DNA from: Thiothrix fructosivorans | Lineage (GTDB): Bacteria; Pseudomonadota; Gammaproteobacteria; Thiotrichales; Thiotrichaceae | Direction: 5' to 3' | NCBI RefSeq assembly: GCF_017349355.1 | Contig: NZ_JAFMPM010000007.1 | Coordinates: 186,001-250,000 of the forward strand | DNA length: 64,000 nucleotides | Shown here: in pieces, positions 1 through 64,000 of the stretch | Numbering within the stretch: the stretch's first letter is position 1 | Layout: the number at the start of each line of letters is the position of its first letter | Translations under genes and position numbers: made by a program | The notes under the pieces: generated by a model | What the model saw: only the letters and a program-made list of their open reading frames with translations | Told to the model about the DNA's origin: nothing | Databases searched by the model: none

Positions 1-1218
1 TTGCTCCCGCAACAAAATAACTGGCATGGTTGCCAATAATTTTAAGCCATCATTGAGCAAACGCGACTTACCCTCTTTGGTACTGAGGTTAAAACGCTCC
101 TTTAACCCCGCTACCAAATAGCCGCTCAAGGTCAATGCTGACGCGACCTGCGCCTCAAAAGCGTCTTTACCAATGCTACGCACTTGCGTATCGGGGTCTT
201 CGCCTTGCGGCAAAAACAGGAAACGGATTTCTTTGTCATCCCGCAATTCGGGCAAGGCATTTTCTAACGCCCGCCATGCCGCCTCACGCCCTGCTCGGTC
301 GCCATCGAAACAAAACACCACTTCTGGCACTAATCGTAATAATTGGCGAATGTGTTCTGGCGTGGTTGCTGTGCCGAGGGTCGCGACCACGTAAGTGATG
401 CCGTATTGTGCCAGCGCGATGACATCCATGTAGCCTTCAACGACCATTAGTCGCTCTAGCTTACGGGTATCGCTACGCGCCTCGAACAACCCGTAAAGTT
501 CCGCCCCCTTATGAAACACTTCGGTTTCTGGCGAATTCAAATACTTCGGCGCACCCTCACCTATAATGCGCCCTCCAAAGCCAATGACGCGCCCACGTTT
601 ATCACGGATCGGAAACATCACGCGTTCCCGAAAACGGTCATATACCCGCCCAGTATCATTGCGGATCGACATGCCGCTGGCGACCAATTTGTCTTCGCTG
701 TACTGCCGCAACTCACGCCCCAAGTTACCCTTAGCGGGCGCATAGCCCAACCCAAAGCGGGCAGAAATTTCGCCACTCAGACCGCGTTGCTGTAAATACG
801 CAATGGCACTAGGGTTTTGTTGCAATTGTGCCTGAAACCACGTCGCCGCTTCTTCCAGTAAGTCATACAGATTCGGGTCTTTACGCTTGCGTTTTGGTGC
901 ATCCTCTGCACCTTCGCGCGGCACTTGCACTCCAACCGTGCGTGCTAACGCCTCAATCGCCTCTGGATATTCAAGATGTTCATATTCCATCAAAAAAGAG
1001 ATGGCTGAACCGTGTACCCCACAACCAAAACAATGGTAGAACTGCTTGGTCGGACTCACGGTAAACGAAGGAGTTTTTTCGTTATGGAAAGGACAACACG
1101 CCATGTACTCACGCCCTGCCTTTTTCAACGGCACACGCCCTCCAATCACGTCGATAATGTCGACGCGTGCCAGAAGCTGATCAATAAATTCTCTAGGGAT
1201 GCGACCGGATGTACTCAT
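1..1218 (-). CDS. dnaG: DNA primase, N-terminal 406 residues (runs off window)
   Basis: DnaG makes the RNA primers for replication at the fork with the DnaB helicase. The start ATG is at 1218-1216 and the frame stays open to base 1, so the C-terminal helicase-interaction part lies outside. Seen in the translation: an N-terminal CHC2 zinc finger (Cys42-x2-His45 and Cys63-x2-Cys66), the RNA polymerase-like core with YDRFRERVMFPI and GFGGR, and the TOPRIM motifs VVEGYMDVIAL and FDGDRAG. Family members are about 580-650 aa. It diverges from gltB across 156 bp. In many gammaproteobacteria rpoD follows dnaG; that would lie left of the window (inference). Confidence 0.97.
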   Translation of the reverse strand, partial: MSTSGRIPREFIDQLLARVDIIDVIGGRVPLKKAGREYMACCPFHNEKTPSFTVSPTKQFYHCFGCGVHGSAISFLMEYEHLEYPEAIEALARTVGVQVPREGAEDAPKRKRKDPNLYDLLEEAATWFQAQLQQNPSAIAYLQQRGLSGEISARFGLGYAPAKGNLGRELRQYSEDKLVASGMSIRNDTGRVYDRFRERVMFPIRDKRGRVIGFGGRIIGEGAPKYLNSPETEVFHKGAELYGLFEARSDTRKLERLMVVEGYMDVIALAQYGITYVVATLGTATTPEHIRQLLRLVPEVVFCFDGDRAGREAAWRALENALPELRDDKEIRFLFLPQGEDPDTQVRSIGKDAFEAQVASALTLSGYLVAGLKERFNLSTKEGKSRLLNDGLKLLATMPVILLREQ

Positions 1219-1374
1219 AACACGTCAAGACTAGGGTTTCGTTGGGTTGGCAACGTAGTATACGCCATATCATCATAAAGCCTTCTGTTCATATCGACAA
1301 AAACGCGCTAAGGTTCTAGCCCTAAACTGGCATTTTAGTCCATAATACTCACCCCTTTATCGCCTGAGACTACG

Positions 1375-4300
1375 ATGAGATACACTGAACTACCCCCATC
1401 GCAAGGGCTTTACGACCCTGGCTTTGAACACGATGCTTGCGGCATGGGCTTTGTTGCTCACCTGAAAGGTGTTAAGTCACACCAGATCGTCCAACAGGCA
1501 TTAAAAGTACTGACACACATGGAACACCGTGGCGCGTGCGGCTGCGAGGAGAATACCGGCGATGGCGCGGGCATTTTACTTCAGCTCCCGCACACGTTCC
1601 TTGCGGCAGAATGTAAGTCACTCAATATCAAATTGCCTGAACCCGGTCATTATGCCGTGGGCATGGTCTTCTTGCCACAAGATGCCGACGCACGCGCAGA
1701 TGTTGCCACTCTGTTTGCCCGTATCGTGGAAGAAGAAGGTCAAACCCTGCTTGGCTGGCGCGATGTGCCCACCAATCCGACCCCGATTGGCAAAACCGCT
1801 CTCAAAGCCATGCCGTTCATCCGCATGGCTTTTGTCGCCAAATCCGATGATGTCGCCGCTGGTATTGCCTTTGAGCGCAAGCTGTACGTCATCCGTAAGC
1901 GCACCGAAAACGCAGTAGCGGCACTGCCGACAGGGCATGTTTACTTCCCTAGCCTGTCCTCGCGCACCCTTGTCTACAAAGGCATGTTGACGACTGAACA
2001 GGTGGGACAGTTCTACAAAGATTTAAGTAACCCGCGCATGGAAACCGCTATTGCGATGATCCATTCACGGTTTTCTACCAACACCTTCCCAAGCTGGGAG
2101 CGTGCGCACCCGAACCGTTACCTGATTCACAACGGTGAAATCAACACCATGCGCGGTAACGTCAACTGGATGAATGCGCGTCAAGGTGTTATCAAAACCG
2201 ACGTATTTAACACCGAATTGAACAAACTGTTCCCGATTGTTAATCCGAACGGCAGTGACTCGGCGATGTTTGATAACACGCTGGAATTCATGTATTTGTC
2301 AGGCTACTCCCTGCCTCATGCCATGATGATGATGGTACCTGAGCCGTGGTCAAACCATGAAAGCATGAGCGCAGAAAAGAAAGCTTTCTACGAATACCAC
2401 AGTTGCCTGATGGAACCGTGGGATGGTCCTGCGGCAATGGGTTTCACCGATGGTACGCTGGTGGGTGCAACGCTTGACCGTAACGGTTTGCGCCCTTCAC
2501 GTTACTACCTCACTAATGATGACATGATCATTCTCGCCTCTGAAGTCGGCGTGCTGGATGATCTCGATCAAAGCACTATCGTTTCCAAACAACGCCTGCA
2601 ACCGGGACGCATGTTACTGGTCGATACCGCACAAGGTCGCATCATTGCGGATGAAGAAATCAAGCTCCAGATGGCGACAGCCAAGCCTTACCAAGATTGG
2701 TTAGCCAGCAACTTGGTAGAAATTGCCGATTTGCCAGAAGCGCCCAATCATATCTTGCCAGAACACGAAACCTTGGTACAACGCCAAAAAATGTTCGGCT
2801 ACACCTACGAAGACGTGCGCAAAGTACTCGTACCAATGGCATTAACCGGCATTGACCCGCTAGGTGCAATGGGCATCGACTCACCGATTGCGGTGCTCTC
2901 TAATCAAGCGCAGCCGCTATTCAACTACTTCAAGCAGTTGTTCGCACAGGTAACGAATCCGCCGATTGACTCTATTCGTGAAGAAATCGTTACCTCGGCG
3001 TACACCACATTGGGTTCAGAAGGTGACATTACTGCACCGAATGCGGCCAGTTGCCAACAAATCTTGCTAAAAACCCCTATTTTGGGTAATGAAGAATTAG
3101 CCAAGCTCACGCACATTCAACGCGAAGGCTTCCAATGCGTGACCCTACCGATTACGTTCCGTGCGCGTGAAGGTGAAACGGGTCTGGAAACCGCACTCGA
3201 ACACTTGTTTGCGGCGGCTGACCATGCCATCGACAATGGTGCAAACTTAATCGTGCTTTCTGACCGCTTAGCGGATGCCGATAATGCACCGATTCCGTCG
3301 CTGTTGGCGGTCGCAGGCTTGCATCATCATCTGATTCGTGACGGCAAACGTACCCGTGTGAGCTTGATTCTTGAGTCGGGTGAACCGCGTGAAGTGCATC
3401 ATTTCTGCACGTTGTTGGGTTACGGTGCGCAAGCAATTAACCCGTACTTAGCGTTTGAATCGCTTGGCGACTTGATTCGTGAAGGCTTGTTGCCCAACCT
3501 CAAGCACGAATACGCTATCCAAAAATACATCAAAGGTGTCACCAAAGGCGTGATTAAGGTTATGTCGAAAATCGGCATTTCCACGATCCAGTCTTACCGT
3601 GGTGCGCAAATCTTTGAAGCGCTGGGTATCAATAAAACGGTCATCGACAAGTATTTCACTGCTACCGCCTCGCGGATCGGTGGGATCGACTTGAATATCA
3701 TCGCCAAAGAAGCCCTGATGCGTCACCAATTGGCGTATGACCACCACGATGCGGAACAACGCTCGCTAAAAGCGGGTAACGTGTTCCAGTGGCGGAACGA
3801 GGAAGAAGAGCATCAGTACAACCCTGCGACCATTTACGCTTTACAAAAAGCCGTAAAATTGGGTGATTACAAGCTGTACAAGCAGTACAGCAAGCTGATG
3901 CACGAAGATGCGGAAGTGAAATTCAACCTGCGTAACTTGCTCGACTTTAACTATGCCGAACAGCCGTTGCCACTGAGCGAAGTCGAATCGGCGCAAAGCA
4001 TCGTGAAGCGTTTCAAATCCGGTGCAATGTCGTTCGGTTCAATCAGCCAAGAAGCGCACGAAGCCTTAGCAATTGCGATGAACCGCATGGGCGGACGTTC
4101 CAACTCCGGTGAAGGCGGCGAAGATCCAGCACGCTTTATTCCTGATGCGAACGGCGATTCCCGCAACAGTGCCATTAAGCAAGTCGCATCCGGTCGTTTC
4201 GGCGTGACCAGTTACTACCTGAATAACGCCGAAGAAATCCAGATTAAACTGGCACAAGGCGCGAAACCGGGTGAAGGCGGGCAGTTACCGGGTAAGAAAG

Positions 4301-5967
4301 TTTATCCGTGGGTTGCGCGTGTGCGCGGTACAACACCGGGCGTGGGTTTGATTTCCCCGCCACCGCATCACGACATTTACTCGATTGAAGACTTGTCACA
4401 GCTCATTCACGACCTGAAAAACGCCAATAAACGCGCACGGATCAACGTCAAGTTGGTATCTGAAGTCGGTGTTGGCACCATCGCGGCGGGCGTTGCTAAA
4501 GGTAAGGCGGATGTCATCCTGATCTCCGGCTACGACGGCGGCACAGGTGCTTCTCCGAAAACCAGCGTACAACACGCCGGTTTGCCGTGGGAATTGGGTC
4601 TGGCAGAAACGCATCAAACCTTATTGCTCAACAACCTGCGTAGCCGCGTGCGTCTGGAAACCGACGGCAAGCTGATGACCGGACGTGACGTAGCAGTGGC
4701 GGCATTGCTAGGTGCGGAAGAATACGGCTTTGCGACGCTACCATTAGTCGCATTGGGTTGTGTGATGATGCGCGTTTGCCATCAGGACACTTGCCCAGTC
4801 GGTATCGCAACCCAAAACCCTGAACTGCGCAAGAAATACGCTGGCGACCCGCAATACGTGGTTAACCTGCTGATGTTCATCGCCGAAGAGTTGCGCGAAT
4901 ACATGGCGAAACTCGGCTTCCGCACCATTGATGACATGGTAGGCCGCGTCGACAAACTGCGCCAAGGCACGGCGGAAGGTCACTGGAAAGCCAGCACGGT
5001 GGATTTGAGCAAATTGCTGCACACGCCGGAATTGGAAGAATGCGACGGTATCCGCTGCATCCGTGCCCAAGATCACGGCATTGCGCAATCGTTGGATGAG
5101 CAGAAAATCCTGAAAGCGTGCCAACCTGCACTTGATAACGGCACTGCGGTGACGGCTGAGTTCGAGATCAAGAATATTGACCGCGTAGCAGGCACGATTA
5201 CCGGCTCAGAAGTGACCCGTAAATACGGTGCGGCAGGTTTGCCAGAAGACACCATCCGCTTGAAGTTCAACGGTTCGGCAGGGCAAAGTTTCGGCGCATT
5301 CGTTCCAAAAGGCATGACGCTGGAACTGGAAGGCGATTCTAACGACTACATCGGTAAAGGTTTGTCTGGCGGCAAAATCATTGTGTATCCACGTAAAGAT
5401 GCACAATTTGCGGCTGAAGATAATATCCTGATCGGCAACGTGGCGTTCTTCGGTGCAAGTGACGGCGAAGCCTATGTACGCGGTGTTGCGGGTGAGCGTT
5501 TCTGCGTGCGTAACTCCGGGGTACGTGTCGTCGTCGAAGGCACTGGTGACCACGGTTGTGAATACATGACCGGCGGACGTGTGGTGGTGTTAGGCAAAGT
5601 CGGGCGTAACTTCGGCGCGGGGATGTCCGGCGGCGTGGCTTACGTTTACGACCCTAGCGGCATTTTGGCAGTGAGCGGCAACACCGAAATGGTGGCTTAC
5701 AGCCCACTGTCTGACGCTGACGAAAAGCTCGAAGTGAAAGCGATGGTCGAAAAGCACGTCCTGTACACCAGCAGTACACGCGGCAGCATGATCTTGGGCG
5801 ACTGGGATAAGCACTCTGCTGATTTCGTGCGCGTCATGCCGAATGACTACCAACGGATGTTGGAAGCGATCAAGTCGTTTGAACAGCAAGGTCTGTCTGG
5901 CGAAGAAGCCTTGATGGCAGCTTTCACCGCAAACAATAGCGACGCCTCGCGTGTCGGTGGCAACTAA
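1375..5967 (+). CDS. gltB: Glutamate synthase (NADPH), large subunit
   Basis: Large subunit of GOGAT: it removes ammonia from glutamine and uses it to make glutamate from 2-oxoglutarate. At 1530 aa it is close to the proteobacterial length. The motif CGMGF begins at Cys22, so a 21-residue propeptide is expected to be removed to expose the N-terminal nucleophile of the class-II amidotransferase domain. The FMN/synthase domain follows ([26 protein letters not shown]). The 3Fe-4S cysteines are Cys1129, Cys1135 and Cys1140. A C-terminal GXGXG domain follows. gltD begins 18 bp downstream, so the two form an operon. A CATAAT hexamer at 1341-1346 is a possible -10 element with no good -35. Confidence 0.98.
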
Positions 5968-5985
5968 GGAATAAGGGTAACAATC

Positions 5986-7476
5986 ATGGGTAAACCTACT
6001 GGTTTCATGGAATACCAGCGCGAGCTGCCAGCCGACCGCGCCCCGTTGGAACGTATCAAAGACTGGCGTGAATTCCACCTGCACTTCGAGCGCGAAGCCG
6101 AAAACCGCGAACAGGGCGGACGCTGCATGGAATGCGGCATCCCATTCTGCCAAACCGGCAAAATGTTGCCCGGTGGCGCGAGCGGCTGCCCTGTCCACAA
6201 CCTGATTCCTGAATGGAACGATATGATTTATCGCGGGTTGTGGAAGGAAGCGTTTGAACGCCTGCGCATGACCAACAACTTCCCAGAATTTACTGGGCGG
6301 GTGTGTCCTGCACCGTGCGAAGGTTCTTGCACCCTCGGCATCAGCGAACCACCCGTCACCATCAAATTGAACGAAGTGTCGATTATCGACAAAGCGTTTG
6401 AGGAAGGTTGGATCAAAGCTGAACCGCCCAGCGAACGCACTGGCAAAAAAGTTGCCGTCGTTGGTTCAGGGCCTGCGGGTATGGCCTGTGCTGACCAGTT
6501 GAATAAAGCGGGTCACGAAGTCACGGTGTACGAACGTGCTGATCGCATAGGCGGCTTGCTGATGTACGGCATCCCCAATATGAAGCTGGATAAACAGGCA
6601 ATCGTGCAACGCCGTGTCGACTTGATGGCAGCCGAAGGCATCCACTTCGTCACTGGCGTGGAAGTAGGTAAGGATGTATCCGCCGAGCAACTGCGTACCG
6701 ATTTCGATGCGGTAGTGCTGTGCGCGGGGGCTACCCAACCGCGTGATCTGCCAGTGGAGGGGCGTAACCTCAAGGGCGTGCATTTCGCGATGGAGTTCCT
6801 GACAGCGAATACCAAAAGTCTGCTGGATTCCAACTTAGCGGATGGCAATTACACCTCTGCCAAGGACTTGGATGTGATCGTGATCGGCGGCGGTGACACA
6901 GGTACTGACTGCGTGGGCACTTCGGTACGGCACGGCTGCAAATCCGTGACGCAACTGGAAATCATGCCGCGTGCGCCGGATGCGCGTGCCGCTAACAACC
7001 CTTGGCCGGAATGGCCGCTAGTTCACAAGATTGACTACGGTCAGGAAGAAGCAGCGGCGGTGTTCGGGCGCGATCCGCGTGACTACCTCATTTCCACTAA
7101 GAAACTGGTCGGCGATGAGAATGGTCATGTGAAAGAAATCCATACCGTCGGGGTGCGCTGGGAACAAGGTGCAAACGGGCGCATGAATTTGATCGAAGTC
7201 GAAGGCACGGAAGAAGTGTTGCCTGCGCAATTAGTGTTGCTAGCAATGGGCTTTACTGGCCCTGAAAAGACGCTGATTGACGCGCTGACTTTGGCAACTG
7301 ATCCGCGTGGCAATGTTCAAGCTGATTATGGCAAGTATGCCACTAACCTGCCGGGTGTGTTTGCTGCGGGCGATATGCGCCGTGGACAAAGCCTCGTGGT
7401 GTGGGCGATCAATGAAGGTCGTGAAGCAGCGCGGGAATGTGACCGGTTTTTGATGGGTAAGACTTACTTGCCGTAA
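5986..7476 (+). CDS. gltD: Glutamate synthase (NADPH), small subunit
   Basis: Passes electrons from NADPH through FAD and iron-sulfur clusters to GltB. The 496-aa protein starts with the family signature [11 protein letters not shown]. Two N-terminal cysteine groups follow (CMECGIPFC and CPAPCEGSC), which ligate 4Fe-4S clusters in this family. Next come a Rossmann FAD site ([13 protein letters not shown]), an NADPH site (GGGDTGTDC) and the C-terminal [16 protein letters not shown] segment. An AGGG ribosome-binding site lies just before the ATG. The gene sits directly behind gltB and is expected to be co-transcribed. Confidence 0.98.
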
Positions 7477-7481
7477 GACTA

Positions 7482-7528
7482 CCCCTCACCCCATCCCCTT
7501 GCAGGGTCGTCCCTCAAGGGGAGAGGGG
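7482..7528. repeat. Nested inverted repeat (REP-like or terminator-like)
   Basis: Two nested complementary pairs are visible: CCCCTC at 7482-7487 with GAGGGG at 7523-7528, and CCCCTTG at 7495-7501 with CAAGGGG at 7515-7521. No T-tract follows, so a classical intrinsic terminator is doubtful. The C-rich arm followed by a G-rich arm resembles dispersed intergenic palindromes of many proteobacteria. It lies between gltD and the esterase gene. Confidence 0.5.
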
Positions 7529-7553
7529 GCTAATAATCCCTTAGACGAAATCT

Positions 7554-8111
7554 ATGATTCTCTACATTCACGGCTTCAACTCCTCCTCTGCTGCCGACAA
7601 AGCGCAGGATCTGAAACACTGGCTTGCTGCACGCGGGCGAGCATTCGAATGGATTTGCCCTGACCTGCCCCACCACCCTGCTGAAGCCATCGCTTTACTC
7701 AGTCACCTTATCGAAACAGCCGACACACCCCCGAAACTCATCGGCAGTTCGCTCGGTGGTTTCTACGCGAGTCATTTGCTGACGCGCTACGACCTGAAAG
7801 CCGCATTGATCAACCCCGCCGTGCATCCCGGCTTATTACTGCGCCCAATTGTCGGTACAGTGCAAAAATACTGGCACAGCGACACCACCTACACCTTTAC
7901 ACAACAACATGTGGATGAATTGATTGCACTGGATCAGCTTGCCCCCGCCAAGCCACTCAATCAATTACTGCTCCTAGAAAACGGCGATAAAACCCTCGCT
8001 TGGCAAGATGCTGCCAGCTATTATCGTGACGCGCACCAACTGATTTTTCAGGGTGGTAATCACGGTTTCACGCGCTTCAAAGCGGTACTCGATCTGATCG
8101 ACCAGTTCTAA
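7554..8111 (+). CDS. yqiA: YqiA/UPF0227-family esterase
   Basis: A small alpha/beta hydrolase of 185 aa, the usual size for YqiA. The N-terminal strand ends in IHGFNSS. The nucleophile elbow is GSSLGGFYA with serine in GxSxG form. A late GGNHGF supplies the catalytic histidine, and the acid is probably the Asp in LENGDKT. Family members hydrolyse short-chain acyl esters and are cytoplasmic; the natural substrate is unknown. The gene lies between gltD and the CRISPR leader and appears to be its own unit. Confidence 0.9.
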   Translation: MILYIHGFNSSSAADKAQDLKHWLAARGRAFEWICPDLPHHPAEAIALLSHLIETADTPPKLIGSSLGGFYASHLLTRYDLKAALINPAVHPGLLLRPIVGTVQKYWHSDTTYTFTQQHVDELIALDQLAPAKPLNQLLLLENGDKTLAWQDAASYYRDAHQLIFQGGNHGFTRFKAVLDLIDQF

Positions 8112-8387
8112 CATTAACCAGTAGGATGTAGAGGCATATATCCCGTTCTTTAACAAATGAGTAAAGAAGCCTTTTTGCAAGTTTATGCTATAATGAACGC
8201 TGAAGTGTATTGCGCGAACCCTTAGCTATGGCGAATCTGCTGGGGATTTCGCGGAATCGTAACCCTTTGATTTTACTTGGACTAAAACCATGAACTCTCG
8301 CCGCGAACCATTCATCACTCTCCCGCCCTATCGGTTCGCGCAAACACGTCAAAAATCTCTTGTATTTTATGCCCTTACATTTGGGCG
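8112..8387 (+). promoter_or_regulatory. CRISPR leader with extended -10 promoter
   Basis: The 276 bp before the first repeat contain no gene and have leader features. A perfect extended -10 (TG at 8186-8187, C, then TATAAT at 8189-8194) points into the array; no good -35 is present, as extended -10 promoters allow. An 11-bp perfect inverted repeat, TTGCGCGAACC at 8210-8220 and GGTTCGCGCAA at 8333-8343, brackets most of the leader. The segment next to the first repeat is AT-rich. The array repeats end in ATTGAAAC on the plus strand, the usual 5' handle of processed crRNAs, so transcription left to right and a leader on this side agree. Confidence 0.75.
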
Positions 8388-10557
8388 ATTCTCCCGGCTT
8401 TATTAGTCGGGAGTGGATTGAAACGACAACGGCGGCGATTGTTCCGCCCCATGCCGCTATTCTCCCGGCTTTATTAGTCGGGAGTGGATTGAAACTAAAA
8501 ACTGACCTTGGTTACTATTGAACGCACTGCATTCTCCCGGCTTTATTAGTCGGGAGTGGATTGAAACTGCTTGGAATAATTCCACCGACTGCTTTGCTTC
8601 CGATTCTCCCGGCTTTATTAGTCGGGAGTGGATTGAAACATCACCAGATGATGAAGGCGTAGGCAATGGTTTTATTCTCCCGGCTTTATTAGTCGGGAGT
8701 GGATTGAAACAAACAGAAAACAGACTTGAAGCAACAATGCTATTATATTCTCCCGGCTTTATTAGTCGGGAGTGGATTGAAACGGTTAGGTTTCGGTCAG
8801 CTTCTGGGATGACCTGAAATTCTCCCGGCTTTATTAGTCGGGAGTGGATTGAAACAAAGTGCCGGGTACTGACCTTGCCAGTAGCGGTAAATTCTCCCGG
8901 CTTTATTAGTCGGGAGTGGATTGAAACCCCAGTATGAGATCAATGGTCTGCGCAAGCTCTCGATTCTCCCGGCTTTATTAGTCGGGAGTGGATTGAAACA
9001 ACCCCAATGCCGGGGTGAAACGCAATATTTCCAGATTCTCCCGGCTTTATTAGTCGGGAGTGGATTGAAACACGGTCGGTTTCGACGGCACTTGCGTGCT
9101 GGAGCGATTCTCCCGGCTTTATTAGTCGGGAGTGGATTGAAACAGGCAATGCCACGGGAACACTCACCGCAGCGGCTATTCTCCCGGCTTTATTAGTCGG
9201 GAGTGGATTGAAACGTCGATGTGGCGGTGATTTGAGCCGCGTGGGCGATTCTCCCGGCTTTATTAGTCGGGAGTGGATTGAAACCTGCAAACGCAATACC
9301 TCAATTACGGGATGCGCGATTCTCCCGGCTTTATTAGTCGGGAGTGGATTGAAACTTGATAGTCGCCCCGCAACGGTGTTGGAAGCACCATTCTCCCGGC
9401 TTTATTAGTCGGGAGTGGATTGAAACCTATTATTAAGTTGACAGGGTTGTTATGCCCTGATTCTCCCGGCTTTATTAGTCGGGAGTGGATTGAAACCAAA
9501 TCAACGCCTTTGTGATCGGCGACGACCACGACCATTCTCCCGGCTTTATTAGTCGGGAGTGGATTGAAACTACTGCTACAATCGTAAAAGGGGTAACGAC
9601 TGTGATATTCTCCCGGCTTTATTAGTCGGGAGTGGATTGAAACGAGTCCATGTCCAAGGCGGCGAAGGTGCTGAACCTGATTCTCCCGGCTTTATTAGTC
9701 GGGAGTGGATTGAAACACTGGGCAAACCCACCAGCATGGTTAGTTGCAGCCATTCTCCCGGCTTTATTAGTCGGGAGTGGATTGAAACCTAATCACTAGC
9801 TGATTAAAAAACAGCGGTACTCAAATTCTCCCGGCTTTATTAGTCGGGAGTGGATTGAAACACCGCAGACAACCAATACGGCACACCGTAAATGATTCTC
9901 CCGGCTTTATTAGTCGGGAGTGGATTGAAACCCCTCAGTTGCATCGCTCGCAGTATGTTGCGCTGTATTCTCCCGGCTTTATTAGTCGGGAGTGGATTGA
10001 AACATCTGCGCTCATGGTCAGTTGCCGCGTTTGCAATTATTCTCCCGGCTTTATTAGTCGGGAGTGGATTGAAACCACTTTGCCCGCGAGGCGATTGTTG
10101 ACGCGCTGAAAAATTCTCCCGGCTTTATTAGTCGGGAGTGGATTGAAACCACGACGGACGACGCGAAAACGCGCCGCCCGTGAATTCTCCCGGCTTTATT
10201 AGTCGGGAGTGGATTGAAACCGCCAGATCTTGCCAAGGCCATTAAAGCGGTGTTGGATTCTCCCGGCTTTATTAGTCGGGAGTGGATTGAAACGCATGGA
10301 GATAACCGCCCAATGAAACCGGGGAATACTATTCTCCCGGCTTTATTAGTCGGGAGTGGATTGAAACAGCGTAGCGATGGCGCGAGCATCAAGGGTAGGT
10401 GATTCTCCCGGCTTTATTAGTCGGGAGTGGATTGAAACCAAGATGCGTCAGCGATGGGCGGCGGTGTTTCCCCATTCTCCCGGCTTTATTAGTCGGGAGT
10501 GGATTGAAACAAGCTCTATCGCCCGAACCCGAATGGCACGTTGGACATTCTCCCGGC
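8388..10557 (+). CRISPR. CRISPR array, leader-proximal part (30 full repeats + 11 bp of repeat 31)
   Basis: Repeats are 37 bp, begin ATTCTCCCGGC and end GTGGATTGAAAC. Full copies start at 8388, 8459, 8531, 8603 and so on to 10474. The 30 spacers are about 33-37 bp, and no two looked alike on reading. Each repeat holds a stem CTCCCGGC/GTCGGGAG (one G-T pair) around a TTTATTA loop, then the ATTGAAAC handle. Such repeats occur with type I-B/I-D and type III systems; I cannot choose between them without cas genes, and none is in the window. Repeats here are essentially identical. Repeat 31 stops after ATTCTCCCGGC at 10557, where an IS66 element begins; its other part resumes at 12198. Confidence 0.98.
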
Positions 10558-12197
10558 GTAACTGAACAGTCCCCCCTTACCCAAACGCACTAAATTTGCG
10601 ACACTCCCCCGATGACCCAACAACTGAAAGACCACAGCCTCAAACAGCTTAACAGCCAGTACCTTGCCAAGCTCACGCCGGAGGAACTGCTGCACCTGTC
10701 GACCAAGTTGTTGCATGACCTGAAAGAAGCGCGGGAACAGATCAACCAAAACTCCAACAACTCCTCCAAACCACCCAGCAGCGGTTTCCCGTGGGAAACG
10801 TCACCCAAAACGGTGGCTTTGCCCGAAACAGAAGGGGTGGGTGCAGCCAGAGGAAAGCCAACCCCGGAACCAGAAGCTGTGGCGGGCACAAAGCCAGCCC
10901 AACCAGCCAAACGCAAAGCGGGTAAACAACCCGGCGCACCGGGTTATGGTCGGGTATGGCATCCGCCCATCAATGCAGACGAACACCATTACCCCAGCCG
11001 ATGTGAAGCCTGTGGCAGGTCCCTGGATGCGGCTGTCTCCCGTATTTATACCGCCTATGACAGTGTGGACATCCAGTTTGGCACGGATGGGAACCCCGGA
11101 CTGACCGTCATCACCACCCGCCACCACCTTCACGATAGCGTATGCACCTGCGGTCATGTGAGCCGCCATATCCCGCATCGCCAAGCTCCCGACCCGTTAT
11201 ACCCGGAGGTTGATGTGGGCGAGTGGCGGCTGATTGGGGGCAATCTGGCGGCACTTATTGTCCACCTACGGCTGCGCTCACGCTTGTCACTGCGTGGCAC
11301 ACAAGAACTGTTGCGGGAGGTGTTGGGCATTCCCCTAAGTGTCGGGGTGTTGCAGCAATGTTTTGAGGAAGCAGCCGCGAGTGCTTCTCCATTGGAAGAT
11401 GCCTTGGTGGAAGGGCTGTTGGCAGAAGCCACCGCTGACGGCGGGGTGCTGTATATTGATGAAACCTCTTGGAAAGAGCGTGGCGAAGCCCTGTGGCTAT
11501 GGACATTCGTCACCACCCTCAGCGTTTGTTTCTACGTAGGGCAGCGCACCATTGAAATGCTCGACAACGTGATTAGCCCCCACTTTGGGGGCTGGCTGAT
11601 GAGTGATGGCTATGCCGCTTACCGCCACCACCCCAAACGCTTGCGTTGCTGGGCGCACCTGATCCGCAAAGCCCGTGGGCTGGCAGAATCACTGGACAAA
11701 GACGGGCGGACGTTTGGCAACTTCACCCTCGCTTGGCTGAGGGTATTACAGGACGACATTTACGCTTGGCGGGCAGCAGGCGGCACGGTGGGGACGCAAA
11801 CCGACGTGATCCGTCAACGCCATCAGGCAAAACTCCTGGAATTCAGGGCATTATGCTTGATCCATGCCGTATCTGCCCATGACAAGACGGCGGCACTGGC
11901 GAAAGAGTTCATCAATGATTGGGATGCCATTTTCCGAATCCTTGACCACCCGTGGCTTCCCTTGACCAATAATGAGGCTGAGCGGGCGTTGCGCCATTGG
12001 GTGATCCTGCGCAAAACCAACCATGGCACAAAGAGTGCTACGGGGAGCCGTGCGTTTGCCATGCTGGCCAGCATCATCGGTACTTGCCGCAAACGTGGAC
12101 AGTCTGCCTTGGCTTATCTTGCCAGTGTTATTACCGCTGCCCGCGCTGGCTTTGCCCTGCCCGCTTTACCGCAAGGGGTGGGGATGTGATCAATTAC
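10558..12197 (+). mobile_element. IS66-family insertion sequence, copy 1 (inside CRISPR repeat 31)
   Basis: A complete element of 1640 bp. Its left end reads GTAACTGAACAG and the reverse complement of its right end reads GTAATTGATCAC, forming the imperfect terminal inverted repeats. It is flanked by an 8-bp target duplication CTCCCGGC (10550-10557 and 12198-12205), the size typical of IS66. It carries one gene, the transposase, with no tnpA/tnpB accessory genes, which fits the ISBst12-like subgroup. The inferred transposase is identical to that of the second copy at 28205-29844, and the bases I compared at the ends are also the same, so movement was recent. Confidence 0.97.
10612..12189 (+). 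CDS. IS66-family transposase (TnpC-type)
   Basis: 525-aa DDE transposase. Visible parts: an N-terminal coiled coil and a QNSNNSSKPPSS linker typical of IS66; a zinc-binding region with RCEACG and CTCGH; then the DDE core with the first Asp in YIDETSWKERG, the second in LMSDGYAAY and the Glu in LTNNEAERALR. It fills nearly the whole element and reads in the same direction as the CRISPR array. No frameshift or stop is present, so it should be active. It is identical in sequence to the transposase at 28213-29790. Confidence 0.97.
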   Translation: MTQQLKDHSLKQLNSQYLAKLTPEELLHLSTKLLHDLKEAREQINQNSNNSSKPPSSGFPWETSPKTVALPETEGVGAARGKPTPEPEAVAGTKPAQPAKRKAGKQPGAPGYGRVWHPPINADEHHYPSRCEACGRSLDAAVSRIYTAYDSVDIQFGTDGNPGLTVITTRHHLHDSVCTCGHVSRHIPHRQAPDPLYPEVDVGEWRLIGGNLAALIVHLRLRSRLSLRGTQELLREVLGIPLSVGVLQQCFEEAAASASPLEDALVEGLLAEATADGGVLYIDETSWKERGEALWLWTFVTTLSVCFYVGQRTIEMLDNVISPHFGGWLMSDGYAAYRHHPKRLRCWAHLIRKARGLAESLDKDGRTFGNFTLAWLRVLQDDIYAWRAAGGTVGTQTDVIRQRHQAKLLEFRALCLIHAVSAHDKTAALAKEFINDWDAIFRILDHPWLPLTNNEAERALRHWVILRKTNHGTKSATGSRAFAMLASIIGTCRKRGQSALAYLASVITAARAGFALPALPQGVGM

Positions 12198-15100
12198 CTC
12201 CCGGCTTTATTAGTCGGGAGTGGATTGAAACATCGGGCATGTATTCATCATTGACCAGCGTACCGCATTCTCCCGGCTTTATTAGTCGGGAGTGGATTGA
12301 AACATACAGCTTTCCTGCAATCTCTGCGCCATTGGCTATTCTCCCGGCTTTATTAGTCGGGAGTGGATTGAAACATTGGCTGTAATTGCGTTAGCCGCAA
12401 TTTTATCAGTAGATTCTCCCGGCTTTATTAGTCGGGAGTGGATTGAAACCCAAGATTAATTGCCACCATTATCCGACCCTCTTAATTCTCCCGGCTTTAT
12501 TAGTCGGGAGTGGATTGAAACGCCGAATACCGTCTTGGATGTCCTGAAAAATTTATTCTCCCGGCTTTATTAGTCGGGAGTGGATTGAAACCTGCGCGTG
12601 ATCATTTCGGGCAGCGGTTTTCCCATTCTCCCGGCTTTATTAGTCGGGAGTGGATTGAAACAGATGGTCTATTACCGCCGCAAGGCAGTATCTGTCATTC
12701 TCCCGGCTTTATTAGTCGGGAGTGGATTGAAACATCCAGCAGGATCACACCGCATTCGACCATACCATTCTCCCGGCTTTATTAGTCGGGAGTGGATTGA
12801 AACTTCTGTAATTACTCTGTCATTACCTGTCATTACATTCTCCCGGCTTTATTAGTCGGGAGTGGATTGAAACGGCATCAAGAGTTTCATCACTCAAGCG
12901 CTCAAGCTGATTCTCCCGGCTTTATTAGTCGGGAGTGGATTGAAACACTAGCCTTTACATATACGTAACTTAATACTAAATATTCTCCCGGCTTTATTAG
13001 TCGGGAGTGGATTGAAACATACGGTAACTGGGGAACTAACGCCTGCCCCGCGATTCTCCCGGCTTTATTAGTCGGGAGTGGATTGAAACAACACTTGACC
13101 GTCTGTGCCAGCACTGCCAGCGGATTCTCCCGGCTTTATTAGTCGGGAGTGGATTGAAACGGTGAGCAATGCGGACTTGGTGCGGTCGGTTAGCAATTCT
13201 CCCGGCTTTATTAGTCGGGAGTGGATTGAAACCGTCTACGCCGCCAGATTGACGACTCGCACGCCGAATTCTCCCGGCTTTATTAGTCGGGAGTGGATTG
13301 AAACTTGCACCAGTTGCACGAGGATTGACTGGCGCGACTCATTCTCCCGGCTTTATTAGTCGGGAGTGGATTGAAACATGACCCCTGCCGACCTGTTTGC
13401 TGGCGCATCCAACATTCTCCCGGCTTTATTAGTCGGGAGTGGATTGAAACCCATATTGTAATGGCATTTGATCACTACATGGATATTCTCCCGGCTTTAT
13501 TAGTCGGGAGTGGATTGAAACCAGATCATGGGCAATAACCACGCCGCTTGTGGGTAATTCTCCCGGCTTTATTAGTCGGGAGTGGATTGAAACTTGCCTT
13601 CCCTTGAGAATGAAGCGGATACGGCGGGATTCTCCCGGCTTTATTAGTCGGGAGTGGATTGAAACCCGACTACATCACCCACCGCACAAAAGAGGGCGAT
13701 TCTCCCGGCTTTATTAGTCGGGAGTGGATTGAAACAACTACTAAGCCGGAGCAATACCATGACACCTACAGCATTCTCCCGGCTTTATTAGTCGGGAGTG
13801 GATTGAAACCGCCTCCATTTGCATGTGGGGCCAGAAACCCAGATATTCTCCCGGCTTTATTAGTCGGGAGTGGATTGAAACATGATAGCCTGTCTCCTTC
13901 AAGTTGTAGGCTGTTGTATTCTCCCGGCTTTATTAGTCGGGAGTGGATTGAAACCTTCAAGGTCGCCATTGGCGCGGCAACCTGTTCCAATTCTCCCGGC
14001 TTTATTAGTCGGGAGTGGATTGAAACTCTGCCAACTGATTGGGGTTGTCTATTCCCCTCATTCTCCCGGCTTTATTAGTCGGGAGTGGATTGAAACTCGC
14101 TAGCGGTGTCACCGTTGGCATTGTAGAGGCGCATTCTCCCGGCTTTATTAGTCGGGAGTGGATTGAAACGCATATCTCTCTGCTAGCCGTTCCGCCTCTG
14201 CTATTCTCCCGGCTTTATTAGTCGGGAGTGGATTGAAACCCAAGTCTTAGTGCGTCCAGCAAAAGCAAAGCAATATTCTCCCGGCTTTATTAGTCGGGAG
14301 TGGATTGAAACCTATGTGGAGTATATAGAAGGCTCAGGAACAATAATTCTCCCGGCTTTATTAGTCGGGAGTGGATTGAAACTTAACTTATTAAAGTTCC
14401 AGCCTATACCGGGTGACATTCTCCCGGCTTTATTAGTCGGGAGTGGATTGAAACAAGCGTGCAACGGAGTGGATGAAAAGCGAAGTTGTTCTCCCGGCTT
14501 TATTAGTCGGGAGTGGATTGAAACCTCTTGGCATAGTTGCGGCAATTGTTAATGAATGTTCTCCCGGCTTTATTAGTCGGGAGTGGATTGAAACCCACCG
14601 TGAAATAAACGAAGCCCTTTAGATCGAAATTCTCCCGGCTTTATTAGTCGGGAGTGGATTGAAACGTAAGAGTTTTAAACCTGTGGCGGCGGATAAAATC
14701 GTTCTCCCGGCTTTATTAGTCGGGAGTGGATTGAAACCAGTAGCGGCAATCCCACGAAATCCCCCGAAGAATTCTCCCGGCTTTATTAGTCGGGAGTGGA
14801 TTGAAACACCGAAATTCCAACGCCTCCGATGTAATGACCTTTTCTCCCGGCTTTATTAGTCGGGAGTGGATTGAAACCCCGAATACGCCATGACCGACGA
14901 CGGGGTAGGGCATTTTCTCCCGGCTTTATTAGTCGGGAGTGGATTGAAACCCTGAGTGGTTAGCAGAAGTTCCAGTCGCGGTGCATTCTCCCGGCTTTAT
15001 TAGTCGGGAGTGGATTGAAACTTTAAACCACAATGAGGACTAACAACATGGTAGGTTTCTCCCGGCTTTATTAGTCGGGAGTGGATTGAAACCCTTTAAC

Positions 15101-15520
15101 TGAGAGGACTACAACGATGAACCGCGATTCTCCCGGCTTTATTAGTCGGGAGTGGATTGAAACACGAGTAGCAGTGATGGTTACTTTGTCATACGGCTTT
15201 CTCCCGGCTTTATTAGTCGGGAGTGGATTGAAACTGAAACCAGTGGCATGACAACTCAACGGCTGCGATTTCTCCCGGCTTTATTAGTCGGGAGTGGATT
15301 GAAACACGCTGGTAATCATTGATACCGCTGGCAGGGAATCATTCTCCCGGCTTTATTAGTCGGGAGTGGATTGAAACTTTGGCTATAACCTTTGCGTCAT
15401 CGAACTCAGTAGATTCTCCCGGCTTTATTAGTCGGGAGTGGATTGAAACTGCTGACTGATGCAGGATGGGAAGACTACTGCGAATTCTCCCGGCTTTATT
15501 AGTCGGGAGTGGATTGAAAC
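12198..15520 (+). CRISPR. CRISPR array, leader-distal part (rest of repeat 31 + 46 full repeats)
   Basis: Continues the array interrupted by IS66. The last 34 bp of repeat 31 are at 12198-12231. Full repeats follow from 12267 to the last at 15484-15520, giving 46 spacers of about 33-38 bp. With the left part the array has 77 repeats and 76 spacers. Repeat sequence is the same as in the left part, except that the first base, normally A, is G or T in several distal copies (14488, 14558, 14701, 14841, 14914, 15056, 15198 and 15269). Distal decay fits the older end of an array. These 46 spacers are separated from the leader promoter by the IS. Confidence 0.98.
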
Positions 15521-15567
15521 ACCAGCGATAACCGAATTTCCTGCAAAACGCCCCATCCTCATTTATT

Positions 15568-17907
15568 TTACGCAGGAGCGAGGTTTAAACCCTTGCGTTT
15601 GCTTTTCGTGGCTTTCGCAGCAGGTTTACTCGGAATTCGGGTTTGATAACGGTCATGGTAACGGTAATCCATCGCTTCTTCCTGCGATTTAACCATCAGA
15701 AAACCCACTACGTTTTGGCGAACGCGCCGCAATTGTTCGATTACCGTTATCAAGCGTTTACGATTAATATGGTCTTCGTCCGCCACGATCACAGTAGCTT
15801 CTGCCATTGAAGACAAATAAATAGCATCCGCAAAACCAGCCGTCGGTGGACCATCAATAATAATACTATCAAAGTGTTTGGTCGCAAGGTTCAACAACTG
15901 CGCCATTGCAGGGCTAGACACCATCCGCACCGGATCAGAAATCAACGTACCTGCCGTAATCAAATACAAGCCTTTCACTTCGCGAGAAGGGTGCGTCACT
16001 CCCGCAATATCGACTTCACCGCTCAAGAAATTGCTTAAACCGCGTGCATTCGGCAAACCTAATTTGGTGTGCACGGAGGGACGACGCAAATCCGCATCAA
16101 TCAGCAAAACTTTCAAGCCTTGCTGGGCTTGGCTCAAGGCAATGTTCACCGCCGAAGTGGATTTACCTTCAGCGGGATTAACGCTGGTAATCAACGTCAC
16201 ACGCGGCGCCATCCCACCCGGTAACACAAAGCGTAAGTTAGCCGTCATGACCCGATACGATTCGGCTAACAACGACCCCGCATCACGCACCGTCGCCAGT
16301 GCCAGATTACTTTCCGATAAATGCCGCACATGCGGAATCGTACCTAATATCGGCAAACCGCTGAGCGCTTGCAATTCTGTCACCGATGCCACGCCTTGAT
16401 TCAGGGTTTCGCGCAATAATGCTGCTCCAACGCCCAACATCAAACCGACCAACCCACCCAAAATCAGATTCAAAGCTTTTTTCGGGCGAAAAATATTATT
16501 ATCCGGCGCTGCCGCATCCACTACACGAATATTGCTGCTGGTAACATTGGAAGCAACACTCACTTCCTTCATGCGCTGCAATAAACCATCGTACAAATTA
16601 CGGCTGGTTTCCACTTCACGCTTGAGTGCATTATATTCAATGCTACGATCACGTAAATCGACTAATTCGCCTTTATAGCTCTCTACTTCTGCCCGCAAAT
16701 CATCTTCCAACTTCTTCGCGGAAATATAATCAGCTTGCCGAATAGTCGCATCTTCCGCTTGTAAGGACTGTTTCAAACCACCCATTTCACGGTTTAACTG
16801 TCCACGCACTTCATCAATACGTTCTTGCAAACTCACCATATCGGGGAAAGCGGGTTTAAAGAGCTTAAGCTTTTCGCGGTATTCTGCTTCCAATGTGGCC
16901 AGATTTTGCTTCAGGCTTTCCACCACGGGGCTATTTAGCACTGCATGGGCATTGGTACGTTTACGTCCTTGAATCATTTGGCTTTCTGCTTGAATACGTG
17001 CCCGTTCAGCCTCGCCTAACGCAGAATACAACTCGTCTAATTTGCGTTCTTGACTCGACTGACTATTATTGACTTCCAGAATATTATTTTGCTTAGCGTA
17101 CTCAATTAATTTTGCCTCCTGTAAAGTCAACCGCTGCCGCGCTTTTTCCATTTCTTGCTCTAGAAATTCTTTCGCATAGGTATCCGTTTCACTTTGGGAA
17201 CTGATATTATCCTTGATAAACGCATTCACCAATGCATTCACAACATCAGCCGACAATACCGGATCAGGACTTTCATAAAACACTTTAACCAAATGCGTTT
17301 TTTCAATCGGCTCTACATACAAATGCTGAGAAAATAGGTCGGTATAATCCGCTGCTTCAGTGACTGTCTCAATCTTCGCTGGCAACAAAGGGGCAATCAA
17401 TCCCTTGATAATGACTTTGAATGAACTCAATAAATTAAACGGTTCTGGACGTTCAAACAAACGGGTCTTTAAATCTAGCCCATCAATCACTTGTGCCGCT
17501 AACTTACGGCTTTTCAATTGCTCGTATTGCGTGCGGAAAAACGGGTCTTGCTCACCCATGTCTGGCGAAGCACTGCTCACCGTCCCAAAATTAACGACCT
17601 GCATACCCTCTTTTTCGATTTGGATCGTCGCACCCGCCCGGTATGTCGGTGGTGTTGTCCACGTCACATACGCGGTTAAGAGTAAAATAGACAGGGCGGT
17701 TAATAACAGCGTCCATTTTTGTCGCAGCAAACGCCGCCAAATATCCTCAAGCGTCAACGCATGAGGAGTAACCCCCATTACGGGCGCAGCAAAATACGGG
17801 GTAGGTACGCTGGCATGTAGGGGAGAATTCGTGACACTTTTTTTACTATTAACGGTTAACATAATTCTCTGCTGGAGATAATTGTTAGTATGGCTTTCAT
17901 TCTCCAC
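15568..17907 (-). CDS. Polysaccharide biosynthesis tyrosine autokinase (Wzc/GNVR type)
   Basis: 779-aa inner-membrane co-polymerase and BY-kinase that controls polysaccharide chain length and export. Order: cytoplasmic N-terminus; membrane segment about 65-83; a long periplasmic Wzz region with coiled coils; a GNVR-like segment (REVETSRNLYDGLLQRM); a second membrane segment (LILGGLVGLMLGVGAALL); and the kinase domain. The kinase has Walker A PAEGKST (about 578-584), A' LLIDADLRRP (about 601-610) and Walker B SIIIDGPP (about 681-688). A tyrosine cluster, Tyr748, Tyr750 and Tyr754, lies near the C-terminus where such kinases autophosphorylate. The listed start is GTG; the in-frame ATG 15 codons later is possible, as neither has a clear ribosome-binding site. 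It diverges from three sugar genes. Confidence 0.93.
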   Translation of the reverse strand: MENESHTNNYLQQRIMLTVNSKKSVTNSPLHASVPTPYFAAPVMGVTPHALTLEDIWRRLLRQKWTLLLTALSILLLTAYVTWTTPPTYRAGATIQIEKEGMQVVNFGTVSSASPDMGEQDPFFRTQYEQLKSRKLAAQVIDGLDLKTRLFERPEPFNLLSSFKVIIKGLIAPLLPAKIETVTEAADYTDLFSQHLYVEPIEKTHLVKVFYESPDPVLSADVVNALVNAFIKDNISSQSETDTYAKEFLEQEMEKARQRLTLQEAKLIEYAKQNNILEVNNSQSSQERKLDELYSALGEAERARIQAESQMIQGRKRTNAHAVLNSPVVESLKQNLATLEAEYREKLKLFKPAFPDMVSLQERIDEVRGQLNREMGGLKQSLQAEDATIRQADYISAKKLEDDLRAEVESYKGELVDLRDRSIEYNALKREVETSRNLYDGLLQRMKEVSVASNVTSSNIRVVDAAAPDNNIFRPKKALNLILGGLVGLMLGVGAALLRETLNQGVASVTELQALSGLPILGTIPHVRHLSESNLALATVRDAGSLLAESYRVMTANLRFVLPGGMAPRVTLITSVNPAEGKSTSAVNIALSQAQQGLKVLLIDADLRRPSVHTKLGLPNARGLSNFLSGEVDIAGVTHPSREVKGLYLITAGTLISDPVRMVSSPAMAQLLNLATKHFDSIIIDGPPTAGFADAIYLSSMAEATVIVADEDHINRKRLITVIEQLRRVRQNVVGFLMVKSQEEAMDYRYHDRYQTRIPSKPAAKATKSKRKGLNLAPA

Positions 17908-18051
17908 CAGCCACCGCCAGACCGCAAAGTTTAGCCTGCATTCGCGGAGGTTTTCTAGATAAGCGGATGTATCCTACCGTCGGTCTGCCGACACTAGCGT
18001 GTCTTTTCGCAAAACCATACAAATAGTGGATCATAAAAACAAAGACCCCTG

Positions 18052-19056
18052 TTGAACATGAGCATAACCATTACAACGGAGCACTCACCCACCTCAGTGG
18101 CGGTTGTGAGCGACATTTTTTCCAGCGCAACCTTTCGAGCCATTCTTGCCCGCGAATTTCGCTTGGAAGCCGTCAACGTGCTCATGCAAACGGATCAACA
18201 AACCTTTACTATTCCTGCGTTTCGCCGCACCACTATTCTCGGTAAACAAACCCTCATCATCGGTGCAGGTTTCGATAAAACAGGCGTCATACCTGACATC
18301 ACGGTAGCGCAATATCCGCGTGTTATTGAGCAATTGACGCAAGCATTAGCAGCGACCAGCGTACGCTCCTTAGAAATCCGTACTACCATCCCCATTACTT
18401 GCCTGCCAGACACGGCGGATAAAGTGGAACTCAATATTGATATTGCACCCTCTGCCGAAGCGCTCTGGCATACGTTATCGGGCAACACCCGTAAAAACAT
18501 CCGCCGCCCACTCAAGCAAGGATTTACCTCGGTGATCGGCTTGAACGCGCAATTGTTGGAAGAGTTTTATCAGTTGTATCGCGTGAGCCTGCACGATATT
18601 GGCAGCCTCCCGCATTCCAAACAATTTTTTCAAGATTTAACTACTCAGTGCGCCGCGCACATCGAAATTTTCGTGGGGTATATGGATGGTATTCCCGTGG
18701 TCTCCTCCGTCAACTTTGTGAATACAGATGAAGTATACGGCGCATGGTCAGGCATCCACACTGCTTACAAAAAGCATAACGTGTTCCTCGCCATGCTCTG
18801 GCAAATCGTTGAATATTGTAGCGCAAGTGGGCGTAAAACTTACAACCTAGGGCGCTCTTCCGCAGGCAGTAATCCCCACCAATTCAAGCTCAAACTCGCC
18901 ACCCGCACCCACAAAATTTACTACTACACCATCGCGATTCAACCACCCCAAAAAGCACGTGCGGGGGTGCAAGATGCTGCGTCGTGGTTGATTCGCAACA
19001 CGCCCGAAATAGTCATGGATGGCTTATCTCGCGCCCTGCTCCACAAATTTTATTGA
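18052..19056 (+). CDS. FemAB/GNAT-like protein of a polysaccharide cluster
   Basis: 334-aa cytoplasmic protein with the two-part acyltransferase layout of FemAB-like GNAT proteins. The recognisable part is the C-terminal half: LSGNTRKNIRRPLKQGF, then a beta-rich segment with VSSVNFVNTDEVYGAWSG, then YNLGRSSAGSNPHQFKLKL. Relatives are found in exopolysaccharide and PEP-CTERM/exosortase gene clusters, where their substrate is not settled. No exosortase or PEP-CTERM gene is seen here. The listed start is TTG; an in-frame ATG at 18058 is equally likely. It precedes a glycosyltransferase gene by 8 bp, suggesting an operon. Confidence 0.75.
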   Translation: MNMSITITTEHSPTSVAVVSDIFSSATFRAILAREFRLEAVNVLMQTDQQTFTIPAFRRTTILGKQTLIIGAGFDKTGVIPDITVAQYPRVIEQLTQALAATSVRSLEIRTTIPITCLPDTADKVELNIDIAPSAEALWHTLSGNTRKNIRRPLKQGFTSVIGLNAQLLEEFYQLYRVSLHDIGSLPHSKQFFQDLTTQCAAHIEIFVGYMDGIPVVSSVNFVNTDEVYGAWSGIHTAYKKHNVFLAMLWQIVEYCSASGRKTYNLGRSSAGSNPHQFKLKLATRTHKIYYYTIAIQPPQKARAGVQDAASWLIRNTPEIVMDGLSRALLHKFY

Positions 19057-19064
19057 AGCACACC

Positions 19065-20201
19065 ATGAAAGATACTCGCTTAAAAATTCTGGAAGTTTGC
19101 ACCGTCAGCAGTTCAGCCTACGCACTGGTTTTCCACCGGGCGCAAGCGTTAAATCAACGCCATGCGGGACAAATGCGCGTTGACGTCTTGTGCAGCGCGG
19201 GTGATGAAGTCGCCCTGATGCAGGCTCAAGGCATGAATGTAATCGTAGAAACGCTGCACCGCAGTTTAAATCCTTTGCAATTACTGCGTTCTGCATGGAA
19301 TTTGCGCCGTGCCATTAAGCAAGGTGGCTACGATGCTGTACACCTGCACTTTGGCGTACCGGGGTTAGTGGGGCGTTTCCTTGCGTTTTTCGATCATAAA
19401 ACCGTGTGGATTTATCAAAGCCACGGTTACAGCATTGCTGACAATACCAGCCCATTGGCACGCAAAGCCTATATCCTGATCGAAAAGCTGCTAAAAAAAA
19501 CCGTGCGCTATTCGCTGTTCCAGTTGCTTGAAGACATGGTATTAGCACGTGAACACCACCTGCTCGATGCTGAACAAATGGTCTTTTTGGGCAACGGCAT
19601 AGATATGCGCCGCTTTGTACCGGACTTTACCGCACGCCAAACCCCCACCACGTTTGGCATGGTAGCGCGGTTTGAACCCATCAAAAACCATGCTTTACTG
19701 CTGGATGCTGTGGAATTGCTGACCAAACAAACCCGTGATTTCAGGGTAAAATTGATTGGGCAAGGGCATTTAAAAGCCAACGTACAGGCAAATATTCAAC
19801 AAAAAGGGCTGCACGATGTCGTCGAAATTGTCGAATACAGCAACGACATGCCCGCATTTTACCAAAGCATTGATGTCGGCGTACTCACCTCGTTTGCGGA
19901 AGGCATCCCGCGTGCATTGATCGAACCGATGGCATCCGGCAAACCCGTCATCTGCACCGATGTCAAAGGCAGTCGCGAAGCGATTATTGATCAGCAAACC
20001 GGCTTCAAAACGCCGATTGATTCCCCGCAAGCCCTTGCCGATCAGATGCTCTGGTACATCCAACACCCTGAACAACGTCTAGCAATGGGCAAAGCCGCTC
20101 GCGAACACGCCGTCAAACACTTTGCCGAAACCCGCATCCTCGACATTCTCAGCGACATCTACCTCACCTGCCACACGTCTCCTGTAGGAGCAACGGCATG
20201 A
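19065..20201 (+). CDS. Glycosyltransferase family 4 protein
   Basis: 378-aa GT-B glycosyltransferase that likely adds a sugar to a lipid-linked polysaccharide precursor on the inner membrane face. The N-terminal domain opens with LKILEVCTVSSSAYALVFHR; the GT1/GT4 C-terminal domain has GMVARFEPIKNHALLLDA and the donor-binding SFAEGIPRALIEPMASGKPVICTD. The ATG at 19065 was chosen because it lies just after the previous stop codon at 19054-19056; upstream starts would overlap that gene widely. The 3' end overlaps the deacetylase gene by 4 bp (ATGA), which indicates translational coupling. Confidence 0.9.
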   Translation: MKDTRLKILEVCTVSSSAYALVFHRAQALNQRHAGQMRVDVLCSAGDEVALMQAQGMNVIVETLHRSLNPLQLLRSAWNLRRAIKQGGYDAVHLHFGVPGLVGRFLAFFDHKTVWIYQSHGYSIADNTSPLARKAYILIEKLLKKTVRYSLFQLLEDMVLAREHHLLDAEQMVFLGNGIDMRRFVPDFTARQTPTTFGMVARFEPIKNHALLLDAVELLTKQTRDFRVKLIGQGHLKANVQANIQQKGLHDVVEIVEYSNDMPAFYQSIDVGVLTSFAEGIPRALIEPMASGKPVICTDVKGSREAIIDQQTGFKTPIDSPQALADQMLWYIQHPEQRLAMGKAAREHAVKHFAETRILDILSDIYLTCHTSPVGATA

Positions 20202-21031
20202 TCTTCACCGCCGACATCGAAGACTGGCAACAATCGGTCTACGACTTTAACCGCGAAGTTTCCAGCCGCGTGGTGCGCAATACCAGCCGCCTGTTGGATA
20301 TTTTGGACGCACACCACATCACTGGCACATTTTTCGTGCAAGGCATGGTCGCCGAAAAATTCCCGCAACTGATCCAAACTATCGCGCAAGCAGGGCATGA
20401 ATTAGCCTGCCATTCGCACACACACCGCATGATTTACAACCTAACCGAAGCGCAATTTCGTGCCGAAATGCAGCGTTCTGTCGGCTTATTGGAAGACATC
20501 AGCGGTACAAAAGTGATCGGTTTTCGCGCCCCCACGTTTTCAGTGCGCGACGATATTCTCGACTGGTATTGTGATGCGCTGCACGAACAAGGGATTATCT
20601 ACGACTCGTCGATTATGCTGGCAACCGTGCGAAGCTGTTACGGGTTTAGTGATGATGGCATTTTACAACGCATCGCAGCACGTGGTTTGGATTGTTATCC
20701 AATGAGCGTCAGCAAGGTATTCGGAAAAAACTTACCGGTGATGGGCGGCGGTTATTTCCGCATTTACCCGTATTGGCTGTCACGCTGGCTAGCCCGCGAT
20801 TTGGATCATGCCACCAGCATTTTTTACATGCACCCGTATGAATTGGATACGCATGAATACCGTGAAGTATCACAACAGGTGGACATTCCGTTGAAAATGG
20901 CGGTACACCAATTTGCGCGACGCGGCAGCATCCAACCCAAACTGGATAAATTATTGCAGCATTATCCGTTTCATTCGTTTCGACAACAGTATTACGCCGC
21001 AAGCACTACGGCAGCAACCGCGCCCCAATAA
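20198..21031 (+). CDS. Polysaccharide deacetylase (NodB, DUF3473-like tail)
   Basis: 277-aa carbohydrate esterase family 4 protein. The NodB domain shows the catalytic Asp-Asp region (TADIEDW), the metal-binding HSHTH and the FRAPTFS motif. The C-terminal part (GGGYFRIYPYWLSRW, FYMHPYELD) resembles the DUF3473 extension of exosortase-associated deacetylases. It would remove N-acetyl groups from a surface polysaccharide. No signal peptide is obvious. The ATG overlaps the preceding glycosyltransferase stop by 4 bp. The 3' end overlaps the convergent DUF457 gene by 26 bp. Confidence 0.9.
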   Translation: MIFTADIEDWQQSVYDFNREVSSRVVRNTSRLLDILDAHHITGTFFVQGMVAEKFPQLIQTIAQAGHELACHSHTHRMIYNLTEAQFRAEMQRSVGLLEDISGTKVIGFRAPTFSVRDDILDWYCDALHEQGIIYDSSIMLATVRSCYGFSDDGILQRIAARGLDCYPMSVSKVFGKNLPVMGGGYFRIYPYWLSRWLARDLDHATSIFYMHPYELDTHEYREVSQQVDIPLKMAVHQFARRGSIQPKLDKLLQHYPFHSFRQQYYAASTTAATAPQ

Positions 21032-21698
21032 TCCTATACGTTTCAGGGCTGAGGAGCGTATCCCAAAAGGCGCGGGAATCAGGAACGATTGCCCACACAA
21101 ACAAGGTAGCAATCACTAGTGCCGTGGATTTTTCACGCTTTTTCCAATCAAGGATTTTCAAGGCTGTGCCGAAAGAACGTTTGATTCTGGTATTCATGAA
21201 ATCCACGCTGTACAACTCATCCAGCACCAAGTGCAGCACGAATCCCAAAAACACAAACAGCCCAAACAGCCACGCCATAAACGGTATTTCCCCCAGAACA
21301 TGGAAGGCAAATGCCGTCGTCAACAACATGAAAAACAAGGCAGCGACTAGCGAATGGATCGAGCCACGGTGATTGGTATATTGATGAAATACCGTCCAAA
21401 TCGGGAAACGAATTAACCCGAACGTTGCCAAACCCACACCCCATAATTCCACAATCGACAACGTATTTTTACTGGAAAACACCACCATGAAGGCAGCGAT
21501 AATCCCAAATAACGCAAACATAATCCGGCTAGGGTAAGCATGTTGCAGGTCAATATCCGGCAAAATACCGCCAATTGTGCCGAGCAACGCCAATAATAAA
21601 GCTTCGCGTGGCTCGGCTAAACCGACTTGCAGGCAGAGGACAGACAATAAGCCTGCCCCCGCTGCTGCCACGGTAATGTGGGTGCTAAAATTAGCCAT
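21006..21698 (-). CDS. Metal-dependent hydrolase-like membrane protein (YdjM/DUF457)
   Basis: 230-aa multi-pass inner-membrane protein. The family signature GILPDIDLQHAYPSR lies near residue 45 and HRGSIHSL near residue 110; these His/Asp groups are thought to bind metal in the LexA-regulated YdjM family. Five or so hydrophobic segments are visible. The C-terminal region KRSFGTALKILDWKKREKS is cytoplasmic in character. Biochemical function is unknown. It lies just upstream of thrC's 3' side on the same strand, but that is 12 bp after thrC's stop, so it could be the last gene of the alaC-hom-thrC unit. Confidence 0.8.
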   Translation of the reverse strand: MANFSTHITVAAAGAGLLSVLCLQVGLAEPREALLLALLGTIGGILPDIDLQHAYPSRIMFALFGIIAAFMVVFSSKNTLSIVELWGVGLATFGLIRFPIWTVFHQYTNHRGSIHSLVAALFFMLLTTAFAFHVLGEIPFMAWLFGLFVFLGFVLHLVLDELYSVDFMNTRIKRSFGTALKILDWKKREKSTALVIATLFVWAIVPDSRAFWDTLLSPETYRIIGARLLP

Positions 21699-21710
21699 GA
21701 TCTCGGCAGC

Positions 21711-23141
21711 TTACGCGGTTTTAGCCACAATAAACTGCTTAATAGCATCCGCATCCGCGCCCATGACTTCGAAACGCTGCGGCAAGCTTTCCAGATCGTT
21801 CATGCTGGCGGGTCGCACGGGATCACGCCCCAAGGCTTCGCGGATGGAATCTTCAAACTTCGCAGGCAAAGCCGTTTCCAGCACCAACATCGGCACACCT
21901 GCTTCACGTTGTTCCAACGCGACTTTCAAACCATCAGCGGTATGCGTGTCGATCATCACGCCATAGGTTTCAAAGGTTTGACGAATGGTTTGCATCCGAT
22001 GCGTATGTGAACTCACCCCCGACTGGAAGCCAAACGCAGGCACTTGTGCAAACACGCCGTCCGCATTCAAATCAAACGCGCCGCCGTTATCCACTTCATT
22101 CCACAAACCGCGTACTTTGTCGCCATCACGCCCGACCAAATCGAACACGAAACGCTCAAAATTCGACGCTTTGGAAATATCCATCGACGGGCTGCTGGTA
22201 TGGTAGGTATTCGCTGAACCACGCGGACGATACACGCCTGTGCGGAAAAACTCATCCAGCACATCGTTTTCATTCGTCGCCACAAGCAAATGCTTGATCG
22301 GCAAACCCATCATCCGCGCAATATGCCCCGCGCACACATTTCCGAAATTACCGGATGGCACGGCAAAGCTCACTTGCTGATCGTTTGAATCCGTCGCGGC
22401 AAAGTAGCCTTTAAAGTAGTACACAATCTGTGCTGCTACCCGCCCCCAGTTGATCGAGTTGACCGCACCAATCTTATGCGCCGCCTTAAACGCATGATCG
22501 TTGGAGACTGCTTTCACAATATCCTGACAATCATCGAACACGCCCTTGACTGCGATATTGAAGATATTTTCGTCTTGCAGGCTAAACATTTGCGCCGTCT
22601 GGAAACGGCTCATTTTGCCATGCGGCGACAGCATGAACACGTTCACGCCATGCTTACCACGCATCGCATATTCCGCCGACGAACCCGTATCACCGGAAGT
22701 CGCCCCCAGAATATTGATACCCTGCCCGGCTTTTGCCAACACGTATTCAAACAAATTGCCGAGCAATTGCATCGCCATGTCTTTAAACGCAATCGTTGGG
22801 CCATTCGACAAGCACAGCAAATGTAGATTCGGCTCAAGCGTATGCAGCGGGGTAATGTCTTCAGCATTTTCGCCGTCACGCACATTGCAATACACCTCAG
22901 CGGTGTACGTTTTGTCGATAATCGCCTTCAGATCAGCCGCAGGAATATCCGTCGCAAAGCGCGACAGCACCGCAAACGCCAGTTCGCGGTAATTCATGCC
23001 ACGCATTTGTGTCAAATCATCCGCACTGAAGTGCGGATAGGTTTCCGGTAAATACAAACCACCATCAGGCGCAAGCCCACCCAGCAGAATTTCACTGAAA
23101 GATTGCGCAGGCGATTGCCCGCGAGTCGAAATGTATTTCAT
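21711..23141 (-). CDS. thrC: Threonine synthase
   Basis: Converts O-phosphohomoserine to threonine with PLP. The 476-aa protein is of the long type. It begins with YISTRGQSPAQSFSEILLGG and carries the PLP lysine in PTIAFKDMAMQ (Lys120), LGATSGDTGSSAEYA and a conserved SGNFGN segment. It is the third gene of alaC-hom-thrC; hom ends 4 bp upstream of its ATG. No attenuator was found directly before it. The order hom-thrC is common in proteobacteria without a fused thrA. Confidence 0.97.
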   Translation of the reverse strand: MKYISTRGQSPAQSFSEILLGGLAPDGGLYLPETYPHFSADDLTQMRGMNYRELAFAVLSRFATDIPAADLKAIIDKTYTAEVYCNVRDGENAEDITPLHTLEPNLHLLCLSNGPTIAFKDMAMQLLGNLFEYVLAKAGQGINILGATSGDTGSSAEYAMRGKHGVNVFMLSPHGKMSRFQTAQMFSLQDENIFNIAVKGVFDDCQDIVKAVSNDHAFKAAHKIGAVNSINWGRVAAQIVYYFKGYFAATDSNDQQVSFAVPSGNFGNVCAGHIARMMGLPIKHLLVATNENDVLDEFFRTGVYRPRGSANTYHTSSPSMDISKASNFERFVFDLVGRDGDKVRGLWNEVDNGGAFDLNADGVFAQVPAFGFQSGVSSHTHRMQTIRQTFETYGVMIDTHTADGLKVALEQREAGVPMLVLETALPAKFEDSIREALGRDPVRPASMNDLESLPQRFEVMGADADAIKQFIVAKTA

Positions 23142-23145
23142 GTTA

Positions 23146-24462
23146 TTAGCCCAAAGTCTCTACACGAATGCGCGTCACGCTGCTGCAAATCGTTTCCAAC
23201 GCTTCAATCGCCGTAATGGCTGCGTCCATATTGCCTTCACGCACACGCTGCGTCAGCATGATAATGTCCACTTTATCCACACCACTGGTCGGCTCTTTCT
23301 GGATGAAGGCTTCAATGCTGATTTGACGTTCACCCATAATGCGCGTCACGTCTGCCAAGACACCGGGGCGATCCAGTGCACACATGCGCAGGTAAAAAGC
23401 GGTTTCCACTTCTGCAATCGGCAGAATCGCGGTATCCGCAAGCTGCGACGCTTGGAACGCCAAATGCGGTACACGGTTTTCGGGGTCAGCCGTCAACGCA
23501 CGGGTAATATCCACCAAATCGGCCACCACAGCAGAAGCGGTCGGTTCTGCCCCAGCACCCGCGCCGTAATACAAGGTTGCGCCGACCGCATCGCCCTTCA
23601 CCAATACCGCATTCATCACGCCATCGACACTCGCAATCAAGCGGCGTTGTGGAATCAAGGTTGGGTGAACCCGCTGTTCAATACCCGCCTCGGTACGTCG
23701 TGCAATCCCCAACAGTTTGATGCGATAACCCAATTCAGCCGCGTAGCTCACGTCTTCCGCAGTGATTTTGGAAATGCCTTCAGTGTAGGTTTGCTTGAAT
23801 TGCAACGGAATCCCAAACGCAATCGACGACAAAATCGTCAGCTTGTGACCCGCATCAATGCCTTCCACGTCAAACGTTGGGTCAGCTTCGGCATAGCCCA
23901 AGGCTTGCGCTTCAGCCAGCACATCGCCAAAGCTACGTCCTTTATCACGCATTTCGGTGAGAATAAAGTTACTTGTGCCGTTAATAATACCTGCCAGCCA
24001 TTCGATACGGTTGGCTGCCAGCCCTTCACGCACCGCTTTGATGACCGGAATACCACCCGCCACTGCCGCTTCAAACGCCACCATGACACCTTTAGCTTGT
24101 GCTGCTGCGAAAATCTCATTGCCATGCAACGCAATCAACGCCTTGTTGGCGGTAACAACATGCTTACCATTGTTAATCGCCTGCAACACCAAATCGCGTG
24201 CTACGGTATAACCACCGATCAGCTCAACCACGATTTGAATGTCGGGGTCATTCACCACCTCGAACGCGTCATGCGTCAAACGCACACTGCCTAAACCCAA
24301 TTCTTCAGCACGGCTGAGATCAAGGTTTGCGGCGTAATCAATCACGATGCCGCGACCCGCGCGACGGGCGATTTCTTCCGCATTACGTTTCAATACAACG
24401 GCAGTACCGCCACCCACAGTCCCTAGCCCTAGCAGACCAACCTTGACGGGATCCATGCTCAC
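23146..24462 (-). CDS. hom: Homoserine dehydrogenase
   Basis: Reduces aspartate semialdehyde to homoserine with NAD(P)H. The 438-aa protein has the Rossmann motif [16 protein letters not shown] at the N-terminus, the catalytic segment with [17 protein letters not shown], and a C-terminal ACT domain ([19 protein letters not shown]) that in this family gives feedback control by threonine. The start ATG overlaps the stop of alaC by 4 bp, which indicates translational coupling. It is monofunctional, without an aspartokinase part. Confidence 0.97.
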
Positions 24463-25652
24463 TCCTTTAAACCTTGATCTTTACGAAACATTTGTTTGAT
24501 ATTGCGGATTGCCTGACGGGTACGGTGTTCGTTCTCAATCAGGCTAAAACGCACATGATCATCACCGTATTCACCGAAACCAATCCCCGGCGACACCGCA
24601 ACTTGCGCATCTTTTAACAATTTCTTAGCGAATTCCAATGAACCCATTGCCGCATAATGTTCAGGGATTTTCGCCCACACGAACATACTGGCTTTCGGAC
24701 GCTCGACCGCCCAACCGGCAGCATTCAACCCATCACACAACACATTGCGGCGGCTTTCATACATCGCGCTGATTTCTTGGACGCAATCTTGCGGGCCTTC
24801 CAATGCCGCAATCGCCGCAATTTGAATCGGCGCAAACATGCCATAATCCAAATACGATTTGATCCGCTCCAACGCTTTCACCAGCACAGGATTACCGCAC
24901 ATGAAGCCGACGCGCCAACCCGGCATATTGTAGGTTTTGGACAGGGAATAGAATTCCACCGCAATGTCTTTCGCCCCTGGCACTTGCAGGATCGACGGTG
25001 CTTGGTAGCCATCGAAGCAAATTTCGCCGTAAGCAATGTCGTGAATAACCCAGACATCATGCTCTTTAGCGACTTTGATCACTCGCTCGAAAAAGTCGAG
25101 TTCAACGCACTGTCCTGTCGGGTTGCCGGGGAAGTTGATGATCAACATTTTGGGCTTAGGCCACGAATTTTTAATCGCAGCTTCCAACTCCGCAAAGAAG
25201 TCCTTGCCTTCCACCAACGGCACATGGCGAATATCCGCATCTGCAATGATGCTACCATACGGATGGATCGGGTAAGCGGGGTTTGGTACAAGCACGGTAT
25301 CACCACGGCTTAAGGTTGCCAGTGCCAGATGCGCCAAGCCTTCTTTCGAGCCGATGGTGACAATCGCTTCGGTTTCGGGATCAATATCCACGTCAAACTT
25401 GCGCTTGTACCAATTGCTGATCGCTTTGCGCAAACGCGGGATGCCACGCGACATCGAATAGCGATGCGTGTCGCCCCGTTGCGCTGCTTCCACCAGTTTG
25501 TCTACAATGTGTTTGGGGGTCGGCTGATCGGGATTACCCATCCCGAAATCGATAATGTCCTCGCCCTTGGCACGGGCTTCCCGCTTGAGAGCGTCCGTGA
25601 TTTTGAAAACGTAGGTCGGAAGCCGGTTTATTCTTTGGAAATCGTCCTGCAC
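24459..25652 (-). CDS. alaC: Alanine-synthesising class I aminotransferase (AlaC-type)
   Basis: PLP aminotransferase of 397 aa, closest in pattern to AlaC (YfdZ), which transfers an amino group from glutamate to pyruvate. Visible: [12 protein letters not shown] near the N-terminus, [12 protein letters not shown], the PLP lysine in [15 protein letters not shown] (Lys239), and a C-terminal arginine in [11 protein letters not shown]. The start codon is GTG with AGGA 8-9 bases before it. It leads an operon with hom and thrC. A related methionine or aspartate aminotransferase role cannot be excluded from sequence alone. Confidence 0.88.
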
Positions 25653-25738
25653 GGTTCTATGTCCTGATTGCTAATGCCAGTCACATTACAATTCACCATG
25701 CAGGCTGTCAATTACCGATACAGGCTAAGGAAGCGCAA

Positions 25739-26110
25739 ATGAAGTTCAGCGAAGACATGGGTGGGGCAACCTACCGTATTACGGGTTATGGCGAAGCGTG
25801 GGTAGCGGTCAATTATGAACGCTTAACCAACAGTTTTCTGATTGGCTCGCAAACCTTGATCAGTGATTGGCAACCGCAAACACTCGCCGAACTGCAACCA
25901 GCACACTTGGATGCCTTATTTGCCATCGGTGCTGAGGTTATATTGATTGGAACGGGGAAAAGTCAGCAACTCCCGCCAGCAGAAGTTTGGAAAACCTTGG
26001 TGCAACACGGGGTGGGATTTGAAGTGATGACCACCGCCGCTACTTGCCGCACTTATAATGTATTGTTGTCGGAGGCAAGACGCGTCGCAGCAGCATTTTT
26101 TGTCGATTAA
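25739..26110 (+). CDS. Mth938-like domain protein (DUF498/NDUFAF3 family)
   Basis: 123-aa single-domain protein of the Mth938/DUF498 family. Typical patches are FLIGSQTLISDWQP, the GAEVILIGTGKSQQLPP core and GVGFEVMTTAATCRTYNVLLSE. Members resemble the mitochondrial complex I assembly factor NDUFAF3; the bacterial function is not established. An AAGGAAG ribosome-binding site precedes the ATG. The gene diverges from alaC and overlaps the 3' end of the convergent rpoS gene by 4 bp. Confidence 0.85.
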   Translation: MKFSEDMGGATYRITGYGEAWVAVNYERLTNSFLIGSQTLISDWQPQTLAELQPAHLDALFAIGAEVILIGTGKSQQLPPAEVWKTLVQHGVGFEVMTTAATCRTYNVLLSEARRVAAAFFVD

Positions 26111-27123
26111 TGCAGACCCAACAGACTCTCACCAGACAAGCCTTTATTTTCCAGAATCCGGCGCAAACGTTTGAGGGCATCCATCTGAATTTGGCGAACC
26201 CGTTCGCGGGTCAAGCCCAGCGCTTCACCGACCTGCTCCAGTGTTGCGCGTTCGTGACCATGTAAACCAAAACGGCGCACAATCACTTCTTTTTGCTTGA
26301 ATTCCAACTGACCTAACCAATTATCGACGGATTGGGTAATGTCTTCATCTTCCAATTTGCTATCCGGCTCATCACTAGTTTCTGCGCTGACGAAATCAAC
26401 CAGCGGACTATCGCTGTCTTTACCCACGGTAACATCCAACGAGGTAATCCGTTCGTTGAAATCCAACAATTTGCGCAATACTTCGATGGGTTTATCCAAC
26501 GCTTCGGCGACTTCCGGTAAAGACGGCTCATAACCCAACTTTTGCGTCATTTCCCGCACTTTACGCATATAAGCGTTTAATTCTTTATTAACGTGAATGG
26601 GCAAGCGAATCGTGCGTGTCTGGTTCATCAATGCACGTTCAATATTTTGACGAATCCACCACGTGGCATACGTTGAAAACCGGAAACCGCGCTCTGGGTC
26701 AAATTTTTCCACCGCATGGATCAAACCTAAATTACCTTCCTCAATCAAATCGGGCAAAGGCAAACCACGTCCCATATAACGACGCGCAATTTTCACGACC
26801 AAACGCAAATTACACGTAATCATTTTCTTGCGACCAAACTCATCCCCATCACGGGCAAGACGCCCATACAAAATCTCTTCCTCCGGTGTCAATAACGGCG
26901 AGCGTTCAATTTCACGCAAATACATCTGGGTGGCATCCACTTCACCAGCGGAAACGGACGTATTGATATTTTCTTTAAGAATTAATACTTCATCAATATC
27001 TACTGCATCATCAGTGATGCTTTCATCTTCAAGATCATCTTCCAATTCAGTGACATCCAATACATCAGCGGACACGAAGGCAGTAACTTCCTGACTATGT
27101 ACGTGGGTCTGTGGTCTTGACAT
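26107..27123 (-). CDS. rpoS: RNA polymerase sigma factor RpoS (sigma-S)
   Basis: Stationary-phase and general-stress sigma factor. The start at 27123 (MSRPQTHV) was chosen because GGAG lies 8 bases upstream; the frame is open further back without a ribosome-binding site. The 338-aa protein has an acidic N-terminal region, sigma region 1.2 (DATQMYLREIERSPLLT), region 2 with RFSTYATWWIRQNIERA, region 3 and region 4 with TLEQVGEALGLTRERVRQIQ. The N-terminal sequence and its length match RpoS better than RpoD or RpoH. The 250 bp upstream are AT-rich and contain no gene; they probably hold the promoter and a long untranslated leader. Confidence 0.93.
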   Translation of the reverse strand: MSRPQTHVHSQEVTAFVSADVLDVTELEDDLEDESITDDAVDIDEVLILKENINTSVSAGEVDATQMYLREIERSPLLTPEEEILYGRLARDGDEFGRKKMITCNLRLVVKIARRYMGRGLPLPDLIEEGNLGLIHAVEKFDPERGFRFSTYATWWIRQNIERALMNQTRTIRLPIHVNKELNAYMRKVREMTQKLGYEPSLPEVAEALDKPIEVLRKLLDFNERITSLDVTVGKDSDSPLVDFVSAETSDEPDSKLEDEDITQSVDNWLGQLEFKQKEVIVRRFGLHGHERATLEQVGEALGLTRERVRQIQMDALKRLRRILENKGLSGESLLGLH

Positions 27124-27376
27124 TCTTGAGACTCCTTTTTCTATAAAGGTCATGAAACCTTTTGGGGTGTTATCAGCATTATGTCGACACATTAGCACAA
27201 TTCCACATCAACGAGAAGACCTTAACGCAAACTTAACGAAGCATACAAGCAATTGATTTTAAAGGAATCATGCTATCAATAAATAATTTTGATTAAAAGT
27301 TAATCTGAACGCAGACTGAACACTAGAATGATATTTTATGTCAAAACCCAATGATTCATTCACTCAACAGAATCAG

Positions 27377-27862
27377 CTAGTGATTACCATACTGTTTCTG
27401 TAAGGCTTTCATATAAGCGCGACGCTCGGCATCATTCATCGTAGACCACTGCTCTCGCAGTTTTTTACGCTCTGCTTCAGGTAACTTTTTAACCCATTCG
27501 TGCCATTGCTTAATCCGGGCTTTTTGCTCGGCTGACATGGCTCGGTAACGCGCTAATTGCTTAGCAACCTTCTTTTGCTGGGAGGCAGAAAGTTGTTGCC
27601 ATTCACTAAAGCGTTGCTTAATACGCGTCCGTTCCGTAGCCGGTTTTGCCGCCCAACGCCGTAAACTGCTTTGGGTTTTATCGGACAACGTTTCCCACTC
27701 CTGTTGGAAATCTTTCAGTACTGATTTCTCATTACTGTTTAAATCCTCCCATTTCGCTGTATCTGCCATCACGGGGCTACTGGGTAACAATAATAGTAAT
27801 GTCGCCAATAACACCATCAACAACCCGATGAAACGCCCTTTATTGCTGCTGTGATTCATCAT
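27377..27862 (-). CDS. DUF3106 family secreted/anchored protein
   Basis: 161-aa protein starting at the ATGATG at 27862, which has GGAGAG directly upstream. The N-terminus is a signal peptide or anchor (FIGLLMVLLATLLLLLPSSPVMA). The rest is helical and highly charged, with repeated Trp-containing units (WETLSDKTQSSLRRWAAKPATERTRIKQRFSEW and similar) and LPEAERKKLREQWSTM, which is the DUF3106 pattern. DUF3106 genes usually follow an ECF sigma factor and a DUF3619 gene, as here; the role is thought to be periplasmic stress sensing but is unproven. Its first codons overlap the preceding small gene. Confidence 0.85.
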   Translation of the reverse strand: MMNHSSNKGRFIGLLMVLLATLLLLLPSSPVMADTAKWEDLNSNEKSVLKDFQQEWETLSDKTQSSLRRWAAKPATERTRIKQRFSEWQQLSASQQKKVAKQLARYRAMSAEQKARIKQWHEWVKKLPEAERKKLREQWSTMNDAERRAYMKALQKQYGNH

Positions 27863-28076
27863 CGCTCTCCTCGGTGGTGTTATCTGCCAATTGGTACGTT
27901 TTTTCTGTACCGGCAAATTCGATGAATGCCTCAGCTTTTTCCCAATCGCTGCCGACTTCATCCCACCAAGTGAGCATTTTCGCAATATCATCTGCCGTTT
28001 CATCGGCTGTCACAGGCGTTGCCGCCAGCAATGCCCACAGCATTGCACACACACTTAGGATTCCTTTCCTCGTCAT
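27840..28076 (-). CDS. Small secreted protein of the ECF sigma operon
   Basis: 78-aa protein, start chosen at 28076 because AAGGAGAAGG lies just before that ATG. A signal peptide is clear (ILSVCAMLWALLAATPVTA, cleavage after TADE or near it). The mature part is acidic, with TWWDEVGSDWEKAEAF and a Ser/Asp/Glu/Gln-rich tail. I do not recognise a family. It sits between the broken DUF3619-like gene and the DUF3106 gene and overlaps the latter by 23 bp, so it is part of the same operon. Confidence 0.7.
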   Translation of the reverse strand: MTRKGILSVCAMLWALLAATPVTADETADDIAKMLTWWDEVGSDWEKAEAFIEFAGTEKTYQLADNTTEESDDESQQQ

Positions 28077-28204
28077 GACCTTCTCCTTAATCACTGTTTA
28101 GCCGTATTCGGCCTCCAACCATTCATACATATCCAGATTTTCCAGCAAATCCATGTCTTCACCGGACATCAAGACATCCATCGCATTAACATCCAACTCG
28201 GTTG

Positions 28205-29844
28205 GTAATTGATCACATCCCCACCCCTTGCGGTAAAGCGGGCAGGGCAAAGCCAGCGCGGGCAGCGGTAATAACACTGGCAAGATAAGCCAAGGCAGAC
28301 TGTCCACGTTTGCGGCAAGTACCGATGATGCTGGCCAGCATGGCAAACGCACGGCTCCCCGTAGCACTCTTTGTGCCATGGTTGGTTTTGCGCAGGATCA
28401 CCCAATGGCGCAACGCCCGCTCAGCCTCATTATTGGTCAAGGGAAGCCACGGGTGGTCAAGGATTCGGAAAATGGCATCCCAATCATTGATGAACTCTTT
28501 CGCCAGTGCCGCCGTCTTGTCATGGGCAGATACGGCATGGATCAAGCATAATGCCCTGAATTCCAGGAGTTTTGCCTGATGGCGTTGACGGATCACGTCG
28601 GTTTGCGTCCCCACCGTGCCGCCTGCTGCCCGCCAAGCGTAAATGTCGTCCTGTAATACCCTCAGCCAAGCGAGGGTGAAGTTGCCAAACGTCCGCCCGT
28701 CTTTGTCCAGTGATTCTGCCAGCCCACGGGCTTTGCGGATCAGGTGCGCCCAGCAACGCAAGCGTTTGGGGTGGTGGCGGTAAGCGGCATAGCCATCACT
28801 CATCAGCCAGCCCCCAAAGTGGGGGCTAATCACGTTGTCGAGCATTTCAATGGTGCGCTGCCCTACGTAGAAACAAACGCTGAGGGTGGTGACGAATGTC
28901 CATAGCCACAGGGCTTCGCCACGCTCTTTCCAAGAGGTTTCATCAATATACAGCACCCCGCCGTCAGCGGTGGCTTCTGCCAACAGCCCTTCCACCAAGG
29001 CATCTTCCAATGGAGAAGCACTCGCGGCTGCTTCCTCAAAACATTGCTGCAACACCCCGACACTTAGGGGAATGCCCAACACCTCCCGCAACAGTTCTTG
29101 TGTGCCACGCAGTGACAAGCGTGAGCGCAGCCGTAGGTGGACAATAAGTGCCGCCAGATTGCCCCCAATCAGCCGCCACTCGCCCACATCAACCTCCGGG
29201 TATAACGGGTCGGGAGCTTGGCGATGCGGGATATGGCGGCTCACATGACCGCAGGTGCATACGCTATCGTGAAGGTGGTGGCGGGTGGTGATGACGGTCA
29301 GTCCGGGGTTCCCATCCGTGCCAAACTGGATGTCCACACTGTCATAGGCGGTATAAATACGGGAGACAGCCGCATCCAGGGACCTGCCACAGGCTTCACA
29401 TCGGCTGGGGTAATGGTGTTCGTCTGCATTGATGGGCGGATGCCATACCCGACCATAACCCGGTGCGCCGGGTTGTTTACCCGCTTTGCGTTTGGCTGGT
29501 TGGGCTGGCTTTGTGCCCGCCACAGCTTCTGGTTCCGGGGTTGGCTTTCCTCTGGCTGCACCCACCCCTTCTGTTTCGGGCAAAGCCACCGTTTTGGGTG
29601 ACGTTTCCCACGGGAAACCGCTGCTGGGTGGTTTGGAGGAGTTGTTGGAGTTTTGGTTGATCTGTTCCCGCGCTTCTTTCAGGTCATGCAACAACTTGGT
29701 CGACAGGTGCAGCAGTTCCTCCGGCGTGAGCTTGGCAAGGTACTGGCTGTTAAGCTGTTTGAGGCTGTGGTCTTTCAGTTGTTGGGTCATCGGGGGAGTG
29801 TCGCAAATTTAGTGCGTTTGGGTAAGGGGGGACTGTTCAGTTAC
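28205..29844 (-). mobile_element. IS66-family insertion sequence, copy 2 (inside DUF3619-like gene)
   Basis: 1640 bp, same length and same transposase protein sequence as the copy at 10558-12197, but in the opposite orientation. Ends are GTAATTGATCAC on the left (28205) and GTTCAGTTAC on the right. The 8-bp duplication is CTCGGTTG at 28197-28204 and 29845-29852, a perfect match. Both target duplications begin with CTC, too little to define a site preference. The element splits the second gene of an ECF sigma operon and its transposase reads in the operon's direction. Confidence 0.97.
28213..29790 (-). CDS. IS66-family transposase (TnpC-type), second copy
   Basis: 525-aa protein identical to the transposase at 10612-12189 over its full length, with the same coiled-coil N-terminus, zinc-binding region (RCEACG, CTCGH) and DDE residues (YIDETS, LMSDGYAAY, LTNNEAERALR). 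It reads on the minus strand, in the same direction as the interrupted operon, so downstream genes could in principle be read from an IS promoter, though none was identified. Confidence 0.97.
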   Translation of the reverse strand: MTQQLKDHSLKQLNSQYLAKLTPEELLHLSTKLLHDLKEAREQINQNSNNSSKPPSSGFPWETSPKTVALPETEGVGAARGKPTPEPEAVAGTKPAQPAKRKAGKQPGAPGYGRVWHPPINADEHHYPSRCEACGRSLDAAVSRIYTAYDSVDIQFGTDGNPGLTVITTRHHLHDSVCTCGHVSRHIPHRQAPDPLYPEVDVGEWRLIGGNLAALIVHLRLRSRLSLRGTQELLREVLGIPLSVGVLQQCFEEAAASASPLEDALVEGLLAEATADGGVLYIDETSWKERGEALWLWTFVTTLSVCFYVGQRTIEMLDNVISPHFGGWLMSDGYAAYRHHPKRLRCWAHLIRKARGLAESLDKDGRTFGNFTLAWLRVLQDDIYAWRAAGGTVGTQTDVIRQRHQAKLLEFRALCLIHAVSAHDKTAALAKEFINDWDAIFRILDHPWLPLTNNEAERALRHWVILRKTNHGTKSATGSRAFAMLASIIGTCRKRGQSALAYLASVITAARAGFALPALPQGVGM

Positions 29845-30125
29845 CTCGGTTGTGCTGAGTAACGGTCTCGATGGCATCTCCGTTAGGGTTGGTAACACCC
29901 AAAGCGCGACTGTCAATGTGACAGCCGCTGCTACCGCGAATCCCCGTGCAAGCGACGAAAAGCGAAAACCAATGGATCGGCGGTCAAGCTGAGCCAAAGA
30001 CTGCATCCGTAAGCGCGTCAACGCCGCTTGCGTCTGCCAATCCAAGTGCATGACCGACTGATCCATCCCCTGTTTTACTACCTTCACCACTACCTGTTCT
30101 GTTATCTCTATTGTCATGTTTGTCA

Positions 30126-30731
30126 TTAATGATCTCCCAGTTTTTCCCGCAAACTGTGGATAGCCCTTGAATAATGTGTTTTTACACTCCCTTCGGAGCA
30201 CTGCATGATTTTTGCAGTTTCGGCAATGTCATACCCTTCCCAGCCACGCAATAACAGCGCTTGCTGCTGACGTAATGGCAAGTGCCCCACTGCTGCTTGC
30301 ACCAAAACACTCATTTCATCCTGCAACAATTGGCGTTCTGGCTCTAAAAACTGGGTTTGCGCAACCTGATCTTCTGGTGTAACGTCATCCTCATCGTCAT
30401 TTGTGGAAAAAAACACCCGCCAGCGATTACGTACTTTCTGGCGACGATGCCAATCATTCAGCCTACTGTGCAAAATGGTGTGGAATAATGCACCCCACTC
30501 CCCCTCGGGATGTCCTGAATATTTTTGCACCAGCTTAAACATTGCATCCTGCACAATGTCCATAGCCTCATCTTCGTCTTGCGTTGCCAGACGTGCGACC
30601 ACGAACGCACGCCGACTCACTTCCTTCAGGAAGTTATTGAGCCGTGCTGTGCTACCTAAACCATCATCCTTGTGCGAATCTCTCTCCAACCGTTCATTGT
30701 GATCGGTTATCAATGCCGCCATTCTCATCAT
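30126..30731 (-). CDS. ECF-type RNA polymerase sigma factor
   Basis: 201-aa sigma-70 family protein of the short (ECF-like) kind. Region 2 is seen in FLKEVSRRAFVVARLATQDEDEAMDIVQDAMFKLVQKY and region 4 in LPLRQQQALLLRGWEGYDIAETAKIMQCSEGSVKTHYSRA, with helix-turn-helix character. The linker is acidic (DDEDDVTPED). It starts at ATGATG preceded by AAGGA. This sigma family commonly leads a sigma-DUF3619-DUF3106 operon, as it does here. The next gene is broken by IS66, so any control by that protein is likely lost. Confidence 0.9.
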   Translation of the reverse strand: MMRMAALITDHNERLERDSHKDDGLGSTARLNNFLKEVSRRAFVVARLATQDEDEAMDIVQDAMFKLVQKYSGHPEGEWGALFHTILHSRLNDWHRRQKVRNRWRVFFSTNDDEDDVTPEDQVAQTQFLEPERQLLQDEMSVLVQAAVGHLPLRQQQALLLRGWEGYDIAETAKIMQCSEGSVKTHYSRAIHSLREKLGDH

Positions 30732-30806
30732 ATTCCTTTGAGTGCCCCTATTTCCCCTGCCAATAGCCGGAGACTCCTGTGTATTAACGCTGTAGTCATT
30801 TATAAG

Positions 30807-30835
30807 TTGACAGATTCCACGTAATTGGTTTTAGT
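30807..30835 (+). promoter_or_regulatory. Candidate sigma-70 promoter for the YpfJ-like gene
   Basis: TTGACA at 30807-30812 and TTTAGT at 30830-30835, spaced by 17 bp, about 50 bp upstream of the ATG at 30885. The -35 is perfect and the -10 matches four of six. It lies in the 153-bp gap between the divergent sigma factor gene and this gene. Confidence 0.5.
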
Positions 30836-30884
30836 TCTCAAAAAGCCGAAATAATTCCGAAGAATATTTTTATGGAGACACAAG

Positions 30885-31754
30885 ATGCGCTGGAGAACAG
30901 GACGACAAAGCAGCAACGTGGAAGACCGGCGGGGCGGGAGTGGTGGCGGTGGCGGTGGCGGCTTCCGCATTGGCATGATGGGAACAGTCGCCATTGTCTT
31001 GATTGGCTGGTATATGGGCGGTAATCCACTACAACTGCTCGGCTTAGTAGGTGGTGCAAATACCATTTTAGGTGGATTAGGTGGCGGTAGCACCAGCCAA
31101 GAAGTCCGTACAGGCACACCCAATGATGACGGTGGCAAATTTGCATCCGCCGTACTCGCCACCACCGAAGATGTATGGAACCCCATTTTTCAACAACACG
31201 GTAAGCGTTACGTTGAGCCGAAGCTGGTCTTATTTGAAGATAGCACCGAATCGGCTTGTGGCTATTCGAGTGCTGCCACCGGCCCGTTTTACTGCCCCGG
31301 CGATCAAAAAGTGTATATCGACCTTGGCTTTTTCCACGAACTCAAAAACTTGGGCGCATCCGGTGAATTCGCACAGGCCTATGTGCTAGGGCATGAAATT
31401 GGTCATCACGTACAAAGTCTGCTCGGCATCACCGACCAAGTGACCCGTTTACAAGCACGTTCCAGCGAACGTGACAGTAACGCCTTATCAGTTGCTCTCG
31501 AATTACAGGCAGATTGCTACGCGGGTGTGTGGGCAAATCATTCCCAAACACAGCTCAATATGTTGGAATCCGGCGATATTGAGCAAGCCGTCACCGCCGC
31601 CGCATCCATCGGCGATGACCGTTTGCAACGCATGTCTGGGCGCACGATCAACCCCGACTCCTTCACGCACGGCTCATCCAAACAACGGGCTGAATGGTTT
31701 CAACGCGGGCAACGCTCCGGCAATATGCAGGACTGCAACACCTTCGGCAGTTAA
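30885..31754 (+). CDS. ypfJ: Neutral zinc metallopeptidase (YpfJ family)
   Basis: 289-aa membrane-anchored peptidase. A glycine-rich N-terminus (about residues 17-26) is followed by one membrane segment (GMMGTVAIVLIGWYMGG) and an extracytoplasmic catalytic domain with the zinc motif HEIGHH at His170-Glu171-x-x-His174. A third ligand may be in LELQADCYAGVW. Cysteines occur in CGYSSAATGPFYC, a family feature. Substrates of the family are unknown. A GGAG site precedes the ATG. The gene diverges from the ECF sigma factor. Confidence 0.92.
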   Translation: MRWRTGRQSSNVEDRRGGSGGGGGGGFRIGMMGTVAIVLIGWYMGGNPLQLLGLVGGANTILGGLGGGSTSQEVRTGTPNDDGGKFASAVLATTEDVWNPIFQQHGKRYVEPKLVLFEDSTESACGYSSAATGPFYCPGDQKVYIDLGFFHELKNLGASGEFAQAYVLGHEIGHHVQSLLGITDQVTRLQARSSERDSNALSVALELQADCYAGVWANHSQTQLNMLESGDIEQAVTAAASIGDDRLQRMSGRTINPDSFTHGSSKQRAEWFQRGQRSGNMQDCNTFGS

Positions 31755-31755
31755 C

Positions 31756-32925
31756 TCAACGGGGCAGGTGGCGAGCCAAACGCGCAACCGCCTGCTCCAG
31801 TCTGGCTACTTCAGTGGTGTAAGCAAAGCGTACATGCGTCGCTGCTTGATGACTACCAAAGTCCAACCCCGGCGTAAACACCACCCCCGTTTGATCCAAC
31901 ATAGCACGGCTTAAGCGTTGCGCATCATCGCAAAAATGTGACGAATTTGCATACACATAAAACGCACCTTGCGGCTCAACCCCGATCACAAAACCCAAAT
32001 CGCGTAACGCTGGTAGTAAGAAATCACGACGGCGTTGCAATTCCTGACGCTGCATTTCCATCATGCCAAGCGATTCCGGCGTAAAAGCAGCCAACGCGGC
32101 ATATTGTGCAGGCGTAGACGCTGCCAGAAAAATGTTTTGTGCCAAACGATCCAGCGACTCCACCGCCCATTCGGGAGCAACCACCCATCCCAAACGCCAG
32201 CCCGTCATACCAAAGTATTTCGAGAAACTGTTGATCACCCAAGTATTATCCGCATCCACTGCTAACGCCGTAACATCGGGAACGCCATACGTTAACCCCT
32301 GATAAATCTCATCGACGATCAATTGCCCGCCACGCGCTTGCACTTCCGCATGAAGCGCTGTCAATTGCGCCATGCTTAATACCGTACCGGTAGGATTCGC
32401 GGGTGTTGCCAACATGACGGCACGCGTTTTTGTGCTCCAATGTTGCTGAATATGTACTGGAGTCAATTGATACGCCGTGTCTGCTCCGACCGGCAAAGCG
32501 GTGGCAATGCCTTCAAACAGACGGACAAAATGGCGGTTGCATGGATAGCCGGGGTCAGTCATCAGCACCTCATCCCCCGGATTAATCAATGCACCCAACA
32601 CCAATTGCAACGCACCCGACGCGCCCGGAGTGATCAGAATACGGTCGGGTGAAATATTTACCCCAAAACGGCTGGCGTAGTAATCCGCAATGGCTTCGCG
32701 CAACGGCGGCAAACCCCGCGCAGCCGTGTATTTCGTCTGCCCTGCCTGCAAAGCGCGGATACCCGCTTCCACAATCGGCGCGGGTGTCGGAAAATCCGGC
32801 TCGCCTACTTCCATGTGGATAATGTCTTGCCCTGCTGCTTCACGCTGCCGCGCCTCCGCCAGCAACGCCATGACGTGAAACGGCTGGATGTCCCGCATTC
32901 GGGCGGCGGCTATGCTATGCTTCAT
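31756..32925 (-). CDS. PLP-dependent class I/II aminotransferase
   Basis: 389-aa aminotransferase fold-type I. Signals: MEVGEPDFPTP, TPGASGALQLVLGAL, LATPANPTGTVLS, the PLP lysine in INSFSKYFGMTGWRLGW and the C-terminal arginine in THVRFAYTTE. It belongs to the aspartate/aromatic aminotransferase group; the substrate cannot be told from sequence. The ATG at 32925 was preferred; a GTG six codons upstream is possible. It diverges from the M23 peptidase gene with about 35 bp between starts. Confidence 0.88.
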   Translation of the reverse strand: MKHSIAAARMRDIQPFHVMALLAEARQREAAGQDIIHMEVGEPDFPTPAPIVEAGIRALQAGQTKYTAARGLPPLREAIADYYASRFGVNISPDRILITPGASGALQLVLGALINPGDEVLMTDPGYPCNRHFVRLFEGIATALPVGADTAYQLTPVHIQQHWSTKTRAVMLATPANPTGTVLSMAQLTALHAEVQARGGQLIVDEIYQGLTYGVPDVTALAVDADNTWVINSFSKYFGMTGWRLGWVVAPEWAVESLDRLAQNIFLAASTPAQYAALAAFTPESLGMMEMQRQELQRRRDFLLPALRDLGFVIGVEPQGAFYVYANSSHFCDDAQRLSRAMLDQTGVVFTPGLDFGSHQAATHVRFAYTTEVARLEQAVARLARHLPR

Positions 32926-32962
32926 CGTATCGTTCGTACCCACTTAATCAGGATTAATAAAA

Positions 32963-33766
32963 ATGAAAAAATGGTTGCTGTTAAGCATGGCTCTCTATTC
33001 CGCCAACGCATTGGCATTCCCCCGCGAAAACCCTGTCCCCGGCGGTATTGCCCACGTCACGATTGCCCCACTTTCCAACACTGCCCCAATTGTACAGTAT
33101 GCGGGGCAGCGGGTAACGGTTGTCCCCGTGGCATCGCAATGGGTCGCTTTGGTCGGCATTCCATTGGATGTGGAAGAAGGTACACAGCAATTAAATACGG
33201 CTAGCGGTGAACGTATTGCTTTTGAAATACAACCCAAGCAATACAAAACCCAGCACATTACCATCAGAGACAAAAACAAAGTTGACCCCGATGATGAATC
33301 CAGCGAACGCATCGTGCGTGAACTCGCCGTGCAACAACAGGCAAAAACCCACTTTACGGAAGGTGAAACACAACTGGATTTCATCAAGCCTGTACCGGGG
33401 CGCGATACAGGGCGGTTTGGTCTGAAACGTTTTATCAATAACCAACCGCGCAATCCGCACAGCGGCATGGACATTGCGGCTGCCACAGGCACACCTGTCG
33501 AAGCCACCGCTGCGGGGCGTGTCTTACATACCGACGATTTCTTTTTCAGCGGCAATACGGTATATGTTGATCATGGCGCAGGGGTGATTAGTCTGTACGC
33601 ACATTTGAGTGAGATTACTGTCAAACCCGGTGACGTGCTCCAACAAGGTGATATTGTTGGAAAAGTGGGCAGCACCGGACGGGCGACTGGCCCACATTTG
33701 CATTGGTCGGTGTATTTGAATGGCGAACCTGTAGACCCTGCGCTGTTTTTATCGAGCAAAAAATAA
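32963..33766 (+). CDS. M23-family peptidoglycan endopeptidase (LytM domain)
   Basis: 267-aa secreted protein with a clear signal peptide (KKWLLLSMALYSANALA, cut near ALA/F). The N-terminal half is a beta-rich domain; the C-terminal LytM/M23 domain has HSGMDIAA with the first zinc histidine, VYVDHGAGVISLYAHL and the catalytic HLHW. It should cleave peptide cross-links of peptidoglycan in the periplasm. Length is normal for this class. Confidence 0.92.
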   Translation: MKKWLLLSMALYSANALAFPRENPVPGGIAHVTIAPLSNTAPIVQYAGQRVTVVPVASQWVALVGIPLDVEEGTQQLNTASGERIAFEIQPKQYKTQHITIRDKNKVDPDDESSERIVRELAVQQQAKTHFTEGETQLDFIKPVPGRDTGRFGLKRFINNQPRNPHSGMDIAAATGTPVEATAAGRVLHTDDFFFSGNTVYVDHGAGVISLYAHLSEITVKPGDVLQQGDIVGKVGSTGRATGPHLHWSVYLNGEPVDPALFLSSKK

Positions 33767-33879
33767 GCCAAAGATTCAGGTTAGATTCATGGATTCGCGC
33801 TTAGTATAGTCACAACTTCAGCAGGAATCGCGAACTTGGGGTTTGTGGTAACGATTCTGTCGTCAGATGTATCTGAAAT

Positions 33880-34141
33880 AAAAAAATAAGCTTGTTCCGC
33901 CGTTCTGACACTCAATGGCATAAGAGATTCGAGATGACGGCACGCTGAGGTTAACTTTCTCAATCCTACCCTGACAACCGGCCATTTATTGGGGAGCTGG
34001 TTGCATGGTTAGCCTTGAGAACCAGAATGCGAGGTCGCAAACAGGGGGTTTGCTTGCATTCACTCCCGACAGCATAACGCTGCGGTGTTCTTAAAGTTCC
34101 CTTTACAAAAAGCGAGTCCTAATTACGGCTCGCTTTTTTTT
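33880..34141 (+). ncRNA. Putative structured small RNA ending in an intrinsic terminator
   Basis: The 518 bp between the M23 gene and the next small gene hold no long reading frame but contain several strong hairpins and a terminator too far from the M23 stop (about 340 bp) to belong to it alone. Hairpins: GCCGT...ACGGC near 33920-33950; CAACCGGC with GCTGGTTG (8 bp including one G-T) near 33978-34006; GAATGC with GCATTC enclosing GCAAAC/GTTTGC near 34026-34062; CAGC/GCTG near 34070-34082. The RNA start is uncertain; TATAGT at 33805-33810 is a possible -10. I looked for the conserved cores of 6S RNA, tmRNA, RNase P RNA and SRP RNA and did not find them. Confidence 0.4.
34107..34141 (+). terminator. 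Intrinsic terminator of the putative small RNA
   Basis: AAAAAGCGAG pairs with CTCGCTTTTT around a loop of about a dozen bases (TCCTAATTACGG), followed by a T run to 34141. It is the only strong terminator between 33767 and 34285. Confidence 0.85.
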
Positions 34142-34244
34142 CGTTCTGACACAAACATGCATTCATTATACAGCTTCCGTTCATAAATAAAATCTTTTTC
34201 TCAGTACCATGCTTGAATAGAATAGGCTATATCCCCACATACAC

Positions 34245-34254
34245 GCTACACTTA
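34245..34254 (+). promoter_or_regulatory. Sigma-S-like -10 element upstream of the XpaC/TelA operon
   Basis: GCTACACTTA matches the known sigma-S extended -10 pattern (KCTAYACTTAA) closely, with the hexamer TACACT at 34247-34252. It lies about 30 bp before the GTG start of the first small gene. No good -35 is present, which sigma-S promoters tolerate. The rpoS gene is at 26107-27123 in the same window. Confidence 0.45.
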
Positions 34255-34284
34255 GCCTTGATTATAAAAAGGAGGATCGGCACA

Positions 34285-34389
34285 GTGGCCTATGCACTAA
34301 AAAAGACAATTGGCTTTATTCTGTTGGTGGTGACTATTGGCGGCGTTAGTGCGTCATCTATCTTTCACCTCTTCCCTCCCCTATTCTAA
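34285..34389 (+). CDS. 34-aa single-pass membrane peptide
   Basis: A short frame beginning with GTG at 34285 after a strong AAAAGGAGG ribosome-binding site about 9 bases upstream, and ending in TAA at 34387. The product has a short basic start (MAYALKKT) and one hydrophobic segment (IGFILLVVTIGGVSASSIF), so it should sit in the inner membrane. The next gene starts 11 bp later. I know no family for it. The spacing, the ribosome-binding site and the membrane character of the neighbours support a real gene. Confidence 0.6.
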   Translation: MAYALKKTIGFILLVVTIGGVSASSIFHLFPPLF

Positions 34390-34400
34390 TAGGACACACC

Positions 34401-35267
34401 ATGACGACAACGGTCAAAACGGCTGCCAAACGCTACGAACCTGCCATTCACAATGTCCGCTATGGCATTAAGGGCATCTTGCTTTACGTACTTCCTCTCC
34501 CTGCATTGATTACCGCCATCGGCTCATTAATGCGCGGCGACGTCATGGATACACTGGTAACGGGGGGAATATTTGCAGCTTTCATGATAGGCGCAAGCAT
34601 TGCTCGCCACGGCTTCCGCCTGCAAGGTGAATACGAACGCCGTAAAATTGCGCGTGCCCCCACTACCCCCTTCAAAACGGTGGCAGCCCTGATTATCAGC
34701 ATTGCCACCGGCGCTTTAGAATGGTGGGGGAATGATTTCGCAATGGGTGATATTTTATCCTCAGCTCTGATCGGTGCAGTGACTTTCCTTGGCTTTGCGC
34801 TCTACTACGGGCTTGACCCGCGCAAAGATAAAGCGGGCAATATTTCCATCGGTGTCACCATCGAAGAAGTGCTAGAAGCGCTCGATGCCGCCAACGTCAA
34901 AATCGACGCGATTGAACAAGCCCGTCGCCAAATCCCCAACCCCGAATTCAATGCGCGTTTGCAGCGTATTACCAGCAAAGCCCGCGAAGTGTTGGAAAGC
35001 ATTGAAGAAGATCCCACGCGCCTCTCCCGTGCGCGTAAATTCCTCAAAGTTTATCTGGATGGCACACAGCGCGTGACCGAAGGCTACGCTCGCACTCATC
35101 AGGGAGAACGGGCAGTTGCTCTGGAAACCAATTTCAGTCGGGTGCTGGATTCGCTAGAACAGACTTTTACCGAGCAACAAACCAAATTGCTGGAAGACAA
35201 CCATTTTGATTTGGACGTACAAATAGAAGTGCTGGAAACCCAATTAAAGCGCGAAGGCGTCCTCTGA
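34401..35267 (+). CDS. XpaC-like (5-bromo-4-chloroindolyl phosphate hydrolysis) family protein
   Basis: 288-aa protein of the XpaC family, named after a Bacillus gene that affects indolyl phosphate hydrolysis but whose function is unknown. The N-terminal half has about four hydrophobic segments (GILLYVLPLPALITAIGSL, LVTGGIFAAFMIGASIA, VAALIISIATGAL, SALIGAVTFLGFALYYGL); the C-terminal half is cytoplasmic and helical. XpaC genes are usually next to telA-like genes, as here. It is the second gene of a probable five-gene operon that continues through 38824. Confidence 0.8.
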   Translation: MTTTVKTAAKRYEPAIHNVRYGIKGILLYVLPLPALITAIGSLMRGDVMDTLVTGGIFAAFMIGASIARHGFRLQGEYERRKIARAPTTPFKTVAALIISIATGALEWWGNDFAMGDILSSALIGAVTFLGFALYYGLDPRKDKAGNISIGVTIEEVLEALDAANVKIDAIEQARRQIPNPEFNARLQRITSKAREVLESIEEDPTRLSRARKFLKVYLDGTQRVTEGYARTHQGERAVALETNFSRVLDSLEQTFTEQQTKLLEDNHFDLDVQIEVLETQLKREGVL

Positions 35268-35297
35268 TACACCAACAAACCTAAGGAGAAAACTACT

Positions 35298-36467
35298 ATG
35301 AATGAAACACAAACAACAACAGCCGTACAAACTGCTCCAGCCATTATCCCCGGTACTGCCCTTGCGCCATTGCCCGAAATGACCACTGAACTGGTTGCCT
35401 ACGACCAAGCCAATGATGCCAATAAAAGTAAACTCGAAAACATCATCGCTGAAATCGACATGAACGACCGCAGCAGCATTATGTTCTTTGGCACGAAAAC
35501 CCAAGAGCAGATGACCACTATCTCTGAAAAAATGCTCAACGGTGTTAAAAACAAAGACATCGGTTCAGCAGGAAAATCCCTCACCAACATGGTCACGGCG
35601 ATTAAAGGCTTTGACATTGACGCACTCAACCCCAACGACGAGCCAAGCTGGTGGGAAAAACTCATTGGCAAAGCCAAGCCTGTGGTCGAATTCCTCAGCC
35701 AATACGAGGAAGTCCGCAAGCAAATCGACACCATCACTGATGAGATGGAAGGTCACAAAACCCAGTTGCTGACCGACGTGGTAACGCTCGACAAACTCTA
35801 CGAAGCCAACTTAGATTTCTTCCACAATCTGGAAGCGTACATTTCTGCTGGTGAAGAAAAACTGCGCCGTCTAGAAAGTACTGACATCCCTGCATTGGTT
35901 GCCAAAGTCGAAGCAAACACGGCGGATATGATCCTCGCACAAAACTTACGCGATCTGCGTAGCTCGCGGGACGATCTTGAACGCCGCGTCCACGACCTGC
36001 GTTTAACCCGCCAAGTCGCGATGCAAAGCCTGCCCAGCATCCGTTTGGTGCAGGAAAACGACAAAACCCTGATCAATAAGATCAATTCCACCCTGATCAA
36101 CACTGTACCGTTGTGGAAAAATCAGTTGGCACAAGCGGTCACCATTTTCCGCATGAGCGATGCGGCTGAAGTCGTCAAAAAAGCTTCCGACCTCACCAAC
36201 GAATTGCTGGAAAAGAACGCTGAAACCCTGCGTTTAGGTAATGCGGAAACCCGCAAACAAATGGAACGCGGCGTGTTCGACATTGAATCCGTGAAAAAAG
36301 CCAACCAAAGCCTGATCGACACCATCAACGACTCGCTGCGTATTGCGGACGAAGGCAAAGCCATGCGTGCCAAAGCCGAAGAAGAAATCAAGGTCATGGA
36401 AGGCGAACTGCGCCACGCCCTTACCGCAGCGAAATCCAAAGCCGCCAGCCCAAGCCAAGGAGCATAA
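35298..36467 (+). CDS. TelA/KlaA-family toxic anion resistance protein
   Basis: 389-aa soluble, mostly helical protein. The family pattern runs through the whole length, with GGSLTNMVT-like and WWEKLIGKAKP segments, SIMFFGTKTQEQM near the N-terminus and LRLTRQVAMQSLPSIRLVQENDKTLINKI in the middle. TelA was first linked to tellurite resistance on plasmids; chromosomal members have wider roles in membrane stress that are not settled. AAGGAG precedes the ATG. Downstream the SPFH gene begins 3 bp after the stop. Confidence 0.88.
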   Translation: MNETQTTTAVQTAPAIIPGTALAPLPEMTTELVAYDQANDANKSKLENIIAEIDMNDRSSIMFFGTKTQEQMTTISEKMLNGVKNKDIGSAGKSLTNMVTAIKGFDIDALNPNDEPSWWEKLIGKAKPVVEFLSQYEEVRKQIDTITDEMEGHKTQLLTDVVTLDKLYEANLDFFHNLEAYISAGEEKLRRLESTDIPALVAKVEANTADMILAQNLRDLRSSRDDLERRVHDLRLTRQVAMQSLPSIRLVQENDKTLINKINSTLINTVPLWKNQLAQAVTIFRMSDAAEVVKKASDLTNELLEKNAETLRLGNAETRKQMERGVFDIESVKKANQSLIDTINDSLRIADEGKAMRAKAEEEIKVMEGELRHALTAAKSKAASPSQGA

Positions 36468-36470
36468 ACC

Positions 36471-37568
36471 ATGGGATTATGGGACAAATTGATGGGTGAA
36501 TTCGTTGATGTCATCGAATGGACGGATAACAGCAGCGACACGATGGTCTACCGCTTTGAGCGCCACGGCAACGAAATCAAATTCGGCGCGAAGCTCACCG
36601 TGCGCGAATCGCAAGTCGCCATTTTCGTCAACGAAGGCGAAGTCGCGGACGTGCTAACACCGGGCATGTACGTGCTGGAAACCCAGAACCTGCCGTTGCT
36701 ATCCACCCTTCAACACTGGGATCACGGTTTCAGCAGCCCGTTTAAAGCGGAAGTGTATTTCTTCAACACCAAGCAATTCACCAACCTGAAATGGGGTACA
36801 CGCAACCCCGTGATGATTCGCGATAGTGAATTTGGCGGTGTGCGCATACGTGCTTTTGGTACGTATGGAATGCGCGTTGATGATGCCCGCAAATTCATGC
36901 AGGAAATCATGGGGACGGATGGGCATTTCACCGTCGATGAGATCAGTGATCAATTGCGCAACATCATCGTCACCCGTTTCAGCAGCATTGTTGCCAGCGC
37001 TAATATTCCGGTGCTGGATATGGCAGCCAACTACGAGCAACTTGGCACGTTTGTCACCCAGAAAATCGCTCCTGAATACGCGGCGTATGGTCTGAAACTG
37101 ACCTCGATTCTGGTCGAAAATATCTCCCTACCAACGGAAGTGGAAGAAGCACTCGACAAGCGTACCAGCATGGGCATGATCGGCAACCTAGACAAATACT
37201 TGCAATACCAAACCGCGCAAGGTGTCGGTAACGGCGGCTCTAATAGCGCGTTGGATATGGGAATGGGCTTTGCTGTTGCTAACAAAATGGCAGAAGTGCT
37301 GAATAAACCTGCCACTGCTGCTACCCCGCCACCGTTACCGGACACCAACTGGCATGTGGCGATTGGGCAAGAATCACGGGGGCCGTTGGGTCTTGCGCAA
37401 TTGCAGCAAATGGTGCAAAACGGGCAAATGACAGCGGCAACCTTGGTCTGGCAAGCGGGGATGGCGAATTGGCAAGCAGCGGGGGAAACGGCTGCCCTCA
37501 GTGGATTGTTTGCCACGCAAGCACCACCACCGATTCCACCCTCAGCGCCCCCCCAAAGTACACAATAA
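36471..37568 (+). CDS. SPFH-domain protein with C-terminal GYF_2 domain (YdjI type)
   Basis: 365-aa protein. An N-terminal SPFH/band-7-like domain covers about residues 1-260 (virion core/YdjI type, GLWDKLMGEFVDVIEW, TPGMYVLETQNLPLL, RKFMQEIMG). A proline-rich linker follows, and a GYF_2 domain near residues 287-345 has WHVAIGQESRGPLGLAQLQ and TLVWQAGMANWQAAGE. SPFH proteins form membrane scaffolds; GYF_2 binds proline-rich peptides, and the zinc-ribbon protein encoded next has a proline/glutamine-rich tail. Such genes co-occur with TelA and XpaC. A good ribosome-binding site (AAGGAG) precedes the ATG. Confidence 0.85.
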   Translation: MGLWDKLMGEFVDVIEWTDNSSDTMVYRFERHGNEIKFGAKLTVRESQVAIFVNEGEVADVLTPGMYVLETQNLPLLSTLQHWDHGFSSPFKAEVYFFNTKQFTNLKWGTRNPVMIRDSEFGGVRIRAFGTYGMRVDDARKFMQEIMGTDGHFTVDEISDQLRNIIVTRFSSIVASANIPVLDMAANYEQLGTFVTQKIAPEYAAYGLKLTSILVENISLPTEVEEALDKRTSMGMIGNLDKYLQYQTAQGVGNGGSNSALDMGMGFAVANKMAEVLNKPATAATPPPLPDTNWHVAIGQESRGPLGLAQLQQMVQNGQMTAATLVWQAGMANWQAAGETAALSGLFATQAPPPIPPSAPPQSTQ

Positions 37569-37591
37569 CAACAACGGCTTAGAAGGCTTCA

Positions 37592-38824
37592 ATGGCGGAT
37601 AACAAAACTAACCAACAGCACTTTCCCTGTGAACAATGTGGCGCGGATCAGGTGTACCAACCGGGTACGCAGACACTGACTTGCACGTATTGCGGGCATC
37701 AAAATGCAATACGCCAAGGTACGCAGGAAATTCGTGAGTACAGTTTCGAGCAAGCATTACGGGCTATCCAACAGGACAAATTACGCCCGTTGGATAACAC
37801 GCAAGTGGTTAAATGCCCCAACTGTGCCGCCATTTTTGAGCTGAAGCAAAACAATCACGCGGGTGATTGCCCCTTCTGTGGCACACCCGTGGTGACGGGG
37901 ACGGAACAAACCCGTTTGTTCCAACCCAAATCATTATTACCTTTTCTGATTACCGACAAAAATGCGCACGCCGCGTTTGATCAGTGGATCGGTAGCTTGT
38001 GGTTCGCGCCGTCTGCCTTGAAAGACAAAGCGAAGCGTGATGAAAAATTGCTGGGTATTTATATCCCGTATTGGACGTATGACAGCCATACCGATAGCTA
38101 TTATCGCGGTGAACGCGGCGTGATCTATTACGAACAACAAATGGTCACTGTTATCGTCAACGGTCAACCGCGTCAGCAAATGCAGAGTGTGCCACGGGTA
38201 CGTTGGACTCCCGTGAGTGGGCGGGTACGGCTGTTTTTCGATGATGTTTTAGTCGGTGCAACCCATACCCTACCCCGCACTATCTTAGACCGTTTAGAAC
38301 CGTGGGATTTACCGAATCTTATACCTTACAATGAAAGCTATTTGAGCGGTTTCCAAAGCGAAATCTATCAGGTGGATTTGGATGAAGGCTTCGAGCAAGC
38401 GCGGGGCGTTATGGATAGTCGCATTTACAACGCGATTATCAGCGACATTGGCGGCGACCAGCAGCGCGTACATAGCCTGCAAACTCAGCATTCTGCCACC
38501 ACCTTCAAACACGTATTATTGCCGGTGTGGTCAGCCGCGTTCCGCTATAACGGCGCAACCTACCGCTTTGTCATTAACGGGCGCAACGGCAAAACCCAAG
38601 GCGAACGCCCGTACAGCGTGGTAAAAATTGTGTTTGCTGCCTTACTCGGCATCACCTTATTGGGTGGCGTGGGGTATTACATGGAAAAAGCGGGAATGTT
38701 CGAGCAAATAATGCAACAAGGCGGCAGCTATCAATACCAGCAGTATCAGCCGCCACAACAGCAACGCTTACCTGACCCTTACCGCTATGACCCGTATCGC
38801 AGCAAGCCGAACGCTTACCGCTAG
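37592..38824 (+). CDS. Zinc-ribbon protein with C-terminal membrane segment
   Basis: 410-aa protein. Two zinc ribbons stand at the N-terminus: CEQCG...CTYCG and CPNC...CPFCG. A long central beta-rich region follows (IYIPYWTYDSHTDSYYRGERG). One membrane segment (IVFAALLGITLLGGVGYYM) is near residue 345-363, and the tail is rich in Gln, Pro and Tyr. Relatives are often mislabelled as helicase-related PriA-like proteins because of the ribbons; no helicase motif is present here. It is the last gene of the XpaC/TelA operon and could be the partner of the GYF_2 domain (inference). Confidence 0.75.
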   Translation: MADNKTNQQHFPCEQCGADQVYQPGTQTLTCTYCGHQNAIRQGTQEIREYSFEQALRAIQQDKLRPLDNTQVVKCPNCAAIFELKQNNHAGDCPFCGTPVVTGTEQTRLFQPKSLLPFLITDKNAHAAFDQWIGSLWFAPSALKDKAKRDEKLLGIYIPYWTYDSHTDSYYRGERGVIYYEQQMVTVIVNGQPRQQMQSVPRVRWTPVSGRVRLFFDDVLVGATHTLPRTILDRLEPWDLPNLIPYNESYLSGFQSEIYQVDLDEGFEQARGVMDSRIYNAIISDIGGDQQRVHSLQTQHSATTFKHVLLPVWSAAFRYNGATYRFVINGRNGKTQGERPYSVVKIVFAALLGITLLGGVGYYMEKAGMFEQIMQQGGSYQYQQYQPPQQQRLPDPYRYDPYRSKPNAYR

Positions 38825-38826
38825 CG

Positions 38827-39426
38827 TTACACGCCGTAGAGCTGTTGCATCAAACGCATCTGTTCCACGGTTGCATACGGCGTATCCAAAAACAGGATGA
38901 CATCGCGATGTGCTGTGTGTTGCTGAAGTTGTTCAAAAACGTCACGCAAGGCTAGCGGCGCGAAGGCTTGAGGGGAATGCAGCATACCGACTTGCGCCTC
39001 CGCTCCATTAGGCATTACCCCCAACCATTGCCCTGTCACGCGCTGATGCACGGCGAAACGTTCCACCCATGCCACAGGTAACAAAGGCATTGCATCGCTA
39101 TCGACCAGCAATCCCAACACTTTTTCCGCCAAATGCTGCTCTACCGTCATCTGTACTGACTGCCAATGTGCTGCCTGCAAAACATCACGGGTGAGTTCTA
39201 GGTAAAACCCAAAATCATCTGCGGTATCCTTTGCCCATGTTGCTACCGCCGCTAATGACACCGCATTCCACAGTGCCGCAGGCAATAGTATTCTACTGAA
39301 TTCATTAGCATAATAGGCAATATGCCACTCTGCTGGTAGATCATCAGGGTAAAAGACTTGCGCCCAATTGCTCGGCGACCAACCGTAGGCGGCAAGGGTT
39401 AGGCTGCTAAAAATAGGTTGCTGCAT
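38827..39426 (-). CDS. Conserved hypothetical protein, weakly DUF72-like
   Basis: 199-aa cytoplasmic protein. The opening (LTLAAYGWSPSNWAQVFYPDDLPAEWHIAYYANEFSRILLP) recalls the first strands of DUF72 proteins (YecE), where a Trp/Tyr-rich sheet of a TIM barrel is expected. The rest is shorter and more divergent than DUF72 (usually about 240-260 aa), so this may be a degenerate relative. A start 9 codons upstream is possible. It converges with the zinc-ribbon gene with 2 bp between stops and diverges from the DsrC-like gene. Confidence 0.55.
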   Translation of the reverse strand: MQQPIFSSLTLAAYGWSPSNWAQVFYPDDLPAEWHIAYYANEFSRILLPAALWNAVSLAAVATWAKDTADDFGFYLELTRDVLQAAHWQSVQMTVEQHLAEKVLGLLVDSDAMPLLPVAWVERFAVHQRVTGQWLGVMPNGAEAQVGMLHSPQAFAPLALRDVFEQLQQHTAHRDVILFLDTPYATVEQMRLMQQLYGV

Positions 39427-39484
39427 ACTCACTTGTTGCCGTACTCCATACATTAAAATGAAACATACCGTAAAGGTACAACAA

Positions 39485-39516
39485 TTCTTGACTTATGCAC
39501 TCAAGAATATTACTTT
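39485..39516 (+). promoter_or_regulatory. Promoter with overlapping inverted repeat before the DsrC-like gene
   Basis: TTGACT at 39488-39493 is a good -35, with TACTTT at 39511-39516 after 17 bp as a weak -10. A perfect inverted repeat TTCTTGA (39485-39491) / TCAAGAA (39501-39507) overlaps the -35 and could be an operator. The ATG at 39575 follows about 60 bp later. Confidence 0.4.
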
Positions 39517-39574
39517 ATAGATATAAGAAACGAATAATCATACCCAATCGCCACCCCAATAGGAGGATGAAGCC

Positions 39575-39946
39575 ATGATGTTTAGCGATGTTTCTTTGGA
39601 TGAAATGTTCCCGCGTGCCCATGCCGTACTGCGAGCCCCCCTTCCTGTCCTCAAAACCCATAAGATCTATGCACTGATTGACCAAAATGCAGCAGAACGC
39701 GGCATTACGCTGACAGCAGCACACCGCGATGTCATTGATTTTATCTTAGACTTCTACGAACACTGCGATGATTGCCAAAATGCCCGAATGCTGGCAGATA
39801 TGCTGCAAGATGAATTCATGCCGCAAGGTGGGCGCAAATATTTATACCAACTGTTCCCCGATGGCCCGTTAAGTACCATTCATGATTTAGCCGATTTACC
39901 CAAGCTGGGTAATGAATCTGATAAAAGTTTCGGCACTAATTGGTAG
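39575..39946 (+). CDS. DsrC/TusE-like sulfur-relay family protein lacking the C-terminal cysteines
   Basis: 123-aa protein with the DsrC/TusE fold signature: GITLTAAHRDVIDFILDFYEHC, then RMLADMLQDEF, then KYLYQLFPDGPLSTIHDLADLPKL. Classical DsrC and TusE end with a cysteine after the LPKP(T) motif (CysA), and DsrC has a second one (CysB) some residues before. Here the end is LGNESDKSFGTNW with no cysteine; the only cysteines form CDDC in the middle. Such cysteine-free relatives are known as RspA and are proposed to be regulatory. A sulfur-oxidising host would fit. An AGGAGG site precedes the start. Confidence 0.8.
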   Translation: MMFSDVSLDEMFPRAHAVLRAPLPVLKTHKIYALIDQNAAERGITLTAAHRDVIDFILDFYEHCDDCQNARMLADMLQDEFMPQGGRKYLYQLFPDGPLSTIHDLADLPKLGNESDKSFGTNW

Positions 39947-39964
39947 CCATTGATTCAGCTCTGT

Positions 39965-40004
39965 AAAAACCCCCGCTAAGCGTGCTGTTTAGCGGGGGTT
40001 TTTT
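39965..40004 (+). terminator. Intrinsic terminator after the DsrC-like gene
   Basis: AACCCCCGCTAA (39968-39979) pairs perfectly with TTAGCGGGGGTT (39989-40000), with an A run before and a T run after. It can act in both directions, but only the plus-strand gene ends here. Confidence 0.95.
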
Positions 40005-40077
40005 GTTTGTGTTCAGTTTTGAACTTATAGAATACACGTTAGTTCTAAAGATATAACAAAAAACAGGGCAGATTATA

Positions 40078-40707
40078 ATGGGTAAATTTAACGCAGCACT
40101 GCTGACGGGTACAGCAGCGGCATTTTTAGGGGGTTGTGCGCCAGTGACTTACTACCCACAAACCGCGCAATACCCTTATTGGAATCATACTGTACCGGGT
40201 GCTTATCAAGGGAATTATCAGGGGGAAGCGCGACCGTATTACACCAGCTATAACCCATCCAACACCTCCCAACCCACTTATTCACAACAATATCAACCGT
40301 TTTCTCAGCAAGCTGAACCAGCAGATGCACCCGCTAGACGTGCACTGCTTGCACAAGCCCATCAAGCCTTGGGAGTACGTTACACTTACGGCGGTGAATC
40401 ACCGGGGACAGGCTTTGATTGCAGTGGTCTTACCCAATATGTTTATAAAAATGCACAAGGTATCAAACTGCCACGCACCGCCGCCGAACAAAGCCAAGCC
40501 AGCCGCACTCTCAGTTTTGAAGAAATGCGCCCCGGTGACTTAATCTTCTTCCGTACTAGCGGCAGCACAGTTAACCATGTCGGTATCTATGTTGGGCGCG
40601 GTAATTTCATCCATGCCGCCTCCGGTGGCAGCAAAGTCACATTGGATAACCTCAGCAAAACCTATTGGCAGCAACGTCTGGTTAAGTTCGGGGCTTTCCT
40701 CGCTTAA
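40078..40707 (+). CDS. NlpC/P60 (C40) family lipoprotein, cell-wall endopeptidase
   Basis: 209-aa lipoprotein: a short signal peptide with lipobox LGGC (Cys20). The N-terminal third is rich in Tyr, Pro, Ser and Gln (spacer). The NlpC/P60 domain has the catalytic cysteine in GFDCSGLTQYVY, the histidine in NHVGIYVGRGNFIHAAS, and the usual LPRTAAEQ. It should cleave peptidoglycan stems at the outer or inner membrane. Length is normal for the family. Confidence 0.92.
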   Translation: MGKFNAALLTGTAAAFLGGCAPVTYYPQTAQYPYWNHTVPGAYQGNYQGEARPYYTSYNPSNTSQPTYSQQYQPFSQQAEPADAPARRALLAQAHQALGVRYTYGGESPGTGFDCSGLTQYVYKNAQGIKLPRTAAEQSQASRTLSFEEMRPGDLIFFRTSGSTVNHVGIYVGRGNFIHAASGGSKVTLDNLSKTYWQQRLVKFGAFLA

Positions 40708-40787
40708 AAGTGTTTCCCGAATGAACCTTTTAGTAAAATTTGCCGACTGACTGTCAGGTCAAGCGTTAACTTTGACTGAATAGCGTC

Positions 40788-40817
40788 TATACTACGTGTG
40801 GTGATCAATCCACACGT
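40788..40817 (+). promoter_or_regulatory. Sigma-S-like -10 and adjacent inverted repeat before the BON-LysM gene
   Basis: TCTATACTACG contains a TATACT hexamer (40788-40793) in the CTATACT context typical of sigma-S promoters. Right after it, ACGTGTGG (40794-40801) and CCACACGT (40810-40817) form a perfect 8-bp inverted repeat around TGATCAAT, which covers the likely start point and 5' leader. The E. coli homologue of the downstream gene is under sigma-S control (established), which supports the reading. Confidence 0.5.
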
Positions 40818-40838
40818 AAATCATTAGGAGAAAATAAG

Positions 40839-41282
40839 ATGGGACTATTTGATTTTGCCCGTAATATTGGCAAGAAAATTTTCGGCAAGGAAGAAGATGC
40901 TCCCGCCGCTCTGGAACAACACATCAACGAAGACAATCCGGGTGTCAGTGGTTTGCAGGTACAAGTCAATGACGGCGTAGCCACGTTGACCGGTCAAGCA
41001 CAGTCTGCGGAAGCGTTAGAAAAAGCTGTCCTGATGGCAGGCAACGCGATGGGTATCCAAGAAGTCAAAGCGGACGGCATGACCATCTCCGATGGCAGCC
41101 AAGTCGGTGGCGATGACGAATTCTACGTGATCGAAAAAGGCGATACCCTGTGGGAAATTGCTGACAAAGCGTATGGCAATGGCGCTAAATATACCAAAAT
41201 CGTGGAAGTTAACCGTGAAGTCATTAAAGACGCAGACAAAATCTTCCCCGGTCAGAAAATTCGTATTCCAAAAAATATCTAA
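40839..41282 (+). CDS. BON and LysM domain protein (YgaU/LysM type)
   Basis: 147-aa protein. A BON domain occupies about residues 27-83 (GVSGLQVQVNDGVATLTGQAQSAEALEKAV) and a LysM domain about residues 96-143 (YVIEKGDTLWEIADKAYGNGAKYTKI ... FPGQKIRIP). It lacks a clear signal peptide, as do YgaU/Kbp relatives, which in E. coli act as a potassium-binding stress protein. A strong AGGAG site precedes the start. It is followed 18 bp later by the YidB-like gene. Confidence 0.92.
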   Translation: MGLFDFARNIGKKIFGKEEDAPAALEQHINEDNPGVSGLQVQVNDGVATLTGQAQSAEALEKAVLMAGNAMGIQEVKADGMTISDGSQVGGDDEFYVIEKGDTLWEIADKAYGNGAKYTKIVEVNREVIKDADKIFPGQKIRIPKNI

Positions 41283-41300
41283 CCAAAGGTACATCCACAC

Positions 41301-41771
41301 ATGGATATAATGCAAATCGCTGTCCAAATGTTTAAAAGCCAATTAGACAAAGACCATGACGGTCAATTGGAAATGACTGAAATTGCTTCAGCCATGATGG
41401 GTCTAATGGGCAATGGTCAAAATCAAGCACAAGCAGGTGGTTTGGGCGGCTTGGCTTCCATGATTTCTGGTATGCAGGGCGGCGGCGACTCCGGTTTAGC
41501 TTCACTGGCAGCTTCATGGTTAGGTAATGGCGCAAATGCACAACCTAGCGGTGGTCAACTGACACAGATGTTTGGTCAAGACAAAATCGCGGCATTCGCA
41601 CAGCAACTGGGTATTAGCCAAGAACAAGCGCTTAACGGCTTGCAAGCGGCTGTCCCTGAAGCGGTTGACAAAGCTTCTCCAGCAGGTTCTCTGGATTTGA
41701 ACAGCCTGTTGGAATCTGTCGGTGGCGTTTCTGGCGCAATCGGCTTGGCGAGCAAACTGTTTGGTCGTTAA
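41301..41771 (+). CDS. YidB-like (DUF937) protein with an N-terminal EF-hand
   Basis: 156-aa protein. Residues 16-27 form a canonical EF-hand loop with Asp16, Asp18, Asp20, Gly21, Gln22, Glu24 and Glu27 in the calcium-binding positions. A glycine-rich middle (GGLGGLASMISGMQGGGDSG) leads to the YidB/DUF937 domain (QLTQMFGQDKIAAFAQQLGISQEQALNGLQ ... GLASKLFG). DUF937/YidB members have unknown function. Together with the BON-LysM gene and terminator it forms a two-gene unit. The EF-hand addition is unusual for the family. Confidence 0.75.
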   Translation: MDIMQIAVQMFKSQLDKDHDGQLEMTEIASAMMGLMGNGQNQAQAGGLGGLASMISGMQGGGDSGLASLAASWLGNGANAQPSGGQLTQMFGQDKIAAFAQQLGISQEQALNGLQAAVPEAVDKASPAGSLDLNSLLESVGGVSGAIGLASKLFGR

Positions 41772-41796
41772 TTCGATCTAGCAGCACATGACGCAC

Positions 41797-41826
41797 AAAA
41801 GCCGCCCCTTAACAGGCGGCTTTTTT
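41797..41826 (+). terminator. Intrinsic terminator after the YidB-like gene
   Basis: AAAAGCCGCC (41797-41806) pairs with GGCGGCTTTT (41815-41824) around CCTTAACA, followed by a T run to 41826. Confidence 0.95.
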
Positions 41827-41902
41827 ATGTGCAATCACTAAACCGTAATTTTCATACGCGTATTGTTCTACCTGCCCATAATCACCTATAGTTATATGAT
41901 TA

Positions 41903-41910
41903 TTGTACAA
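41903..41910 (+). promoter_or_regulatory. TTGTACAA palindrome before the MerR-family gene
   Basis: An 8-bp palindrome TTGTACAA located 17 bp before the ATG. Its core TGTACA resembles the half-site described for B12-dependent light-responsive MerR regulators (LitR/CarH group) in other bacteria. A second half-site at the expected spacing is not obvious, so autoregulation is only a suggestion. Confidence 0.3.
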
Positions 41911-41926
41911 GGTCATTACAAACCCT

Positions 41927-42856
41927 ATGACATCGACAACTGCGCCCAACAACGCTGATGCAACCGCACTCCTCCCCATCGGCACAGTCTCTGAACAGAC
42001 TGGCGTGAATAGCGTCACCTTGCGTGCATGGGAACGCCGTTACGGTTTACTCAAACCACGCCGCACCCCGAAAGGTCATCGCCTTTACAGCCAACACGAT
42101 GTCGAACGAGTCAAGCAAGTGCTCATCCTGCTCGACCAAGGCATTCCTGTCAGCCGCGTCCGTGATGTGCTTGACAGTCATCACCCCTTGCCTTTGCTGC
42201 GAACGGCAACCGATGTCAAAACCGATGACCCTTGGCGGCATTATCACACACTGTTTCAACGCTGGATTCGCAAACTCGATGCACGCTCCCTCGACCAAGT
42301 ATTCAATGAAGCCGTCTCACTCTATTCACTGGAATTAGTCGCCAAAAAGCTACTATTACCGCTGCACCAACAGCTTTGGCAACAGCAAGCGCTGCTCCCC
42401 TCGACCTATGCGGATTACGCATTCCTGCATGAATTCCTGTGTGCCAAACTCAGCGCCCGTTATTTGCAGCACAATAGCCGTGCCACAGGCAAGCGCATTT
42501 TGCTCGCAAATCAGCACGACAATACGACGCAAGTGGAATTGCTCTTGCTTGCCAATGTGTTAAGCCAACACGGTTATCAGGTCAGTTTACTGGGTGCAAA
42601 CACGCAACTGGATCACCTGCCCCTAATACTGGAACGCGCTGCACTCGATGCGTTAGTGCTGCCCCAAAGTAGCGGCCTTTCCGCTGCACTGCACGCTTTA
42701 GTAGCACTAACGGGTATCCATGTCTTCTTAGCAGGCATTCAAGAGGCGCAAGCGGACGACACAGAACATGCGCGTATTCATTGGCTGCCCGACGAATTAA
42801 ATGATATTTGCCCGTTGATGGATCAAGTGCTACTCACCGCAGGGCAAACCGCATGA
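41927..42856 (+). CDS. MerR-family regulator with B12-binding-like C-terminal region
   Basis: 309-aa regulator. The N-terminal MerR domain is clear: LPIGTVSEQTGVNSVTLRAWERRYGLLKP with RRTPKGHRLYSQHDVERVK. The C-terminal two thirds follow the layout of the CarH/LitR B12-binding module, a helical cap with WIRKLDARSLDQVFNEAV followed by a Rossmann-like part (RILLANQHDNTTQVELLLLANVL and GYQVSLLGANT). The usual E/D-x-H motif is only partly kept as NQHD, so cobalamin binding is uncertain. The ATG at 41927 was preferred to an earlier TTG. The gene overlaps a photolyase gene by 4 bp, a known context of light-responsive MerR proteins. Confidence 0.75.
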   Translation: MTSTTAPNNADATALLPIGTVSEQTGVNSVTLRAWERRYGLLKPRRTPKGHRLYSQHDVERVKQVLILLDQGIPVSRVRDVLDSHHPLPLLRTATDVKTDDPWRHYHTLFQRWIRKLDARSLDQVFNEAVSLYSLELVAKKLLLPLHQQLWQQQALLPSTYADYAFLHEFLCAKLSARYLQHNSRATGKRILLANQHDNTTQVELLLLANVLSQHGYQVSLLGANTQLDHLPLILERAALDALVLPQSSGLSAALHALVALTGIHVFLAGIQEAQADDTEHARIHWLPDELNDICPLMDQVLLTAGQTA

Positions 42857-44256
42857 CAACCGCTATCGTCTGGTTACGGCAAGATTTGCGCCTTGCCGAT
42901 AACCCCGCGCTGTACCATGCCTGCCGCAAATGCGCACACATCATCCCCATTTTCATTGATGATCCGCTACCGACCTCCATCAGCCAACTCGGTGCGGCGA
43001 GCAAAGTCTGGTTACACCACAGCTTGCAAGCCTTGGATAGCAGTCTGCAAGCGCAAGGCAGTCGTTTGACGTTACGGCATGGCGCAGCACTCGATGTCTT
43101 GCGTGACTTAATCGCCAGTACGGGTGCGACACATATTTATTGGAATCGGGTATACGACCCCGCCAGTCTTGCCCGTGATAAGCACATCAAAGAAACACTC
43201 AAATCCGTCTGCGAAGTTCACAGCTTCAATGCCAGCCTACTGAACGAGCCGTGGGAAGTGCTCAAAGCGGACGACACCCCCTACAAAGTTTTCACCCCGT
43301 TTTGGAAAGCGATGTTGAAGTACGGCATTCAACACTTACCGCTGCCGATGCCAGAACACATCCCTACGCCTGCAAATCTGCCAGAAAGTCTGCCACTTAA
43401 CGCATTAAAGTTGCTGCCCACCATTCGCTGGGATACCGATATGATGGCGCATTGGCAGGTCGGCGAACACGCGGCGATGCAAGCATTACACAATTTTCTC
43501 CCCAATGGTGCAGCTTACAAAGACGACCGCAACCTTCCCGCGCAACAGGGTACAGCACGCCTCTCCCCGCACCTGCATTTCGGCGAAATCAGTCCACGCC
43601 AAGCTGTTTACCATACCGAACAATATCTGGCGGAACATCCCGCTGCAGAAAGCGGCTTGCGTCATTTTATGCAGGAAATCGGCTGGCGCGAATTTGGGTA
43701 TCACCTGCTATACCACTTTCCGCATACCGTGGCTCAAGCACTGGATAGCCGTTTCGATCATTTTCCGTGGGCGGATGACTACGATGCTGTGTTGCAACGT
43801 TGGCAACGTGGACAAACTGGCTTCCCCATCATTGATGCCGGAATGCGTGAACTGTGGCAAACGGGCTGGATGCACAACCGTGTACGCATGATCGTGGCAT
43901 CGTTGCTCACCAAAAACTTGCTCGTGCCCTGGCAAGCAGGCGAACAGTGGTTTCGGGATACACTGGTGGATGCTGATCTTGCTAGCAATGTATTCGGGTG
44001 GCAATGGACGGCAGGCTGTGGCGCAGATGCCGCGCCGTATTTCCGTATCTTTAACCCCATCCTCCAAAGCCAGAAATTTGACCCTGACGGTGAATACATT
44101 CGTCGTTGGATACCTGAGTTACAGGGGCGTGACAACAAGCAGGTGCATTTGCCGCATGAGTTGGGCGATGGATTGCGGGATTATCCACTGCCTATCGTGG
44201 AGTTGGGCGGGAGTCGAGAGCGGGCGTTGGCGATGTTTACGCAGATTAAAAAGTAA
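42853..44256 (+). CDS. phrB: Deoxyribodipyrimidine photolyase (class I)
   Basis: Repairs UV-induced cyclobutane pyrimidine dimers with blue light and FADH. The 467-aa protein has the N-terminal antenna domain (TTAIVWLRQDLRLADNPAL) and a C-terminal FAD domain with LSPHLHFGEISPR, WREFGYHLL, PIIDAGMRELWQTGWMHNR and GWQWTAGCGADAAPYFRIF. The start was chosen where ATG overlaps the MerR stop codon (ATGA). The upstream regulator likely controls it. A strong terminator follows. Confidence 0.95.
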   Translation: MTTAIVWLRQDLRLADNPALYHACRKCAHIIPIFIDDPLPTSISQLGAASKVWLHHSLQALDSSLQAQGSRLTLRHGAALDVLRDLIASTGATHIYWNRVYDPASLARDKHIKETLKSVCEVHSFNASLLNEPWEVLKADDTPYKVFTPFWKAMLKYGIQHLPLPMPEHIPTPANLPESLPLNALKLLPTIRWDTDMMAHWQVGEHAAMQALHNFLPNGAAYKDDRNLPAQQGTARLSPHLHFGEISPRQAVYHTEQYLAEHPAAESGLRHFMQEIGWREFGYHLLYHFPHTVAQALDSRFDHFPWADDYDAVLQRWQRGQTGFPIIDAGMRELWQTGWMHNRVRMIVASLLTKNLLVPWQAGEQWFRDTLVDADLASNVFGWQWTAGCGADAAPYFRIFNPILQSQKFDPDGEYIRRWIPELQGRDNKQVHLPHELGDGLRDYPLPIVELGGSRERALAMFTQIKK

Positions 44257-44268
44257 GATTTAATGAGT

Positions 44269-44302
44269 AAAATGCCCTGTCTTGATTAGACAGGGCATTT
44301 TT
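44269..44302. terminator. Bidirectional terminator between phrB and pyc
   Basis: AAAATGCCCTGTC (44269-44281) pairs with GACAGGGCATTTT (44289-44301) around TTGATTA. A and T runs lie on both sides, so it can stop transcription of both convergent genes. Confidence 0.95.
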
Positions 44303-44316
44303 AACGAATGACTAAA

Positions 44317-47760
<3,444 letters not shown>

Positions 47761-47889
47761 GGAACTACCTTCGATAATGGTGGAACAAGGTTGCCGTTAG
47801 CGGTGAATGATGTGCGGTAAGCCCACACTCTTATTGTGTCGATAGTTTGCGTGACTGATAGGTCGCTGTAAAGCCAAGATAAGCGGTAA

Positions 47890-48684
47890 TCAAACCGCTA
47901 TCGGCGCTTTTATCAAGGAATGATGCGTATAATCCAGCAACTCAAAATCAGCGTAGGTGAACGCAAACAAATCGTGCACCGCTGGGTTCAGTTTCATCTG
48001 TGGCAGCGGGTAAGGTTCACGACTGAGTTGCAGCTCCACCTGTTCCAAATGATTGGAATACAGGTGCGCATCCCCCAACGTGTGGATGAATTCACCCGGT
48101 TGCAGCCCTGTGACCTGCGCCACCATCATGGTCAGCAAGGCGTAAGAGGCAATATTGAACGGCACACCGAGGAAAATGTCGGCACTGCGCTGGTACAACT
48201 GGCACGACAGCTTGCCTTCCGCCACGTAAAACTGGAAAAAGGCATGGCACGGCGGTAGCGCCATATTATCCACATCCGCCACATTCCACGCGCTGACGAT
48301 AATGCGGCGCGAATCGGGGTTGGTTTTCAATTGCTGGATAATTTGCGCCATCTGGTCGATATGCCGCCCATCAGGGGTAGGCCAGTTACGCCATTGGTAG
48401 CCGTAAACAGGACCCAACTCACCCTTGTCATCCGCCCATTCATCCCAGATGCTCACGCCGTTGTCCTGTAAATAGCGGATATTGGTATCGCCTTTGAGAA
48501 ACCACAGCAACTCATGAATAATCGAGCGCAAATGCAACTTTTTGGTGGTGACAACGGGAAAACCAGCACTCAAATCAAAACGCATCTGATAACCGAATAC
48601 GGATACCGTACCCGTACCCGTGCGATCCGCTTTAACGACACCATGATCACGCACATGGCGCATCAAATCGAGGTATTGCTTCAT
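47890..48684 (-). CDS. thyA: Thymidylate synthase
   Basis: Makes dTMP from dUMP using methylene-tetrahydrofolate. The 264-aa length and the active cysteine Cys146 in [14 protein letters not shown] are as in E. coli. [20 protein letters not shown] and [10 protein letters not shown] at the N-terminus are also conserved. Its ATG overlaps the lgt stop codon by 4 bp, an arrangement found widely in gammaproteobacteria. Confidence 0.98.
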
Positions 48685-49466
48685 CGCTTACCCGCTTTGT
48701 ATGCCCAGCCCATGAACAACAGCCCCAGTAAGACCATAGGCACACTCAAGACTTGCCCTTGCGTGACCCAGCCCCATGCCACGTAGCCAAGTTGTGCATC
48801 GGGTTCACGCACAAATTCAACAATAATCCGGGCAATGCCGTACCCCACGAGGAATAAGCCCGAAATCGCACCCACTGGCGGCGAACGCTTTCTAAACCAA
48901 TTCAACACGAGGAATAACACCAAACCTTCCAACAATGCCTGATAAAGCTGTGACGGGTGGCGTGCAATATCGTCTACCCGTGGGAATACCATACCCCACG
49001 GCACGTCGGTTGCCCTACCCCACAATTCACCGTTGATAAAATTGCCGATACGCCCAGCCCCCAAACCAATGGGGACAAGTGGCGCAACAAAATCACTGAC
49101 TTGAAAGAACGTCAGCTTCCAACGCCGTGCCAACAGGAACATCGCCAGAATCACCCCCAGCAAACCGCCGTGGAAACTCATGCCGCCATCCCAAATCTGA
49201 AACAACGAAATCGGGTCAGACAAAAAGCCTTTCAGGTTATAAAACAGCATGTAACCGACGCGCCCACCAGCAACCACGCCGAGAGCACCCCAGAACATCA
49301 TGTCATCCACACGGTCTTCGGTCATGATGCTATGCGGTTCTTTCGCACGCATTTTGCCAATGAATAAAAAGCCGAGGAAACCGATCACGTACATTAGCCC
49401 GTACCAATGCACTTGCAACGGGCCCAGCGATAACGCAACGGGGTCAAATTGAGGGTGTACCAGCAT
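48681..49466 (-). CDS. lgt: Prolipoprotein diacylglyceryl transferase
   Basis: Inner-membrane enzyme that adds diacylglycerol to lipobox cysteines, the first step of lipoprotein maturation. The 261-aa protein has about seven hydrophobic segments and the Lgt signature [14 protein letters not shown], with conserved HGGLLGV and HPSQLYQ. It lies 20 bp after trpC and overlaps thyA by 4 bp. The substrates here would include the NlpC/P60 lipoprotein at 40078. Confidence 0.97.
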
Positions 49467-49486
49467 AAGTTGTGTTTACTCGCTTG

Positions 49487-50281
49487 CTAGAAAAACAGTT
49501 TTTTGAGTTCAGTGCCGGGATCTTCCGCACGCATGAAGGCTTCGCCCACCAGAAAGGCGTTCACGCCGTGGTCACGCATCAGTTGCACATCGGCGGGGGT
49601 ATGGATGCTGCTTTCCGTGACCAGCAGGACATCCTCTGGCACATCAGGAAGCAGATCAAGGGTCGTTTGCAGAGACGTCTCAAACGTCCGCAGGTTGCGG
49701 TTATTGATACCGATCAGTGGGGCATTGAGACGCAAGGCACGCCCAAGTTCATCCTTGTCATGCACTTCAATCAGTGCATCCATGCCCAGTTCCGTTGCCA
49801 GCACGTACAGATCCGTCATCTGTGCGTCAGCCAATGCCGCCACGATCAGCAGGATGCAATCTGCACCAATCGCCCGTGCTTCGTAAACCTGATACCGATC
49901 AACGATGAAATCTTTACGAATAACGGGCAATTGGCAGGCGGCACGCGCGGCCTGCAAATAGCTTTCGCTGCCTTGAAAGTAGTGCGCATCGGTCAGCACC
50001 GACAAACACGCCGCACCGCCGCGCTCGTAACTCGCCGCAATCGCAGGTGGGTCGAAATTTTCGCGAATCAGGCCTTTGCTTGGCGAGGCTTTTTTAATTT
50101 CCGCAATCACCGCTGCTTCACCCGCCGCCAGACGTTTGCGCATGGCTTGCTCGAAACCACGCACGGGCGAAGCACTCGCTGCCTCTGCCTGCAATTGTGC
50201 CAAGCTACACACGGCAGAACGTGCCGCGATTTCCTCCTGCTTAGTACGCAGGATTTTTTGCAAAATATCAGGGGTACTCAT
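49487..50281 (-). CDS. trpC: Indole-3-glycerol phosphate synthase
   Basis: Tryptophan pathway enzyme converting CdRP to indole-3-glycerol phosphate. The 264-aa TIM barrel has the catalytic lysine segments [15 protein letters not shown] and RKDFIVD, and the phosphate site LVTESSI. It is a single-function TrpC without a fused TrpF. The ATG overlaps the trpD stop by one base (TGATG), so the two are translationally coupled. Confidence 0.97.
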
Positions 50282-51303
50282 CAGGCATCAAAACTTTTGG
50301 TTAGGTCAATCAATTGCTGCAAACGCACGGCGGCTGCACCGGAATCCAGCACTTGCTGGGCTTTGGCAACACCAGCAGCATGGCTATCCGCCAGACCTGC
50401 CACGTAAATCGCCGCACCTGCGTTCAAGCATACAATGTCACGCGCTGTGCCTTGTTCACCGGCAAACACGCCCTGAATCAGTTGCAGGCTTTCTTGCGCC
50501 GTTTCCACCCGAATACTGTCAAGGCTGGATTGCTGCAAGCCAACATCTTCAGGCTGCATGGTGTATTCGGTAATCACACCATCTTTTAGTTCTGCCACAA
50601 ACGTCAAGGCTGCGGTGCTGATTTCATCCAGCCCATCGGCAGCATGAACCACCATAACATGATGACTTCCCGAGGTTTTCAACACCTCAGCCATCGGGCG
50701 TACCCAATGTTGGTCAAACACACCGAGGACTTGGTTGGGTGCATTCGCCGGATTCGACATCGGCCCCAGCAGGTTGAAAATCGTGCGTACCCCTAATTCC
50801 CGCCGTGGCGCACTCGCATGACCCATCGCACTGTGATGCTTTTGCGCAAACAGAAAGCCCACGCCCAAGGTATTGATACACTCGGCAACCTGTGCGGGGG
50901 TAATGTTCAGATTCACGCCTGCCGCTTCCAACACATCCGCGCTGCCGGATTTGCTGGAAATCGAACGGTTGCCGTGTTTAGCCACTCGCGCTCCCGCCGC
51001 TGCTGCGACAAACGCACTAGCAGTGGAAATATTGAACGTGCCGGATGAATCCCCGCCCGTACCGCACGTATCCACCAAATGTTCCGGCGACACCTCAACA
51101 CGGGTCGATAATTCGCGCATGACACTGGCGGCGGCACTGATTTCAGTCACCGTTTCACCCCGCATCCGCAAGCCTATCAGAAACCCGCCGATTTGCGCGG
51201 GAGTGGCTTGACCTGTCATGATGATGCGCATGGCTGCGGTCATTTCTTCCTTGGAAAATGAACTGTTTTCCGTGATTTTGCGTATAAAGTTTTGCAATTC
51301 CAT
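50281..51303 (-). CDS. trpD: Anthranilate phosphoribosyltransferase
   Basis: Transfers phosphoribosyl from PRPP to anthranilate. The 340-aa protein has the family signatures [37 protein letters not shown] and [19 protein letters not shown]. It leads a trpD-trpC-lgt-thyA unit. No trpE or trpG (pabA) gene is upstream in the window; the region upstream is intergenic and then a divergent small gene, so those genes may lie elsewhere. Confidence 0.97.
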
Positions 51304-51390
51304 GAATTCTGCTTGATTCTTGCTAAGCTATGAATGGACGAATGCTAACATGATTTAGTCCTTTGTGTTCACTACTGAAAGAGGTGTCTG

Positions 51391-51579
51391 ATGGAAAAGA
51401 ACGTTGGTAGCATGGATAGAAATATCCGCTTCGGGGCAGGCGCTGTCCTGCTGATTTGGGGCTTGGTGTTCAAAGGTGGCTTTTTGCTAACCCTGATCGG
51501 CATTGTGCTGTTGGCAACTGCCTATCTGAATTTCTGCCCTGCCTACAAACTGATTGGCATGAATACCGATAAGAAATAA
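51391..51579 (+). CDS. DUF2892 (YgaP-like) small membrane protein
   Basis: 62-aa protein with the DUF2892 pattern: NVGSMDRNIRFGAGAVLLIWGL, a second hydrophobic segment (LLTLIGIVLLATAYLNFCPAYKLIGM). Two membrane helices are predicted. DUF2892 domains are found free or fused to rhodanese (YgaP) and their role is unclear; the conserved CPAYKLIGMNT end carries one cysteine. GAAAGAGGT precedes the ATG. Confidence 0.85.
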   Translation: MEKNVGSMDRNIRFGAGAVLLIWGLVFKGGFLLTLIGIVLLATAYLNFCPAYKLIGMNTDKK

Positions 51580-51666
51580 GGTGATTTCTACTGGTCTGGT
51601 TAGCGTCATTTGCCGCTAGCCAGTCAGTGTGCGATATTGCCCGCCATTCAGTTGGAAGGACATACC

Positions 51667-52344
51667 ATGATCATCAAACCCAGTGAACGCCCCGGCTCAC
51701 ACGAACGTCATTTGCTGCGCAAAGCCAGCAACCCACTATTCCCGTTTGCTCCCACCTTAGACGATGACAACCTCATCGACGCGCAACGCCTTGACCACGA
51801 AGCCTTGCAAACCTTTAACAGCGAATTTCGCACCTTGCTGGAAGAAACCACCGCGCTCACGGGCAACGTTGACAGCGACGTGATTTTGCAGCTCAAAGAC
51901 CGCTTAGACCGCACTTACGAAACAGCCTCCAGCCTCGGTGATGAATTAGGCAAAACCAAAGACGCTATCCGCAAACTGCTAGGGTTTATGATGGCAAGCG
52001 TGCGCCGTGGCGCAGGTTCGGATATGCAGGCACACAGTGAACTTGATCAGGAAGAAATGGCGCGAGAAGCGCATTTCGCCTTGTTAGATGCCCCCTTGGT
52101 GGCAGATTTGTTGAACCCTGCCTCGCCAATTCACCCTGACGAATTAGTACCCACGCTGTTGTCTGCCGACAAAGACGAGCTGCAATTAGCGCTGCAAATG
52201 TTTGACGAAGTGCAATTGTTAGCCATTTTAAGCCAAGGCGCGGCGTTGCTTGAACAGTTACAGGGTGAAGGCGTGAATGTCAGCGTTCCGCAGGAAAAGT
52301 TGGCGTTTATGCAAGGCTATGCGGAATTTGCGGGCGGATTGTAA
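51667..52344 (+). CDS. Conserved hypothetical soluble protein
   Basis: 225-aa cytoplasmic protein. The start at 51667 was chosen for the GGAAGGA site nine bases upstream. The sequence is helical and acidic, without a signal peptide or membrane segment. It has a coiled-coil-like centre (DVILQLKDRLDRTYETASSLGDELGKTKDAIRKLLG) and a C-terminal part with LALQMFDEVQLLAILSQGAALLEQL. I do not recognise a family. Its 3' end overlaps a convergent small gene by 28 bp. Confidence 0.7.
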   Translation: MIIKPSERPGSHERHLLRKASNPLFPFAPTLDDDNLIDAQRLDHEALQTFNSEFRTLLEETTALTGNVDSDVILQLKDRLDRTYETASSLGDELGKTKDAIRKLLGFMMASVRRGAGSDMQAHSELDQEEMAREAHFALLDAPLVADLLNPASPIHPDELVPTLLSADKDELQLALQMFDEVQLLAILSQGAALLEQLQGEGVNVSVPQEKLAFMQGYAEFAGGL

Positions 52345-52487
52345 TACGGCAGCGTACTGAACGCCTGATGCTGCGCTGGGTAACGCTGCTCAAACAAGTG
52401 ATGCCACTGGCGCATAGTCGCCTCGTCCAAGCCAGTTTCACGGAATAGTTCAATCCACTGGGTTTTGGTCATGTTGGTGTTTGGCAT
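52317..52487 (-). CDS. Small 56-aa conserved protein (WHxxFE motif)
   Basis: A short gene with a good AGGA site before its ATG (52487-52485). The product has the pattern QWIELFRETGLDEATMRQWHHLFEQRYPAQHQAF. The WxxLFRxTGLDxxxMxxWHxxFExxxPxxHQxF motif recurs in small bacterial proteins and in C-terminal parts of some larger regulators and enzymes, as I recall, so it is a recognisable small domain. The function is unknown. It overlaps the end of the convergent gene before it by 28 bp. Confidence 0.65.
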   Translation of the reverse strand: MPNTNMTKTQWIELFRETGLDEATMRQWHHLFEQRYPAQHQAFSTLPYYNPPANSA

Positions 52488-52711
52488 AATGCATTCCTGA
52501 TTGTTGATTGGAATAGGGGCTTGAACAGTTCGTTTGAACTCTACTTTATACTAATCAAAAAGACGATTTGGAACGCCAAAAGTAAGTGCTGGGATTCTAT
52601 TGCGGCCAGCATGGCTGGACATTTGAGCTAATATCCGACCTCGGTTCAGGCATGAACTACTACAAAAAAGGGTTAGTAACAGGTGAGTTGTATCAGACTA
52701 AAAGTAGTCAT

Positions 52712-52956
52712 GGTGTTGAATTCCTGCTTCACGGGGGCTGGTTTCACCTTCGGCTTGCGCCTTCCCTTCCACAGGCCGACACCGTGTCACTCACGGCGTA
52801 GTTGGCTAGGTTAATAGCCGCATTCACATTCCGGTCGTGGTTTCTGCCACAGGTCGGGCAAGCCCATTCACGTACCGATAGTGGCAATTTGTCCACTTTA
52901 TGCCCACATCCTGGGGCAGAACAGGTCTTGCTGGAGGCAAAAAACCGATCTTGCCG
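52712..52956 (-). pseudogene. Remnant of an IS200/IS605-type TnpB gene (3' end)
   Basis: The minus strand encodes the TnpB C-terminal zinc ribbon and catalytic end: DRFFASSKTCSAPGC, VDKLPLSVREWACPTCG, NHDRNVNAAINLANYA, SACGREG. The intact N-terminal two thirds, including the first RuvC parts, are missing. The reading then stops in this frame, while the usual downstream tail (KPAPVKQEFNT) continues in another frame, so a frameshift lies near 52745-52760. It is a dead insertion-sequence fragment; no tnpA or guide RNA could be recognised. Confidence 0.85.
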
Positions 52957-53101
52957 ATGGTGTGGAAACGGCGGGTCAGTGTGGGAAACTGTGGCTGAGA
53001 GGATTTTGCCGGAAAAGCGTAACGTTTCCTGCATCCGCACTAACCCAAGGTTGGGAATGCGGATGCGGCAAGTGTTTCAGCCTGTTACTAACCCCTTACA
53101 C

Positions 53102-53143
53102 AAAAAGGCAAGCTAACCCAGCATTACCTGAATTAGCCTGCCT
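53102..53143 (-). terminator. Intrinsic terminator of the LysM gene
   Basis: On the minus strand AGGCAGGCTAA pairs with TTAGCTTGCCT (one mismatch) and is followed by a T run. It lies about 30-70 bp after the stop of the LysM gene at 53174. Confidence 0.8.
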
Positions 53144-53173
53144 CTTCCCTATGCTAGCAGCTCTAACTTCAGC

Positions 53174-53509
53174 TTAACGAATACGCAGACGCTGACCGAC
53201 AAAAATAGTATCACCCCGCAGATGGTTCAAGCGTTTCAGCGTGGCGACACGCGTGCGATACTTATGCGCAATACCACTCAGCGTATCCCCCCGATGTACA
53301 CGGATAAAACGTGCCTTTTGTGGGTGCTGCTGTTGTTGTCCTTGCTGTTGTTGTCCTTGTGGCTTAGGCGGTGGCTTGACTGGCACTTGCTGCTGTTGTT
53401 GCATCGGTTTCTGTTGCACAGGGTTAGCCCCTTCCGCAAATACAGCACTACTTACCGCGACCATCATTGTAGATGCCAAAGCCGCTACGATGAAATGACG
53501 TATTTTCAT
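53174..53509 (-). CDS. Small secreted LysM domain protein
   Basis: 111-aa protein with a signal peptide (HFIVAALASTMMVAVSSAVFA), a low-complexity Gln/Pro-rich spacer, and one C-terminal LysM domain (FIRVHRGDTLSGIAHKYRTRVATLKRLNHLRGDTIFVGQRLRI). It should bind peptidoglycan in the periplasm. No catalytic domain is attached. Its own terminator follows. Confidence 0.9.
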   Translation of the reverse strand: MKIRHFIVAALASTMMVAVSSAVFAEGANPVQQKPMQQQQQVPVKPPPKPQGQQQQGQQQQHPQKARFIRVHRGDTLSGIAHKYRTRVATLKRLNHLRGDTIFVGQRLRIR

Positions 53510-53735
53510 AATCGTTCTCCTTGAATTTGATTATCGACTATTTAGCCTCACTTTAAGTTTAGCCCATACACTCTATAATATTGAGGCTTTCAAATGTAAA
53601 GTTATGTAAATTATTTGTGCCATCCAGAACCCTCCTAAAAGATGTGCCATAATTACAGCGAGCCATGTAACAAATCTATAGAGAAGACAATAAATACGTT
53701 TTATTTTTAAAATAACTGATCAGGAGTTTGCGAAA

Positions 53736-54209
53736 ATGTTGACACAATGGTTTTTTTTAGCAATGGCAGCATCAATGTTGTCACCGAGTGTTGCTGCGGA
53801 CGATTACACCTGCCCTTTATCCTTGGAAATTAAGGAAAAACTTGTTTCCGAGCCAGCCGACTGGTCAGGCATGTACGAAAAGTCATCTGGAGAAATAGCT
53901 TACACAGGTAATAACGAAGTCAGCGATACGGTTAATTTAGTAGAAATCATGCTTTATTCCGGTGAACCTAAAGAACAAGCCACTCTTATACCCGATAATG
54001 CTGATAACCTTTCAGAAGAAGAAGGTGATAGCCTTTGGTCTTTTAAATCACCTGATGAACAGAAAAAACACCCACTGTATATGGTTTGCCGCTATGACGG
54101 TTCAAGTTTAGGAGTATTCAGGAAACTAGCAACGCCTGTTAAAGCCTGCACTTGGCATTTTAAACCAGACGCAGCAAATAATATCCTGACGTGTGTGCCT
54201 GCTTTGTAA
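53736..54209 (+). CDS. STY0301-like secreted protein
   Basis: 157-aa protein with a signal peptide (LTQWFFLAMAASMLSPSVAA). The mature part starts DDYTCPLSLEIKEKL and holds three more cysteines, including MVCRYDGSSLGVFRKL and KACTWHF, a pattern of the STY0301 family whose function is unknown. An AGGAG site precedes the start. The gene lies at the edge of a region of remnants and could be part of transferred DNA (inference). Confidence 0.7.
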   Translation: MLTQWFFLAMAASMLSPSVAADDYTCPLSLEIKEKLVSEPADWSGMYEKSSGEIAYTGNNEVSDTVNLVEIMLYSGEPKEQATLIPDNADNLSEEEGDSLWSFKSPDEQKKHPLYMVCRYDGSSLGVFRKLATPVKACTWHFKPDAANNILTCVPAL

Positions 54210-54734
54210 CAATGGAACTGTATCGACGAGCTGGGCGATGGTGTTTACCACTACGCCCCGCACGAACATGCGCAAAAGCCAACCCACTAGGCGGCTTCCC
54301 CAAACACAACTGACCAATCATAGACGAATAATGTGGGATATATAGACGCTATTCATCCATCGCGTCGAAGGTTTACCCGCTGGTTTATACGCCCTACCCC
54401 GCCACACCGCACCCTTTCCTGCCATCAGGACATCGCCTCCACCTACCTTGAAGCGGTTCGAGCTAGGCAATTCCTCTGGCAAAGCGGCGGAACTGGCGGG
54501 TATGTCACGCATCGACTTTTTGATGAAATGTGGGTAATACAAAGTCAGCATTTTCAACTACGACGCTGACGAACTGGCACAAGAAATGGACGCTGACGTG
54601 GCGACATTGTTTGCCTAACCGAAGAAAATGTGGCGCGGTGCGTGGTGACAGAGGAAGTGGTGAAGGGCGCGGCAGAGGTTGTGTGGAATACCATGAGCCA
54701 GAAACCACTCAACTCGAAGCCACCACGTAACCGA
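54210..54734. other. Decayed region with no intact gene
   Basis: About 525 bp between the STY0301-like gene and the protoglobin gene. Apart from the UPF0175 remnant at 54448-54618 I recognise nothing. Short open frames exist on both strands but lack ribosome-binding sites and known patterns. The sequence looks like several joined deletions. Confidence 0.6.
54448..54618 (+). pseudogene. UPF0175-family antitoxin remnant with in-frame stop
   Basis: The frame reads LKRFELGNSSGKAAELAGMSRIDFLMKCG, then TAA (54535-54537), then [26 protein letters not shown] and the true stop at 54616-54618. LFELGKLSSGKAAELAGMSR-like helix-turn-helix text followed by a short C-terminal tail is the UPF0175 pattern, small DNA-binding antitoxins usually next to a PIN-type toxin. 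The N-terminal strand region is missing or degenerate. No toxin gene was recognised downstream. Confidence 0.75.
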
Positions 54735-55310
54735 TTACTTATACGCTCTTGCCAGATTGTCAAACAGCTTCCGGCTCATGCCAGTGATGCGCAGGAATTT
54801 TTCCAATTCTTCCGCCAAGGAGGAGGACTGGTAGGATTCCTGCATGATCAGCAAGGAAAAGCCGGTCGCCGCGTTGAGCGCCCGAATTGCTTTCAGCAAC
54901 ATGGCCTGATCATCGGCGTACACCTCGCCGAAAATACGGATCAGTTCGGACTGGATAATGGTCATCGCCCCCGCCACAAACTCGACCGGCAGCTTGACCT
55001 TGACGTGGACATCACCCACTTTATAGAGCTTCTGGGTATATTCCACGCCGAAATCACTGCTGAACAACTCATGTAGCCACGCCACATGCGTTCTTTTCAA
55101 GCCCTCGACCCGCCCTTCCAGAAAGTCACGCGTTTTGGGAATGAGCAGCAAACGGTCATAGAAAATATCGCTCACTTCTTGCAGCCTTGCACTCACATCG
55201 GGATACACCTGATGCAAGAGCGCGATGTTGGCATTATCCAACCCAGAAAATTGTTTGGCATACTCACAAAGTGCCTGTATGTCGATGTTTTTCACTGTTT
55301 TCGTCCTCAT
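54735..55310 (-). CDS. Protoglobin-domain (globin sensor) protein
   Basis: 191-aa single-domain protein of the protoglobin/globin-coupled sensor type. Tyr51 in IFYDRLL is in the distal position and His102 in VGDVHVKVKLPVEFVAGAM is the expected proximal heme ligand; FLEGRVEGLKRTHVAWLHELF is also typical. No output domain (cyclase, kinase or methyl-accepting) is attached, so it may be a stand-alone oxygen/NO binder or signal to a partner. The preceding gene encodes a roadblock/LC7 protein, 10 bp upstream, and both seem co-transcribed. Confidence 0.85.
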   Translation of the reverse strand: MRTKTVKNIDIQALCEYAKQFSGLDNANIALLHQVYPDVSARLQEVSDIFYDRLLLIPKTRDFLEGRVEGLKRTHVAWLHELFSSDFGVEYTQKLYKVGDVHVKVKLPVEFVAGAMTIIQSELIRIFGEVYADDQAMLLKAIRALNAATGFSLLIMQESYQSSSLAEELEKFLRITGMSRKLFDNLARAYK

Positions 55311-55320
55311 TGAAAGCGTT

Positions 55321-55683
55321 TTATCGATATTCTTTTATTTGCACTACTGTCTGCTGAATAGCAGCGGTAATCAGGTCAAGGCGGGCATCTGGCTTTACCA
55401 ACACGGCAATAAATGCCTGTTCGCCTGCTGGGGTAATCAGCACAGTGCCGTACTTGGCGGTGATGAGTACTTGTTCAACATCGCCATACCGCAATGTCCG
55501 CAGGGTACTTTTGCCCAACGACAAAACCGCTGCACTGATCGCGCTGACTCGATCCTCATCCACATCGGGGGGCAGCGATGAAGCTAGCGCCAAACCGGTC
55601 ATGGAAATAAGGGTAGATGCCTCAATAGTGGCATGAGTACCGTTCAAGTCAGCGAGTATCTGAGCTAACAAGTCTGAGTGCAT
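55321..55683 (-). CDS. Roadblock/LC7-domain protein
   Basis: 120-aa protein with the roadblock pattern: a first helix with LAQILADLNGTHATIEASTLISMTGLALASSLP, then DEDRVSAISAAVLSLGKSTLRTLRYGDVEQVLITAKYGTVLITPAG, and a final helix. In bacteria such proteins (MglB-like) often regulate small GTPases of the Ras/MglA type or other signalling partners. No GTPase gene is near; the adjacent partner is a protoglobin, which is an unusual pairing. Likely the first gene of a two-gene operon. Confidence 0.85.
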   Translation of the reverse strand: MHSDLLAQILADLNGTHATIEASTLISMTGLALASSLPPDVDEDRVSAISAAVLSLGKSTLRTLRYGDVEQVLITAKYGTVLITPAGEQAFIAVLVKPDARLDLITAAIQQTVVQIKEYR

Positions 55684-55830
55684 GTAGTGATCCCTAAATT
55701 CAGGTTAGGAAGTCTAATAATGAAGGGAGTATAGAAGGATACTGCGCCAATGTGCGGAATTTAAGACAAGTGACCGTTGATACTGCATAGTAGAATAATA
55801 GTCCACACAACACTCACAGGAGCTTTCAAC

Positions 55831-56194
55831 ATGGCAATCAAATCCTTACACCGCATTTTGTGTTCGCAGGGCAGCCACTGGGTAGGCGATGGTTTTCCGG
55901 TATGTTCCTTACTGTCTTATGACAGCGGGTTGGAGGCGCTGCAAAGCCCGTTCCTGCTTTCCCGCCGACAGAGCGGCGACTGGGGGTGGGTGCGCACCCG
56001 CACCGGGGCTTCGAGACCGTGACAGCAGCGAAGCCGCTACCGTGCTGCTGCTGACGGGCGAACCGCTGCATGAACCTGTGGTTGGCTATGGGCCTTTCGT
56101 GATGAATACCCAGCAGGAAATCCGCCAAGCGATAGAGGATTACCGCAACGGCAAAATGGGCAAACTGAATCCGCGCACCTTTCCCGCCGCATGA
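55831..56194 (+). pseudogene. Pirin-family gene, internally deleted and frameshifted
   Basis: An AGGAG site precedes the ATG at 55831, which starts MAIKSLHRILCSQGSHWVGDGFPVCSLLSY, the pirin N-terminus. Further pieces appear in other frames: GVGAHPHRGFETVT near 55990-56030 and VLLLTGEPLHEPVVGYGPFVMNTQQEIRQAIEDYRNGKMG, the pirin C-terminus, up to the stop at 56192-56194. Intact pirins are near 280-300 aa; here at most 120 codons remain. The cupin core is gone, so the gene is dead. Confidence 0.85.
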
Positions 56195-56432
56195 GCTACC
56201 ACCCCGGAAATCACGATAACCACCACAAACAGTTCCGCCCGCCACTGCGGTAACAGGGTGATTCCTGACTTTCAGACACCTCTTTGGCGGTGAGTGCAAG
56301 AATACCGTTGCAACCTTTCACCAGCGGTACGCGGGTATCGGGTGGCAGCTAGGTGTCAGCAACGGTGGAAACCGATGCTGACTCGCAGCCCAACAACCTT
56401 GTGGGTATAACGCCTGCGCAAGACGATGAAAT

Positions 56433-56487
56433 CTTAAAATCTCTCGCTGGTAACAACGTGCTGGTTCGAGTCCGGCTTCTGACACCA
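56433..56487 (+). other. 3' part of a tRNA-Leu(UAA) gene, likely integration scar
   Basis: From the anticodon loop onward the sequence is that of a class-II leucine tRNA: CTTAAAA loop with TAA anticodon (56435-56437), TCTCT stem strand, a long variable arm (CGCTGGTAACAACGTG), a T-arm GCTGG-TTCGAGT-CCGGC (56460-56476), acceptor strand TTCTGAC, discriminator A and CCA (56485-56487). The 5' half, with the matching AGAGA, D-arm and GTCAGAA acceptor strand, is absent. A 3' tRNA piece starting at the anticodon loop is the usual att product of tyrosine integrases. No integrase is present. It overlaps the 3' end of the GH13 gene on the other strand. Confidence 0.75.
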
Positions 56488-58119
56488 ATCTATATCGGCA
56501 AACCACGCGCCATAGCCACCAAGATACACCGTATTCCCCTCACATCGTCCACCCAAGCCGTTGTTAGCAGCTAGCGGATTCAATACCATCGCCACTGGCA
56601 ACACATACGTTTGCACCGCACTCCCCAAATTAAACAGACAGCACACCTGACCGCGCAACATCACCAACAACGGCTCTGGTGCATCCAAAAACTGGCAATC
56701 GCCACTCAGCAAATCCGGCTGTTGCTTCCGCCAATGCAAAAACGTGCTAACACGTTGCAACACCGAATCCGCCGCAATCTCTTGCACCTCAACCGCCAAT
56801 GCCTGATGTACCGCTGGCACAGGCAACCACGTTTTCACGCCTTCTGGCGAAAATCCCGCATTCGCACCATCACGCCACGGCATCGGCGTGCGGCAACCGT
56901 CACGCCCCTTGTATTCCGGCCAAAAGCGGATACCAAACGGGTCTTGCAAATCCTCAAACGCAATCTCCGCTTCCGGCAAACCCAACTCTTCACCTTGATA
57001 CAGGCAAGCACTACCGCGCAAACTGGTCAGAATTGCCACCAATAAGGGCGCTGCTTGCGGCTCTAAACCCCAACGGCTCACCACGCGCATAACATCGTGG
57101 TTGGAAAAAGCCCAACATGCCCAACCACCGCCTTGCGCCTGCATATTTTCTGCGACGCGCCGAATATGCGCTGCACTGAATTCATTGGTCATGAAATCAA
57201 AGCTATACGCCATGTGGATACGCTTACCCGTTTCGGTATACTCCGCAATTCGCGCATACATATCCGTCACCGCCCCCAATTCACCCACCGATGTCACCGC
57301 CGGATACGCATCCATCACCCCACGCAAGCGTTCCAAAAACGCCAGATTTTCTGGGCGAGTAATATTGTAGAGCGGCTCTTGCAGCGCATACGGGTTGGTT
57401 GCATCAATCCCATTCACGCGCTTATCACCAATCGGCGGATTGTCACGCAATTGCTGATCATGCACGTACATATTGACCGTATCCAGCCGGAAACCATCCA
57501 CCCCTAAATCCAGCCAGAACCGCACCACAGCCAACAATGCATCTTGCACGTCACGGTTGTGGAAATTCAAATCCGGCTGACTGGTGAGGAAGTTATGCAA
57601 ATAATACTGACGGCGGCGCGTATCCCATTCCCATGCCGAACCGCCAAAAATCGACAACCAATTCGTCGGTGGCGAACCGCCTGCTGTGGCATCTGCCCAC
57701 ACGTACCAATCCGCTTTGGCGTTCGTGTCTGACGCACGGCTTTCCACAAACCACGGGTGCTGATCGGACGTGTGCGACAATACCAAATCAATCAGCACCC
57801 GCACGTCCAATTGATGTGCCGAACTCAACAACGTTTTAAAGTCATCCAACACCCCAAACAACGGGTCAACATCGCAATAATCCGCCACGTCATAGCCAAA
57901 ATCTTTCATCGGTGAAGTAAAAAACGGTGAAATCCAAATCGCATCCACACCCAGTGCCGCAATATAAGGCAACCGTTGAATAATCCCCGGCAAATCGCCA
58001 ATCCCATCGCCATTGGAATCTTGGTAAGAGCGCGGGTAAATTTGGTAAATCACCGCCCCCTTCCACCAGTCACTGTCACCGCCCAATTGTAAATACGGCT
58101 GTTGATTCTGACGCTGCAT
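56434..58119 (-). CDS. GH13 alpha-glucosidase / oligo-1,6-glucosidase
   Basis: 561-aa glycoside hydrolase family 13 enzyme. It starts WWKGAVIYQIYPRSYQDSNGDGIGDL and has the nucleophile Asp213 in GFRLDTVN, acid/base Glu280 in SVGELG and Asp342 in FSNHDVMR. It should release glucose from short alpha-glucans. The last 17 residues (WCQKPDSNQHVVTSERF) are an antisense reading of the tRNA-Leu 3' fragment, which also supplies the TAA stop. An AAGGAG site precedes the ATG. It diverges from the LacI-family regulator across a shared operator. Confidence 0.92.
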   Translation of the reverse strand: MQRQNQQPYLQLGGDSDWWKGAVIYQIYPRSYQDSNGDGIGDLPGIIQRLPYIAALGVDAIWISPFFTSPMKDFGYDVADYCDVDPLFGVLDDFKTLLSSAHQLDVRVLIDLVLSHTSDQHPWFVESRASDTNAKADWYVWADATAGGSPPTNWLSIFGGSAWEWDTRRRQYYLHNFLTSQPDLNFHNRDVQDALLAVVRFWLDLGVDGFRLDTVNMYVHDQQLRDNPPIGDKRVNGIDATNPYALQEPLYNITRPENLAFLERLRGVMDAYPAVTSVGELGAVTDMYARIAEYTETGKRIHMAYSFDFMTNEFSAAHIRRVAENMQAQGGGWACWAFSNHDVMRVVSRWGLEPQAAPLLVAILTSLRGSACLYQGEELGLPEAEIAFEDLQDPFGIRFWPEYKGRDGCRTPMPWRDGANAGFSPEGVKTWLPVPAVHQALAVEVQEIAADSVLQRVSTFLHWRKQQPDLLSGDCQFLDAPEPLLVMLRGQVCCLFNLGSAVQTYVLPVAMVLNPLAANNGLGGRCEGNTVYLGGYGAWFADIDWCQKPDSNQHVVTSERF

Positions 58120-58171
58120 TGCTTGCTCCTTTGATGGTCATTCTGTTTGATATGAACGCACATTACACCAC

Positions 58172-58192
58172 AAATCCAAAGCGCTTTAAATT
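58172..58192. promoter_or_regulatory. LacI-type operator between the GH13 and regulator genes
   Basis: AAATCCAAAGCGCTTTAAATT is an imperfect palindrome centred on AAAGCGCTTT. The same core occurs as a perfect 20-bp palindrome at 59301-59320 before the second GH13 gene. It lies between the divergent starts of the first GH13 gene and the regulator, so it could control both. The stretch given here is 21 bases; the palindromic core is 58178-58187. Confidence 0.7.
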
Positions 58193-58257
58193 GTATGCAG
58201 GATTTTTTAAGACTAGAATCAGACAAATACATTGAAACCACGGATGGCATAACGCCC

Positions 58258-59286
58258 ATGAACCTGAAAGCGCTTTCCCAACACCTCGGACTCTCCCAAA
58301 CCACGGTCAGCCGTGCGCTCAACGGTTATCCCGAAGTCAGTGAACGTACCCGCGAACGGGTGATGCAAGCCGCCATTGAGCTGAATTATCGCCCTAATCC
58401 CAATGCCAAATCGCTGGCAACGGGGCGCACTGAACACATCGGCATTATCCTGCCCATCGAACAAAACTTATTTATGGAACCTGTCTTCGGTGAATTCATG
58501 GCAGGCATTGCGCAATGCCTCGCCGAAGCTGACATGGACATGACCATCATGCCCACGCCGCGTAGCAATGAATTGCAGGCTTATCAACAACTGGCGATTT
58601 CTGGGCGGGTGGATGGTATTCTGATCAGCAGCCCAACCTTGCAGGATGCGCGGGTGGCGTGTTTGGCGGAATCCGATTTTCCGTTCGTATTACATGGGCG
58701 AACAGAGTGCGCCTTTCCGTATTCCTACCTCGACATCGACAACCAAGGCGCATTTGCTAATGCCACGCGCTTGCTGCTGGACTTGGGGCATCAACGCATT
58801 AGCCTCGTCAACGGCGATGAAAGCATGACTTTTGCGCGTGACCGTCACGCAGGCTACCGCCAAGCCTTGCAAGAACACGGGGTCACTTACGACCCGCAAT
58901 TGGTGTGTTCGCAAGGCAGCATGACCGAGGAACACGGCTTCAATTCGGTCTCGCGCTTGCTGTTGCAACGCCCCCGCCCCAGCGCGTTTATTGTCGGCAG
59001 CATGATTTTGGCGTTGGGTGCAATGCGTGCAATTCGCCATCACGGCTTAGAACCAGGGCATGATATTGCCTTGATTGCACACGATGACCACCTGCCCTAT
59101 TTGCAAGCCGATAAGTTTGACCCGCCATTGACCACCACCAGTTCGTCGATTCGTGCTGCTGGTTATGAAATCACCCAAGTGCTGCACGCGGAAATCAACA
59201 ATAAAGGCATGGGGCATAGCCAGACGGTATTGCCCGTCGAACTGATTGTGCGTGGCTCAACCCGCACGTATAAAAGACCCGCCTAA
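58258..59286 (+). CDS. LacI-family transcriptional regulator
   Basis: 342-aa repressor: helix-turn-helix at the very N-terminus (NLKALSQHLGLSQTTVSRAL then NGYPEVSERTRERV and hinge YRPNPNAKSLATGRT), then a periplasmic-binding-protein-like sugar domain (IGIILPIEQNLFMEPVF; VDGILISSPTLQDARV; RISLVNGDESMTFARDR; IALIAHDDHLPYLQ). Start 58258 was chosen to place the HTH at the N-terminus; an ATG 21 codons upstream is possible. It is flanked by two GH13 genes that carry matching palindromic operators, so it most likely controls alpha-glucoside use. Confidence 0.9.
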   Translation: MNLKALSQHLGLSQTTVSRALNGYPEVSERTRERVMQAAIELNYRPNPNAKSLATGRTEHIGIILPIEQNLFMEPVFGEFMAGIAQCLAEADMDMTIMPTPRSNELQAYQQLAISGRVDGILISSPTLQDARVACLAESDFPFVLHGRTECAFPYSYLDIDNQGAFANATRLLLDLGHQRISLVNGDESMTFARDRHAGYRQALQEHGVTYDPQLVCSQGSMTEEHGFNSVSRLLLQRPRPSAFIVGSMILALGAMRAIRHHGLEPGHDIALIAHDDHLPYLQADKFDPPLTTTSSSIRAAGYEITQVLHAEINNKGMGHSQTVLPVELIVRGSTRTYKRPA

Positions 59287-59300
59287 GTTTCTTTGCTACA

Positions 59301-59320
59301 AATTCAAAGCGCTTTGAATT
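59301..59320. promoter_or_regulatory. Perfect 20-bp LacI-type operator before the second GH13 gene
   Basis: AATTCAAAGCGCTTTGAATT is a perfect 20-bp palindrome, ending 46 bp before the ATG at 59367 and sharing the AAAGCGCTTT core with the site at 58178-58187. A TATACT-like stretch follows at once. It is a strong candidate operator for the LacI-family protein encoded just upstream. Confidence 0.8.
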
Positions 59321-59366
59321 ATACTTTGGTCTACCCATAACGATGATCGACCCAAGGAGATTAACC

Positions 59367-60968
59367 ATGAGCGAATGGTGGCGTGGCGCAGTAACGTATC
59401 AAATTTATCCCCGCTCGTATCAAGACAGCACCGGCAACGGCATTGGCGATTTACCCGGTATTACGGCTCGCTTGCCCTATATTGCTGATCTAGGTGTCGA
59501 TGCGATTTGGCTATCGCCGATTTTCACCTCACCGATGGCGGATATGGGCTATGACGTGGCGAATTACACCGACATTGACCCGTGTTTCGGCACATTAGCG
59601 GATTTCGATGCGCTGATTGCCAACGCTCATGCACTGGGTTTGAAAGTCATTATTGATCAGGTGCTCTCGCATTCGAGCAATCAACACCCGTTTTTTCAGG
59701 AAAGCCGCCAAAGCCGCGACAATCCCAAAGCGGATTGGTATGTGTGGGCAGATCCGCAACACGACGGCTCACCGCCTAACAACTGGCTGTCGATTTTTGG
59801 CGGCGGTGCATGGCAATGGGAATCGCGTCGCCATCAATATTACCTGCACAACTTCTTAGTCGAGCAGCCCGATTTCAATTTCCACAATCCCGACGTGCAA
59901 GACTGGCTCTTATCCACGATGCGTTTTTGGCTGGAACGCGGCGTTGATGGTTTCCGCTTGGATACGGTGAATTTCTACTTCCATGACAAGTTGTTGCGTA
60001 GTGATCCCGCTGATTACCGCCGTAAAGCTGTGCCGGAATGGAATCCTTACGCGATGCAATACCATATTTTTTCCAAAAATCAGCCGGAAAATCTGCCCTT
60101 TATTGAGCGGATGCGGGCGTTATTGGATGAATACCCTGACCGTACAATGGTCGGAGAAATGGGCGAATCACACCACGCTATCCGCATGATGGGCGAATAC
60201 ACCACGGGCAAACGGCTGCACATGTGCTATTCGTTCGAGATGCTGGATACCGCGTTCAGCGCCGCGCATTTCCGCCAACAGATCGAGGAGTTTTTTACCG
60301 ATGCACCACACGGCTGGCCTTGCTGGGCATTTTCCAACCATGACGTGGTACGCCATGTGAGTCGCTGGGCAGCACACGGCGCAAGTCAAGATGCGTTAGC
60401 TAAACAAGCGAGCGCGTTATTGCTGTCGTTACAAGGTTCGATTTGCTTGTATCAGGGCGAAGAGCTGGGGCAAACTGAATCCGACTTGGAATACCATGAA
60501 TTGACTGACCCGCAAGGCATCCGTTTCTGGCCGGAAAACAAAGGGCGCGATGGTTGCCGCACGCCGATGGTGTGGGATGCCAGCCAACGCAATACCGGTT
60601 TCAGCACGGGCAAACCGTGGTTGCCGATCAATGCACCGCAAATGAATCGCCATGTAGCGGGGCAAGTGGGTAAAGCCGATTCGGTGCTGGCATTTTACAA
60701 GCAGATGTTGACATTACGCCGGAGCAGTGAAGCCTTGCAGCATGGCAATAGCGTGTTTTTTGATACGGCAGAACCGATTTTGGCGTTTACCCGTGGCGAT
60801 AATATCCTGTGCGTCTTCAACCTGTCGCCGCAAGCGCAAACCGTGCAAGTGCAAGGCACGCTCGATATGGCATTGAGCGCAGCGGCGCAGCTATCCGACA
60901 CTACGCTGGCGTTAGACGCAAACGGCGTAGCGATTTTCTACATGACGGGTGACGTGTCGGTTGCGTAA
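59367..60968 (+). CDS. GH13 alpha-glucosidase, second copy
   Basis: 533-aa GH13 enzyme related to the one at 56434-58119 but clearly diverged. The start was chosen where AAGGAG lies seven bases upstream. It has WWRGAVTYQIYPRSYQDS, nucleophile Asp199 (GFRLDTVN), acid/base Glu264 (MVGEMGE), and Asp326 (FSNHDVVR). A C-terminal beta-sandwich domain ends near VAIFYMTGDV. It follows the regulator gene and its operator. A specificity difference (alpha-1,4 versus alpha-1,6 or trehalose-type) cannot be read from sequence alone. Confidence 0.93.
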   Translation: MSEWWRGAVTYQIYPRSYQDSTGNGIGDLPGITARLPYIADLGVDAIWLSPIFTSPMADMGYDVANYTDIDPCFGTLADFDALIANAHALGLKVIIDQVLSHSSNQHPFFQESRQSRDNPKADWYVWADPQHDGSPPNNWLSIFGGGAWQWESRRHQYYLHNFLVEQPDFNFHNPDVQDWLLSTMRFWLERGVDGFRLDTVNFYFHDKLLRSDPADYRRKAVPEWNPYAMQYHIFSKNQPENLPFIERMRALLDEYPDRTMVGEMGESHHAIRMMGEYTTGKRLHMCYSFEMLDTAFSAAHFRQQIEEFFTDAPHGWPCWAFSNHDVVRHVSRWAAHGASQDALAKQASALLLSLQGSICLYQGEELGQTESDLEYHELTDPQGIRFWPENKGRDGCRTPMVWDASQRNTGFSTGKPWLPINAPQMNRHVAGQVGKADSVLAFYKQMLTLRRSSEALQHGNSVFFDTAEPILAFTRGDNILCVFNLSPQAQTVQVQGTLDMALSAAAQLSDTTLALDANGVAIFYMTGDVSVA

Positions 60969-61010
60969 AGATTGGGGTGCTACGCTGATAATGGCGTAGC
61001 ACCGCAAAGA

Positions 61011-62261
61011 TTACTGCCCCAGCATCGCCGGAGTCACCAAGGTAATCCCCTTTTCCGTCACCCGAAACCGCGCCGCATCCGCTACCGGATCTTCGCCAAT
61101 CACCGTACCTTCCGGCAAGTCGCAACCACGATCAATCACCGCCCGACTAATCCGGCAATGCCGCCCAATGCTGACCTCGGGCAAGATCACCGAATCTGTC
61201 ACCGTGCTGTACGAATGCACTTTCACATTGGAAAACAGCAAGGAATTGATCACTGCCGCCCCCGAAATCACACAGCCTGCGGACACGACCGAATCCAACG
61301 CCTTGCCTTCGCGCCCTTCATCCCGAAACACGAATTTGGCGGAAGGGAGCTGGCGATGATGCGTCAAAATAGGCCAAGTCTCATCGTACAAATTCAGCTC
61401 TGGCTCGACCGCCACCAATTCCATATTGGCTTCCCAGAATGCATCAATCGTTCCCACGTCGCGCCAATACGGTTGCTTACCCGTCACCGGATCGCGGAAC
61501 GGATGCGCGTAAACTGCATGGGTATGGATAATGGCGGGAATAATATCCTTGCCAAAATCGTGACTAGAATCAGGGTTTGCTGCATCCTGATGCAACTGTT
61601 CAAACAAGAATTCGGTATTGAAAATGTAATTGCCCATCGACGCGAGCGCGGTGTCATCCGACCCCGGCATGGGTTGCGGGTTAGCCGGTTTTTCATCGAA
61701 CGCTATCACGCGATGCTGCTCATCCACGGTCATTACGCCAAACCCTTTGGCATCTTCCAACGACACCCCCACGCACGCCACAGTCATATCCGCGCCCTTG
61801 GCAACGTGTTGTGCCAGCATTTCGCCGTAATCCATCTTGTAAATGTGGTCGCCTGACAATACCAACACATACTTGGGGTGCAGCGTTTCCACAATATCCA
61901 GATTTTGGTAAATCGCATCCGCTGTTCCCTCGTACCAGTTATTGCTAGTAGTACGCTGCGAGGCAGGCAAAATTTCAACAAACTCACCCAGATCAGTACG
62001 GAAATTCGACCAACCGTGTACCAAATGGCGGATCAAGGAGTGCGCCTTGTACTGCGTCAACACCCCGATTTTGCGGATACCGGAGTTGACGCAGTTGGAC
62101 AGCGGAAAGTCGATAATGCGAAATTTCCCACCAAAGAAAACGGCAGGCTTGGCACGGCGGTCGGTCAGTTCATACAAACGCGAACCGCGCCCCCCCGCCA
62201 ATACCAACGCTAACGTATCGCGAGTCAGCAAACTGACAAAGCGCGGATTATGAGTTGACAT
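61011..62261 (-). CDS. glgC: Glucose-1-phosphate adenylyltransferase (ADP-glucose pyrophosphorylase)
   Basis: Makes ADP-glucose for glycogen synthesis. The 416-aa protein has the nucleotide-binding signature [36 protein letters not shown], the substrate motifs [11 protein letters not shown] and [11 protein letters not shown], and a C-terminal left-handed beta-helix with GCVISGAAV. The gene lies 27 bp downstream of pyk on the same strand and may be co-transcribed. No glgA or glgB is in the window. Confidence 0.97.
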
Positions 62262-62288
62262 ACTTCCTCCTATAGCGATCGACTGTAG

Positions 62289-63734
62289 TTAACCGTTTTG
62301 ATGTTCGCCGACGCGCAAAATTTTGAGCTGATTCGTGCCGCCTTTGATACCCGACAGGTCGCCTTTGGTAATAATCACCAAGTCGCCTGAGCTGACAATA
62401 CCGACTTTTAATAACAGCTCAACGGCTTCGCGATTCGCCGTTTTGGAATCCTTAAACGGCGTAGGCAATTTAACCGGATATACCCCACGGTACAAGCTAA
62501 CCCGTTGCGCCGCCGCATCATTGGTGGTTAAGGCATAAATGGGAATGCCCGCCCGTACTCGCGACATCCACAACGGCGTTGCGCCCGATTCCGTCAATGC
62601 CGCAATCGCCCGTACCCCCATGTGGCTAGCCATGTACATACTCGCCATTGCCACGCCTTCATCCATGTAGGCAAACGGCTGGTCTAAGCGGTGATCAGGT
62701 TTGTGCGCATTCGCTTGCTCCGCTTCTTTGCAAATCGTGGCAACCGTTTCTACCACGCGCACGGGGTGTTTACCCATCGCGGTTTCACCGGACAACATCA
62801 CCGCATCCGTGCCATCCATGACCGCATTGGCTACGTCAAATACTTCGGCACGGGTCGGAATAGGATTTTCAATCATGGTTTCCATCATCTGCGTTGCCGT
62901 AATGACGGCACGATTCAGGTAACGGGCGCGTTTGATCAGCGTCTTTTGGGCTTTGGGCAACTTGGCATCGCCAATTTCCACACCCAAATCGCCACGCGCC
63001 ACCATAATGGCATCGGAGGCGAGAATAATTTCATCCATCGTCGGCTGTTCGACCGTTTCCGAGCGTTCCATCTTGGCAACAATCGCCGCACTACCACCAG
63101 CAGCCACCATCAAACGGCGAGCCTTATGCAAATCGTGGGCGCTGCGTGGGAACGATACCGCCAGAAAATCCACTTTCATCGCGGCAGCCGTTTTAATGTC
63201 TTCCTTGTCTTTATCGGTCAAGGCAGCCGCCGACAAACCACCACCACGACGATTCAAGCCTTTGTTATTGGAAAGCACGCCGCCATTAATCACACGGGTA
63301 TGAATTTCTTGACCTTGCACAGCCGTGATGGCCAAGACAATGCGCCCGTCGTCCAACCACAACTCATCACCCGCCACCACGTCGTAAATCAGTTCCTTGT
63401 AGCCCAACCCAACGCGCTGCTGGTCGCCCGCATCTTTATCCAATGCCGCATCCAGAATGAAGGTGTCACCGGCTATCAACGTAATATAGCCGTCACGGAA
63501 GCGCGAAATACGCAGTTTTGGACCTTGTAAATCGCCGAGAATCCCCACGACGCGCCCGGCTTTTTGTGCCATTTCACGTACCAGTTCCGCCCGTGCAATG
63601 TGTTCCGCTGGTGAACCGTGGGAAAAGTTTAAACGAACCACATCCACCCCTGCGCGGATAATGGCTTCAATCGCCTCTGGCGTGCTGGTGGCAGGGCCAA
63701 GGGTTGCTACAATTTTAGTGCGTCTCACATACAT
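62289..63734 (-). CDS. pyk: Pyruvate kinase
   Basis: Last step of glycolysis: PEP plus ADP gives pyruvate plus ATP. The 481-aa protein has RRTKIVATLGPATSTPEAI at the N-terminus, the catalytic loop VDFLAVSFPRSAHD, IVAKMERSE, metal-binding VARGDLGVEIG, and MLSGETAMGKHP. The C-terminal allosteric domain is present. It resembles the PykA type. It precedes glgC by 27 bp and follows the ABC transporter ATPase gene by 34 bp, so these may be one unit. Confidence 0.97.
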   Translation of the reverse strand: MYVRRTKIVATLGPATSTPEAIEAIIRAGVDVVRLNFSHGSPAEHIARAELVREMAQKAGRVVGILGDLQGPKLRISRFRDGYITLIAGDTFILDAALDKDAGDQQRVGLGYKELIYDVVAGDELWLDDGRIVLAITAVQGQEIHTRVINGGVLSNNKGLNRRGGGLSAAALTDKDKEDIKTAAAMKVDFLAVSFPRSAHDLHKARRLMVAAGGSAAIVAKMERSETVEQPTMDEIILASDAIMVARGDLGVEIGDAKLPKAQKTLIKRARYLNRAVITATQMMETMIENPIPTRAEVFDVANAVMDGTDAVMLSGETAMGKHPVRVVETVATICKEAEQANAHKPDHRLDQPFAYMDEGVAMASMYMASHMGVRAIAALTESGATPLWMSRVRAGIPIYALTTNDAAAQRVSLYRGVYPVKLPTPFKDSKTANREAVELLLKVGIVSSGDLVIITKGDLSGIKGGTNQLKILRVGEHQNG

Positions 63735-63768
63735 ACCTTTTCATTATATTATTCGGCAAACCGTTGAT

Positions 63769-64000
63769 TTATTGACGCATCGGTTTACCCTTAACATCAA
63801 AACGGTGTAAATTTTCAGCCTGCGGACGTACCCCAACGGTACTGCCCAACGGTAAACGCACTTTACCATCAACACGAACAATGATGGGCATTTCCTCGCC
63901 AATCGCCACAAACAAGTAATTGTCCGAACCGAGGTTTTCAAAATGCACTACCTCACCCGACCAAACCGGATTCGTATTATCCATTACCAAATGTTCTGCA
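63769..64000 (-). CDS. ABC transporter ATP-binding protein, MalK/UgpC type, C-terminal end (partial)
   Basis: Only the last 77 residues are in the window; the frame is open to base 64000, so the ATPase domain lies to the right. What remains is the TOBE/OB-fold domain found in sugar-importer ATPases: AEHLVMDN at the window edge (family pattern RPEHL), then SGEVVHFENLGSDNYLFVAIGEEMPIIVRVDGKVRLPLGSTVGVRPQAENLHRFDVKG. The GH13 and LacI genes nearby suggest import of maltodextrins or other alpha-glucosides. Confidence 0.85.
   Translation of the reverse strand, partial: AEHLVMDNTNPVWSGEVVHFENLGSDNYLFVAIGEEMPIIVRVDGKVRLPLGSTVGVRPQAENLHRFDVKGKPMRQ

Follow-up and report, generated by a model that had tools for sequence, protein, structure and literature searches.

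The evidence leans, on balance, towards five adjacent genes of Thiothrix fructosivorans forming a single conserved operon that encodes a complex for maintaining the inner membrane, composed of a small membrane peptide, an XpaC-like protein, TelA, an SPFH protein and a zinc-ribbon protein. The operon probably protects the inner membrane. As judged from comparison of genomes, it is modular, built from an xpaC-telA pair and an SPFH-zinc ribbon pair that are also found apart, and the ORF of the peptide at its front is a genuine coding gene linked to xpaC. The best explanation of the set is that an ancient xpaC-telA envelope-stress pair has been joined to an SPFH/zinc-ribbon membrane platform and has gained a new small subunit.

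Composition and distribution of the operon

The five genes lie in a window of 64,000 nucleotides, the whole stretch of DNA that was analysed:

34285..34389, + strand: small peptide ORF with a GTG start; 34 aa, single-transmembrane, MAYALKKTIGFILLVVTIGGVSASSIFHLFPPLF; basic N terminus, then a hydrophobic helix
34401..35267, + strand: XpaC-like membrane protein; PF10112 match, hydrophobic N-terminal part and helical C-terminal domain; 34 orthologues
35298..36467, + strand: TelA; PF05816 match, low-confidence model showing a long helical hairpin (H127-206, H211-307)
36471..37568, + strand: SPFH/Band_7_1 protein with a C-terminal GYF_2 domain; Pfam matches, the GYF_2 region matching 7z3c
37592..38824, + strand: zinc-ribbon membrane protein; it carries two CxxC-CxxC ribbons, and its model has a long-beta-strand domain and a C-terminal transmembrane helix

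All five ORFs, the gaps between them (11, 30, 3 and 23 bp, in order) and the domain assignments of the original prediction were borne out by an ORF and Pfam check. The profile matches are above cut-off for XpaC (Halogen_Hydrol, PF10112, 1.4e-30), for TelA over its full length (PF05816, 1.6e-106, residues 48-376) and for both parts of the SPFH protein (PF13421, Band_7_1, 1.7e-99; PF14237, GYF_2, 7.2e-17). The zinc-ribbon protein has no Pfam family above cut-off.

A survey of gene neighbourhoods, which had been proposed as a check on co-occurrence, showed that the neighbourhood is not random. The order peptide-xpaC-telA-SPFH/GYF_2-zinc ribbon, together with the peptide, is kept in all 34 Thiotrichaceae loci examined, save where contigs end, and the order also in several other gammaproteobacterial families. 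Granulosicoccaceae have the same core, and so do Rhodobacteraceae, where a DUF2927 gene is inserted.

The set had also been called self-contained. This is true only in part, as its two halves are also found separately: XpaC-TelA often lacks a neighbouring SPFH gene, and SPFH-zinc ribbon pairs without TelA occur in Vibrio, Comamonas, Tsukamurella and Enterococcus. Because both pairs occur apart, the proteins need not form one physical complex. The XpaC-TelA stress pair and the SPFH-zinc ribbon membrane organiser could then be two independent functions carried on one transcript, as the separate pairs, the isolated xpaC-yaaN of B. subtilis and the apparently split loci of one Methylotuvimicrobium genome would suggest. 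We consider this somewhat unlikely: families that are distant from each other retain the arrangement, and where the halves are split both appear to stay in the genome.

The envelope-stress theme of the original prediction finds support in the xpaC-telA pairs of Listeria and Lactococcus, which belong to envelope-stress responses (PMC12791056, PMC3139573). In a study of Lactococcus CesSR, xpaC was induced 10.3-fold and telA 3.4-fold (PMC3139573). For the Listeria genes lmo1966-1967, upregulation by garvicin KS is discussed, and a mutant in lmo1967 shows increased sensitivity to both nisin and tellurite (PMC12791056). The family name of TelA, together with a Lactococcus sRNA that lowers ORF53/TelA/TelB/TelC and raises tellurite sensitivity (PMC13109727), might be taken to indicate a specific tellurite or oxyanion resistance operon, in which toxic anions are dealt with by TelA and its partners, the other genes being accessory. 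This is decidedly unlikely. The operon contains neither a reductase nor a transporter, the Listeria telA mutant is affected by nisin as well (PMC12791056), and vertical retention is near-universal in two families, therefore suggesting a housekeeping role.

The small peptide and its upstream region

The peptide, which was predicted to be a small membrane peptide that had likely been overlooked, is found 5' of xpaC in 35/35 Thiotrichaceae loci. Its pN/pS of 0.22 indicates purifying selection, third codon positions being the most variable, and nearly all relatives have ATG at the position of the window's GTG start. A profile made from the Granulosicoccaceae peptides recovers 33/34 Thiotrichaceae peptides and nothing else among 9177 segments. 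A two-family profile, run against 8350 segments of other loci, ranked the xpaC-adjacent peptide first, ahead of any false match, in 18/21 independent loci, the first unrelated match having an E of 0.91; unseen members at the same position were recovered in this way for the Gammaproteobacteria. The peptide is present in 61/63 named loci, two weak second XpaC matches being set aside, and none was found at the two XpaC-less loci checked (L106 and L280). Neither Pfam nor NCBIfam has a family for it.

In the alphaproteobacterial (Rhodobacteraceae) loci a similar peptide occupies the same place in 46/49 cases. Control rates range from 0 to 7% overall: 2.6% for shuffles, 0/50 before telA, 2/46 before the SPFH gene and 3/45 before the zinc-ribbon gene. 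The Rhodobacteraceae peptides, candidate homologues of the gammaproteobacterial ones, are like them in place, length and topology. The Thiotrichaceae profile did not detect the Rhodobacteraceae peptides, and profile-profile comparison of the two groups gave probabilities of 11-14%, with an E of ~0.002 in one comparison. The peptide is best explained as a small subunit, newly recognised here, whose gene accompanies xpaC.

Being first in the operon, with a strong ribosome-binding site and often overlapping or abutting the xpaC start, the ORF could instead be a leader through whose translation xpaC expression is regulated, its product not being a functional protein. That reading is very unlikely, as it is the amino-acid sequence and not the codons that is conserved, a protein profile recovers the peptide across many families, and its basic N terminus and hydrophobic helix are free of any run of regulatory codons. 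The elements upstream of the peptide are:

34213..34226, + strand: conserved block TTGAATAGAATAGG, 5' of the peptide; mostly kept across an alignment of 16 upstream regions from the genus
34246..34253, + strand: extended -10-like element CTACACTT; kept in most, not all, of the 16 genus sequences
34269..34275, + strand: ribosome-binding site AAGGAGG of the peptide

The element described earlier as a sigma-S-like -10 is present as a putative promoter, and a sigma-70 scan gave nothing above chance. The block at 34213-34226 (TTGAATAG..TAGG) is better conserved than CTACACTT in the 16 genus sequences and is a possible regulatory or promoter element. There is one exact copy of TTGAATAGAATAGG in the genome, its near-matches being no commoner than those of a reversed control. 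With one mismatch allowed, the upstream block TTGAATAGNNTAGG has 16 sites in its own genome, as many as the reversed control, and therefore no regulon is inferred.

Proposed scaffold, anchor and mechanism

The GYF_2 region matches the solved structure 7z3c with an E of 2.4e-9, and the domain is flanked by proline motifs within the same protein. Those features and the ribbon and membrane segments of the zinc-ribbon protein are as follows:

37326..37340, + strand: PPPLP motif before GYF_2; PPP in 49/50 homologues
37350..37499, + strand: GYF_2 domain, residues 294-343; Pfam match
37524..37538, + strand: C-terminal PPPIP motif after GYF_2; PP in 50/50 homologues
37628..37693, + strand: zinc ribbon 1 (C13, C16, C31, C34); invariant in alignments A1, A5 and A7
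37814..37879, + strand: zinc ribbon 2 (C75, C78, C93, C96); invariant in the same alignments
38618..38689, + strand: predicted transmembrane helix, residues 343-366 (model helix H343-366, and sequence); a Pro/Gln-rich tail follows

GYF_2 most likely binds these flanking PPPxP motifs, and many Rhodobacteraceae SPFH proteins carry PPPPPG(A/V) after GYF_2. The Pro/Gln-rich tail of the zinc-ribbon protein had been proposed as the ligand and is rejected. It is not conserved, with PP in only 4/23 and 3/31 tails, compared to 49/50 and 50/50 for the motifs of the SPFH protein itself, and is missing in Rhodobacteraceae. Furthermore, the tail should be periplasmic because it follows the predicted transmembrane helix, so that it is predicted to lie across the membrane from GYF_2.

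The model of the zinc-ribbon protein, all eight of whose ribbon cysteines are invariant, is confident (pLDDT 84.2); a second look with Foldseek found no PDB chain with E < 0.02 or Z > 2.7, although this is not taken as evidence of a new fold. A zinc-ribbon homologue adjoining an SPFH gene was found in Enterococcus. The TelA model is poor (pLDDT 64.8). Foldseek gave no significant fold match to it, only generic helical bundles, and a sequence search of the PDB returned helical-fusion noise only. An ESCRT-III/PspA-like fold for TelA was therefore dropped, and a PspA-like role of TelA is an analogy only.

In the proposed mechanism, the peptide would span the inner membrane as one N-in helix and serve XpaC as a subunit or regulator; the cytosolic domain of XpaC would recruit TelA, whose long helical hairpin may serve as a membrane-coating or scaffolding part. 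The SPFH protein, having no transmembrane helix of its own, would assemble on the membrane via the zinc-ribbon protein, and its GYF_2 domains would bind the PPPxP motifs of neighbouring subunits, cross-linking the scaffold. On envelope damage the assembly would stabilise or repair the membrane. A bolder version is put forward tentatively, as having less than an even chance: the peptides would be an unrecognised family of 25-45-aa single-helix membrane proteins that XpaC requires as partners in both Gamma- and Alphaproteobacteria, and together with TelA, the self-cross-linking SPFH/GYF_2 scaffold and the zinc-ribbon anchor they would form a Psp-like machine for membrane repair, with TelA standing in for PspA.

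The anti-phage or membrane-defence module that had been suggested is highly improbable, for although SPFH and the membrane proteins would fit such a role, and an SPFH-zinc-ribbon pair lies near a TIR-domain gene on a Vibrio plasmid, PADLOC protein models give only chance-level matches (E 0.01-0.04), no mobile context was seen at the operon loci, and the operon is single-copy in 35/36 family genomes (16/16 of the genus and 19/20 others), its flanking genes being syntenic across most of the genus. By its genomic distribution, the operon is a vertically kept core operon and not a defence island.

TelA and XpaC are widespread, mechanistically open and named for assays that leave them unexplained. 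The conserved set of partners, which includes a small membrane peptide that looks obligate, offers a concrete complex to test, bearing on the requirements of XpaC, the way in which TelA gets to the membrane and the assembly of GYF_2-SPFH scaffolds. The peptides also show clearly that a small protein can be conserved and yet have no curated family model.

Comparison with known systems

No paper on the five-gene set was found in the open-licence literature combining TelA, XpaC and SPFH, nor functional data on it for any Pseudomonadota. The pspA-ydjGHI operon of B. subtilis, an SPFH-linked phage-shock operon (PMC8581546, PMC9239133), is related in kind, YdjG and YdjI being set alongside by description only. 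There the SPFH protein YdjI needs YdjG/YdjH for membrane localisation, and an SPFH protein is needed to localise PspA (PMC8581546). Both operons encode a stress effector and, next to a transmembrane protein with zinc ribbons, an SPFH protein that lacks a transmembrane helix. However, the Thiothrix operon has TelA and XpaC where pspA-ydjGHI has PspA, its SPFH protein carries GYF_2 whereas YdjI has a zinc finger near the C terminus, and the small peptide at its front is a further difference. PspA is not among the five genes; the genome's single PF04012 match is on another contig (C6) than the window (C7).

The xpaC-telA (yaaN) pair of Bacillota resembles the operon in the adjacency of the two genes and in induction by envelope stress. 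The B. subtilis xpaC-yaaN locus has csfB upstream and neither an SPFH nor a zinc-ribbon gene in the annotated stretch examined, and the peptide profile has no match there. The GYF_2 protein AglX/GltJ of Myxococcus gliding motility shares only the GYF_2/proline region, seen as a partial match to the NCBIfam GltJ model and in the match to 7z3c, and the operon is without motility genes. Plasmid-borne TelA is of the same family, with a match in 608 plasmid records; among the matches listed, most copies are only 27-38% identical, whereas Paracoccus and Pseudorhodobacter replicons carry a TelA of 54% identity with SPFH and zinc-ribbon genes near telA.

Layout and conservation of the operon

Five open reading frames were found where the original prediction had placed them, and the intergenic gaps of 11, 30, 3 and 23 bp were reproduced:

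34285-34389 (+), 34-residue peptide
34401-35267 (+), XpaC (PF10112)
35298-36467 (+), TelA (PF05816)
36471-37568 (+), SPFH protein, Band_7_1 (PF13421) with GYF_2 (PF14237)
37592-38824 (+), zinc-ribbon protein

The families were assigned by a Pfam search, which placed no family above cut-off on the zinc-ribbon protein. The structure model of this protein is confident (84.2) and contains two ribbons and a domain whose strands span at least 30 residues, and then a membrane helix; neither Foldseek nor VIA-align gave a convincing match to it. The TelA model, of low confidence, is for the most part a long helical hairpin.

Upstream of the operon, an M23 peptidase gene ends at 33766 and the closest terminator-like hairpin is at 34107-34138. 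The block TTGAATAG..TAGG (34213-34226), 5' of the peptide, has one exact copy in the genome and is more conserved in the genus than the sigma-S-like -10 element proposed at 34246-34253. The convergent gene 3' of the operon (38827-39453) encodes a short DUF72-like protein scoring just below the Pfam cut-off (24.6 versus 25.3 bits); it is present in most genus loci, with lower identity than the operon. The T. fructosivorans genome contains one TelA copy and one PspA-family match, the latter on a different contig from the window.

TelA is single-copy in all 16 genomes of the genus and in 19 of 20 other Thiotrichaceae genomes. The same search sampled 21 less closely related members of the class, of which only 1 exceeded the cut-off. 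The order XpaC-TelA-SPFH-zinc ribbon surrounds TelA in all 34 fetched family loci, contig ends excepted, and intergenic gaps within the genus are mostly short. Among 349 Pseudomonadota genomes sampled, the zinc-ribbon and TelA proteins co-occur in one alphaproteobacterial family, identified from loci of named organisms as Rhodobacteraceae (Ruegeria, Roseovarius, Shimia, Leisingera and others), where TelA is present in 105 of 120 sampled genera. Granulosicoccus is likewise among the named loci. The order is XpaC-TelA-SPFH-zinc ribbon in Granulosicoccaceae and XpaC-TelA-DUF2927-SPFH-(variable)-zinc ribbon in Rhodobacteraceae; one annotated Paracoccus replicon carries telA-DUF2927-SPFH-zinc ribbon and lacks xpaC. 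A gene of DUF2927 size lies regularly between the telA and SPFH genes in Rhodobacteraceae (e.g. locus L101, 5304-6275), its identity being based on Pfam in L101, on annotation in L280, and elsewhere on size and position. A divergent version comes from another gammaproteobacterial family, in locus L115 (2326-6814): the peptide, XpaC and TelA genes are followed by one for a GYF_2 protein that matches Band_7_1 only weakly, and then by those for a 201-residue protein with no family assignment and for a lytic transglycosylase.

The peptide upstream of xpaC

The peptide, suspected of having been overlooked, is indeed conserved. A hydrophobic reading frame of 28-38 residues lies directly 5' of xpaC in 35 of 35 Thiotrichaceae loci (34 fetched plus the window; the start codon is ambiguous in L035), with the approximate pattern M-[AP]-x-x-x-[KQ]-[KR]-x-[IV]-G-[FL]-[IL]-L-L. 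Within the genus its pN/pS is 0.22, with synonymous sites close to saturation, and 55% of third codon positions differ compared to 6% of second positions. In Rhodobacteraceae, a transmembrane reading frame of 24-40 residues precedes xpaC in 46 of 49 loci; the controls gave 2.6% for dinucleotide shuffles, 0/50 for telA, 2/46 for SPFH and 3/45 for zinc-ribbon genes. A profile built from these peptides recovers two of the remaining loci, L172 and L162, from outside the training set. Across the named loci the peptide accompanies 61 of 63 XpaC genes, two weak second XpaC matches being left out of this count.

A profile of six Granulosicoccaceae peptides matched 33 of 34 Thiotrichaceae peptides and none of the other segments among 9177. 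When both families were combined and searched against 8350 segments from loci unused in building the profile, xpaC-adjacent peptides were found in 18 of 21 gammaproteobacterial XpaC loci (~14 further families), all ahead of unrelated matches, the first of which had an E-value of 0.91. Rhodobacteraceae and gammaproteobacterial peptides have position, length and topology in common and may be homologous. The Thiotrichaceae profile did not retrieve the Rhodobacteraceae peptides, and profile-profile comparison gave a probability of 11-14%, with an E-value of about 0.002 in one comparison. Neither Pfam nor NCBIfam has a family covering the peptides. The peptide tracks XpaC: it was found neither by telA in the two loci checked that lack xpaC (L106 and L280) nor 5' of xpaC in L118 and L120, whose XpaC genes are divergent.

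In many other gammaproteobacterial lineages the helix ends with a cysteine whose surroundings resemble a lipobox (VASC, LTSC, MVSC), seen 5' of xpaC in L202, L206, L210, L213, L313, L315, L322 and L326; this residue may make the peptide a tiny lipoprotein in those families. It is replaced in the window's lineage.

Candidate ligands of the GYF_2 domain

The GYF_2 domain, which has a solved relative (7z3c), had been proposed to bind the zinc-ribbon protein at its Pro/Gln-rich tail. This pairing was not borne out: PP occurs in just 4 of 23 and 3 of 31 tails, and Rhodobacteraceae zinc-ribbon proteins end directly after the transmembrane helix. Furthermore, the tail is predicted to be periplasmic, apart from the cytosolic SPFH protein, because basic residues precede a C-terminal helix (the positive-inside rule). 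In contrast, PPP precedes GYF_2 in 49 of 50 SPFH proteins and PP follows it in 50 of 50; many from Rhodobacteraceae end in PPPPPG(A/V), which is the classical PPG-type ligand of GYF domains. Judged from these sequences, binding of GYF_2 to its own or a neighboring chain within an SPFH oligomer is therefore the better hypothesis.

Separate modules and possible function

B. subtilis has an xpaC-yaaN pair, with SPFH and zinc-ribbon genes absent from the annotated stretch. The SPFH-zinc-ribbon pair is found with neither TelA nor XpaC in Vibrio, Comamonas, Tsukamurella and Enterococcus, as well as in Proteobacteria beyond Vibrio and Comamonas. A Methylotuvimicrobium genome apparently carries both modules ~0.3 Mb apart, if two records belong to the same genome, as we infer. 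Since both pairs are found separately, the most plausible reading of the window's operon is that two older modules were brought together, with the peptide in addition. On Vibrio plasmid p1ST2 (L332, 979-7041) the SPFH-zinc-ribbon pair lies near genes for a TIR domain and a TRAFs-binding domain. SPFH, zinc-ribbon and TPM-domain genes form a single run in Enterococcus gallinarum (L335, 4730-7907), which suggests a Bacillota version of the pair.

Nothing in the analysis supported the suggested role in phage defence. The conservation, linkage and domain content of the operon are observed directly, and we conclude with moderate confidence that its most likely role is to build a protection complex at the inner membrane. 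The components of such a complex would be recruited to the membrane, TelA would coat it, and GYF_2 would provide cross-links. Among known systems, XpaC and TelA homologues take part in the envelope-stress response of Lactococcus (PMC3139573) and Listeria (PMC12791056), and the B. subtilis SPFH protein YdjI, which depends on the membrane proteins YdjG/YdjH, localises PspA (PMC8581546).
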